Positions 1-38,776 of a stretch of DNA of 38,776 bases are shown one piece after another. The DNA is taken from positions 1-38,776 of IMG/VR virus record IMGVR_UViG_3300048836_001224; one strand, written 5' to 3'. The notes under the pieces are model-generated. The model was not told where the DNA came from. It worked only from the letters and a program-made list of their open reading frames with translations, and made no database searches. Both the position numbers and the translations under genes were made by a program. Each line of letters begins with the position of its first letter. The first letter of the stretch is position 1. Source of the DNA: a virus.

Positions 1-1131
1 TCACGCGCATGGCGCCACCCCCCCCAAGTAGCGAAACCCTTGCACGGCGCGAAAATGCCCTCCGTACCCTGAACCTCGCATAACAACTCCGGCGCGCGCG
101 GCCGATCGGTCGATGCTTGCGCGGCTGCGCCCCTTGTGCTGCCCCACCAATGCGGCCGACACCTGCGTCCAGCGTGGCGAACGGCGCAGGGCACTGGCAA
201 GACCCGGGTGGCTGGTATGAAACAACGCGGGCATCGGTCGGCCGTAGCGGTTGTCGCCCACGCGCCAGCGCTCGCAGACGGCGTCCAAAAACCGCAGGCC
301 GACGCCGGCGCCCTGCCACTCGGGCATGACGACCAGGCGGCAGGCGCGCGCCTCGTTCCGGCTACGGGTGCTGACGGCAACGTGCGCTACGCGTTGGCCC
401 TCAACCGTTGCCACATAGTTGGTTGCGGCAATCATGCGCGGCAGCTTCAGATAGTGATGCGGCTCAAAGGCCGCCCAGTGCTCCCAACCGCACTGCCAGA
501 GCTCCACGTCGATGCGCGGTCGGCGCCGAAGCCACCCCCGAGAAAAGCGCCCGGTGGCCGTGTCGAAAACCCAGTCTGGCTGCACCCAGTCCAGGATGTC
601 GTAGTGGCAACTCAAGAGCACCACCTGCCCAGCCGTCCGGCGCCACGCCTTGGAAAAGGCGCCGGCGCCGACGCGCGCGATCTGCCGGTCCACCACGCTC
701 GAAAATTCATCGAGCACTGCACGCTTGGGTGCCTCGGAGGTCAGCCTGGCCAGATTCGCACGGAACTGCTCGCCGTTGGAGAGCACGCGGTACGGCCGCA
801 GCCAAGTAGGCACGCTCCCCAGGCCCACGCTGGAGAGCGCGGCCGCAACGCCGTCAAAGCCCCCCTCCGGGGTGATGGCGTCGATGATGGGTGCATCGTC
901 GGGCCACGCGGGCGCATAGACCGCCTCTGCGCCCCACAGCGCGCGCCCCATACTGGTTTTGCCGCTGCCGCTTGGGCCGACGATGACGCCGATCTGCCAG
1001 GGCGCGCTTTCCAGGTCGAGGTCTGCCTCCAGATGGAAGTTGGCGCCGCTGTCGACGTTGAAGAGAGACTTCACGCGCGCGGCGCGGTAGCTGTTGAAGT
1101 CCTGGCAGTTGTGGCGGATGGCGACTTTCAT
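1..1131 (-). CDS. ABC-ATPase/GNAT fusion protein, Mom-position DNA-modification candidate
   Basis: This 376-residue protein joins two domains. An ABC-type ATPase is seen as Walker A GPSGSGKTS (52-60), signature LSNGEQ (117-122), Walker B RAVLDEFSS (137-145) and an H-loop histidine (176). A GNAT acyltransferase fold follows, with an HHY motif (225-227) and the acyl-CoA loop EWQGAGVG (271-278). The ATG at 1131 was chosen because it overlaps the preceding stop as ATGA; a longer frame to 1209 would run into the upstream gene. It is the last gene of an operon headed by com. In Mu, com is followed by mom, whose GNAT-fold product modifies adenine in phage DNA. I infer a comparable DNA-modifying role, with the ATPase as an added module. 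There are no transmembrane segments, so it is not a transporter. Domain calls are firm; the modification role is inference. Confidence 0.85.
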   Translation of the reverse strand: MKVAIRHNCQDFNSYRAARVKSLFNVDSGANFHLEADLDLESAPWQIGVIVGPSGSGKTSMGRALWGAEAVYAPAWPDDAPIIDAITPEGGFDGVAAALSSVGLGSVPTWLRPYRVLSNGEQFRANLARLTSEAPKRAVLDEFSSVVDRQIARVGAGAFSKAWRRTAGQVVLLSCHYDILDWVQPDWVFDTATGRFSRGWLRRRPRIDVELWQCGWEHWAAFEPHHYLKLPRMIAATNYVATVEGQRVAHVAVSTRSRNEARACRLVVMPEWQGAGVGLRFLDAVCERWRVGDNRYGRPMPALFHTSHPGLASALRRSPRWTQVSAALVGQHKGRSRASIDRSAARAGVVMRGSGYGGHFRAVQGFRYLGGVAPCA

Positions 1132-1301
1132 ACGCACACCACCTTCGGGCGCATGCCCAGCCGCGTCAGGCGCGCAAACAGGCGTTGCTGCTCGTGCTCG
1201 TCCTGGCACGGCACGAGCAGGCCGAACTTGGGCTTGTACTGGAAGCCATTCTCACCTTGCCGGCGAAGTGCCGGCGCTTTCTTTGCTGTGCTATTTGCCA
1301 C
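1128..1301 (-). CDS. 57-residue conserved-looking protein between com and the ABC-GNAT gene
   Basis: A GTG-started gene of 57 codons. It overlaps the end of com by 11 bases and the ABC-GNAT start by 4 (ATGA), so all three genes look translationally coupled. The start is set by an AGGGGA ribosome-binding site about 8 bases upstream of GTG 1301. That site lies inside a hairpin at 1305-1326. The product has a basic N-terminus and a compact region running from YKPKFGLLV to a final KVVCV. It has no recognised catalytic motif; it could be a small partner of the ATPase or acyltransferase. Mu mom also starts with GTG behind a hairpin that Com opens, and this gene occupies that position. The function is unknown. 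Confidence 0.75.
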   Translation of the reverse strand: MANSTAKKAPALRRQGENGFQYKPKFGLLVPCQDEHEQQRLFARLTRLGMRPKVVCV

Positions 1302-1461
1302 TGTGCGTCCCCTGAGGGTTTGACGCGCCGCGGCGTTCTGGTGGGGGGCCCGAGGCCCTCATCTGGTTCAACACCCCGCAGCGGGGGCACTTGATCGAGA
1401 GTGCCGTGTAAACACCCTCGCCGAGTTTTCGGCGGCATCCGCCGCACCTAATTTCATCCAT
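1291..1461 (-). CDS. com: Com-like zinc-finger translational regulator
   Basis: A 56-residue protein with a four-cysteine zinc knuckle, C6-x2-C9-x15-C25-x2-C28, and a basic hydrophilic tail. Size, cysteine spacing and the motif IRCGGCRRKL match phage Mu Com, which binds mom mRNA and exposes its ribosome-binding site. The ATG at 1461 starts immediately before the DEIRC motif; an upstream in-frame start at 1548 would add about 29 residues absent from Com. No strong Shine-Dalgarno precedes it. The gene ends inside the next one, as Mu com overlaps mom. I infer that it activates translation of the 57-residue gene and the ABC-GNAT gene. Identification is strong from cysteine pattern plus context. 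Confidence 0.88.
   Translation of the reverse strand: MDEIRCGGCRRKLGEGVYTALSIKCPRCGVLNQMRASGPPPERRGASNPQGTHSGK
1305..1326 (-). promoter_or_regulatory. Hairpin sequestering the ribosome-binding site downstream of com
   Basis: On the minus strand the arms GCGTC and GACGC pair, CCC pairs with GGG inside them across a TCA loop, and AAA is bulged. The AGGGGA ribosome-binding site of the GTG at 1301 lies in the 3' arm, and the stem ends 3 bases before that GTG. This matches the logic of the Mu mom translation initiation region, where Com melts a stem to allow initiation. Binding of this Com to the stem is inferred. Confidence 0.6.
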
Positions 1462-1506
1462 TGCAAGCCTGTTATCTGTAGTGAAACATCTGATAGGCTT
1501 CGACCG

Positions 1507-1518
1507 CTCTCGCGAGAG
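1507..1518. promoter_or_regulatory. Palindrome upstream of com, possible operator
   Basis: CTCTCGCGAGAG is a perfect 12-bp palindrome, extended to 18 bp with one mismatched pair (CCG to TGG). It lies 45 bases before the com start in the only non-coding stretch of the tail/com region. No GATC occurs between 1462 and 1613, so the Dam/OxyR control known from Mu mom is not supported here. A transcription-factor site is the simplest reading. No convincing promoter hexamers were found beside it. Confidence 0.4.
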
Positions 1519-1567
1519 TGGCGGGTCTTCGCCTGGCTTGCAGGACAAGTCTGCAGGTTGGGGGCTT

Positions 1568-1591
1568 GGCAGGGTGTTCGCGCACCCTGCC
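1568..1591. terminator. Hairpin between tail genes and com operon, possible terminator
   Basis: GGCAGGGTG and CACCCTGCC form a perfect 9-bp stem with a 6-base loop. It lies about 22 bases past the stop of the leftward tail gene ending at 1614. A T7 run follows only on the plus strand, 12 bases after the stem, so it is not a canonical terminator for the leftward tail operon. It may end tail transcription before com by structure alone, or block rightward read-through. Confidence 0.4.
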
Positions 1592-1613
1592 AGGTCGCCC
1601 GTCTTTTTTTGCT

Positions 1614-1835
1614 TTAAATCACGTCCACAACCACCGCCAAATCCGGCGCAGGCCCCTGGATCACCCCCTCCTGCAAGAACACCTTGGCGCCGACGCTCGC
1701 TTGGCCCTTGGCGCGCAGCTTCCCGCCGCCGGGCAGCGTCACGGTGGCCACGCTGCCTGAAACCGCCGTCACCGTGCCCACCTGCATGCGGCCTGGCCCG
1801 AGCAGCGCTTTGAGCTCGTTAAGCACGTTAGGCAT
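1614..1835 (-). CDS. Small tail-tip protein, hypothetical
   Basis: A 73-residue protein starting eight bases inside the end of the upstream 629-residue tail gene. After a short N-terminal helix it is dominated by short beta-type segments with many valines, glycines and threonines, such as VGTVTAVSGSVATVTLPGGG. That pattern suggests a small beta barrel of OB type, as in tail spike or baseplate hub parts. It is the last gene of the tail operon before the com leader. The tail-tip role is inferred from position and composition. Confidence 0.7.
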   Translation of the reverse strand: MPNVLNELKALLGPGRMQVGTVTAVSGSVATVTLPGGGKLRAKGQASVGAKVFLQEGVIQGPAPDLAVVVDVI

Positions 1836-3717
1836 GGCTGTCGATCTCCAGCGACTGGGTCAGCACGGGGAACTGCTGGGCGATGGACGTGGCGCGCACC
1901 AGCCCCAGGCGCAGCGCGCCGACGTCGTCCGCATAGCGCAGCACCGTGCCCGGCCTGATTACGCCCGTCGCCGGCAGCACCGGCAGCGTCATCTTGTGCT
2001 TGAGCATGCGGCCCGATTCGGCCAGCTCGGCGATGGCGCGCTGCTTGGCGGCGCCCATGGTCGTGATCAGCGGGTGCAACGCCATAGGCTGCTTGAGCAC
2101 GTCGCCCGGCGTGCCGCCGCGCGTCAGGTCGGCCGCGTGGCCGCCGGCCTCGCCCGATACGAAGATGCGGTTGTAGCCGGGCAGGTCCACCACCTCGGTC
2201 TCATCGATCTCGGAGATGCCGGCGGGCAGCTCGATGTCGGGGGCCAGCGTGTCCCACTCCCACCAGGGCTTGGGCCACAGCGGCAGCACGCGCAGCACCG
2301 GGTCGGTGTCGTGCGGCTGTAGGTAGCCGCCGGCAGCGGCCGCGATCTCGGCCAGCGCGCTCGCCCAGGTGCCCTGGTGCATCCACACGCCCCCCGGCAC
2401 CAGCCAATCGGTGAGCCGGAAATCGACGCTCCAGCCGAAACCCACACCGTTGACTGTGAGCGCCTGCGTCATGAGCTGCTGGGCCGTGCGGTCCAGCGCG
2501 TTCGTGAACGTCTGCACCGGCGCGTGCGGCGCATCCAGCAGCGCCGCCTTGCCGCGCCCGGTTGCCGTGACCATGTGCTCAGGGAAGCGCCGGCTGCGGC
2601 CAATGCGCTCGGCCTGCAGCCGAAACGGCTGGTTGTTGACGCGCACCTCGAGCTCTATGGGCTCGCCGCCCGCGCCGGGCATCAGCGCATCGCGGGCAGA
2701 GGCGTGAAAGCTCGCCGAGAACGACCAGGTCCACGACTGGTGGTTGAGCTGCATGCCGAAGCTCTCGCTCGGCAGCGGATCGCCCGCCAGGTTGTCCACA
2801 CGGCGAATCTCGATGGAATTGATCACGACATAGCTCCTGCGCGGCAGCACCACGATGCCGGCGGGCGGCAGAACCCAGCCCGCCCGCTGGCAGACGAACA
2901 CCAGGCGTGCGACCCCGAGCGCAAGGTCTGTAAACACCAGCCGCCCGAGCGTTGCCGGGTCGTAGCACGGCTCGCGCGGCCGCACGACCGGGGGGACGTA
3001 CATGCCGGCGCCTGGGCGCATGGCGTCCTGCCAGTGCTGGCGCTGGGCAATCCACACGGGCAGCGCCGGCTCGTAGTGCGAGCGCACGGCCGCGCGCGCC
3101 AGCAGGCCCTGCTGGTAGTGGTGCAGCACGGCACAGCGCAGGCGCAAGGTTTCTTGCCAATGCTGGCGCGTGGCGCCGCGCACGTGCAAGCCCTCCTGGT
3201 AGCGCTGCAGCACCGCGCCGCGCAGGCGCTCGGCCTCTTGCCAGTGCTGGCGCGTAGCGCCGCGCACAGGCCCTGCGGCCTGGTAGCGCTGGTGCACCGC
3301 AGCGCGCAGGGGCTCGGCCTGCTGCCAGCGCGGCTGCAAGGCGCCGTGGCGCGGCTCGGCCTGCTGCCAGCGGGCCTGCAGGCCCGTGGGCATGGGCAGG
3401 GTGGCTTGCCAGCGGCTGGCAAGCGCTGCCGCCACGGGCTGGCCGCCTTGGTACACCGATTGCAGTTCGCAGCGTAGGCCGCCCCGGCTGACGTTGGCGT
3501 CCCACACCAGGGGCACATTGCCGGTGAAATCGTCGAGTGGCGCATCGAGCGCGGCCACCGCGCCGTAGACCAGTGCCAGATCGCCCAGGCCGGGCAGGTC
3601 CGCGTCCAGGCTGAAATTCGCGTCCGGCGCGCCGCCACCGGCGTCGCCCGTGTCTCCGAAAACAAGGCGCCCGGTACCGTCGTGCGGCCGCAGTAAAAGG
3701 AGCTTGCCTTCATCCAC
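1828..3717 (-). CDS. Tail-tip protein with eleven 14-residue repeats
   Basis: A 629-residue structural protein. Residues about 1-85 contain a DGTGRLVFGDTG-like segment related to motifs in neighbouring tail genes. Residues 88-241 are a run of eleven 14-residue units starting [RHV][WY]Q, for example RWQQAEPLRAAVHQ. The rest is a mixed region ending in a hub-like domain with WMHQGTWASALAEIAAAAGGYL and a beta-rich end. The gene lies in the distal-tail segment downstream of the tape measure, so a tail-tip or receptor-binding part is likely. It follows the upstream gene by four bases. The repeats could set a length or bind ligands; this is inference. Confidence 0.8.
   Translation of the reverse strand: MDEGKLLLLRPHDGTGRLVFGDTGDAGGGAPDANFSLDADLPGLGDLALVYGAVAALDAPLDDFTGNVPLVWDANVSRGGLRCELQSVYQGGQPVAAALASRWQATLPMPTGLQARWQQAEPRHGALQPRWQQAEPLRAAVHQRYQAAGPVRGATRQHWQEAERLRGAVLQRYQEGLHVRGATRQHWQETLRLRCAVLHHYQQGLLARAAVRSHYEPALPVWIAQRQHWQDAMRPGAGMYVPPVVRPREPCYDPATLGRLVFTDLALGVARLVFVCQRAGWVLPPAGIVVLPRRSYVVINSIEIRRVDNLAGDPLPSESFGMQLNHQSWTWSFSASFHASARDALMPGAGGEPIELEVRVNNQPFRLQAERIGRSRRFPEHMVTATGRGKAALLDAPHAPVQTFTNALDRTAQQLMTQALTVNGVGFGWSVDFRLTDWLVPGGVWMHQGTWASALAEIAAAAGGYLQPHDTDPVLRVLPLWPKPWWEWDTLAPDIELPAGISEIDETEVVDLPGYNRIFVSGEAGGHAADLTRGGTPGDVLKQPMALHPLITTMGAAKQRAIAELAESGRMLKHKMTLPVLPATGVIRPGTVLRYADDVGALRLGLVRATSIAQQFPVLTQSLEIDSHA
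2995..3456 (-). repeat. Eleven tandem 42-bp (14-codon) units within the tail gene
   Basis: Units run in frame and begin V/R/H then W/Y then Q. The middle units alternate HWQ and RYQ starts, giving a 28-residue super-period. Unit sequences have diverged (RWQQAEPRHGALQP, HWQEAERLRGAVLQ, HYQQGLLARAAVRS), so the array is old enough to be under protein-level selection rather than a fresh slippage product. Confidence 0.8.
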
Positions 3718-3721
3718 ATTG

Positions 3722-4105
3722 CTACCCCAGCAGCGCGGGCGTGGGCAGGGCCACGATGCCGCCTTCGTAGATCGTCAGGTTCGGCGCCGTGCCGGCCAGC
3801 TTGATCGGGCCGTCGCCATCGGCGCCCGTCACCGCCGCGCCCCAGATCGGCACGCCCGCGCCATCGCACCACTCACCCCAGGTGGGGATGCCTGTGGCCA
3901 CCACCAGGTCGGGCGTGGCGGCGGGCTCCAGGCTGATGCGCCCGTCACCCGTGAGCGTGCCGCAGGGCTTGGCAAGCTGGCGCACGGCCAGCAGCGTGCC
4001 GCCGGCCTCGGTGTAGAGGCGGATGGCTGCATTGCCCGCACCCTGGTCGGCCAGGTCGATGCTGGCTTGGTTGCGCGCTGCGCGGTGCGCCTGGCTGATC
4101 AGCAT
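3722..4105 (-). CDS. Tail-associated protein, hypothetical
   Basis: A 127-residue protein with an N-terminal helix (QAHRAARNQASIDLADQG) followed by a glycine-rich beta region containing tryptophans (IPTWGEWCDGAG, PIWGAAVTGADGD). No signal peptide or transmembrane helix. It sits four bases upstream of the repeat-bearing tail gene and is presumably co-transcribed with it. I do not recognise the family; a tail tip or fibre attachment role is inferred from context only. Confidence 0.7.
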   Translation of the reverse strand: MLISQAHRAARNQASIDLADQGAGNAAIRLYTEAGGTLLAVRQLAKPCGTLTGDGRISLEPAATPDLVVATGIPTWGEWCDGAGVPIWGAAVTGADGDGPIKLAGTAPNLTIYEGGIVALPTPALLG

Positions 4106-4162
4106 GCACCCTCCATCGCCCGCCGCTTAGGATGAGCGTCCCACCAACCACAGGGGCTTTTC

Positions 4163-4465
4163 ATGGGCGAGTACACGCTGGCGCAAGCCAGGGCCGAAAT
4201 CAGGGCGCTGAATGACAACCTCATCGCGCACCTGAACCGAATCGGGGCACTTGAGGCGATGGTGCGCGAACTGCTGCACCACGCGCCGACGGAAGTGCTG
4301 GAGTCGATGGCGCGCACGTATGACGTACAGACGACGCTGGCAATGGGCAAGCTGGAGCCGCCCTTTCAACGTGAGCCGTTATGGACACACTTCCAGGACA
4401 CGATGAGCGACATTGTGGGAACACGCCGGCGGCTCGGTCAGCCATCGGCGCGTCCGGAAAAATGA
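4163..4465 (+). CDS. Small helical protein on the opposite strand, moron-like
   Basis: A 100-residue plus-strand gene in the middle of the leftward tail operon. It has a CAGGGG ribosome-binding site 7 bases before ATG 4163. Residues 5-60 are strongly helical, with heptad-like leucines (ARAEIRALNDNLIAHLNRIG); the C-terminal 40 residues are hydrophilic. Orientation against the operon is typical of a moron, a gene carried for expression in the lysogen. The function is not recognisable. The alternative is a non-coding frame, but the ribosome-binding site and the absence of an overlapping minus-strand gene favour it. Confidence 0.6.
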   Translation: MGEYTLAQARAEIRALNDNLIAHLNRIGALEAMVRELLHHAPTEVLESMARTYDVQTTLAMGKLEPPFQREPLWTHFQDTMSDIVGTRRRLGQPSARPEK

Positions 4466-4522
4466 CACTGCTCAGACCACGGGGGATGATGGTTTCCATA
4501 GTTTTCCTTTCTGGTCTGATGC

Positions 4523-5281
4523 TCAGGGCGCCTGCACGGCCACTACCGGCCCGGCGCCCGTGGCTTTGAAATTGCGTTGCGGGTCCATGCCCACCGCGAC
4601 GTATTCCACGCCCACCTCCAGGCCCGTCGCGGTGTAGTAGCCAGCGGCATCGCTCCAGCCCTCCCAGGCCTTGAAGCCGTCGAAAGCCCTAAGCAGCCAC
4701 ACGCGCCCCTGGGCAAAGGGCTGCTCGGGGCTCGAAGGCGTGGCCTTGAACATCACGCGGTCGGTCACCACGCCGGTGGTGGGATTGAGCTGGCGCATGT
4801 CGAGCGATCCACTCGGCCCAAGCAAGCGCACCGGCTCTGCGGGGCGCGGTTCCACAGCCAGCACGACGACGCCGCCGCTCGTGAAACTACCCGACTGCAC
4901 CGAAAGCAAGAACTCGCGCCCGCCTGCAAAGCGCGTGCCGTCCCAGCAATATTCGAGCCGCACGGCGTCGGCGTTAGGCGGCATGGCGCTGGCGCTGGCA
5001 TAGCGCAGGCGCACCGCACGCACGTCCACAGGGCTTGGGTGCGCGTACCAGATGCGCGCAGGAAAGACGGAATACGCCGAGCCCCATTGGGTCGCATTGC
5101 TTTTGTCAAAAGCGTTGAATGCTTCGTAGCCCGCGCCCAGGTCGCTACTGGCGCCTGCCGTGCCACCAGTGGACATATCGGCGGCGGCGGCGTTGAGAAA
5201 CGCCACCTCCTGCAACTGAATATTCCCGGCGCCCTGCGTCTCCAGAAAGGACAGGCGCCATAGGCTGTACCCACCGCTCAT
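4523..5281 (-). CDS. Tail fibre/tip protein with discoidin-like domain
   Basis: A 252-residue protein. Residues about 8-135 resemble a discoidin (F5/8 type C, galactose-binding) fold: an initial LSFLE strand, AFNAFDKSNATQWGS around residues 54-68, an IWYAHPSPVDVRAVRLRYA strand, then an EYCWDG segment. Residues about 190-240 look like a carboxypeptidase-regulatory-type beta sandwich (GRVWLLRAFDGFKAWEGWSD, then GYYTATGLEVGVEYVAVG). Such domains bind surface sugars, so adsorption to the host is likely. It overlaps the upstream gene by 4 bases. The domain assignment is by eye. Confidence 0.75.
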   Translation of the reverse strand: MSGGYSLWRLSFLETQGAGNIQLQEVAFLNAAAADMSTGGTAGASSDLGAGYEAFNAFDKSNATQWGSAYSVFPARIWYAHPSPVDVRAVRLRYASASAMPPNADAVRLEYCWDGTRFAGGREFLLSVQSGSFTSGGVVVLAVEPRPAEPVRLLGPSGSLDMRQLNPTTGVVTDRVMFKATPSSPEQPFAQGRVWLLRAFDGFKAWEGWSDAAGYYTATGLEVGVEYVAVGMDPQRNFKATGAGPVVAVQAP

Positions 5282-6474
5282 GCCGCGGGCCTCCAGGGGC
5301 CGGTCGTGTCGATGAACGCCACGCCCTTGGAGCCGAAATCGACCACGGGATAGTCAATGGCATTGTCAACCGTGCGCGTGGCCCGCAAGGTGCGGCCCGC
5401 CAGGTCCCCCGCGCATACCACTTTGTCCAGCCGCACAAACGCTTCTTTGGAAACATCCTGCGGGCAGGACAGCAGGCCAGGCACCTCTGCGCGGGGTGTT
5501 GCATCCGCTGCGCCTACGCCGACGAAGCGGCGCGACAGCAGCAGCCGCCCGTCAACCGCCGACGGATAGGCGCCCATCATCGGATCGGCGCCTGACCCCA
5601 CGCTGGGCGTCTGGCAGTAGGACGCGACTTTTACGGCCGCCGAGGCACCCGTTCCGGTGTGCGCACGGGCCATGAATACCGCGTCGGTGTAGCCGCCCGA
5701 AAGACAGCCGGGACCGGGGTTGAACGCCCAGTCGCTGGCCGGGAACGCCACCACGCTGGCCCAGGCGTCGCCCGCAGTGGCGAGGCCGAGCAGCTCGCCG
5801 AACCCGCATACCGGTGCATTGACGTAGCCGGCCCCATTCGCCGCCCCCGCGCAAATGCTCGCGAGCACCGCGCGGCCGTCGGCAGCAAGCAGGTACGGGA
5901 TGGGAGCGCTGCCCGCAATCGTGCTCTTGGGCCAGTAGCTGCCGCCGCTCCTCTGCGCGCTGGTGGGGAACGGCCCGGTGCCGGTAGACACGCCCGTCAT
6001 CGACACATAGCCCACGATGCGCGCCGCCGTGGTGCTGGTGTCCTGCACGCGGTAGTACATGCGCGCGCCGGTCACGTCGGTGCTGCGGTAGACGGCCAGG
6101 TTGGTCCCCGAAAAAGTCTTCTCCCAACTGCCCTGCGGAGCGTACTTCACGGTAATGGTGCCGCTGGCCGCGCCGTCGGCCGCCGTCGTGGCAAACGTGA
6201 TGCTGGTGGCGCTGGCGGTCAGCACGCGCTGCTCGCCGTTCAGCGCCGCTGGCGTGGCGCCCGCGACCAGCACCACGCTGCCTTCTTCGAAGGTTTCGCC
6301 GGCGTTGAGGGACACCGTGGCGATGCCGCCCGCTACGGTGATGCCGGTGGCGGTCACGAGACCCCAGCCGCTCAGCAAGAACGCATCGATCAGTGCGATC
6401 AGCGAACCCACCGTGCCAGAGAGCACGGGCGCGCCGCGCATGCCTTCGTGGATGTGTTTGACGGCTATGGCCAT
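5278..6474 (-). CDS. Tail structural protein, 398 residues
   Basis: The N-terminus (MAIAVKHIHEGMRGAPVLSG) is followed by a hydrophobic helix and a beta-rich domain with the pattern GGIATVSLNAGETFEEGSVVLVAG. The long C-terminal region is rich in glycine, serine and aromatic residues and resembles virion surface proteins. No catalytic motif was seen. It is the second member of a pair with the discoidin-like gene (ATGA overlap). A distal-tail or fibre component of D3112/B3-type phages is the best guess from position. Confidence 0.75.
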   Translation of the reverse strand: MAIAVKHIHEGMRGAPVLSGTVGSLIALIDAFLLSGWGLVTATGITVAGGIATVSLNAGETFEEGSVVLVAGATPAALNGEQRVLTASATSITFATTAADGAASGTITVKYAPQGSWEKTFSGTNLAVYRSTDVTGARMYYRVQDTSTTAARIVGYVSMTGVSTGTGPFPTSAQRSGGSYWPKSTIAGSAPIPYLLAADGRAVLASICAGAANGAGYVNAPVCGFGELLGLATAGDAWASVVAFPASDWAFNPGPGCLSGGYTDAVFMARAHTGTGASAAVKVASYCQTPSVGSGADPMMGAYPSAVDGRLLLSRRFVGVGAADATPRAEVPGLLSCPQDVSKEAFVRLDKVVCAGDLAGRTLRATRTVDNAIDYPVVDFGSKGVAFIDTTGPWRPAA

Positions 6475-6487
6475 GGTCGCTGCTCTC

Positions 6488-8401
6488 TTAAAACTCGGAT
6501 TCGGGCGCGCGGCCCACGTCGCCGCGCTGCACCAGCCAGAAGCTGTCGTCTACGCCCACCGGGCTGCTGGGCTGCGTGCAGCGCAGCAGGTCAATCGGGA
6601 ACTCAGCGCCCACGGTGTCGAGGAACAGCACGTTGCCCGCCACCCAGCCCGCGCCCCAGCCCGCGGCGAGCAGCGTGAAATACGGAGCACCGGCCGCCAG
6701 GTTCGTCGGCGAAAAATCCACGTTGATGTCGCCGCTGGCGATCTGTCCCAGGTGCTCGCCAATCAGGTCGAACAACTGCCCGCCCGAGCGAAAGCGCAGC
6801 GCCCAGCGCTCGGTGATGGCGCCCCGGTTGGCGATTTGCACCGGGTACTGGCTGGTGTTGTAGGTCGATGGCGCGGGGCCCGCCGTGGCGTCCACCGCGT
6901 CCGCCCAGGTGGTGCCGTCCCAGCTGGCCTGGTCGAACACATTGCGCACGCGGGCAAAGCGGTCGCCTTGGCGCAGTGCCGTCGAGAGCACCGCACCCAC
7001 GGGGAACTCGTGCCCGATGGGCTGCGTGAGCTTGACCTGGCCGTCGATGCGCACCTCGGCGATCTGGCGGTACTGCTCGGTGCGCGCGACCACCTTGACC
7101 AGTGCGGGGTAGCCGGTGAGGTCGGTAAAGGTGGCGGTGCCGGCGTCCAGGTCGGTCGTGTAGCCCGTCAATATCTCGGCGCCGGTGGCGTCGTTGAGCA
7201 CCTGCAGGAACGACAGGCGCTCATGGCCCACGTCGTACGTCATGCCCACGCTGGGCGCGAACGCCGGCCCGCCGTGCGTCATGCCGACCACGCAGGTGTC
7301 GCCAGGGCGGGCGAATGCCACGCGGCCATCGGCGGGCAGCGCGGCCGGGTCCACGCCCATCAGGCTCACGTCCACCGGCAGGTAGATGTAGCTGATGGCC
7401 GAATAGCGCAGCGTGGTCGGGTCCACCGGCCACGGGCGCCAGATTTTGTCGGGCTGCACCGCGCCGACATCGGCCGGGTCGTACCACCACTGGGCTTTGT
7501 CTTGAGCCGTCAAATCGGCATCCGACACGTAGTCGCCGAACTGCAGCTCCACCCCGCCGCGCGCGAACTCCACGCGCCCGCGCATGTGCGCGCCGCTCAC
7601 CATGCCCTGGCCGTCCACCTGCGCCGTGAGCGTCTCGCCCTGGGTGTCCACCACCGTGAGCACGAAGCCCCCCGCACCCGGCCGCAGCGGCGCCGCGTCG
7701 GTGTTGAAGAACAGGCTGGCCGTGGCCCACTGGCCTTTTTGCGTCCAGAGGCTGAGCAGCTGAAAATCGTCCGGCCCGGTGCCGCCAACGACCCAGTCAG
7801 TCATCAGCGCCTTGCCGCTGGCGTAATCCATGCGGCCGCTCTCGATGCCTGGGCTGGCCCCGCTGCGGTCGCGGTAGATCACGCCCTCGTGGTCCTGGTA
7901 GGTTTTGTTCATCCAAGCGAACATGACCGAGCCGGGCAAAATGGCGTCTACCGTGTAGGGTGCCAGGTCGATCACCACGGAGGGGGCGGCAAACGACATG
8001 GTCTTTGCCGTGGGCAGGGTCGGCGCCACGCGGTAGCGCGCCACGATGCTGCTGCCGGCAAAGACCGCGTCCGCAATACCCCAGCGATCAAACTCGCCGC
8101 CGCGCATGGCGCTGCCAGACGATGCTCCCCCATCGGCAATGGCGGCCTCGAATTGGGGCGCTTTTTCATAATCCGACCGATAGCCGCCCACGGTGCGGTC
8201 GAGACGCACGACGCGCAGGCTCACGGACTTTCCGACATAGTCGATGGTGCCCAGGTCGCCCAAAAAATGGCCCGCCCCGTCGTCGGTGGCGGTATGCATG
8301 ATGACGATCTTTGCTCCGTCGGCGGTGCCGTACATCTCTTGCAGCGTCGCCGTGCTCGTCGGCGATTTCGTCACGCTGATGGGTCGTTGTTCGTAGCTCA
8401 T
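6488..8401 (-). CDS. Distal tail protein, 637 residues
   Basis: A large beta-rich tail protein. Two segments carry a DG-x-G-x(3)-G-x2-G-x-[IVM]-[DS]Y motif: residues 40-62 (DDGAGHFLGDLGTIDY) and 178-200 (DRSGASPGIESGRMDY). The same motif occurs twice in the upstream 570-residue protein. The C-terminus ends with a conserved-looking WALRFRSGGQLFDLIGEHLG segment and a FLDTVGAEFPIDLLRC strand. It sits between tape measure and fibre genes, as the large distal-tail genes of D3112 and B3 do. A tail-tip structural role is inferred. Confidence 0.8.
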   Translation of the reverse strand: MSYEQRPISVTKSPTSTATLQEMYGTADGAKIVIMHTATDDGAGHFLGDLGTIDYVGKSVSLRVVRLDRTVGGYRSDYEKAPQFEAAIADGGASSGSAMRGGEFDRWGIADAVFAGSSIVARYRVAPTLPTAKTMSFAAPSVVIDLAPYTVDAILPGSVMFAWMNKTYQDHEGVIYRDRSGASPGIESGRMDYASGKALMTDWVVGGTGPDDFQLLSLWTQKGQWATASLFFNTDAAPLRPGAGGFVLTVVDTQGETLTAQVDGQGMVSGAHMRGRVEFARGGVELQFGDYVSDADLTAQDKAQWWYDPADVGAVQPDKIWRPWPVDPTTLRYSAISYIYLPVDVSLMGVDPAALPADGRVAFARPGDTCVVGMTHGGPAFAPSVGMTYDVGHERLSFLQVLNDATGAEILTGYTTDLDAGTATFTDLTGYPALVKVVARTEQYRQIAEVRIDGQVKLTQPIGHEFPVGAVLSTALRQGDRFARVRNVFDQASWDGTTWADAVDATAGPAPSTYNTSQYPVQIANRGAITERWALRFRSGGQLFDLIGEHLGQIASGDINVDFSPTNLAAGAPYFTLLAAGWGAGWVAGNVLFLDTVGAEFPIDLLRCTQPSSPVGVDDSFWLVQRGDVGRAPESEF

Positions 8402-8419
8402 GCGGTGGTCTCGGTTACG

Positions 8420-10132
8420 TTACGAGGAGCGCGGCCAGTTCACGGCGGTGTTGGGCAGCAACAGGGGCGGCAGGTGCATGTAGGGCTCAGCCACCACGTG
8501 CTGCACAGGGGGCGGCGTGTCTGGCAGCACGCCATAGGTGATGTCCGATCCGGCCACGATGGGCGAATTGGGCACGCCCGAATTGGGCACCAGCGTGTGC
8601 TCGGTGGCCCATGAGATTGCGACCATGCCAGCCGCCGGTTGCTGCGCGAGCGCAAGTTGGACGAACCCGCCAGCGTCGGGCTGGGGCGCAGAAAGAATCT
8701 CTGTGTGCACCTGGTCGACCGTGTAGGCCACCTGTATCGCCGCGCCAGGGTCGGCCATGAAATATGGCCGCAGCACCACGATGCTGCTCGGGTAATCCAC
8801 CCGGCCCTCGGCATCGCCAACGATGTTGCCCGCACCATCTTCGGTAGCGGTGCGAAGCACGCCGCCGCTGAGCCACGTGAACGTGAGCGATCCGGGCACC
8901 GCGCCTTCGCCCTCCAGCGCAAAGCAGTATTCCGGCGCGCGCACCGCCGCGCCCTGGCCGCTGCGGTCGGTATAGGCCACACGCGAGCCGTGCGTGATGG
9001 CGATGGAGCTGCCGATGTCGGGCATGGCCTTGAGCGTGAAGCTCATGGCGCCGGTGAGCGGGCTGACCGCGCCGCCGCCGCCGCCCACCAGGCGGCCTGT
9101 GCCGTCGTCATAGATGGTGTAGCGCGTGCCCATGGCGAAATAGTCGATGAACACGGTGCCGAGCTCGGGCAGCGGGCGCAGCTGGGCTACGAATGTGAGG
9201 CCCGCGTTCTCCTCGGCGATTTTGATGCGCTGGGTGTGCGGCGTAATACCAACCTCCACCTTGCGCGGCGCATCCTGCAGTGTGACGGAGCGGCGCGCGG
9301 TCGGGCGCTGGTCCACCGCCGCGGCCTCGGTGCGGCTGTTGGGCACGAGCTGGGCGTAGATGCTGGCGCACTGCAGCCACACGTCGCTCGCCTGCGTGGG
9401 GGCAGTCAGGCGCGTCGCGGAATAGAACATCCCGCTGTCGCTGTACACCGTCTCGCGCAGCGCCGTCTTGTCGTCCTGGCGCGCATAGCTGCGCGTGGGG
9501 GGCGAGCCAGGGTAGTCGGCCAGCAGGCCGTCAAACAGCTCGCACGTCGTCACCTGCGCCTCGAAGTCGATCAGCTCGTTGTTGACGATCTCGGTGTAGA
9601 TGCGCGTTTGCGTGTCGGTGGCCTTGATGCGCACCCGCTGGCGCCGCTCGGTGGGCAGGCCTTCGTCGAAGACGAGTACGAAGGTGCGGCCCAGCGTGGG
9701 CGGCTGCATGCCGGGGCGCTGCAGCAGCGTGATCGAGCGCATGGTCTCGTAGTGGTCTTCTAGCAGGTAGCCGGCCCACTCCGAGCCGGGCGACATGCCC
9801 GATTCAATGCGCCGCGCAATGTCGGCGCGCGTCGCAAACGGGTCTTTGAGCGAGAGCATCACGATGCTCACGTTCGGGTCGGCCGGCGGCTCGGCAACGA
9901 TGACGTTGGCGCCGAGCAGCGGCGCGCTGTCGGCGTTGCGCAGGATGCCGAAGATCTGGTAAATCTCGACACGGCCGACGGTGCGGGTTTCCTCGCTGAT
10001 GTCGGGGACGATTTCGTTGCTGCGGCCGCTGGTCAAGAGCTGCGCGGACGGCGGGCCGCCGCCCTCGGGCACGTCCGACATGTTGGCCGAGCGGGCAAAG
10101 CGGATGTCGCCTGCAAGTAGGGGCATGGTCAA
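8420..10132 (-). CDS. Distal tail protein, 570 residues
   Basis: The second large tail-tip protein, overlapping the upstream 127-residue gene by 4 bases. Residues about 90-200 form a mixed alpha/beta domain with TLGRTFVLVFDEGLPTERRQ. Residues 341-367 (DDGTGRLVGGGGGAVS) and 430-455 (EDGAGNIVGDAEGRVDY) hold two copies of the glycine-rich beta motif shared with the next gene. No signal peptide or membrane segment. The baseplate or tail-tip role rests on gene order after the tape measure. Confidence 0.8.
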   Translation of the reverse strand: MTMPLLAGDIRFARSANMSDVPEGGGPPSAQLLTSGRSNEIVPDISEETRTVGRVEIYQIFGILRNADSAPLLGANVIVAEPPADPNVSIVMLSLKDPFATRADIARRIESGMSPGSEWAGYLLEDHYETMRSITLLQRPGMQPPTLGRTFVLVFDEGLPTERRQRVRIKATDTQTRIYTEIVNNELIDFEAQVTTCELFDGLLADYPGSPPTRSYARQDDKTALRETVYSDSGMFYSATRLTAPTQASDVWLQCASIYAQLVPNSRTEAAAVDQRPTARRSVTLQDAPRKVEVGITPHTQRIKIAEENAGLTFVAQLRPLPELGTVFIDYFAMGTRYTIYDDGTGRLVGGGGGAVSPLTGAMSFTLKAMPDIGSSIAITHGSRVAYTDRSGQGAAVRAPEYCFALEGEGAVPGSLTFTWLSGGVLRTATEDGAGNIVGDAEGRVDYPSSIVVLRPYFMADPGAAIQVAYTVDQVHTEILSAPQPDAGGFVQLALAQQPAAGMVAISWATEHTLVPNSGVPNSPIVAGSDITYGVLPDTPPPVQHVVAEPYMHLPPLLLPNTAVNWPRSS

Positions 10133-10512
10133 AGCTCCATGAATTTAAAGAACGGCACGTACAGCAGCTCGGGCGTGTGCTCGCCGTCGAGCAGCCGCCA
10201 GATCGGCGTTGCCTGAAACTCCAGCAGCGCCACGCTGCGCGCCGTACCGCGCAGCACCAGCTCGAAGGCCTCGCCGGGCAGCGCCGCCCAGGCGGCGAGC
10301 TGGTCGCATAGCGCGCGCGTGATCCACGCGGCACTGGCCTGGCCATCGAGCGTGATGGTGCGCCCGGCCTGGCGCGTGCCCACGTGCAGCATCAACGCGC
10401 CCTGCGTGCCCCAGCGGGCCTCGGTAACCACGGGGGACCACTGGTATTCGTCGGTCCAGAGCAGCCGGTCGGAAAGCTCGGCCACGGTGCCCGCGCGGGC
10501 CAGGGTGATCAC
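10129..10512 (-). CDS. Small distal-tail protein
   Basis: A 127-residue protein directly after the tape measure gene (4-base overlap). It is a compact alpha/beta protein with LLWTDEYQWSPV near the N-terminus, a helix around residues 65-85 and a C-terminal FFKFMEL. In siphovirus-type tails the gene after the tape measure commonly encodes the distal tail protein or an assembly partner. That assignment is positional; I see no diagnostic motif. Confidence 0.75.
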   Translation of the reverse strand: MITLARAGTVAELSDRLLWTDEYQWSPVVTEARWGTQGALMLHVGTRQAGRTITLDGQASAAWITRALCDQLAAWAALPGEAFELVLRGTARSVALLEFQATPIWRLLDGEHTPELLYVPFFKFMEL

Positions 10513-13331
10513 TGCGAGACTCCCTTGGCCTGGGCCAGCTCGCGAATCAGCGCGTCGCCGGCGAGCTGGCTGCTGCGGTCGGCGTAGCGCACGCTGCGCT
10601 GGCGGCCGTCGACGGTGATGTTGGAGACGTAGGTGGCGCCCGCGCTGACGCCGGAGCCGCTGGAGCCTTGGCTGCTGCGCTCCCTGCCACCGCCCGCTGG
10701 CGCGCTGCGCGTGGGGGCGTCGGCAGGCTTGTTCAAGCCCGCGTTGGTGCGCTCGTACTCCAGCATTTGCTGGGCCTCGTGCTTGCCCGAGCTATCGTGC
10801 TTGTAGTAGTCGGCCATCTTGCCGAGTGCCTCTGCCAGAGTGCTGTATTTGCCGCCCCATTTGAGCTGCGCGGCGCTGGCCTTGTAGTCAACGCTGCCAT
10901 CGGGGTTGGAAAACTGCTTTGCCAGACGTTCCGCCAGGAGTTCATCGAGGCCGGATTGCTTGAGGTAATCGATGATGCTTGAACGGTTCCAGGCAAACTG
11001 CTGCTGCACGTTGCCTTGGGCGTCCGATGTCATGCCGTCTTTGTTGCGGAAGCCTTCGCCCACACGCTGCACGCCCTCGCCGAGCCGCTCCAGCGCGCCC
11101 GCCTGCTTGAGCAGGGAGTCCGTGGCGTCTTCGGTCTTGTTCTTCAGGTGACCTTGCGCGTCGCCGAGCTGGCGCAAACGGTTGGCCGTCTCCTGCGCGA
11201 TCTGTCCCTCCAAACGCTTGACTTCAGCGGCCTTGATGGCGGCGTCGATTTCCAGCTTCTTCACGCCGGAGTACTCCCCACTGGCAATCAGTTCGGCCTT
11301 CTTGGCCTGCGTCGCTGCTATTGCGGCGTCGGCCTCGGCGTATTTGGCCTGGGCACTCAACTCCAGCAGTTGGATCTCAAGCCGGCGGATTTGTTCTTGT
11401 GCGCGCATCGCGCCTGTCTCGTCGCCCCGGGCGCGCGCCACTTCTAGGATGGTGCGTTGCTGTTCGATAGCCAACTGCACGCCTGCAGCCTGCACGTCCA
11501 GGTCGGCGCGCTGCGCACGGCTGCGGGCGTCAATCGCCTTGAGCTGGTCGGCCAGCGCATCGCGGTACAGCAGCGCGGCGCGTCCGGCATCCATCTCCGC
11601 CTGCGTCACCTGCTCGGTCGTCGCCTTGCCCGCCTGCTTGGCGGCGCGCAGCTCCTCGACCTTGGCGCGCGCCTTTTCATACGCGTCGCGCAGCTCGGCA
11701 ACGCGTGCGCTGTTGTCCTTCACCGCCTCGGCCTCTGCCTTGGCCTGCTCGGCCACCAGGCGCGATGCACCCGCCTGCGCTGCCGCCTTGTCGGCATCCT
11801 GCTGGCGCAGGTCGATCTGCTTTTGCAGGTCCTGCAACTTCTTTTTCTGCTGCTCGTCGAGCTTGCCGTTCTCTTCCGCCAGGGCCTGCAAGGCGGCCAG
11901 CTCGGCCTTCATGACCTCCACCTCGGTCGCCTTGAGCTGGGCGAGCTGCGCCTGGGCATCGGCGCTGGCCTGCGCCGCGCTGGCCACCGCCTTGCGCTGC
12001 TCGGCCTCGGTCCCAAAGGCCTGGGCCAGGGCGACGGCCGCCTTGCCCTCGGCGTCGCGCGCAATAGCGCTTTTCTCGGACTGGGCGATCTGCTCGCGCA
12101 CCGCTTCGAGCACCTTGCCGTAGTCGCTCGCCAGTTTGACCCAAGTGGGGCCGGCGGCGGCGGCATCGGCGCCCGCCTTGGTGGTTTTGTTGCCCAGTTC
12201 CTGCTGGGCCAGCGCGGCCTTCATCGCCTCGGTACCGCCCGCTTCGATGGACGCGCGCAGCACACCGTTGTGCTGCGCCGCCTTGAGCAGCTTGTCCCGG
12301 CTCTCGGCCTCGATGTCGGCAAAGGCCTGGCTAACGCCGGAGAAGTCCAGCGTTGCGACTGCCGCCGCGAGCACACCCAGTGTCTTGCCCGTAGTGACCA
12401 GCGTATCGTCCAGATAGACGATGGCGGCCTGCGCCACCTCGGCGCCCACCTTCAGCGCATCGAGCCCCCCCGCATCGCCCAGGTTCGCCGCCATTTCCAC
12501 GAAGGCGTTTTTGATGTTGGCGATCTCCTGGCTCAGCGTCTGCGCCGCCGGGGCGCCGCCGTACAGGTCGTTCAGGCCCTTGGTCAGCGCCGGGAACAGG
12601 TCGCTGGCGGCAATCTCGCCGTTCTCCACCAGCTTGATCAGGTCCTGCGTGGTGATTCCCAGGCCATTGGCCGCCGCCTGCAGGGCGCCGGGCAGCGCCT
12701 CGCCCAGCTGGCCGCGCAGCTCCTCCATGCTCACGGTGCCCTTGCTGGCCATCTGCGCCAGCGCCACCAGGGCGTTCTGCGTTTCGGCGGCGCTCTTGCC
12801 CGCCTTGCCCATGCTGGTGGCCACGGCCTCGAACACGGCGCGCGTGGGCTCGCCCTCCACGGCCGTGCCCTTGGTCGCGGCCGCCAGGCCCAGGTAGGCC
12901 TGGCCCACTTGCACCACGTCGGCGCCCACGCGGTTGGCCACCGTGCGCACAAAGTCCATGTCGCGCCCGGCCTGCTCGGCACTGCCGCTCACCGCGCGCA
13001 GGCCCTCGCGCATCGACTCCATTTGCGCGGCGGCAGCGACCAGTTCCTTGACGGTGAAAGCCGCCGCCAGTTGCGCCGCCATGCTCCTGGCCGCCTGGCC
13101 GATGGCGCTCACGCCGCCGCCGAGCTCGCCCGCCTTGTTGGCCGCCGCACCCATCTCATTGCCGGCTTTGCCGGCCGCGGCGCCCAGCTTGTCCACCCCT
13201 GCGCCCCCGGCGCTTCCGGCGGCGCCCAGGCCCTTGGCCCCTTCCTCCACCTTGCTGAGGTCGCCCGCGAGCTCGCCCAGCCCTTCGTTCTTGACGCGGA
13301 CGGTGAAGTCGATGTGGTTCTCGGTGGCCAT
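10509..13331 (-). CDS. Tape measure protein
   Basis: At 940 residues it is the longest gene here. Residues about 75-330 match a tape measure N-terminal domain: FTVKELVAAAAQMESMREGL, then VANRVGADVVQVGQAYLGLA, SKGTVSMEELRGQLGEALPG and NGLGITTQDLIKLVENG. Residues about 400-720 are a long alanine-, lysine- and glutamate-rich coiled coil; the C-terminus is glycine/serine-rich. The family sets tail length by spanning the tube. The length predicts a tail of roughly 140 nm at 1.5 angstrom per residue. It follows a hairpin and an 84-base gap after the tube gene; no tail-chaperone frame is visible there. Confidence 0.92.
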   Translation of the reverse strand: MATENHIDFTVRVKNEGLGELAGDLSKVEEGAKGLGAAGSAGGAGVDKLGAAAGKAGNEMGAAANKAGELGGGVSAIGQAARSMAAQLAAAFTVKELVAAAAQMESMREGLRAVSGSAEQAGRDMDFVRTVANRVGADVVQVGQAYLGLAAATKGTAVEGEPTRAVFEAVATSMGKAGKSAAETQNALVALAQMASKGTVSMEELRGQLGEALPGALQAAANGLGITTQDLIKLVENGEIAASDLFPALTKGLNDLYGGAPAAQTLSQEIANIKNAFVEMAANLGDAGGLDALKVGAEVAQAAIVYLDDTLVTTGKTLGVLAAAVATLDFSGVSQAFADIEAESRDKLLKAAQHNGVLRASIEAGGTEAMKAALAQQELGNKTTKAGADAAAAGPTWVKLASDYGKVLEAVREQIAQSEKSAIARDAEGKAAVALAQAFGTEAEQRKAVASAAQASADAQAQLAQLKATEVEVMKAELAALQALAEENGKLDEQQKKKLQDLQKQIDLRQQDADKAAAQAGASRLVAEQAKAEAEAVKDNSARVAELRDAYEKARAKVEELRAAKQAGKATTEQVTQAEMDAGRAALLYRDALADQLKAIDARSRAQRADLDVQAAGVQLAIEQQRTILEVARARGDETGAMRAQEQIRRLEIQLLELSAQAKYAEADAAIAATQAKKAELIASGEYSGVKKLEIDAAIKAAEVKRLEGQIAQETANRLRQLGDAQGHLKNKTEDATDSLLKQAGALERLGEGVQRVGEGFRNKDGMTSDAQGNVQQQFAWNRSSIIDYLKQSGLDELLAERLAKQFSNPDGSVDYKASAAQLKWGGKYSTLAEALGKMADYYKHDSSGKHEAQQMLEYERTNAGLNKPADAPTRSAPAGGGRERSSQGSSGSGVSAGATYVSNITVDGRQRSVRYADRSSQLAGDALIRELAQAKGVSQ

Positions 13332-13349
13332 GGCAGAACGTGGGTGTCA

Positions 13350-13395
13350 AAAATGTGAAGGGCCGCACGCCGCCCAGTGGTGCGGCGGGCGGCCC
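13350..13395 (-). terminator. Hairpin and T run between tail tube and tape measure genes
   Basis: On the minus strand GGGCCGC pairs with GCGGCCC, and after one mismatch six further pairs extend the stem (13360-13395). The stem is followed by TTCACATTTTTG. This looks like a Rho-independent terminator or attenuator after the abundant tube gene that would lower expression of the tape measure and distal genes. Confidence 0.65.
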
Positions 13396-13415
13396 GGTGT
13401 GCCGTGGTGCGCCTG

Positions 13416-14180
13416 TCAGGCCATGCGGTGGCGGTAGTAGCGGCTGATGCCGGTGCCCGTCTTGGTGGGGTCCATCAGCACCGTGCCCTCCACGTCGAGC
13501 GCGTTGAATCCCTTGCTGATGAGCGCCAGGGTTTTCGTGACCCCCTGGCTCGTGCGGAAGACGTTCACCACCACCGGGTTGCCGTTGTCTGCTTCGTTCA
13601 TGCCGCCAAAGATCAGCTCCAGCTCCACCGCCTTGGTGGTCAGCGCCTCGATCGCGGCGTAAGCCCCGTAGCTGTAGCTCACCCACAGCTTGTCGGCTGC
13701 AGTGATATCTGCCGCCTCGGGCTGCAGGAACACGCCCTCGGTGCGCGGCTCATAGTTGCCCGCCATGCCCACTGCGGTGGCCGTCAGCGCATCGGGGCCC
13801 TTCTTCACCACCACACTGGTCGGGGCAATGTGCTCGAGCGGCAGCAGGCCGCCGAGCGTCGCTACATGCGGCTCATCGACCACGGTGCCCGCGTCGATTG
13901 CGGCCGCGGTGCCCAGCACGCTGCGCGCCAGGTTCACCACGTTCAGGTCGGCCAGCTTGGCCTTCAATTTCACTTCCTTGACGCGCCGCACCTCGGCGTG
14001 GGTGCCGCCGCCCAGGCGCGTCATGTCCTCCTGCGTCTGCACGTCCTCGCTGTGCTCCAGGGCCAGCTCGAGCACGTTGCCCACGGGCATGGGCAGTGCG
14101 CTTGAGCCATAGGCGCGGGCGTAGACCTGGCCCACCGTCATGCTGGGCTTGTAGATTTGCTTGGTGACTTCGATGGCCAT
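13416..14180 (-). CDS. Major tail tube protein
   Basis: A 254-residue protein with a clear AGGAG ribosome-binding site before ATG 14180. It lies between the gp37-like terminator gene and the tape measure, the usual place of the tail tube gene. It begins with MAIEVTKQIYKPSMTVGQVY and is mostly beta structure, with a C-terminal half (AVELELIFGGMNEADNG, then VEGTVLMDPTKTGTGISRYY) like tube subunits of transposable siphoviruses. A strong hairpin follows it, consistent with separate high-level expression. Assigned from order, size and composition. Confidence 0.82.
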   Translation of the reverse strand: MAIEVTKQIYKPSMTVGQVYARAYGSSALPMPVGNVLELALEHSEDVQTQEDMTRLGGGTHAEVRRVKEVKLKAKLADLNVVNLARSVLGTAAAIDAGTVVDEPHVATLGGLLPLEHIAPTSVVVKKGPDALTATAVGMAGNYEPRTEGVFLQPEAADITAADKLWVSYSYGAYAAIEALTTKAVELELIFGGMNEADNGNPVVVNVFRTSQGVTKTLALISKGFNALDVEGTVLMDPTKTGTGISRYYRHRMA

Positions 14181-14198
14181 GGTGGCTCCTGTAATAAA

Positions 14199-14675
14199 TC
14201 AGCGTTTGAAAACAGACTCGACCAAAAAAGCGAGCGGCAGGTAGAGAAACCCCGTCTGGCTGTAGCCCGCGCCTGGGCCGCTGGCCAGGCGCAGCGGGCC
14301 GGCCACGTTCGGCGGGCGCCAACCCATCAGCGCGGCGCCGGCGCGCGCGGCCAGCTCGCCGGCCTGTGCGCGGGCGTCTTGCCCGGTCTTGAGCGTGCGC
14401 ACATTGCGCACGGCAACCACGGCCAGCCAGGTGTGGTCCAGCCGCGCGGCGGCGCCGTCGGCGCGCGCCTCCAGCACGCGAAACCCGTTCCAGACCACAT
14501 GCACCGCAGGCGTGGGCTGCGCCTCTTCCTTGATGAGGGCCAGCTCCGCGCCGGTCAGCACATGCACCTGGGGCCGAACGTCGGCAAGCGCCTCCTTGAG
14601 CCGCGCCACGATGTGCGGCTGCGGCTCCAGGAAGTTGTTCGGGTGCGCCGCTTGGGCCGGGGCGGTGCTTGCCAT
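14199..14675 (-). CDS. Mu gp37-like tail terminator protein
   Basis: A 158-residue alpha/beta protein. The N-terminal helix (PHIVARLKEALAD) and strands VHVLTG and PAVHVVWNGFRVLE, followed by TWLAVVAVRN, are typical of the Mu gp37 family, which caps and ends the tail tube. It overlaps the gp36-like gene by one base (TGATG) and precedes the tube gene. Neighbour order gp36, gp37, tube is the same as in other transposable phages. Confidence 0.82.
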   Translation of the reverse strand: MASTAPAQAAHPNNFLEPQPHIVARLKEALADVRPQVHVLTGAELALIKEEAQPTPAVHVVWNGFRVLEARADGAAARLDHTWLAVVAVRNVRTLKTGQDARAQAGELAARAGAALMGWRPPNVAGPLRLASGPGAGYSQTGFLYLPLAFLVESVFKR

Positions 14676-15181
14676 CAGTAGCGCCCCCAGTCGAAGGCGC
14701 TGCCCGGCGCGCGGGTCAGCATGTGGCCGGCCGGCTGCGCCACCTCGGTGTCGGTGCCGCCCAGGCTGACCACGCCCTTGTTCAGGTCCACCAGGTACTG
14801 GTCCGCCCAGGCCGCGCCCCGGCGCAGTTCCTCGGGCACGCTGGTGCCGTACAGGCGCTTGAGCGCGATGGCGGCCACCGCTGCGGGCAGGCTGCTGCCC
14901 TGCACCAGGTCGGCCGGAAGCGGCATGCGCGCGCGGTAGCGCGGGAACAAATAGGTGTCGGCATGGCGGCTGGCGCGCTCCAGGGCGTCCTGCAGGCGCG
15001 CCAGCGCGGCCGTGGCCACGCCCAGCTCCTCGGGCGGCCAGCCACTGGTGTCACCCCCGTTGGCCGCAGCAAACAGCAGCGCGCTGTCGAGCACCGCCTC
15101 AGGCGCGCCGCGCTGGGCCAGCTCGCGCCAGCCATCGGTGGCGGCCTGGGCCAGCTCTGCGAGGGTGGCGTAGGCAGTCAT
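14675..15181 (-). CDS. Mu gp36-like head-tail connector (DUF1320)
   Basis: A 168-residue protein with the DUF1320 signature: YATLAELAQAATDGWRELAQ at the start, then a helical region RLQDALERASRHADTYLFPRY with the typical end of DAYLxxRYxxPL. The C-terminus carries a G-x-[VIL]-xLGG-type segment (NKGVVSLGGTDTE). The family includes Mu gp36, a connector between portal and tail. It is co-directional with gp37 and the decoration protein gene. Confidence 0.87.
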   Translation of the reverse strand: MTAYATLAELAQAATDGWRELAQRGAPEAVLDSALLFAAANGGDTSGWPPEELGVATAALARLQDALERASRHADTYLFPRYRARMPLPADLVQGSSLPAAVAAIALKRLYGTSVPEELRRGAAWADQYLVDLNKGVVSLGGTDTEVAQPAGHMLTRAPGSAFDWGRY

Positions 15182-15209
15182 GCGCGCGCTCGGGCGGGTG
15201 CTCGCGCGC

Positions 15210-15536
15210 CTAGCGCAGCACGCGGATCAGATCGCCCGCAGCGGTGGCGGCATCGCGCGCGCGGCCGGCGGCAACGCCCGCCGCCAGCGTGATGGCGCGC
15301 CCCGTGGCATCGGACTGCACCTGCGCCCCGACCGCGATGGCTGCGCCGGCCTCGACCAGCATCTCGCCGTGCGTGGCCACGCTCGCCTGTTCGCCGCTGT
15401 CGAAGGCCGTCACCGGCACGCCCAGGGCCGCGTCCGTCGCGTTGGCCGTGGCCCCGGCGAAGTTCACGAAGCGAAAGCGCGCCAGCGCACTGGTGGCCGC
15501 CAACGTGGTGGCCATGAGGATTTTTTCAGTCTGCAT
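15210..15536 (-). CDS. Capsid decoration protein (DUF2190-like)
   Basis: A 108-residue beta-rich protein. RFVNFAGATANATDAALGVP followed by GEMLVEAGAAIAVGAQVQSDATGRA matches the DUF2190 family, small proteins that bind the outside of phage capsids. It sits three genes after the protease, in the capsid cluster. A start at ATG 15536 leaves a two-base gap to the preceding gene, consistent with coupled expression. Confidence 0.82.
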   Translation of the reverse strand: MQTEKILMATTLAATSALARFRFVNFAGATANATDAALGVPVTAFDSGEQASVATHGEMLVEAGAAIAVGAQVQSDATGRAITLAAGVAAGRARDAATAAGDLIRVLR

Positions 15537-15538
15537 TG

Positions 15539-15919
15539 CTACTCCTTGCGGGTTGTCGGGATGGGCGTCACCAGGTGCCCCAGGCGCTCGGCCTGCGCGG
15601 CAGTGAGGTCAATGTCGTGGCCGACGCCGTACACCTTGTTGTCGTGGCGGATGGGCACCGAGCCCACGAGGTAGCTGCGCCGCTGGGTGTCCACGGCCTT
15701 GCGGGCGGCGGGCGGCGGCGCAGGCGCTGCCGCGCGCTCTGCCTCGGGCGGGCCGCCAGGTGCGGCAACGGGCGCCGGCTGCGCTTCGGGGGGCGTGGCC
15801 TGCGCGCCTGGTACAGGCGTCTCCACGCCGGGCGCGGGTGCGGCATGCACCGCTCTCGCTGCCTGGGCCTTGCCGGCATTGCCGGCCTTGGAGGCTGCTT
15901 TGGGGGCTTTGCTGGCCAT
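15539..15919 (-). CDS. HI1506-like Mu structural protein with Pro/Ala-rich N-terminus
   Basis: A 126-residue protein. Residues 1-75 are low-complexity alanine, proline and lysine; residues 80-122 form a small domain (SYLVGSVPIRHDNKVYGVGH, then a leucine heptad AQAERLGHLV). This layout matches proteins annotated HI1506-related in Mu-like prophages. ATG 15919 overlaps the capsid gene stop by one base (TGATG); longer frames run antisense to the capsid gene. Its role in the virion is not known. Confidence 0.75.
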   Translation of the reverse strand: MASKAPKAASKAGNAGKAQAARAVHAAPAPGVETPVPGAQATPPEAQPAPVAAPGGPPEAERAAAPAPPPAARKAVDTQRRSYLVGSVPIRHDNKVYGVGHDIDLTAAQAERLGHLVTPIPTTRKE

Positions 15920-16854
15920 CAGGCTGCTCCCGTCACCAGGTAGCCCGCTTCGGCGCCCAGCAGGTAGGGGCGGAAGATGTCCGTGTTGCGGATGATCTCC
16001 AGCTTGCCGTCCTCGGTGCGCGTGTCCACCACCGGGTTGCCCTTCTTGCGCAGCGTGTAGCCAAAGCTGGGCTCGTAGGCCGAGCGCACCGGTGCCTCGC
16101 CCGCAGCCGATGGCGCGGCGGGCGGCACATAGGCCAGCACCAGGGTGCCGCCCCACAGGTCGGTGACCACGCCCGCATCGGTGGCATACACGCCTTTGCC
16201 GACCACGATATTTTCGATCTCGAAGATCTCGCGCAGGTCGGCCAGCTGCACCAGGCGCGAGCGCGTGTCGCTCAGGATCGCCTTCAGCTTGGCGTGCCGC
16301 TTCATCGCGCGCCAGGCCGTGTAGCCGATCACCATGGTGTTCGGCTCCTTCACGATCTTGTTGCGCACGGCGGCCTTGGCGTCGTCCACCACGCCCTCGG
16401 GATCGCTGCCGGCATCAGTGAAGACGTCGGTTCCAGACAGCGCAATCTTGTTGCCCGTCGGGTAGTTGGCCGGGTTTTGCGTCATGGCGGCCACCATGGC
16501 CTCGTGGCGCAGGCGAATGCCCTCGACCACGCGGTTGGTGGCATGCGCCTGCAGGGGGAAGGCGGCTTCTGCGTCTTCGCGGTAGTCGATCGGGTATTCC
16601 AGATCGTGCTCGTCCAGCGCAATGTCCACCCCATCGATGTCTTCGGGGTTGATGCGGTTGGACTTGGCGCGCAGCGCGCGCTCGGTGGCATAGACCTTGA
16701 ACGCCTCCTTGCCAAAGCGCGGGATCTTGCCGCCCTCCTTGTCCAGGCTCACGAAGGGCAGCAGCACCTCGCCGACGAAGGCGGCGTTGCTGTAGCTCAG
16801 GGCCAGCGCGGAGAGGACGGGGTCCACCACGCGCAATTTGCTCAAACGTCCCAT
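15919..16854 (-). CDS. Major capsid protein
   Basis: A 311-residue protein following the protease gene. The N-terminus has SNAAFVGEVLLPFVSLDKEG and GGKIPRFGKEAFK, a pattern common to major head proteins of the E-like type in B3-related transposable phages. The middle is a P-domain-like region (YPIDYREDAEAAFPLQ, then NRVVEGIRLRHEAMVAA), and the C-terminus has SFGYTLRKKGNPVVDTRTED. No scaffold domain is fused here; it is probably in the preceding protease gene. This differs in sequence from Mu gpT as I remember it. Confidence 0.88.
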   Translation of the reverse strand: MGRLSKLRVVDPVLSALALSYSNAAFVGEVLLPFVSLDKEGGKIPRFGKEAFKVYATERALRAKSNRINPEDIDGVDIALDEHDLEYPIDYREDAEAAFPLQAHATNRVVEGIRLRHEAMVAAMTQNPANYPTGNKIALSGTDVFTDAGSDPEGVVDDAKAAVRNKIVKEPNTMVIGYTAWRAMKRHAKLKAILSDTRSRLVQLADLREIFEIENIVVGKGVYATDAGVVTDLWGGTLVLAYVPPAAPSAAGEAPVRSAYEPSFGYTLRKKGNPVVDTRTEDGKLEIIRNTDIFRPYLLGAEAGYLVTGAA

Positions 16855-16885
16855 GTGTTTTCTCCTTGAGGTATGGGGGCTGTCG

Positions 16886-18076
16886 TTACTTGGCCTGGCG
16901 CATCACGGCATGGGCCGCAGCGGCGTAGCCCACCTGGTGCTCCTTGGCATGCGCGCGAATGCGCTTGTCCAGGGCCACGCGGTCGGGGTCCGCGCCTTCG
17001 GCGAACTCCACCGGCGTGTTGTCCACCCCGTTGTCGAGGCCGCTGCCTGCGCGGTCCCGCGTGGCCTGCTCGCCAAACGCCACCTGCTTGGGCAGCGCCT
17101 GCAAGAAGTCGCGGAACAACTGGTGCAGCGGTTTCTTGGCTTCGCCTTCGCCAAACTCGACATCGGGCGCGGCCTGCAACTGCGCGCCGATGGCCGCGAC
17201 CTGCGGCGTCCACGCGGTGGGAATGCGGGTCTCGGCCGCAAGGCCCTCGGCAAAGGCGGTGTTCTCGGCCAGCACGGCGGCCTGCGCACGCTGGGCCTCG
17301 GCCGCCTGCAGCTCGGCAAGCTGCCGTGCCTGGGCGGCGTTCTCTTCGCGCAAGCGCGCGGCTTCTTCTTCGGTCACGGCGGACTCCTGGGGTGGTTGTG
17401 GGGTGGCGGCCGCCGCTGCTGCTTCGGCAAACGCGGCCGGGGTACCCGCCGCCTGGCGGGCCTGGTTGATGTCTTCTGCCGCGCCCAGCTCCAGGGCGCG
17501 CACGTCGTAGCCGGGCAGCACCTGGTCGGCGTCCTGCTGGCCGAACTTGGCCAGCAGCCACTCGCGCAGGTTGCGCCACAGGGTGGCGTTCGTCATGCCG
17601 TCCCATTCGCCGAAGGCCACGCCCTCGGCAAAGCAGACGCAGCCCTCATCGGCCTCGGCAAACTCAGGGGCGTCCAGGCCCTTGACGCCCGGCGGATGGG
17701 CGCCCAGCACGCCGATATGGCGCAGGTACCAGACGCCTGGCACCGGGTTGTTGGCGGCATCGGGCCGGTAGAACTTGGCGGAAACGGTGCCCCAGCGGCC
17801 GGCGCGCGCCTCTTCGGCGAACGCCGGGTCTACCTTCACCGGCAGCGCATACAGTCCGCCGGCCCCGACAACCAAGTGCTCGGCCCAGCCCTGCGCCGGC
17901 GCATCCAGCGCCGGGTGCCCCTTGACGATGGGGGCCTTGTGGATCTTGGGGTCGTAGGCGCCGGCCGTGGCGGCCAGGTCGGCCTCGCCGAACTCGATCG
18001 TTTCCCCGGCGACGGTGGTCCACCGGCCAGGTTTGAAGATGTGCAGCGGCTTGGGAGCAGGGGCGGCTTGGGGCAT
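16886..18076 (-). CDS. Mu I-like head maturation protease with scaffold region
   Basis: A 396-residue protein from ATG 18076 (399 from GTG 18085). Residues about 10-165 match the Mu I-type prohead protease: HIFKPGRW, then IVKGHPALD with a candidate catalytic histidine (54) and WGTVSAKFY with a candidate serine (99). The C-terminal half, about 225-396, is alanine/glutamine-rich coiled coil typical of an internal scaffold (EEEAARLREENAAQARQLAE). It is the first late gene on this strand. No Shine-Dalgarno precedes either start. A dyad repeated in front of the other late operon lies 36 bases before the ATG. Confidence 0.88.
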   Translation of the reverse strand: MPQAAPAPKPLHIFKPGRWTTVAGETIEFGEADLAATAGAYDPKIHKAPIVKGHPALDAPAQGWAEHLVVGAGGLYALPVKVDPAFAEEARAGRWGTVSAKFYRPDAANNPVPGVWYLRHIGVLGAHPPGVKGLDAPEFAEADEGCVCFAEGVAFGEWDGMTNATLWRNLREWLLAKFGQQDADQVLPGYDVRALELGAAEDINQARQAAGTPAAFAEAAAAAATPQPPQESAVTEEEAARLREENAAQARQLAELQAAEAQRAQAAVLAENTAFAEGLAAETRIPTAWTPQVAAIGAQLQAAPDVEFGEGEAKKPLHQLFRDFLQALPKQVAFGEQATRDRAGSGLDNGVDNTPVEFAEGADPDRVALDKRIRAHAKEHQVGYAAAAHAVMRQAK

Positions 18077-18128
18077 GGGCGCCACTGTCGCGCCCGGCGC
18101 CGCGCGCGCCTAAATGACCTGCGCCATT
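18076..18128 (-). promoter_or_regulatory. Leftward late-operon control region with dyad AATGG-N6-TCATT
   Basis: On the minus strand AATGG-CGCAGG-TCATT occupies 18128 to 18113. An ACAGTG follows, and the protease ATG comes 52 bases after the dyad start. The sequence aligns without gaps to 31075-31129 upstream of the rightward lysis/terminase operon, with 35 of 55 positions identical by hand count, densest at the dyad, CATTTA, ACAGTG and ATG. Mor and C activators of Mu bind short dyads, so this is a candidate site for the Mor-like protein encoded just upstream. Confidence 0.6.
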
Positions 18129-18134
18129 TCTTCG

Positions 18135-18590
18135 CTACAGGGGCAGCTGGCCCTGCGCGCGCGCGAAACGCTCGGCCTCTTGCGCCCGCTGGGCGCTGCG
18201 GTAGGCCTGCTCGATTCGTCGCACGCGCGAATCGCTCAGGCCGCAGGCGCGCGCCACCTCGGCGTAGCCCATGCCGAGCCCACGCAGGCGCATCACATGC
18301 TGGGCACGCCGGTTGCGCAGCAGCGCCGTGCCGGCCTGAATGTAATGCTGCGCGCCACCGATGTCCTGCGCGATGCCCAGCGTCAGCGCCACGGCCTTGG
18401 CCGCGCAGGCCTCGGGCGGTTCGGCCTGCGGCAGCGAGAGGAGTGTGACGAACTGCGAGCGCGCCAGCTCCCGCCAGGTGTCGGACCACTCGGCCCCCAT
18501 GCGCAGCTCCAGCGGTTCGATCTGCGCGCGCGAGAGCTCAGACAGATCCAGCCGTTCGGCGAGTGCGTCGAGTTCGTCGGGCTCGTTCAC
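18135..18590 (-). CDS. mor: Mor-like transcription activator of late genes
   Basis: A 151-residue protein with GTG start at 18590, overlapping the gemA stop (GTGA). Its C-terminal half holds GAQHYIQAGTALLRNRRAQH followed by a helix-turn-helix, GMGYAEVARACGLSDSRVRR, at about residues 107-126. This matches the Mor/C family of Mu, which binds short dyads as a dimer and recruits RNA polymerase. It lies at the end of the early genes, immediately before the protease. No second activator (C) is visible, so this may be the only late regulator. Confidence 0.85.
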   Translation of the reverse strand: MNEPDELDALAERLDLSELSRAQIEPLELRMGAEWSDTWRELARSQFVTLLSLPQAEPPEACAAKAVALTLGIAQDIGGAQHYIQAGTALLRNRRAQHVMRLRGLGMGYAEVARACGLSDSRVRRIEQAYRSAQRAQEAERFARAQGQLPL

Positions 18591-19030
18591 TGCGCCGCCC
18601 CCCTTTGCTGCCACGCCTTGAGCGCCTCGATCAGCGTATCGAGCTGCGCCGCCGTGCAAAAGCGCAGCGCGCTCACGTGCACCGTCCGCTCTACCCAGGC
18701 ATTCAGCGCCGGGGCGGCCGCGTTGTGGATCAGCCCATCGCGGTGCAACTGGTGCCACAGCGCCCATACCTTGCGCTCGCGCGGGCTGGCCTGCGCCTTG
18801 GCCTGGGCAAAGGCGGGCCCTGCGAGCGGCCGCGCGCGCGTGCCGGGCCGCGCCACCCCCATGCGCAGCGCCAGCTGCTGCAGGTGCTCGCGCACGGTGC
18901 GCTGCTCGCCGGCGCCCATCGCCTTGCTGCTGGCCTTGCCCGTGAGCTGGACCAGCAGCGCGCGGTAGTCGTCGTCCTGCAGGCGCAGCTGGGCCTTGAG
19001 AACGTGGATGGCGGCGATGTGGTTGGCCAT
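18587..19030 (-). CDS. gemA: GemA / Mu gp16-like regulatory protein
   Basis: A 147-residue protein with an AAGGAG ribosome-binding site 8 bases before ATG 19030. HVLKAQLRLQDDDYRALLVQ followed by LTGKASSKAM matches the N-terminus of Mu gp16/GemA (DUF1018); the C-terminal helical region (ASPRERKVWALWHQLHRDG) also fits. GemA is an early Mu protein that affects host gene expression and DNA relaxation. It is coupled to the mor-like gene downstream. Confidence 0.87.
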   Translation of the reverse strand: MANHIAAIHVLKAQLRLQDDDYRALLVQLTGKASSKAMGAGEQRTVREHLQQLALRMGVARPGTRARPLAGPAFAQAKAQASPRERKVWALWHQLHRDGLIHNAAAPALNAWVERTVHVSALRFCTAAQLDTLIEALKAWQQRGAAQ

Positions 19031-19044
19031 GGCGAAAACTCCTT

Positions 19045-19284
19045 TCAAGCGAGCAAGGGCGCAAGCCACCAGTTCCACAGGCCCACGATGCTGGTGACCA
19101 GGAACACGCACTGCTGCGCGAACAGGCGCCAGTGGCGGTGGCCCGCGCTGAATGCCAGCCAGCCCACGTTGCTGACCAGGAACGCGGCAAACCCAAGGCC
19201 AGGGTGCACGGCACTGGCCAGCAGCGCGGCGCCCAGCATGCCGAAGGCGGCGGCGGTGGTCTCGATGGCGGTGGCGGCGCGCAT
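19045..19284 (-). CDS. Small membrane protein
   Basis: A 79-residue protein with about three hydrophobic helices: 9-25, 30-46 and 57-76, the last ending SIVGLWNWWLAPLLA. Sequence flavour (SNVGWLAFSAGHRHW) recalls short PnuC-like inner-membrane proteins found in early regions of transposable phages. The start overlaps the preceding stop by one base (TGATG). It could act in lysis or membrane modification, but no holin signature is evident. Confidence 0.72.
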   Translation of the reverse strand: MRAATAIETTAAAFGMLGAALLASAVHPGLGFAAFLVSNVGWLAFSAGHRHWRLFAQQCVFLVTSIVGLWNWWLAPLLA

Positions 19285-19766
19285 CAGGCAGCACCCCCCT
19301 CGGGCAGCGGGCGCAGCACCAGCGGCGCCAGGGCCTGCAGCGGCTGCACCTGCAGCGTGCCCCCGGCCTGCGGGTACACCAGGCACAGCGTGCCCGGCAC
19401 CAGCCCCGCGCCGCCGTAGCGCTGCCCGCGCACGCTCACGCTGCCGTCGGCCTGCACGCGGCGCACGCCGTCATTGCCCTGGCCGCCGCCACAGATCGCC
19501 TGGTGGCGCCCCCATGCGGCCAGCACCCGGCGCGGGTCGCTCGGCCAGTAGCCGGCCTTGAGCTTGTGCACCTGGCCGTGTGAGAGGCCCAAGGCCTGCG
19601 CCGCTGCGCGCTCGGGCTGGCCGCGCAAAAACGCCAGCAAATCGGGCGGCGGCGCAAAAGGCCCGCCAAGGCCCGCGCAGGGCCGGGTGCGGGGGGTAGG
19701 TGCCGCCCCGGCGCGTTCGGGGCTTGTAGCCCGCCCATTTTTGCCCATTGGGGCATTCGCTGCCAC
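19284..19766 (-). CDS. Putative helix-turn-helix protein
   Basis: A 160-residue protein starting at GTG 19766, overlapping the preceding stop by one base (TAGTG). Residues 52-72 (ERAAAQALGLSHGQVHKLKAG) form a plausible helix-turn-helix. The C-terminal half (GSVSVRGQRYGGAGLVPGTL, then CLVYPQAGG) is beta-rich. The N-terminal 40 residues are Pro/Arg-rich and probably disordered. A regulatory or DNA-binding role in the early operon is likely; the family is not recognised. Confidence 0.7.
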   Translation of the reverse strand: MAANAPMGKNGRATSPERAGAAPTPRTRPCAGLGGPFAPPPDLLAFLRGQPERAAAQALGLSHGQVHKLKAGYWPSDPRRVLAAWGRHQAICGGGQGNDGVRRVQADGSVSVRGQRYGGAGLVPGTLCLVYPQAGGTLQVQPLQALAPLVLRPLPEGGAA

Positions 19767-19993
19767 TACGTGCCCTCCCCTTGCAGGGCAACACCCAAAC
19801 TGCAGTGCAAAACATGGCCGTTGCCCAGGTCGATGTCCAGGCGGTTGCCCACCAGGCAGTTCATGCCGATGACCTTGCGCAGGGCCAGGTCCACGGCCAG
19901 GCTGGCGTGGACGGCGCTCAGTTGCGCGGCGCCATCGGAGGCGAGTACCGCGCGGATGACGTCGGCGATGGTGGCGCTGCCGTGTGGGCTCAT
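19766..19993 (-). CDS. Small early protein, hypothetical
   Basis: A 75-residue protein from ATG 19993, chosen because it overlaps the Gam stop as ATGA. The N-terminal half is helical (TIADVIRAVLASDGAAQLSA), and a short domain with LVGNRLDIDLGNGHVLHCSLG follows. No membrane segment. It is coupled to its neighbours on both sides, which supports it as a real gene; the function is unknown. Confidence 0.7.
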   Translation of the reverse strand: MSPHGSATIADVIRAVLASDGAAQLSAVHASLAVDLALRKVIGMNCLVGNRLDIDLGNGHVLHCSLGVALQGEGT

Positions 19994-20514
19994 ACCACTT
20001 CCGCCTTCGCCTCGAACGGCGTCACGATGAAGTCCTCGACCCCCGTCACGATGGTGATGCCGGCGATGCCGCGCACGGCGTCGGGCTCGTTGAGCATGGC
20101 CTCCTTGTTGGGCTCGGCACGGGTGCGCACGAAGCGGCCCAGGCCCATGCGCTGCAAGGTCTCCAGCACCGAATCGAGCCCGCGAATGCTGACGCTCGGC
20201 GGGCGCACGCGCCAGCTCACTTCGCCGGTGACCAGGTTGGCCGTCTTGCCCAGCTTGTCGGCCTCGCCGCACAGCTCGACGCGGTGCGCCTCGCACCAGG
20301 CCTGCACGCCCGCCTGCAGGTGCTCGATGCGCTGCGACAGGTCGGCCAGCACCGGCTGGTGCTGCTGCGTGATGGCGGCGATGGCGTCGTTCATGGCGGC
20401 GCGCTCGCGCTCGAACGCGCGCTGCAGGTCGCCCAGGGTGCGGATGGATTCGGCGCAGTCGTTCTTGCTTTGCGGCACGGCGACGAGGGTCTTGCTCTTG
20501 ATACGGGTGGCCAT
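19990..20514 (-). CDS. gam: Gam-like host-nuclease inhibitor
   Basis: A 174-residue protein beginning MATRIKSKTLVAVPQSK after an AAAGG ribosome-binding site. An N-terminal helix hairpin (LGDLQRAFERERAAMNDAIA, then PVLADLSQRIEHLQAGVQAW) is followed by a beta segment with TGEVSWRVRPPSVSI. These are hallmarks of Mu Gam, a Ku-like dimer that coats DNA ends and blocks exonucleases. It lies between transposition and GemA genes as in Mu. Confidence 0.88.
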   Translation of the reverse strand: MATRIKSKTLVAVPQSKNDCAESIRTLGDLQRAFERERAAMNDAIAAITQQHQPVLADLSQRIEHLQAGVQAWCEAHRVELCGEADKLGKTANLVTGEVSWRVRPPSVSIRGLDSVLETLQRMGLGRFVRTRAEPNKEAMLNEPDAVRGIAGITIVTGVEDFIVTPFEAKAEVV

Positions 20515-20524
20515 GGGGCGCCTT

Positions 20525-20779
20525 TCAGTGAACGTGGGTTGCGCTCTGGGGCGCGGGGGTGGTTTCAATCAGCGCGGCAACTTTGCGGGCCGTGTGCGCG
20601 GCCTGCTGCGCGCAGCAGGGGTGGGCCACGGCCACGGCTGCAAAGGCAGCAATGAGCGCCTCCAGCGCGATGCGGTGGGTGCGCTGCTCAGTCACGACAT
20701 CAATCAGCACGTGCGTCAGCTCGGTGACTTCGGCGATGTGCTCGGCGCGGGCCGCTTCGGTAGCGTGGGCGGTGAACAT
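20525..20779 (-). CDS. Small helical early protein
   Basis: An 84-residue, alanine-rich, mostly helical protein. ATG 20779 has an AAAGGA ribosome-binding site 8 bases upstream. Two cysteines occur in AHPCCAQQAAH. It lies 10 bases before gam. No family is recognised. Confidence 0.7.
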   Translation of the reverse strand: MFTAHATEAARAEHIAEVTELTHVLIDVVTEQRTHRIALEALIAAFAAVAVAHPCCAQQAAHTARKVAALIETTPAPQSATHVH

Positions 20780-20790
20780 GGCAAGTCCTT

Positions 20791-21177
20791 TCAGCACGCC
20801 ACGCCGCGGCTGGCGCAGCGCTGGAAGTCGAGCGCGCCGGGGCGCAGCGCCGGGGCGGCGGGCGGCGCCCAGGTGGTGTGCATCACGTCGATGCGGCGGG
20901 GCGGCACGACCTGGCCGACATACGGTTTGGGCCGTGGCCGGGGCGCGGGTTCGGGCGCGCCGCCCAGGGCTGCCCAGCGCGTCAGGCCGTCGGGCCCCAC
21001 TGCGCTGTAGACCCAGTGCAGCGTCTCCAGGCGCTCCAGGCGGCGCAGCACGTCGCGCTCGTACTGGTGGGGGCGGCCGGCGCAGGTGGCCGCGTGCAGC
21101 TCCTCCGCGGTGCAGGGGCCGTGGGTGTGCAGGTGCTCCAGCACCTCAATGCTGGCGTCGCGCAGGGGCATGCTCAT
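20791..21177 (-). CDS. Winged-helix DNA-binding protein
   Basis: A 128-residue protein. Residues 5-70 form a winged helix-turn-helix: ASIEVLEHLHTHGPCTAEEL, then YERDVLRRLERLETLHWVY. The C-terminal tail is Pro/Arg-rich with the segment ALDFQRCASRG, which I recall in accessory genes of other transposable phages. The start overlaps the upstream gene's stop (ATGA). Probably a regulator of early genes or a DNA-binding accessory factor. Confidence 0.75.
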   Translation of the reverse strand: MSMPLRDASIEVLEHLHTHGPCTAEELHAATCAGRPHQYERDVLRRLERLETLHWVYSAVGPDGLTRWAALGGAPEPAPRPRPKPYVGQVVPPRRIDVMHTTWAPPAAPALRPGALDFQRCASRGVAC

Positions 21178-21794
21178 GGTGCTTCCTCGTCAATGGGGTG
21201 GGCGGCGCGGGCCGCGATGGCGGCGCGCATGGCGCGCACCGTGGGGCTGGTGCCGGGCGGCGCGGCGGGCTTGGGTGTGGCCATGGGTGCGCCCGGGCCG
21301 GCCGGCACCAGGTCGGCCACGCGGGCCGGGCCGTGGGTGGTGGCGGCGCGCGGGCCGGTGCGCTGCTGCTGCTCACGCGCCTGCTCGGCCTGGGCCTCGT
21401 GCTTGTCGGCCATGCCGGCCAGGATGGCGTAGAGGTAGCCGTGCCCGGCCATGGGCAAATCGAGCCGGCCGGCATCGCGCGCGCCCAGCATCTGGTCAAT
21501 GGCCTGGCCCCAGGCGGCGTGCGGCGCCACCCAGTCGCGCCCCTTGTGCGTGATGGCGCCGCGCTGCAGGTCGGGCAGGATCTGCGCGATCAGGCGCACC
21601 TTCTTGCGCAGCGTCAGGCGTTGCTTCGGGGGCGAGAACAGCGCGATGTAGCGCACGACCAGGTGCGCCAGCGGAACGGACAGCGCCACCAGGCGGGCAA
21701 AGGCGCGCTCATCGTCGGCGCTGCCCAGCAGGTGCTCGAGCGAGAGCTCGCTGCCGCAGGCCGGGCAGGCCATGGTCTCTTGCGGCTTGGTCAC
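21174..21794 (-). CDS. Early accessory protein with CPAC motif
   Basis: A 206-residue protein whose GTG start (21794) overlaps the upstream stop as GTGA. The first ten residues contain CPACGSEL, half of a possible zinc ribbon. The middle is helical (FARLVALSVPLAHLVVRYIA, then LTLRKKVRLIAQILPDL), and the final 70 residues are low-complexity Ala/Pro/Thr. Its place after the MuB gene is typical of accessory replication genes in B3-like phages. The function is unknown. Confidence 0.75.
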   Translation of the reverse strand: MTKPQETMACPACGSELSLEHLLGSADDERAFARLVALSVPLAHLVVRYIALFSPPKQRLTLRKKVRLIAQILPDLQRGAITHKGRDWVAPHAAWGQAIDQMLGARDAGRLDLPMAGHGYLYAILAGMADKHEAQAEQAREQQQRTGPRAATTHGPARVADLVPAGPGAPMATPKPAAPPGTSPTVRAMRAAIAARAAHPIDEEAP

Positions 21795-22024
21795 AACGGC
21801 CACCCCCCGGCGCTGAGCCAACCGGCCGACAGACCAATGGCCGCCGCCAGCGCCAGGCTGGCCGCCGCGATCAGGCATGCGAGGGCGATGGTGTCCGCCG
21901 CGTCGGCCCAGCGGCGCTTGCGCGGGCCTTCGATCGCGCCGGGGGCGAAGAAGAACTCGCCGGGCGGCAGCTGCGCCGTGTCGTGCCGGGCGGCGCCGCT
22001 GCGCGGGCTCTGCGCGCGCTTCAT
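21791..22024 (-). CDS. Single-pass membrane protein
   Basis: A 77-residue protein with a basic N-terminal half and a hydrophobic helix at about 43-73 (IALACLIAAASLALAAAIGL). Both ends overlap neighbouring genes by 4 bases, so it is read as part of the early operon. Probably inner-membrane with the N-terminus inside. The function is unknown. Confidence 0.7.
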   Translation of the reverse strand: MKRAQSPRSGAARHDTAQLPPGEFFFAPGAIEGPRKRRWADAADTIALACLIAAASLALAAAIGLSAGWLSAGGWPL

Positions 22025-22176
22025 GCCGACCTCCGCAGGCACATGGCGCTGATGCTGCGCGCGCCGGGCCAGTCGGCGCTGGTCTGCAGGATGGCCTCGG
22101 CGCCGCTGGCGAACAGGCCCGTGTAGGCGAAGCGCGGGCCGGTGGCGAGGGTGATCTTGATGCGGTAGATGTTCAT
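22021..22176 (-). CDS. 51-residue early protein
   Basis: A short gene from ATG 22176 to a TGA that overlaps the next ATG (ATGA). It starts three bases after the MuB stop, so spacing on both sides fits an operon gene. The product begins MNIYRIKITLATGPRFAYTG, a strand-rich N-terminus, followed by a helix (GAEAILQTSADWPGARS). The function is unknown. Confidence 0.68.
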   Translation of the reverse strand: MNIYRIKITLATGPRFAYTGLFASGAEAILQTSADWPGARSISAMCLRRSA

Positions 22177-22179
22177 GGC

Positions 22180-23073
22180 TCAGCACCCCGCAATGACCTG
22201 GGCGTCCACCTTGGGGAAGCCCACGGCGGCAGCGGCATTGAGGGCGCGGCACACCAGGTTGTTGACGACCAGCGGGTAACACACGCTGACGGCGTCGCTG
22301 ATACGGCCGCCACGGGGCACGCTGATCAAGCGCGCGCGGATGGCGTCCATGGCGTCAGCGTCCAGCACGTCGGCCACGTTGATGCCTGCGCGGTCGAACT
22401 TGTGGGTGAGGTAGCCCGAGAGGTCGTTGTCCAGCGGCTCCATGACGATTTGCTCGCAGCGCTGCACGATCTCGCGTACCTCGGGGTTGCGTTCGTCCAG
22501 CAGGTTGCGCAGTTCGGGCTGGCCGATCAGGGCTACGCCCAGCAGGCGGCGCATGCCGTGCTTCATCTCCATGAAGTTCTTGAGCTGCTTGAGCGTGTCC
22601 ACCGGCAGGCGGTGGGCTTCTTCAATGAGCAGCAGGTGGGTGTAGCCCGCCGTGAGGCTGCCCGCCAGCAGCGCGTTGATTTGCGCGCTGCGGTCGTCGG
22701 GGTTGCTTTTGCGCGGCACACCTGCGCCCAGGGCGCGGAACATGGCAGCCTCAATATGGGTGGGCTGCATCGGGTTGCCCGTGGCCCGCGCCCTTGCCCG
22801 TGCGTAGGGCTGGATCAGCACCACCGGCTTGCGCTCTTCGCGGATGCGCTCCTGCAGGTCTTCGCGCAGCGTGGTTTTGCCGCTGCCGCTCTCGCCAATG
22901 ATGGCCACAAAGCCGTGGCGCTGGGCGCATTCCCACAGCGCGGCGCGCACGTAGCGCCCGCTTTGGCTGGCAAACACGTCGGCGCGGCTCTGGATGTCAT
23001 CCACAAAGGGGTTGCGCTTGAGCTTGAAGTGCTCGCGCGCTGCGGGGGTCAGGGTTTCGTTTTTGAGTAACAT
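22180..23073 (-). CDS. MuB-like AAA ATPase, transposition target selection
   Basis: A 297-residue ATPase with Walker A GESGSGKTT (60-68), Walker B LLLIEEAH (147-154) and a sensor-like ALIGQPEL. It resembles MuB and the ExeA/TnsC group: it would bind DNA cooperatively, choose target sites and stimulate the transposase. ATG 23073 was chosen for its AGGAGG ribosome-binding site; a GTG at 23184, overlapping the transposase stop, would add 37 poorly conserved-looking residues. It directly follows the transposase gene, as in Mu. Confidence 0.92.
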   Translation of the reverse strand: MLLKNETLTPAAREHFKLKRNPFVDDIQSRADVFASQSGRYVRAALWECAQRHGFVAIIGESGSGKTTLREDLQERIREERKPVVLIQPYARARARATGNPMQPTHIEAAMFRALGAGVPRKSNPDDRSAQINALLAGSLTAGYTHLLLIEEAHRLPVDTLKQLKNFMEMKHGMRRLLGVALIGQPELRNLLDERNPEVREIVQRCEQIVMEPLDNDLSGYLTHKFDRAGINVADVLDADAMDAIRARLISVPRGGRISDAVSVCYPLVVNNLVCRALNAAAAVGFPKVDAQVIAGC

Positions 23074-23180
23074 GCTGTCTTCCTCCTGGGTTTCGGTTGC
23101 CGGGTTGGCATTGGGGTTCACGGGGGCGGCCTCGGCGTGTTGCAAGCACGCCGGGGCCAACTTGTTTTGAGGGGCGCCGG

Positions 23181-24941
23181 TCACTGGCCGCCCCCCACTA
23201 CGCGCAGGCCAGTACGCACCGTCAGGCGGGCGGCCAAGGCGTCGATTTCGGGCTCCGGCACACCGTCTGGGTGCAGGTTCTTGAGCGTGCCCAACAGCTC
23301 AGGCGACATGGCCACGCCCTTGGCCACCAGGGCCCGGGCCGCCTCGAAGTGGGTGAGCAGCTCGGGCGCGGCCTGTGCCACGCGGGTGGTGGTGTTCAGC
23401 TCGGTGCCGCGGCGTGGCAGCACGGTGGTGCTGGGCAGGGCCTGCTCGTGGTGCTTGTACGGGTCGTGTGTGCCGCCAAAGGGCAACGCCTTGGCTTTGC
23501 GGGCTGCTGCGGCGGCTTCGTCGGTGTCGGCGCCCATGGCAAGGCGTTCGAGCAGCTTGCGGTTCCCCATGGCCTGGGTGTCGGGCATGGACTTCATCTC
23601 GCGGGCAATGCGTGCGGCGCCCGCTGCAAAGCCGTGCTCGCCCTTGGCCGCCTCGGGCACGGGCAGCAGCAGTTCGCGGCCGTCGGCGTCATGGGCGACT
23701 ACCAAGGCTGCGCTGCGGTCAAAGGGGTTGAAGGTGATGTCCACATTTCCGCCCACCAGCACGCCGGGCACGGTGCTCACGTCCCACACACGGGCGTCAA
23801 AGCGCACGCACAGGTTGCGATCCACTTTGGGCGATTCGGGTGCGTGGGTGAGCAGCTCGCGGGCGAGCTGCGACTCCACGAGGCGCAACTGCTGCTGGGT
23901 GATTTGCAGCCACTTTTCCCAGCGCGTGAGGCCGTGGCGGCTGTGCTTTTTGACGCTGTTGTAGTAGCGCATCCACATCTGCGCCTTCTCATTGATCCAG
24001 TCAATGCAGGGCACGTGCGTGAACTTGAAGCCGCTTTCAAAGTTGGTCTCTACCAGGTTGTGGGCGTTTTCCACCTGGCCCTTGGCGCGGGCGTTGCCCG
24101 CCTGGTTGACCACCGGCACCACCTGCAGGCGGCGCAGCAGGTTGCCAAAGGCACCGGCCATGCCTGCGCTGCCGGGGTCCATCATTAAGTGAAAGGGCAC
24201 GCCATACATTTGCTGCCCTGGGCGCTGGGCAATGGCCGCGAGGAAGGCCTCGGCCATGTTCACCGTGCTCTCGCCCCCGGCCACGTAGTGCACAAAAATG
24301 GCGCCGCTGCAGTGGTCGGTGAGCACGTAGCGCGTGAGGCGCTGGCGCTTGATCTTCTCGAAGTTCTCGGGCTTGTTCTTGTAGTAAACAGCCTTGTCCA
24401 TGGTGGCCACGCCGCCCTCGGGCACATAAAACAATGTGCTGATGGAGGCGTCGATCTGCCACACATCGTTGGGGTGGTCGCTGGCAAGCTGCTGCACGGG
24501 GGCCGGGGCGTTGAGCTGATCGGGGTGCAGCGCGTACTGGCGCAGCGCGCGGGCACAGGCAGACTCGGAGAGCTGGCGCGTCTCGCCCGTTGCGGGGTCG
24601 GTCACGCTGGCAAACAGGGGGTTCTCGGCGCGCAGTTGCTCCAGCGACAGGTTCAGCGCCTGGATGGATTTGTCATTGCCCCGGTAGCCCTGCATCATCT
24701 GCGCGGACAGGCGCTGCGCGTCGGCCAGGGGCAGGCTGGTGGCGCCCGCATCGCTGCGGCGCTTGCGTGGTGGTTTCACAATGGTCTCCTTGAGGCGGCG
24801 CATGAGCGTGGCGCGCGGCAGGCCCAGGTGCTGGCTGGCTTGCGCGTACACGGCCCCTTTGCCACCATGGCCTGCGGCGGCAGCGCGGCGCTGTACATCC
24901 AGCAGCGCTTCGATCAGCGCGGGAGTGAGGGCGGGGCTCAT
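23181..24941 (-). CDS. DDE transposase (MuA-like)
   Basis: A 586-residue transposase. An N-terminal helix-turn-helix region (QASQHLGLPRATLMRRLKET) precedes an rve-type catalytic core: D164 (VWQIDASIS), D255 (LMMDPGS) and E291 (KGQVENAHN), with 35 residues between the last two. A beta-barrel region (VWDVSTVPGVLVGGNVDITF) and a C-terminal segment that may contact MuB follow. It would cut phage ends and join them to target DNA during integration and replicative transposition. ATG 24941 has only a weak ribosome-binding site; 34 bases separate it from the previous gene. Confidence 0.95.
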   Translation of the reverse strand: MSPALTPALIEALLDVQRRAAAAGHGGKGAVYAQASQHLGLPRATLMRRLKETIVKPPRKRRSDAGATSLPLADAQRLSAQMMQGYRGNDKSIQALNLSLEQLRAENPLFASVTDPATGETRQLSESACARALRQYALHPDQLNAPAPVQQLASDHPNDVWQIDASISTLFYVPEGGVATMDKAVYYKNKPENFEKIKRQRLTRYVLTDHCSGAIFVHYVAGGESTVNMAEAFLAAIAQRPGQQMYGVPFHLMMDPGSAGMAGAFGNLLRRLQVVPVVNQAGNARAKGQVENAHNLVETNFESGFKFTHVPCIDWINEKAQMWMRYYNSVKKHSRHGLTRWEKWLQITQQQLRLVESQLARELLTHAPESPKVDRNLCVRFDARVWDVSTVPGVLVGGNVDITFNPFDRSAALVVAHDADGRELLLPVPEAAKGEHGFAAGAARIAREMKSMPDTQAMGNRKLLERLAMGADTDEAAAAARKAKALPFGGTHDPYKHHEQALPSTTVLPRRGTELNTTTRVAQAAPELLTHFEAARALVAKGVAMSPELLGTLKNLHPDGVPEPEIDALAARLTVRTGLRVVGGGQ

Positions 24942-24975
24942 GGGTGCGGTGTGTGCGTGGGTTGCCTGCCGTGGT

Positions 24976-25878
24976 TCAGTTGGCCTGTGCTGCTGCGCCC
25001 TGCGCCTGCGCCTGCGCCCAACGCTCCCACTCGGGCGTGCCGCCCACTTCGGGCAGGCTGAATTCGTCGCGCAGCTCGGCCAGTTCGCTGGTGAGCTGGC
25101 CCACCATGCCCGCCATGAACAGGCGCTGGTCGCCCTCACAGTTGTTCAGCGCGATCAAGGCACGGCGCAGGTTGCCCTTTATCAGGCCCATGACCTCGGC
25201 CTGGATGTCGCTGGCCTCGCGCTGGGTGCGTTTGAGCTCTTCGCCGGGCTTGAGGCGCTTGATCATCCGGGCCTCTTCGTGCAGTTCGGAATTGACTGCC
25301 GTGAGGCGCTCCACCTGGCTTTTTTGCTTGGCGGCCTCGGCGCGCTCCTTGCGCACGGCGGCGCGCAGCTGTTTGACGGACATGCGGGCCACGTCGTCCA
25401 GCGACAGTTCGCCCGTCTGGCCTTCATCGACCAGGTCGTCCACCTGGTCGTCGTCCAGGGGCAGCAGCTCGGCCATTTTGGAGAAGCCAAGCTTTTCCAA
25501 ATGCGACGACGTCGTCGCATTTGAGAACCGCTGGCACATGGCCATGTAACGCTGGGCAGACCTGGGGGCGATGGCCAACCGATCCAGTGCGGCCAGGAAT
25601 TCACCGTGCCCGGCACGCTCTTTGAGCAGCAGCAGATAGGCACCCAGCTCGAAGATGGCCATGCCGATGCGCTTGAGGGCGTCGCGGGCCGAGTTCTCCA
25701 ACACGGCCGGGTCGGTGCTGCCCTGGTAGTTGAGCTGCACGGCCAGCGCGCTGACGCGCTCGTTTTGCTCCAGCGTGGCCACTGCCAGCTGGTTGGCGGC
25801 GGCGATGTCGCTGCGCGCGGCATCTTCGATGAAGGGGGCTTCTTTGCTGGCGGGGGCCGGGGTGGTGTTGCGTGCCAT
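24976..25878 (-). CDS. DUF3102-like DNA-binding protein
   Basis: A 300-residue protein. Residues about 65-125 (GMAIFELGAYLLLLKERAGH, then LAIAPRSAQRYMAMCQRFSN) match the DUF3102/ParB-like helix-turn-helix seen in phage and plasmid proteins. Residues about 175-245 are a charged coiled coil. It immediately precedes the transposase, and I recall similar proteins in that position in B3-like phages. A 26-bp perfect palindrome falls inside the gene where the protein reads SNATTSSHLE. A role in transposition complexes or replication is inferred. Confidence 0.78.
   Translation of the reverse strand: MARNTTPAPASKEAPFIEDAARSDIAAANQLAVATLEQNERVSALAVQLNYQGSTDPAVLENSARDALKRIGMAIFELGAYLLLLKERAGHGEFLAALDRLAIAPRSAQRYMAMCQRFSNATTSSHLEKLGFSKMAELLPLDDDQVDDLVDEGQTGELSLDDVARMSVKQLRAAVRKERAEAAKQKSQVERLTAVNSELHEEARMIKRLKPGEELKRTQREASDIQAEVMGLIKGNLRRALIALNNCEGDQRLFMAGMVGQLTSELAELRDEFSLPEVGGTPEWERWAQAQAQGAAAQAN
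25498..25523. repeat. 26-bp perfect palindrome inside the DUF3102-like gene
   Basis: The sequence starts CAAATGCGACGAC and continues with its exact reverse complement; there is no spacer and no mismatch. It codes for SNATTSSHL on the minus strand, between the helix-turn-helix and an acidic stretch. It could be a protein-binding site, an mRNA hairpin or a recombination relic. Confidence 0.8.
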
Positions 25879-25896
25879 GGTTTGGGTGTGGTTGGG

Positions 25897-26208
25897 TTAC
25901 AGGGGAACGGAATAGCGGGCGCTGATGTCATCAAGCTGGCGCTTGGCGGCATTGAGGTTGGTGGCGACCGTGGTGGCGATGCGCACGAACTGCACGCCCA
26001 GGCGCCAGCGGTTGGTGCCCGCCACCTGCTCGACGTAGCCGGTGGTGGCCAGCGCGGGCAGGTTCTGGCTGACCCAAGAAGGCGGCACGCCGAGGCCCTT
26101 GGCGATCTCGCCGGGGGCCAGGCCCAGCACTTCGTGGCCGGCCAGCAGGCGAAACAGCTCGCAGGTCTTGCGGATGGGGCCGGCCAGGGAGTAGGTCTTT
26201 TCAGTCAT
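25897..26208 (-). CDS. Winged-helix regulator, IclR-type N-terminal fold
   Basis: A 103-residue protein. Residues 12-70 form a winged helix-turn-helix: IRKTCELFRLLAGHEVLGLA, then EIAKGLGVPPSWVSQNLPAL and a wing, GYVEQVAGTNRWRLG. The C-terminal helix may dimerise. The start overlaps the upstream stop (ATGA). The IclR-like effector domain is absent, so it acts as a minimal DNA-binding unit, probably early regulation. Confidence 0.8.
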   Translation of the reverse strand: MTEKTYSLAGPIRKTCELFRLLAGHEVLGLAPGEIAKGLGVPPSWVSQNLPALATTGYVEQVAGTNRWRLGVQFVRIATTVATNLNAAKRQLDDISARYSVPL

Positions 26209-26417
26209 GCGCGTGCCCCATCGAGCTCGGCGTTGCGGCGGGCCAGCGCAGCGGCCTTGAGCTGGATCTCCAGCGCGCGGCGCACGGCGGTGGCAATGGC
26301 ATCGGCATGGCGGCCGGACTCGACAACGATCTCGCCGTAGCTGGTCTCGATGGTGAAGCCGCGCTGCATGTCGGGCACCTTCTTGGACAGGGCGTAACTC
26401 AGGTCTTGTTCGTTCAT
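26205..26417 (-). CDS. Small early protein, hypothetical
   Basis: A 70-residue alpha/beta protein: RGFTIETSYGEIVVESG, then a long helix DAIATAVRRALEIQLKAAAL. It overlaps the downstream winged-helix gene by 4 bases. I do not recognise it. Confidence 0.7.
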   Translation of the reverse strand: MNEQDLSYALSKKVPDMQRGFTIETSYGEIVVESGRHADAIATAVRRALEIQLKAAALARRNAELDGARA

Positions 26418-26419
26418 GC

Positions 26420-26893
26420 TCAAAACTCCAGCTCGGGCGTGGCGTAAGCCGCCACGTTGTGGTGGTGCGCCGCCACCTGCTGCAGGTGGTTGCGCAGGGC
26501 GTCGAGCGTGGCGGCAGCGTCGGCCTTCTCGCCGCCCTGGTAGAAGTCGGTGAGCAGCTGCAGCGCCTGGGCAAAGCCGGTGTTGAGCTCGACCATGTCG
26601 GCGGCCTGGGCCTGGCGGCCCTTGGGGATGTCCACCAGCAGCTTTCCGTCGGTAGCGGCCATCCAGCGCGCCACGAGGTTGATGCCGCAGGCGTGCTCGT
26701 ACGCAGGGGCGAGCACCAGGGGCATGCGGCCGTTGGCAATCCACTTGTAGAGCGACCAGTGGTCTTCCAGGCCCATGCGCTCGGCGATGCGCTCGACGCT
26801 GAGGTTGTGGCGCTCCAGAGCAAAGTCCTTGCAGCCCTTGAGCGCGTCGCGCAGGGTGGCGGGTTGCCAGCGCTTCCAATTGCGGCGGCTCAT
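26420..26893 (-). CDS. CII-like phage regulatory protein
   Basis: A 157-residue protein with a helix-turn-helix at about residues 31-58 (LSVERIAERMGLEDHWSLYK, then WIANGRMPL) and a helical second half. The pattern resembles phage regulatory proteins of the CII/Cro-like type that bind DNA early in infection. ATG 26893 overlaps the stop of the 40-residue gene upstream. The precise family is uncertain. Confidence 0.75.
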   Translation of the reverse strand: MSRRNWKRWQPATLRDALKGCKDFALERHNLSVERIAERMGLEDHWSLYKWIANGRMPLVLAPAYEHACGINLVARWMAATDGKLLVDIPKGRQAQAADMVELNTGFAQALQLLTDFYQGGEKADAAATLDALRNHLQQVAAHHHNVAAYATPELEF

Positions 26894-27012
26894 TGGAAGG
26901 CCCCGCAGTGGGTAGCAGAAGCGGGCGCCAAACAAAGCTTGCGTTTGCGCATGGCAAAACACTCTTGCAGCCGGTAGAGTGCGCAGCAGGCCATTGCGTA
27001 CACTGGTGTCAT
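26890..27012 (-). CDS. 40-residue cysteine-rich protein
   Basis: A short frame from ATG 27012 to a TGA at 26890. Its start overlaps the Ner-like stop and its stop overlaps the next start, both as ATGA, which strongly suggests translation. The product has five cysteines (ACCALYRLQECF and later) and a basic middle (MRKRKLCL). Its function is unknown; it may simply serve translational coupling. Confidence 0.6.
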   Translation of the reverse strand: MTPVYAMACCALYRLQECFAMRKRKLCLAPASATHCGAFQ

Positions 27013-27203
27013 TGCAGGGGCGCGTCGCTGCTGGGCTTGAGGCCCAGCTTGACGGCGATTTCATGGGCCTTGCCGTAGTGGCCTTTTTCAAAGCCATTGA
27101 GCACGCGCAGCACTTTGTTGACGGCATAGCCGTTGTCGCGCGCCCACTGGCTGAAGGTTTCGCCGCGCTGGCGGAACCTCTGCTTGATTTGGTCGGGGGT
27201 CAT
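27009..27203 (-). CDS. ner: Ner-like DNA-binding regulator
   Basis: A 64-residue protein that is almost all helix-turn-helix: RGETFSQWARDNGYAVNKVL then RVLNGFEKGHYGKAHEIAVK. It is the first gene of the leftward early operon, facing the repressor gene, which is exactly the place of Mu Ner. Ner turns down early transcription and the repressor promoter. An ACAGGAG ribosome-binding site precedes ATG 27203. The symbol is given by analogy of position and fold. Confidence 0.75.
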   Translation of the reverse strand: MTPDQIKQRFRQRGETFSQWARDNGYAVNKVLRVLNGFEKGHYGKAHEIAVKLGLKPSSDAPLQ

Positions 27204-27247
27204 TGCCGTGGCTCCTGTGGGAAAGTTGTTTTGCCGTTGTTGGTGAA

Positions 27248-27276
27248 ATTGTAGGTTTGTTTTTCAAACCTTGCAA
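27248..27276 (-). promoter_or_regulatory. Leftward early promoter
   Basis: On the minus strand TTGCAA (27276-27271) is followed by a 17-base spacer and TACAAT (27253-27248), a good sigma-70 promoter 45 bases before the Ner-like start. It would drive the transposition operon. The spacer is filled by an inverted repeat that is a likely repressor site. Confidence 0.75.
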
Positions 27277-27289
27277 GGGGTTTGGTTTG
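27253..27289. promoter_or_regulatory. Operator cluster of GGTTTG/CAAACC half-sites
   Basis: AGGTTTG (27253-27259) and CAAACCT (27265-27271) form a perfect 7-bp inverted repeat around a T5 spacer. Two more GGTTTG copies lie at 27279-27284 and 27284-27289, overlapping the repressor start. These overlap the early promoter and would let the repressor or Ner-like protein block it. Confidence 0.65.
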
Positions 27290-27874
27290 CTTTCTGAACT
27301 TTTGAAGCAAGTGATGCGTGAATGCCAGCTCAAGCAATCCGACTTGGTCGAAGTGCTGGGGGTGTCGCTGAGCCGCGTGAAAGCTATGACCTCGGGCAGA
27401 GTCAAGAACCTCACACGCGAAGAAAGCGAAGCGCTTATCAAGAAACTCCATATCCGTGGCGACTGGCTGGCCACGGGGGAAGGTCCGATGCTGCAGAGCG
27501 AGGGCGAGCGGGAGATGGGGCGGCGGTTGGACTTGCTCAAGCTCGCCACCGGCAAGGCGCAGATCGAGGGGCTGGAGCCACACTACGCCAGGCTGTTGAT
27601 GGAAGTGCTTTTCTATGCGGAGCTGGGCGATGCGGACGCATTGCGCCAGGCGCTCAACCCGCTGCGGCCCGATGAAATGGCGTTGATGGGCAGCTACCGC
27701 AGCTGCAACGAAGGCGACAAAGTGCGGCTGATTCAGACGGCGGCGCTTATGGCTGGGGGGGTGGCGACGGGCGCGTCTGGCTCCGCTGCCACCACCCCCA
27801 CCGGGGACAAGATCGACGTCAAAGCAACACGCAACTTTTTGGGGGTTGCCGTGGGGAAGGTTGCGAAGAAGTAG
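27287..27874 (+). CDS. Prophage repressor (c-like)
   Basis: A 195-residue protein divergent from the early operon. The N-terminal helix-turn-helix (LLKQVMRECQLKQSDLVEVL, then GVSLSRVKAMTSG) is followed by TREESEALIKKL and a GDWLATGEGPM segment common in phage repressors. The C-terminal half is helical with an Ala/Gly/Thr linker and a basic end. TTG 27287 was chosen because AAGGGG lies 7 bases upstream and the frame before it crosses the operator; ATG 27314 is an alternative. It should maintain lysogeny by blocking the leftward promoter. Confidence 0.82.
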   Translation: MLSELLKQVMRECQLKQSDLVEVLGVSLSRVKAMTSGRVKNLTREESEALIKKLHIRGDWLATGEGPMLQSEGEREMGRRLDLLKLATGKAQIEGLEPHYARLLMEVLFYAELGDADALRQALNPLRPDEMALMGSYRSCNEGDKVRLIQTAALMAGGVATGASGSAATTPTGDKIDVKATRNFLGVAVGKVAKK

Positions 27875-27893
27875 TCGGTGTGAAGGAGGAGAG

Positions 27894-28346
27894 GTGGCCC
27901 AAGATCAAGTTAGCGCTGCAGTCAGTCACTCATGGATTGGCATCGCCATTGGCAAGATCGAGTTTCGCCAGCGCAGTGCGCGCGAGAAGCTGCAAGACGC
28001 CGTGCCCGAAAACGCGTGGCAGGCGGTGTGCGCCGCGCTGGACGCCGGCCTTGTTCGTCCGCAAGATTTTTGGCAAGTATGGAAGCACCGCGCAGTCGAG
28101 TGGAACGGGGAGCGTTTCGTGCGAAATCGCCTTGCGAGAGGGTTTGACTACGCGCTGGCGACCACCCACGGCATCCAGATCGGCGCCTTGGCGACGTTTT
28201 TTGTCCTACTCGGTCAACCGCTTTGCCTTGCTCTTCCCGGCGTGCTCAGTGTGGTTGTGATCAATCGGTACGTCACGCCGCACCGGCTGGCAACGCAAGT
28301 GCTCTCGAGTGCGCCAGCTAAGGCCAGACTGCCCGATGGCCAATGA
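27894..28346 (+). CDS. Membrane-anchored cargo protein
   Basis: A 150-residue protein starting at GTG 27894 behind a strong AAGGAGGAGA site, 20 bases after the repressor. Residues about 20-85 are soluble and helical (IEFRQRSAREKLQDAVPENA); residues about 95-130 contain one or two membrane helices (IQIGALATFFVLLG, then LALPGVLSVVVIN). It is probably expressed with the repressor in the lysogen. Superinfection exclusion is possible but unproven. Confidence 0.68.
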   Translation: MAQDQVSAAVSHSWIGIAIGKIEFRQRSAREKLQDAVPENAWQAVCAALDAGLVRPQDFWQVWKHRAVEWNGERFVRNRLARGFDYALATTHGIQIGALATFFVLLGQPLCLALPGVLSVVVINRYVTPHRLATQVLSSAPAKARLPDGQ

Positions 28347-28438
28347 CTTGAGCCCCCTGCAGGTACGGCAAGGGGCCGCAAGCGGGCGGCGTGAGGCCAG
28401 GTGCGCGAGGGCCCATGAACAACAACGGAGGGAAAACG

Positions 28439-28986
28439 ATGCTTAGAACCTGCCAGAAGTGCAACCACGCCAACCCATCCGCCACGGGCGATGCGCTGGA
28501 GGCTTGCCCTGAATGCGGCGCGATTTACAGCAAGGTGGCGGCGGCGATGGCCGCCAAAATGCAAGGGGCCGGGATGCCCACCCCGCGGGATGCACCCAGA
28601 CACGAGCCTAGTCTCGCTGCGCCTGCGATGAGTGTGGAGCAGGCCCCGGTCAAGCGGGCTGACGAGAAATTCTGCTCCGAATGTGGTTCGCTCATCAACG
28701 CGAAGGCAGAGATCTGCCCGAAGTGCGGGGTGCGACAGATGGCACCGCCAACAGCGAGCCCTCTAGGACATACGAGCGCAAGCGGCAAGAACAAGTGGTC
28801 GCAGGCGTGCTGGCACTGCTGCTGGGCGGCCTGGGCGTTCACAAGTTCTATCTCGGCAAGGGGTTCCAGGGGCTGATGTATCTGCTGTTCTGTTGGACCT
28901 TCATCCCCGCTCTTATCGGCCTGGTCGAGGGACTGAACTATCTGCTCATGTCCGAAAAGACGTTCTTTGAGCGGTATGGAGCCTAG
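28439..28986 (+). pseudogene. Zinc-ribbon/TM2-domain gene interrupted by a frameshift
   Basis: The reading frame from ATG 28439 (GGAGGG site) encodes two zinc ribbons: CQKC...CPEC at residues 5-34 and FCSECG...CPKCG about 80-100. At about 28796-28800 the frame fails. The continuation in the other frame encodes a TM2 domain (VAGVLALLLGGLGVHKFYLG, then MYLLFCWTFIPALIGLVEGL). One missing G in TGG(G)TCGC would restore KNKWVAGVL. The protein would be inner-membrane. Either a true mutation or a sequencing error; translation of the pieces gives no complete product. Confidence 0.8.
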
Positions 28987-29530
28987 AGTGCGCACCCATC
29001 AATTCCAGCTTCGTGCATCGATTGGAGTTCAGGGGCTACTCGCTGCCGTGTTGATCGCAGCCTCGCCCGCCTGGGCCATCAACAAATGCACCGGCCCCGA
29101 TGGCAAGGTGGCGTTCCAGGATGCCCCGTGCGCTGGTAAAGGCGAGAAGATCGTGGTCCGCCCGGCATCGGGGCTGCCGGGCGCCAATGCACCCGCCGCG
29201 CCTTCACTGGGCGCTCTACCAACGGCAGCGGCACCGGCTGCAGCAGCGCCCGCGCCCGTTGCGCCAGCTGCGCCCGCGCCCACTGCGGCCGCCAAGAGCC
29301 CATTGGTGCGTGAGGCCGATATGTGCCTGGCCTGGTACCTGCCCCGGCTGCGTGATCCGGCCGGCGCCTACTACACCGAGCCGGCCAAGGACGGCCGCGT
29401 GGTCTCCATGACGGTGCACGCCACCAATGGCTTCGGCGGCTACGTGACGCGCCGCGCCGGCTGCGAGATCCACCAGGGCAAGCTCAATGAGACCTGGACG
29501 AAGATCCATGCGGAGCGCAACGGGTGGTAA
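28976..29530 (+). CDS. Exported DUF4124-like protein
   Basis: A 184-residue protein with a signal peptide (about residues 1-31, cleavage after SPAWA). It then has a short DUF4124-type motif, INKCTGPDGKVAFQDAPCAG, with two cysteines likely to pair. A Pro/Ala linker of about 50 residues leads to a C-terminal domain with DMCLAWYLPRLRDPAGAYYT and a RRAGCEIHQGK segment. The start overlaps the TM2 frame. Periplasmic; typical cargo of beta-proteobacterial genomes. GTG 28988 is an alternative start. Confidence 0.75.
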   Translation: MEPRVRTHQFQLRASIGVQGLLAAVLIAASPAWAINKCTGPDGKVAFQDAPCAGKGEKIVVRPASGLPGANAPAAPSLGALPTAAAPAAAAPAPVAPAAPAPTAAAKSPLVREADMCLAWYLPRLRDPAGAYYTEPAKDGRVVSMTVHATNGFGGYVTRRAGCEIHQGKLNETWTKIHAERNGW

Positions 29531-29616
29531 TTCGACAATGACGTCCATGCTGGGCGTCTCTATCGGATTCACGACGCGTTCTTGACAGTGGATAGGTTCT
29601 TTTACAGGGAGGAAAA

Positions 29617-30495
29617 ATGGCAAAAACTAGAACCGTTGAAATTCGGCAAATTAATGTTTCTATGCATGCACCACACAGCCCTCAAGGCTACGTGGATCTT
29701 TTCGTTCATGCATTCCGGTTGCGGCGCATCTTCAAACGAGGGCGTGCCGACGGTTTTTTACTCGGAGCTTTGTACGATGCAAAAGGGGCGGTAGATAGAA
29801 ATGAGCTACAGGGAGAAATCTACCGTTTCACCAACATCGATCAAGACGCGGCTTGGTTTAACACCCAGACGGGCAAGCCTGCCGAAGAGGCCGAAACGGA
29901 GCACATCATCATCCCCGGCAATCTGCACCCGAATTTAGAGCGCATCCTGTTTGTGTTCAGGCCTCGGGAGCATAGATTCTGGTTTATCAGTAGGGACCGC
30001 AAGGCCGCCATGGGGCCTTCCATTGCCGAGAGCTTCCTTCAGCGATTGTTCGACGAAGTCTCCCAAAAGAGAAACCTTCCGACCGTGGAGGTAACCATCG
30101 TTCCCGACGATGCAGCGGTGGACGAGGTTCTCAGCATTCACCGTTTAACGAAACTCTTCTTCGAATTTAAACGTCCTAACGCGGATGACGGAGCCGCAGC
30201 AGCTCAACGGATCATGGAACGCATGAAACAACGCCGTGTCAACCGACTACGCGAGGAGATGACATCGAAGGATCCCGATGGCATCAAGACCGACCCGGCC
30301 CTGAAGGCAGAGGCGAAAGTGGCGGCAGACAACGGGTATGTAGCGTCGCAGGGCTATGACGTCACAGGAAAGGTACAGTCCGAGTCGACGAAAGCTAGGC
30401 CGGCCGTATATCCTCAGGTTGTGGATGAAGCCATAGAAACCGTTTGGAATGTCTTGGAGCGTATTAGCGGCAAGGGCAACGCGGCCGATCGATAA
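29617..30495 (+). CDS. DUF4747-like protein, candidate sensor of a two-gene cargo system
   Basis: A 292-residue cytosolic protein with a strong AGGGAGGAAAA site before ATG 29617. The N-terminal strand (RTVEIRQINVSMHAPHSPQG), the middle (IIPGNLHPNLERILFVFRPR) and the segment VPDDAAVDEVLSIHRL followed by EFKRPNADD match proteins annotated DUF4747 as I remember them. The last 80 residues are helical and charged. Base composition is visibly less GC-rich than the phage genes. It abuts the next gene (TAA then ATG), so the pair is one unit. The biochemical role is unknown. Confidence 0.75.
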   Translation: MAKTRTVEIRQINVSMHAPHSPQGYVDLFVHAFRLRRIFKRGRADGFLLGALYDAKGAVDRNELQGEIYRFTNIDQDAAWFNTQTGKPAEEAETEHIIIPGNLHPNLERILFVFRPREHRFWFISRDRKAAMGPSIAESFLQRLFDEVSQKRNLPTVEVTIVPDDAAVDEVLSIHRLTKLFFEFKRPNADDGAAAAQRIMERMKQRRVNRLREEMTSKDPDGIKTDPALKAEAKVAADNGYVASQGYDVTGKVQSESTKARPAVYPQVVDEAIETVWNVLERISGKGNAADR

Positions 30496-31032
30496 ATGTT
30501 CAAACAGTACGAGGGCGTTGGAACGATTTTTAAAACCTACTGGCAAGCCTATGGCGGCCTGGGGGATTTACTGCGCTCGCCCTATTTGCATGCGGCAGTG
30601 GTACTGCTCGCTCTGACCATTCCCACATGGTCGGCCCCGCAGTGGTGGGACCAGTCCCTTGCCGTGCTGCCTAACTTGCTAGGTTTTACCTTAGGTGGCT
30701 TTGCGATCTTCATCGGATTCGGCGATGAAAAGTTCCGAGCCTTGTTGGCAGAGGACGACGGCGGGCCCGTCAACGCGTATGTAGATTTATGCTCGACGTT
30801 CGTCCACTTTATTCTTGTTCAACTGCTGGCGCTCGTTGCAGCGGTCCTCGCGAAGGCATGGTGGTTCTATGCGCCCTGGATGGACAGGTTTGGCGACGCT
30901 TTACCCGTGTTGAATGCTATCGGGTGGGCGTCCGGGTACGGGCTTTTTTTGTACGCTCTGACTTCAGTGGTTGCCGCGACGATGCACATCTTTCGTATTG
31001 CGTGCATCTACGCTGAATTTCAAAAAAAATAG
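30496..31032 (+). CDS. Four-helix membrane protein, candidate effector paired with DUF4747
   Basis: A 178-residue protein with four predicted membrane helices at about 31-46, 56-76, 100-126 and 138-168. A cytoplasmic loop follows helix two (GDEKFRALLAEDDGG). The start codon directly follows the DUF4747 stop without a gap. The combination of a soluble partner with a small multi-pass membrane protein resembles sensor/effector pairs of phage-exclusion systems, where the membrane part depolarises the cell. It shares the lower GC of its partner. The family is not recognised. Confidence 0.75.
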   Translation: MFKQYEGVGTIFKTYWQAYGGLGDLLRSPYLHAAVVLLALTIPTWSAPQWWDQSLAVLPNLLGFTLGGFAIFIGFGDEKFRALLAEDDGGPVNAYVDLCSTFVHFILVQLLALVAAVLAKAWWFYAPWMDRFGDALPVLNAIGWASGYGLFLYALTSVVAATMHIFRIACIYAEFQKK

Positions 31033-31074
31033 CTCGCTAGTTTTCGGGATGACCGCGTCCTTCCAGTCCCAAAC

Positions 31075-31129
31075 AATGGCACGCACCATTTACGCCTGAT
31101 CGCGCGCGCGCGGCACAGTGCCGTGCATG
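31075..31129 (+). promoter_or_regulatory. Rightward late-operon control region with dyad AATGG-N6-CCATT
   Basis: AATGG (31075-31079), CACGCA, CCATT (31086-31090) form a perfect 5-bp dyad with a 6-base spacer, then ACAGTG and the endolysin ATG 52 bases after the dyad start. The whole block aligns ungapped with the region before the protease gene on the other strand. No Shine-Dalgarno is present in either. A likely activator-dependent late promoter for lysis and head genes. Confidence 0.6.
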
Positions 31130-31672
31130 GACAAAACACGCACCGCCATTGCCCTGCTGGCGCTCTCCGCCACCGGCCTGGTGTACATCGCCCAGCGCGA
31201 GGGCTACAGCGAGCGCGCCTACCCTGACCCAGTGCACGGCACCAAGGTGCCAACGGCCGGTTTTGGCACCACGGGCGCCGACATCAAGATGGGCGGCACG
31301 CTGCCGCCCGTGCGCGCCCTGGTGCGCCTGCGTGCCGATGCCAGCGAGAAAGAGATCGCACTCAAGCGCTGCATAGGCCAGGTAGCGCTCCTCCAGCGGG
31401 AGTGGGATGCCTACGTTGGCCTGGCCTACAACGTGGGTGCCAGCTCGGTGTGCCAGAACAACGATCGCAGCGGCCCCAGCACCATCGTGCGCCGCCTGCA
31501 GGGGGGCGACTACGCGGGCGCGTGCAACGCCATCCTGCTCTACGACCGCGCCGGCCCCGTGGCAAAGCCACAGGACCGCTGCAGCCACCCCGCCAACCGC
31601 ACCTGCAGGGGCGTGTGGGCCGACCGCCAGCAGCTGCGCGCCATGTGCCTGGGCGAGGGTCAGGCGCAATGA
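31127..31672 (+). CDS. SAR endolysin (GH24-type lysozyme)
   Basis: A 181-residue muramidase. Residues 5-23 (TAIALLALSATGLVYIAQ) form a weakly hydrophobic signal-anchor-release segment that would be exported without cleavage. The catalytic region follows: REGYSERAYPDPVHG then TAGFGTT, with glutamate 25, aspartate 34 and the threonine of TAGFG as the usual triad. Several cysteines may control activation after release. First gene of the rightward late operon. No holin with clear features is seen beside it. Confidence 0.9.
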   Translation: MDKTRTAIALLALSATGLVYIAQREGYSERAYPDPVHGTKVPTAGFGTTGADIKMGGTLPPVRALVRLRADASEKEIALKRCIGQVALLQREWDAYVGLAYNVGASSVCQNNDRSGPSTIVRRLQGGDYAGACNAILLYDRAGPVAKPQDRCSHPANRTCRGVWADRQQLRAMCLGEGQAQ

Positions 31673-31776
31673 ATACGTTTCTGAAAGTCCTCGGCTTGCT
31701 GTTGGCCCTCACCGCCGGCGTCGCCTGGTGGGGCTTCATCACGTTCTGCGGTGTCCACCCGCACGGGTTTTGCTGA
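31669..31776 (+). CDS. 35-residue membrane peptide in the lysis cluster
   Basis: A tiny gene overlapping the endolysin stop (ATGA) and ending two bases before Rz. The product is one hydrophobic helix (LKVLGLLLALTAGVAWWGFI) with a short cysteine-containing tail (CGVHPHGFC). The operon position suggests a lysis role such as a pinholin-like or regulatory peptide, but size alone cannot prove this. Confidence 0.68.
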   Translation: MNTFLKVLGLLLALTAGVAWWGFITFCGVHPHGFC

Positions 31777-31778
31777 CC

Positions 31779-32279
31779 ATGCAGCTGCGCCTTGTTGCCT
31801 ATGCCTTGCTGCTTGCCGCCGCTGTGGGTGGCGTGCTGGCGTGGCGCTCGCACCTTGTGGCCATTGGCGATGCGCAGGGCGCTGCGCGCGTGCAGCGGGC
31901 CTGGGACACCCAGGAAAACGAGCGCAACGCGGCCACTGCCCGCGACAACGCCACCAAGTTTCGCAATGCCGAGAGGACCGCCCATGAAGACGCCCAACGC
32001 GAGGCCACGCGCCGCGCTCGTGCTGCTGCTGCCGCTGCTGCTGTGCGCGGCCTGCATGCCGAGATTGCCCGCCTCAACAGCCGCCCCCATCCCTACCCAG
32101 CAGGAGACGCCGGCCTTGCCGCCTGCGCTGGCGAGGCCCGCACCGCCCGAGAGCTTTTCGCAGAGAGCAGCGGCGCGTATCAGGAGCTGGCAGCAGAGGC
32201 TGACCAGCTCCGCGACCAGGTGACGGGGTTGCAGGACTTCGCCCACACGGTGTGCCGCGCACCGCGTGTCGCGCAATAG
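31779..32279 (+). CDS. Rz: Rz-like inner-membrane spanin
   Basis: A 166-residue protein with an N-terminal membrane anchor (VAYALLLAAAVGGVLAW) and a long Ala/Arg/Glu-rich coiled coil extending into the periplasm. The reading frame of Rz1 is embedded in it in another frame, a classic spanin arrangement. The pair fuses inner and outer membranes at the last step of lysis. The start is ATG 31779, just after the 35-residue gene. Confidence 0.85.
   Translation: MQLRLVAYALLLAAAVGGVLAWRSHLVAIGDAQGAARVQRAWDTQENERNAATARDNATKFRNAERTAHEDAQREATRRARAAAAAAAVRGLHAEIARLNSRPHPYPAGDAGLAACAGEARTARELFAESSGAYQELAAEADQLRDQVTGLQDFAHTVCRAPRVAQ
31984..32223 (+). CDS. Rz1: Rz1-like outer-membrane spanin lipoprotein, embedded in Rz
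   Basis: A 79-residue frame wholly inside Rz. It has a basic N-terminus, a hydrophobic segment (ALVLLLPLLLCAAC) ending in a lipobox-like LCAAC with cysteine 24 as the lipidation site, and a Pro-rich mature part (STAAPIPTQQETPALPPALA). These are the features of Rz1. The residue at -3 of the lipobox is cysteine, which is slightly unusual. Confidence 0.78.
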   Translation: MKTPNARPRAALVLLLPLLLCAACMPRLPASTAAPIPTQQETPALPPALARPAPPESFSQRAAARIRSWQQRLTSSATR

Positions 32280-32289
32280 GAGCGATGGA

Positions 32290-32640
32290 ATGGTTTTCGA
32301 ACTGACGATGGCGAACCTGATTTCTCTCGCCGGCTTGTTCTTGGGAGCTCTGTGGGCGCTGCTCAAGGTGATTGCGCTGCAGGCCGAGAAGCGCTCCAAC
32401 GAGAAGTTTTCGGCGCTCCAGCAGTCGATCAACAGGGTGGGCACGGACATGCGGCGCGAGGCCGATGCAGCGCGGATGCTGGAGACCTCGTTCCTGCGCT
32501 TCCAGGCCGAGCTGCCGCGCGACTACGTGCGCCGCGATGACTTTGTGCAGGCCATTGGCGGCATCAATACCCGCATCGACAACTTCGCGCTGCGCATGGA
32601 GCGCGCGCTCGACACCAACCGTAGGGGGGACCACCTGTGA
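32290..32640 (+). CDS. DUF2730-like membrane-anchored coiled-coil protein
   Basis: A 116-residue protein with an AGGAG site before ATG 32290. A single N-terminal membrane helix (NLISLAGLFLGALWALLKVI) is followed by a coiled coil (SNEKFSALQQSINRVGTDMR). Mu-like phages carry a similar protein (DUF2730) between lysis and terminase genes; its role is unknown. Confidence 0.75.
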   Translation: MVFELTMANLISLAGLFLGALWALLKVIALQAEKRSNEKFSALQQSINRVGTDMRREADAARMLETSFLRFQAELPRDYVRRDDFVQAIGGINTRIDNFALRMERALDTNRRGDHL

Positions 32641-32954
32641 CTTTTGCACCCGCCATGCTCCGCGCCCGGCGCGAGGCGATCCGCTGGCACCTGCTGTCGG
32701 CCATCAACCTCTCGCGCCCTGTAGGCATCAACACGGCGGCGCTGCTGCCCATCATCCAGTCGGTGTACCTGGACGCCACGCACCAGGAGATCCGGCGCGA
32801 GCTCGATTACCTGGAGGCGCGCGAGATGGTGCGCATCGAGCGCGACCCGCTGGACCATTGGTTCGTGGACCTCACGCGCACGGGCATCGACTTCGTCGAG
32901 TACACGGTCGATGCGCAGCCGGGCGTCTCGCGCCCGCGCATCACCCAAGGCTGA
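32637..32954 (+). CDS. Winged-helix protein, Mu gp26-position
   Basis: A 105-residue protein starting at GTG 32637, overlapping the previous stop. It has a winged helix (NTAALLPIIQSVYLDATHQE, then LDYLEAREMVRIERDPLDHW). Such proteins occur just before the small terminase in Mu-like phages. It may help regulation or packaging; the function is unproven. Confidence 0.75.
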   Translation: MTFAPAMLRARREAIRWHLLSAINLSRPVGINTAALLPIIQSVYLDATHQEIRRELDYLEAREMVRIERDPLDHWFVDLTRTGIDFVEYTVDAQPGVSRPRITQG

Positions 32955-32958
32955 CGCC

Positions 32959-33504
32959 ATGGCGCCGCGCAGCAAGGTGCACCAGCTGCCGCCCGAGCTC
33001 AAGGAGTGGCTCGATGCTGAGTTGGTGGCACGGGGTTTTGGCGACTACGTGCAGCTGGCCGCAGACCTGAAGGCGCGCGGTGCCGAGGTGTCCAAATCGG
33101 CGCTGCAGCGCTATGGCTCGCCCTTCGAGCAGCGCATGGCGCAGCTCAAGATGGCCAGCGAGCAGGCGCGCGCACTGGTGGACGCCGCGCCCGACGATGA
33201 AGACAAGCTCGGCTCGGCCGTGGTGCGCATGACGCAGGAGAAGATCTTCACGCTGCTCATGGACTTGGAGATCGATGCCAAGGACGTGGACGTCAACAAG
33301 CTCTTCAAGAACGCGGCCGAGATCGGCAAGGCGTCGGTTACGCAGAAAAAATTCAGCCTGGCCGTGCGCAAGGAGATCGAGGAGGCCGCGCGCAAGAAGG
33401 CGCTGGAAGACGCGGCCCAGCAGGCCAGCGAGACCGGCCGGCAGCAGGGCTTGTCGCCCGCCGGCGTCGATGCGCTGCGCACCGCAATCATGGGGCAGCT
33501 GTGA
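32959..33504 (+). CDS. Terminase small subunit (DUF3486, Mu gp27-like)
   Basis: A 181-residue helical protein. The N-terminus (KVHQLPPELKEWLDAELVAR, then SKSALQRYG) matches DUF3486, the Mu gp27 family that recognises DNA for packaging. A conserved-looking SVTQKKFSLAVRKEIEEAAR occurs near residues 125-147. It overlaps the large terminase gene by one base (TGATG). Confidence 0.87.
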   Translation: MAPRSKVHQLPPELKEWLDAELVARGFGDYVQLAADLKARGAEVSKSALQRYGSPFEQRMAQLKMASEQARALVDAAPDDEDKLGSAVVRMTQEKIFTLLMDLEIDAKDVDVNKLFKNAAEIGKASVTQKKFSLAVRKEIEEAARKKALEDAAQQASETGRQQGLSPAGVDALRTAIMGQL

Positions 33505-34964
33505 TGCAGCATACGCAGGTGGCCCAGGCCGCGCGCATCCTGATGCAGTACCAGGTGGACTGGATTGCCGACAAGTCGCCGGTCAAGATCATGGAGAAGT
33601 CGCGCCGCATCGGCATCAGCTATGCCGAGGCGGCCGACGATGTGCTCTATGCGGCCAGCGCCGAGGGGGCCAACGTCTATTACATCTCCTACAACAAGGA
33701 GATGACGCAGGGCTTCATCCAGGACTGCGCCACCTGGGCGCGCGCGTTCAACGCGGCGGCCAGCCAGATCGAGGAGTCGGTGCTGGAGGAAGAGGACAAA
33801 CAGATCCTCACCTTCACCATCAAGTTCGACAGCGGGCACATGATTCAGGCGTTCACCAGCAGCCCGCGGAACCTGCGCTCCAAGGGCCGGCCGGGCGAGC
33901 GCCTGGTGGTGGATGAGGCGGCGTTCCTCGACGACATCAAGGAGGTGCTCAAGGCCGCCATGGCCATGACGATGTGGGGCGGACAGATCCGCATCATCAG
34001 CACGCACGACGGCGACGACAACGCGTTCAATGAGCTGATCACCGACGTGCGCGCGGGCAAGTACCCCTACAGCGTGCACCGGGTGGACCTGGACGATGCG
34101 CTGCGCGACGGCCTGTACCGCAAGATCTGCGCCGTCACGGGGGAGGAATGGTCGCTGCAGCGCGAGGCCGACTGGCGCCAGACCATGGTCAACCGCTACA
34201 AGCCCAATGAGGACGAAGAATTGTTCTGCATCCCGGCCAAGGGCGGCGGCGCCTGGCTGAGCCGCGCGCTGATCGAGGCGCGCATGGTGCCGGGCCCGGT
34301 GCTGCGCTTCACGGGCACGGCGGACTTCAACAACGCCCGGCCCGACCTGCGCGAGCGCGAGATGCAGGACTGGATTGACGAGCAGCTCAAGCCCTTGCTC
34401 CAGTTCGTGCCCGAGCTGCGCCACGCGCTGGGCATGGACTTTGGCCGCAGCGGGGACTTGTCGTGCATTGCCCCGGCCGAGATCGCGGCCAATCTGCGCG
34501 TGCGCATCCCGTTCCTGGTTGAGCTCAAGAACGTGCCCTACAACCAGCAGTTGCAGGTGCTGTTCGCCGTGGCCGATGCGCTGCCCCGCATGAGCGGCAT
34601 GGTGATCGACAGCCGGGGCAACGGCAGCTACGTGGGCGAGGCGGCGTTCGACAAATACGGCTCGGTGGTGCAGCGCCTGATGCCCACCGAAGGCTGGTAC
34701 CGCGACCACATGCCGCCCTATAAAGCCGCGTTTGAAGACGACACGGTGGAGATCCCCCGGCACGACGGCCTGCTGCAGTCGCACCGCGCGATTCGCCTGG
34801 TGCGCGGCGTGCCGCGCATGCCCGAGGGCAAGACGGCCGACGGTGGCCACGGCGACAACGCCATGGCCTGCGCCTATGCCCATGCAGCTACGCGCATGAA
34901 TTTTGGCCCCGTGCACGCCGCTAGCCGCCGGCGCCGCAGCGCCCTATCCCTCGAAGGCTATTGA
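33504..34964 (+). CDS. Terminase large subunit (Mu gp28-like)
   Basis: A 486-residue packaging motor with ATPase Walker A-like KSRRIGIS (32-39) and Walker B RLVVDEAA (133-140), a coupling-type ISTHDG (165-170), and the nuclease-domain start GMDFGRSGD with Asp 312. It pumps replicated phage DNA into the prohead and cuts it. ATG 33504 overlaps the small-subunit stop; a GTG three bases earlier is possible. Confidence 0.93.
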   Translation: MQHTQVAQAARILMQYQVDWIADKSPVKIMEKSRRIGISYAEAADDVLYAASAEGANVYYISYNKEMTQGFIQDCATWARAFNAAASQIEESVLEEEDKQILTFTIKFDSGHMIQAFTSSPRNLRSKGRPGERLVVDEAAFLDDIKEVLKAAMAMTMWGGQIRIISTHDGDDNAFNELITDVRAGKYPYSVHRVDLDDALRDGLYRKICAVTGEEWSLQREADWRQTMVNRYKPNEDEELFCIPAKGGGAWLSRALIEARMVPGPVLRFTGTADFNNARPDLREREMQDWIDEQLKPLLQFVPELRHALGMDFGRSGDLSCIAPAEIAANLRVRIPFLVELKNVPYNQQLQVLFAVADALPRMSGMVIDSRGNGSYVGEAAFDKYGSVVQRLMPTEGWYRDHMPPYKAAFEDDTVEIPRHDGLLQSHRAIRLVRGVPRMPEGKTADGGHGDNAMACAYAHAATRMNFGPVHAASRRRRSALSLEGY

Positions 34965-34969
34965 GCACC

Positions 34970-36478
34970 ATGGCAAAACAAGGCATTTACGTCTCCCCCA
35001 CCGAGTTCGTCTCGTTTGCCCAGGCCCGGCAGGGCAAGAGCCTGTCTGGCCAGATCGCCACGCGCGAGCGCAGCATGGATATGTCGTTCGGCTTTCTGCT
35101 GCCCAACCCGGACCCCATCCTCAAGCGCCAGGGCAAAGACATCAGCGTGTACCGCGACATGCGCAGCCGCGCCTCGGTGGGCGGCCCGATCCGCCGGCGC
35201 AAGGCGGCGGTGAAGGCATTGGAATGGCGCGTGGAGCGCGGCAAGGCCAGCGCCCGCATGGCGCGCCTGGCGGGCGACCTGCTCGCCAGCTACGACATGG
35301 ACCGGCTGCTCAATGAGATCACCGACGCCGTGCTGTTCGGCTATCAGCCGCTCGAGCTGGTGTGGGGGCCGTTCAAGGGCGCCACGGCGCCGCTCGAGGT
35401 GATCGGCAAGCCCCAGGAGTGGTTTTTCTTCGACAGCGCGGCAGAGCTGCGCTTTCGCAGCCGCGAGCAGCCCCTCAGGGGCGAAGAGCTGGAGCCGCGC
35501 AAGTTCCTGCTGGCGCGCCAGGAGGCGAGCTATGCCAACCCCTACGGGTTTGCGGATCTGTCGATGTGCTTCTGGGCCGACACCTTCATGCGTGGGGGGC
35601 TCAAGTTCTGGGTGACCTTCACCGAGAAGTACGGCACCCCCTGGCTCGTGGGAAAGCAGCCGCGGGGCACGCCCGGCCCGGAGGTGGACAAGCTGCTAGA
35701 TAAGCTCGAAGCCATGGTTCAGGACGCCGTGGCGGCCATCCCCGACGATTCGAGCATTGACATTCTGGAGGCGGGCGAAAAGGGCGCCAGCGCCGACCTG
35801 TACGAGCGGCTGCTGATGTACTGCCGCTCGGAGATCAACATCGCCTTGCTCGGCCAGAACCAGAGCACCGAGGCGAGCAGCAACCGCGCCAGCGCCGTGG
35901 CCGGGCTGGAGGTGGCCAGCACCATCCGCGACGGCGATGCGCGCCTGGCCGAAGCCACCATCAACCAGCTGCTGCGCTGGGTGACGGATTTGCACGATGG
36001 CGAGCAGGCGCCGGCGCCGACCTTCGAGCTTTTCGAGGAAGAAGACGTCAACACCAAGCAGGCGGAGCGCGACGAGATGCTCAGCCGCGCGGGCCTGCAC
36101 TTCAAGCCCGCTTATTGGAAGCGCGTCTATCAGCTGCAGGACGGCGATATCGAGGAGGCGCCTGTGGCGCCCACCACCCTGGCCGCTGCGGCCGCCGGGC
36201 CAGTGGTGGCGTTTGCCGAGGGCGCGCCCGCCACCAATGTCACCGATGCCACCGGGCAAGTGCTGGGCACGGCAGCGGCCCCGGTTGTGGCCGACTGGGT
36301 GCGCGAGCTGCGCGCCCTGGTGGATGCCCATGATGACGCGCAGGCGCTGCAGGACGCGGTGCTGGCGGCCTACGGCGACCTGCCGACCGCAGACCTCACC
36401 GAGGTGATGGCGTTGGCCTTCGAGCTGGCGCACCTGCAGGGCCGTGAGCGGGCGGCGCTGGAGGCTGGCAATGCCTGA
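34970..36478 (+). CDS. Portal protein (DUF935, Mu gp29-like)
   Basis: A 502-residue portal. DMRSRASVGGPIRRRKAAVK near residue 63, DAVLFGYQPLELVWGP, then FTEKYGTPWLVGKQPRG and LLGQNQSTEASSNRASAV are hallmark DUF935 segments. It forms the dodecameric ring for DNA entry and head-tail joining. ATG 34970 follows the terminase stop by five bases. The C-terminal 100 residues are Ala-rich and variable. Confidence 0.93.
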   Translation: MAKQGIYVSPTEFVSFAQARQGKSLSGQIATRERSMDMSFGFLLPNPDPILKRQGKDISVYRDMRSRASVGGPIRRRKAAVKALEWRVERGKASARMARLAGDLLASYDMDRLLNEITDAVLFGYQPLELVWGPFKGATAPLEVIGKPQEWFFFDSAAELRFRSREQPLRGEELEPRKFLLARQEASYANPYGFADLSMCFWADTFMRGGLKFWVTFTEKYGTPWLVGKQPRGTPGPEVDKLLDKLEAMVQDAVAAIPDDSSIDILEAGEKGASADLYERLLMYCRSEINIALLGQNQSTEASSNRASAVAGLEVASTIRDGDARLAEATINQLLRWVTDLHDGEQAPAPTFELFEEEDVNTKQAERDEMLSRAGLHFKPAYWKRVYQLQDGDIEEAPVAPTTLAAAAAGPVVAFAEGAPATNVTDATGQVLGTAAAPVVADWVRELRALVDAHDDAQALQDAVLAAYGDLPTADLTEVMALAFELAHLQGRERAALEAGNA

Positions 36479-37679
36479 GATCGGGGAGGCCGCCCGTACT
36501 TCGGTGGACGGCGCGCGCCAGCAGTTCCAGGAACAGATCGACTTCCTGCGGCGCAAGCTCAATCTGCCGAGCGAGACCTGGCGCGACATCCAGCGCGCCG
36601 CGCACGACCGGGCCTTCATGGTGGCGGGCGCGGCCAAGGCGGATCTGCTGGCCGACCTGCGCAAGGCGGTGGACCAGGCCGTGCAGGGCGGCAGCATCGG
36701 CGAGTTCCGCAAGGGCTTTGCCGACATCGTCGCCAAGCACGGCTGGACCGGATGGACCGGCGAGGGCAGCAAGGCGGGCGAGGCCTGGCGCACGCGGGTG
36801 ATCTACCAGACGAACCTGATGACGTCCTATGCAGCCGGGCGCCGCGCGCAGCTGCTCGACCCCGAGCTGCTCAAGCGCCGGCCCTTCTGGCGCTACGTGC
36901 ACAACGACAGCGTGACGCACCCCCGCCCGCACCACAAGCAGTGGGGAGATGCGCGGCTGACGCTGCGCCACGACCACCCGTTCTGGGCCACGCACTTTCC
37001 GCCCAACGGCTGGGGCTGCAAGTGCCGCGTGGTGGCGGTCGCCGCGCCGGGCGCGGACGATGCCTCTGAGCCGCCCGAGGGCTGGGGCGATACCGACCCA
37101 CGCACCGGCGCCCCGGTCGGCATCGATGAGGGCTGGGACTACGCCCCCGGCGCGCGGGCCGATGACGATCTGCGCAGCTTCGTGCAGGACAAGTTGATCG
37201 AGTACCCGCCGGCGATCAGCCGGGCACTCTCGGTCGACGTGAACCGCTACGTCAACGCCGAGCAGTCGGCGCCGGATTTCGTGCGCGAGGTACTTGCCGA
37301 CGGCAAACGCAATGACCCTCTCTGGCTAGGGTTTGTCGAGCGGCCAGATTGGATCGACAAGGTCAGCGGTGCCAACACGCGCGGCTACACGGTGTTACTT
37401 CCGGCCGACCGGCCGCGCCACGTCAGGAGAAGCCACGAGTTCGACGGCAAGGGCCAACGGCCCGCAGCACCTGGGGACTATGCCCAGTTGGAGGCCGTGT
37501 TGAACGACCCGGACGACCTGAAGCCAGGCAGTACCTCGGACAGGGGCAATCCCACCGTTGTGGCGCTCAAGGCGATCAACGGCGAGACGTTCCGGGCGGT
37601 GTGGGAAGTGCTGAGCGGCAAGCGCAATCGGTCGCTTCAGCTGGTCAGCCTGGTGATCAAAACCAGTGCTGTGAAATGA
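36471..37679 (+). CDS. MuF-type head protein with candidate nuclease-toxin C-terminal domain
   Basis: A 402-residue protein overlapping the portal gene by 8 bases. Residues about 1-190 are the Mu F-like minor head domain, ending in HDHPFWATHFPPNGWGCKC (167-185). Residues about 280-402 are different: DPLWLGFVERPDWID, then HVRRSHEF with His 322, DYAQLEAVLNDPDDL and AINGETFRAVWEVL. This pattern resembles the barnase/EndoU/ColicinE5/RelE-type (PBECR) domains known to be fused to MuF proteins. If so it would be an RNase delivered with DNA. The head-domain call is firm; the nuclease call is tentative. Confidence 0.85.
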   Translation: MPEIGEAARTSVDGARQQFQEQIDFLRRKLNLPSETWRDIQRAAHDRAFMVAGAAKADLLADLRKAVDQAVQGGSIGEFRKGFADIVAKHGWTGWTGEGSKAGEAWRTRVIYQTNLMTSYAAGRRAQLLDPELLKRRPFWRYVHNDSVTHPRPHHKQWGDARLTLRHDHPFWATHFPPNGWGCKCRVVAVAAPGADDASEPPEGWGDTDPRTGAPVGIDEGWDYAPGARADDDLRSFVQDKLIEYPPAISRALSVDVNRYVNAEQSAPDFVREVLADGKRNDPLWLGFVERPDWIDKVSGANTRGYTVLLPADRPRHVRRSHEFDGKGQRPAAPGDYAQLEAVLNDPDDLKPGSTSDRGNPTVVALKAINGETFRAVWEVLSGKRNRSLQLVSLVIKTSAVK

Positions 37680-37681
37680 AG

Positions 37682-37755
37682 GCCTTGTGCCCCTTGACCA
37701 CTACGTCCGAAACGGGACCGGTTCTTAGTGCCCGGGAGCCAATGTTGCACAAGGC
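37682..37755. repeat. 9-bp inverted repeat flanking the MuF-gpG gap
   Basis: GCCTTGTGC (37682-37690) and GCACAAGGC (37747-37755) are exact inverses 56 bases apart, spanning most of the only long gap in the rightward late operon. The first copy is part of a 13-bp sequence, GGCCTTGTGCCCC (37681-37693), repeated directly at 38553-38565. No gene is visible in the gap. Confidence 0.6.
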
Positions 37756-37782
37756 AAGCGCAATTTTACGCAGGAACCCCCT

Positions 37783-38328
37783 ATGCCGCAAATCATCGAG
37801 CTGACCAACCGCAGCGGCCTGGACTACCTGCACGGCCTCCTGGCGCGCGCGCAGGACATGGGGCCGGTGCTGCGTGAGATCGGCGAGGACATGGCCGAGT
37901 CTGCCAAGCACCGCTTTTCGTCGACCACCGCCCCCGACGGCTCGGCCTGGGCGGCCAACAGCGCCGTGACGCTGGCGCGCTACAGCTCCATGTTCGCGCG
38001 CAAAAAGGACGGCGAGCTGACCAAGCGCAGCGCGGCCAAGCTGGCAGGCAAGAAGCCCGGCACCGGCGAGACCCGCGCGCTGGGCACGACGATCAACTAT
38101 CAGATGCAAGGCAATGACGCCGTGGGCATCGGCAGCCCAATGGTCTACGCCGGCACCTTTCACTACGGCGCGAAGTCCGGCGAGTTCGGCATGGCCGCCT
38201 TCAAGACCCGCAACGGCGTTTTCCCGATCCCGTGGGGCGACATCCCGGCGCGGCCCTTCCTGGGGGCGTCCGAGGATGACAAGGCCAACATCGTGCGCCT
38301 GGTGCAGGGCTATTTGCTGGAGGAGTGA
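37783..38328 (+). CDS. Virion morphogenesis protein (Mu gpG-like)
   Basis: A 181-residue protein. AESAKHRFSSTTAPDGSAWA, then KKDGELTKRSAAKLAGKKPG and YAGTFHYGAKSGEFG, with a final DIPARPFLGASEDD, match the Mu gpG (phage tail completion/virion morphogenesis) family. It is needed for head maturation and joining. An AGGAA site precedes ATG 37783. Confidence 0.88.
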   Translation: MPQIIELTNRSGLDYLHGLLARAQDMGPVLREIGEDMAESAKHRFSSTTAPDGSAWAANSAVTLARYSSMFARKKDGELTKRSAAKLAGKKPGTGETRALGTTINYQMQGNDAVGIGSPMVYAGTFHYGAKSGEFGMAAFKTRNGVFPIPWGDIPARPFLGASEDDKANIVRLVQGYLLEE

Positions 38329-38331
38329 CCG

Positions 38332-38538
38332 ATGGCCAGCAAGCGAAAAATCCGCCGCAATTCCTGCCTGGGAAAGCATCGCTATACGAGCGCCAAGGAA
38401 GCCCGCGCCGCCGTCCATGGCCTGCACCTGCGCAAGGGGTTTCAAGGCTACATGCACGCCTACTACTGCGACTTCTGCGGGGGATTCCACTTCGGCCACC
38501 CGCCTAAGTCCAGGCGCTCAAGGCGGAAGTACAGATAG
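38332..38538 (+). CDS. Small basic three-cysteine protein
   Basis: A 68-residue protein starting three bases after gpG. It is rich in Arg/Lys and has Cys 12, Cys 46 and Cys 49 (YYCDFCGGFHFGHPP), a pattern like a small zinc finger with histidine ligands. It could bind nucleic acid. The role is unknown. Confidence 0.72.
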   Translation: MASKRKIRRNSCLGKHRYTSAKEARAAVHGLHLRKGFQGYMHAYYCDFCGGFHFGHPPKSRRSRRKYR

Positions 38539-38552
38539 GGCCGATGGCGGGC

Positions 38553-38565
38553 GGCCTTGTGCCCC
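38553..38565. repeat. Second copy of the 13-bp GGCCTTGTGCCCC repeat
   Basis: It matches 37681-37693 exactly and lies in the 49-base gap before the last gene. The two copies bracket gpG and the small basic gene, which might mark an acquired segment or be a regulatory element. Confidence 0.5.
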
Positions 38566-38587
38566 GCTGCACTCCGTTCTTCACACA

Positions 38588-38776
38588 ATGACCTTTACCC
38601 TGACCTTTGCTTGGTGGTGGATTCCAGCCGCGATCACAGTCTGCGGCCTGGTGTGGGCGCTGTTCATCGTGGACGATGGCGGCGGCATGTTCTCTGGGAT
38701 CAGCAACCTGTTCGCCTTGATTCCTGTGCTGGCCGTCTCAGCCATCGCGTGGGCCATCGCGGGAACACTCAAATGA
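38588..38776 (+). CDS. Small two-helix membrane protein
   Basis: A 62-residue protein from ATG 38588, ending at the window edge. Two membrane helices are likely (FAWWWIPAAITVCGLVWALF and NLFALIPVLAVSAIAWAIAG), joined by an acidic/glycine loop (VDDGGGMFSG). Two-helix topology at this size would fit a class II holin, which the lysis cluster otherwise lacks, but this is only a possibility. Confidence 0.68.
   Translation: MTFTLTFAWWWIPAAITVCGLVWALFIVDDGGGMFSGISNLFALIPVLAVSAIAWAIAGTLK

Follow-up and report, generated by a model that had tools for sequence, protein, structure and literature searches.

Two of the described systems closest to the locus analysed here set the background. In phage Mu, com lies ahead of mom in a late position at the right end, mom starts inside com, and Mom has a GNAT fold. 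Separately, GNAT proteins coupled with an ABC ATPase have been predicted to place an acyl modification, of uncharacterised nature, on a DNA base, with QAX98348.1 as an example (PMC7824862, 2021). The window, meaning the whole stretch of DNA analysed, is a 38,776-base IMG/VR virus record of a Mu-like transposable phage, harboring transposase A/B homologues, a head maturation protease, a major head protein, a tape measure and tail genes. Like Mu, it places a Com gene ahead of and overlapping the next gene in a late, right-end position and encodes a GNAT fold behind it. Unlike Mu Mom, its system has an ABC domain, a 57-residue partner (P2) and a formyltransferase (FT) in addition. With the ABC-GNAT group of Iyer et al. 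it shares both domains and the predicted DNA-base acylation: the protein combines complete ABC motifs with a GNAT domain, which members of that group carry in one gene or in adjacent genes, and QAX98348.1 (locus L170) is a homologue (tblastn 6e-37, 35% identity, 75% of the query).

The first-pass annotation of this DNA had presented ABC-GNAT-based DNA modification as new or little described, but the idea is already a published prediction (PMC7824862). The text of that paper holds no Com, P2 or ParB-tail partner, formyltransferase of the formyltetrahydrofolate dehydrogenase (FDH) type, or exchange with mom or dam in Mu-like phages. P2, the FT gene, the link to Com and the slot swaps are likewise unmentioned in the literature found, which did not extend to the 2013 source paper, so that an earlier description is possible. 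New here are the DNA-modification slot, the equivalence of P2 with a ParB-like tail, and an FDH-type formyltransferase as the fourth gene. The main reading, to which we assign a probability of roughly 0.6, is that com, P2, ABC-GNAT and FT together form a late-expressed phage DNA-modification cassette.

Gene organization at the right end of the window

The com, P2 and ABC-GNAT genes overlap one another on the minus strand at the right end of the window, in agreement with the overlapping set of a com gene and genes of 57 and 376 residues reported by the first-pass annotation. The com gene (1291..1461) is followed by P2 (1128..1301) and by the ABC-ATPase/GNAT fusion (1..1131), whose residues 1-200 (532..1131) constitute the ABC half and residues 203-376 (4..525) the GNAT half. 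The stop codon of the fusion coincides exactly with the end of the record. The final ten bases of that strand, ATGCGCGTGA (1..10, minus strand), are the start of a cut-off FT gene: in an Oryzisolibacter prophage encoding an 89% identical relative (L086), the same ten bases form an identical overlap and open a complete FT gene in the frame ATG-CGC-GTG-ATG. Several proviral records (L007, L010, L018, L036, L049 and others) also end at most a few bases from the stop codon of ABC-GNAT and consequently lack the last genes of their prophages. Such ends appear to reflect a rule by which the virus caller sets boundaries, and the natural unit is com - P2 - ABC-GNAT - FT. Elsewhere in this region, a tail gene (1828-3717, minus strand) contains, at about 3010-3420, many tandem copies of a motif of approximately 16 residues, for example RQHWQEAERLRGAVLQRYQE.

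Com and its leader

The 56-residue Com protein matches PF10122 (Zn_ribbon_Com) above the cut-off (1.8e-12) and PHROG 6417, "translational regulator" (5e-17). Its four cysteines (C6, C9, C25 and C28), in the arrangement CxxC...CxxC, align with those of Mu Com, indicating a zinc ribbon whose presumed role is that of a translational activator of the next gene. P2 starts with GTG 11 nt within com, just as mom starts inside com in Mu, and by analogy this gene overlap suggests that Com may control the translation of P2. Predicted structure of the leader at the P2 start was weakly above that of shuffled sequences (mean z -1.4 across 40 related sequences). Between the last tail gene and com, the leader (1462..1613, minus strand) contains inverted repeats forming two hairpins (1465-1500 and 1560-1599), which are possible late control elements, and no sigma-70-like promoter was found in it. 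Methylases of the D12, N4/N6 and C5 types lie behind com in many Mu-like phages (L213, L215, L234-L313), and the methylase start is often located inside com.

The ABC-GNAT fusion

The 376-residue fusion starts at 1131 in an ATGA overlap with P2 and is matched along its entire length by PHROG 11143 (6.8e-151). As the first-pass annotation had claimed, it carries both a complete set of ABC ATPase motifs and a GNAT acyl-CoA loop. The ABC half (PF00005, 1.4e-6; Foldseek matches to ABC ATPases at E about 1e-7) contains a Walker A motif (GPSGSGKTS, 52-60), a signature (LSNGE, 117-121), a Walker B/D-loop (LDEFSSVVD, 140-148) and a switch histidine (His176), and these key residues are invariant or nearly so among 93 aligned homologues. 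The CoA loop of the GNAT half (PF13508, 1.5e-5), Q273-G-A-G-V-G278, is conserved to a similar degree in the same alignment, and an F-x-x-H-H-Y-L element at 222-228 is also conserved. An AlphaFold2 model shows two confidently predicted domains (pLDDT 88, pTM 0.83). Relatives are encoded in 52 phage records, 504 viral-contig stretches and 206 genome-contig stretches, and dN/dS is 0.07-0.16 (against relatives of 79-89% identity); together these results argue that the fusion is not a chance product. It is a genuine protein under strong purifying selection. In the Streptococcus phages MismyG (L174:2866-4850) and Javan141 (L004:3465-5467), ABC and GNAT are annotated as separate genes, flanked by a ParB-like gene and an ASCH-domain gene; the ASCH-domain protein, with its PUA-like fold, is possibly a reader of the modified base.

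Database names for the homologues in Streptococcus and Oenococcus phages ("ABC iron siderophore transporter") would suit a transporter-type ABC half joined to a resistance GNAT, that is, a cargo gene unrelated to DNA. However, the neighbours are P2 or ParB tails, FT, methylases and ASCH proteins, with no permease in the annotated loci viewed, on which ground the transporter annotation was rejected and a cargo role of this kind appears extremely improbable.

In a fold search of the PDB with the whole protein, the list was filled by ABC ATPases and is thus uninformative on the GNAT half, and a viral fold library yielded one full-length match, in Leptospira phage LE4. Searched separately, the GNAT half found RimI, Ard1 and similar proteins as its nearest solved structures (8-17% identity), so that by fold it most resembles generic or protein acetyltransferases, a point counted against the DNA-modification reading. 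TmcA (2zpa), the tRNA(Met) cytidine acetyltransferase that makes ac4C, appears at rank 39 of the matches. It provides a precedent for a single-chain ATPase and GNAT that targets a nucleic-acid base, and the fusion could in principle acylate tRNA or another RNA in the same manner. However, TmcA is a distant fold match only, its substrate is tRNA, and its ATPase is a helicase rather than an ABC domain. The late right-end slot of DNA-modifying enzymes and the ParB-like partner suit DNA better, making an RNA substrate very improbable.

The fusion takes the place of Mom but differs in sequence

Mu Mom matches the Mom family PF25680 at 2.1e-75, whereas the Pfam list of the fusion contains no match to this family at E<=1. 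An hhalign comparison of the GNAT half with a 12-member Mom alignment was not significant (E 0.08-0.28), only the HHY stretch being aligned, and beyond the HY element the Mom residues R101, S136, D139 and Y149 were not matched in the GNAT half. Conversely, the canonical CoA loop is present in the fusion of the window (QGAGVG) but absent from the Mom alignment. The PDB fold search ranks RimI/Ard1-type proteins nearest, and the Mom structure 8bv8 falls outside the 50 best matches of the GNAT half. Kinship with Mom is thus not borne out, and filing the fusion in the Mom family was rejected on Pfam, two hhalign comparisons and the PDB fold search. Judged by its sequence, the GNAT half does not belong to the Mom family, though the fusion occupies Mom's place. 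Aeromonas phage PX29 (L227, hit H36) encodes a Mom homologue as well as an ABC-GNAT, at distant positions of one genome, indicating that the two systems are not mutually exclusive.

The slot behind com is a site of gene exchange

The Mu-type and ABC-GNAT-type systems are directly interchangeable in Porphyromonas phages, where phage 012a carries Mom and phages 006a and 008a carry P2-ABC-GNAT-FT in the same slot. The flanks of this slot are homologous, being 84% identical over 1.7-2.9 kb upstream and 82% identical downstream, over the ~90 bases that remain up to the phage end. A second swap involves the window itself: in its closest relatives, as judged from the tail protein, com is immediately followed by a D12 Dam methylase. 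One locus, L215, is 70% identical to the window across the tail genes and on into com, as far as its 3' part; the two then diverge, with P2-ABC-GNAT following in the window and a D12 Dam methylase in L215.

The com gene was too rare in 369 sampled genomes for a survey, and viral contigs were used instead. Among 80 viral loci, chosen for the Com gene alone but ranked by likeness to a Com that precedes Dam, so that the Dam share is biased, com was followed by a D12 methylase in 55, by a different DNA methylase, called by motif, in 24 (four representatives were checked against Pfam, and that of L287 is visible in a shifted frame only) and by P2-ABC-GNAT in one. A DNA methylase is therefore located downstream of com in 79 of the 80 sampled loci. 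That the next genes all resemble DNA-modifying enzymes does not rest on the biased Dam share, and the slot behind com is a DNA-modification slot. In two loci (L295:3161-4174 and L299), the protein behind com has 337 residues and partial similarity to N6_N4_Mtase (1.1e-10), representing an unusual methylase. Com seems to be a general controller of phage DNA-modification genes, beyond mom.

The reading of the fusion as a DNA-modifying enzyme stems mainly from this exchange with mom, Dam and other methylases, and the DNA-modification role proposed by the first-pass annotation thereby gains support from context. The ParB and ASCH neighbours in Streptococcus phages were also counted for DNA modification. 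A different role, in host takeover, would have the GNAT half acylate a host or phage protein, with the ABC half as a sensor of ATP or DNA ends. The RimI/Ard1-like folds noted above are those of protein acetyltransferases, and there are phage GNATs, Rac among them, that acetylate RNA polymerase (PMC7824862). Nevertheless, the slot otherwise holds only mom or DNA methylases, mom is exchanged precisely within homologous flanks, and ParB-like and ASCH neighbours point toward DNA, rendering protein acylation improbable.

P2 corresponds to the tail of a ParB-like protein

The small partner protein proposed at first pass is nearly universal: P2, which matches PHROG 28816 (2.7e-14) in the window, was found in 162 of 165 loci, a set in which the window is counted twice and some near-duplicates occur. 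In distant phages of Gordonia, Arthrobacter, Pseudoalteromonas, Oenococcus and Streptococcus, approximately 40 residues of P2 recur as a tail at the C-terminus of a protein that is ParB-like, or similarly placed, and whose gene lies directly upstream of ABC-GNAT. The ABC-GNATs of these phages are mostly 33-38% identical to that of the window, with Gordonia phage NHagos closer at 57%. In a single control, Microbacterium phage MenE, the ParB preceding a stand-alone Mom has no P2-like tail; such a tail was also not found in Aeromonas phage AsFcp_2, Tenacibaculum phage pT24 or Nonlabens phage P12024S. The simplest reading is that P2 would be a docking or switching element for the ABC half, retained when Mu-like phages lost the ParB part.

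The fourth gene encodes an FDH-type formyltransferase

Of the 140 close-clade loci with at least 450 bases downstream of the fusion, 122 have FT behind it and 18 have no adjacent FT; in most loci FT overlaps the fusion stop, usually by a few bases. The window holds only the ten opening bases of the gene, and its family and catalytic residues are accordingly those of relatives. The FT of the Oryzisolibacter prophage matches PF00551 (Formyl_trans_N, 1.7e-19). Against solved structures, a 28-member FT profile matched the FDH hydrolase domain at 3e-38, MTF at 1e-24 and PurN at 6e-14. The catalytic residues H91/S93/D127, invariant in the relatives, correspond to H106/S108/D142 of FDH. At the position of the PurN asparagine, FT has a glycine, and FDH likewise lacks the asparagine. 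The match to the hydrolase domain of FDH (ALDH1L1), grouped here with the N-terminal domain of HypX, is almost full length and keeps the triad, but unlike FDH and HypX, FT is a stand-alone phage gene adjoining ABC-GNAT. FDH hands its formyl group to a phosphopantetheine thiol, and HypX has been proposed to formylate CoA (PMC6802093). This thiol transfer, together with the triad match, led us to propose FT as a maker of formyl-CoA for the GNAT half; from sequence relationships, formyl-CoA is a plausible donor.

Distant ABC-GNAT phages have no FT, which makes formyl an unlikely donor across the superfamily. In phage Jace (L167:4574-4999), the gene immediately behind ABC-GNAT, in the place of FT, encodes a PanD-like aspartate decarboxylase (PF02261, 2e-33), suggesting that the acyl group may differ between groups. 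Such ABC-GNATs working without FT, and the variation in accessory genes (PanD in Jace, ASCH in MismyG), also favour acylation of DNA from host acetyl-CoA or another CoA ester, with FT later formylating a leftover base amine or serving a separate step. Further steps on the base are common in hypermodification pathways. However, the FT gene and the ABC-GNAT stop overlap in most loci, and the solved proteins closest to FT give formyl to a thiol rather than to an amine-bearing polymer (PMC6802093). A host CoA ester as the donor is accordingly considered rather unlikely.

Proposed mechanism and significance

In the proposed cassette, Com would act late in infection, as it does in Mu, to activate translation of the overlapping genes that follow it. 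Phage DNA is probably acylated as a shield against restriction: in view of the genomic context, it is very likely that ABC-GNAT would transfer an acyl group from a CoA thioester to the amino group of a DNA base, thereby protecting packaged DNA. The intact ABC motifs and the near-universal linkage of P2 to the fusion suggest a role for ATP, which the first-pass annotation had pictured as an ABC ATPase powering or gating the acyltransferase; ATP binding by the P2-docked ABC half would, with reasonable likelihood, be coupled to DNA engagement or opening of the active site. More tentatively, FT could load formyl from 10-formyl-THF onto the CoA thiol, in which case the mark would be N-formyl or a derivative. 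The composite version, namely N-formyl on DNA bases made via FDH-like formyl-CoA and licensed by an ABC ATPase that a 57-residue, ParB-tail-like domain switches, is doubtful as a whole, but if true, the base modification, this use of formyl-CoA and the ATP-gated acyltransferase would all be new.

Carriers comprise hundreds of phages and prophages across many bacterial phyla, with Gordonia phages and a Pseudomonas phage as cultured examples; Gordonia phage NHagos has the order ParB-ABC-GNAT-FT, and Pseudomonas phage Komp_PAO1_1 has P2-ABC-GNAT-FT. For an enzyme group known from prediction only in the literature found, the locus offers testable chemistry, from a formyl thioester to a DNA amine, and a defined partner in P2. 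For Mu-like phages, it marks the com slot as an exchange site shared by mom, Dam, other methylases and ABC-GNAT-FT.
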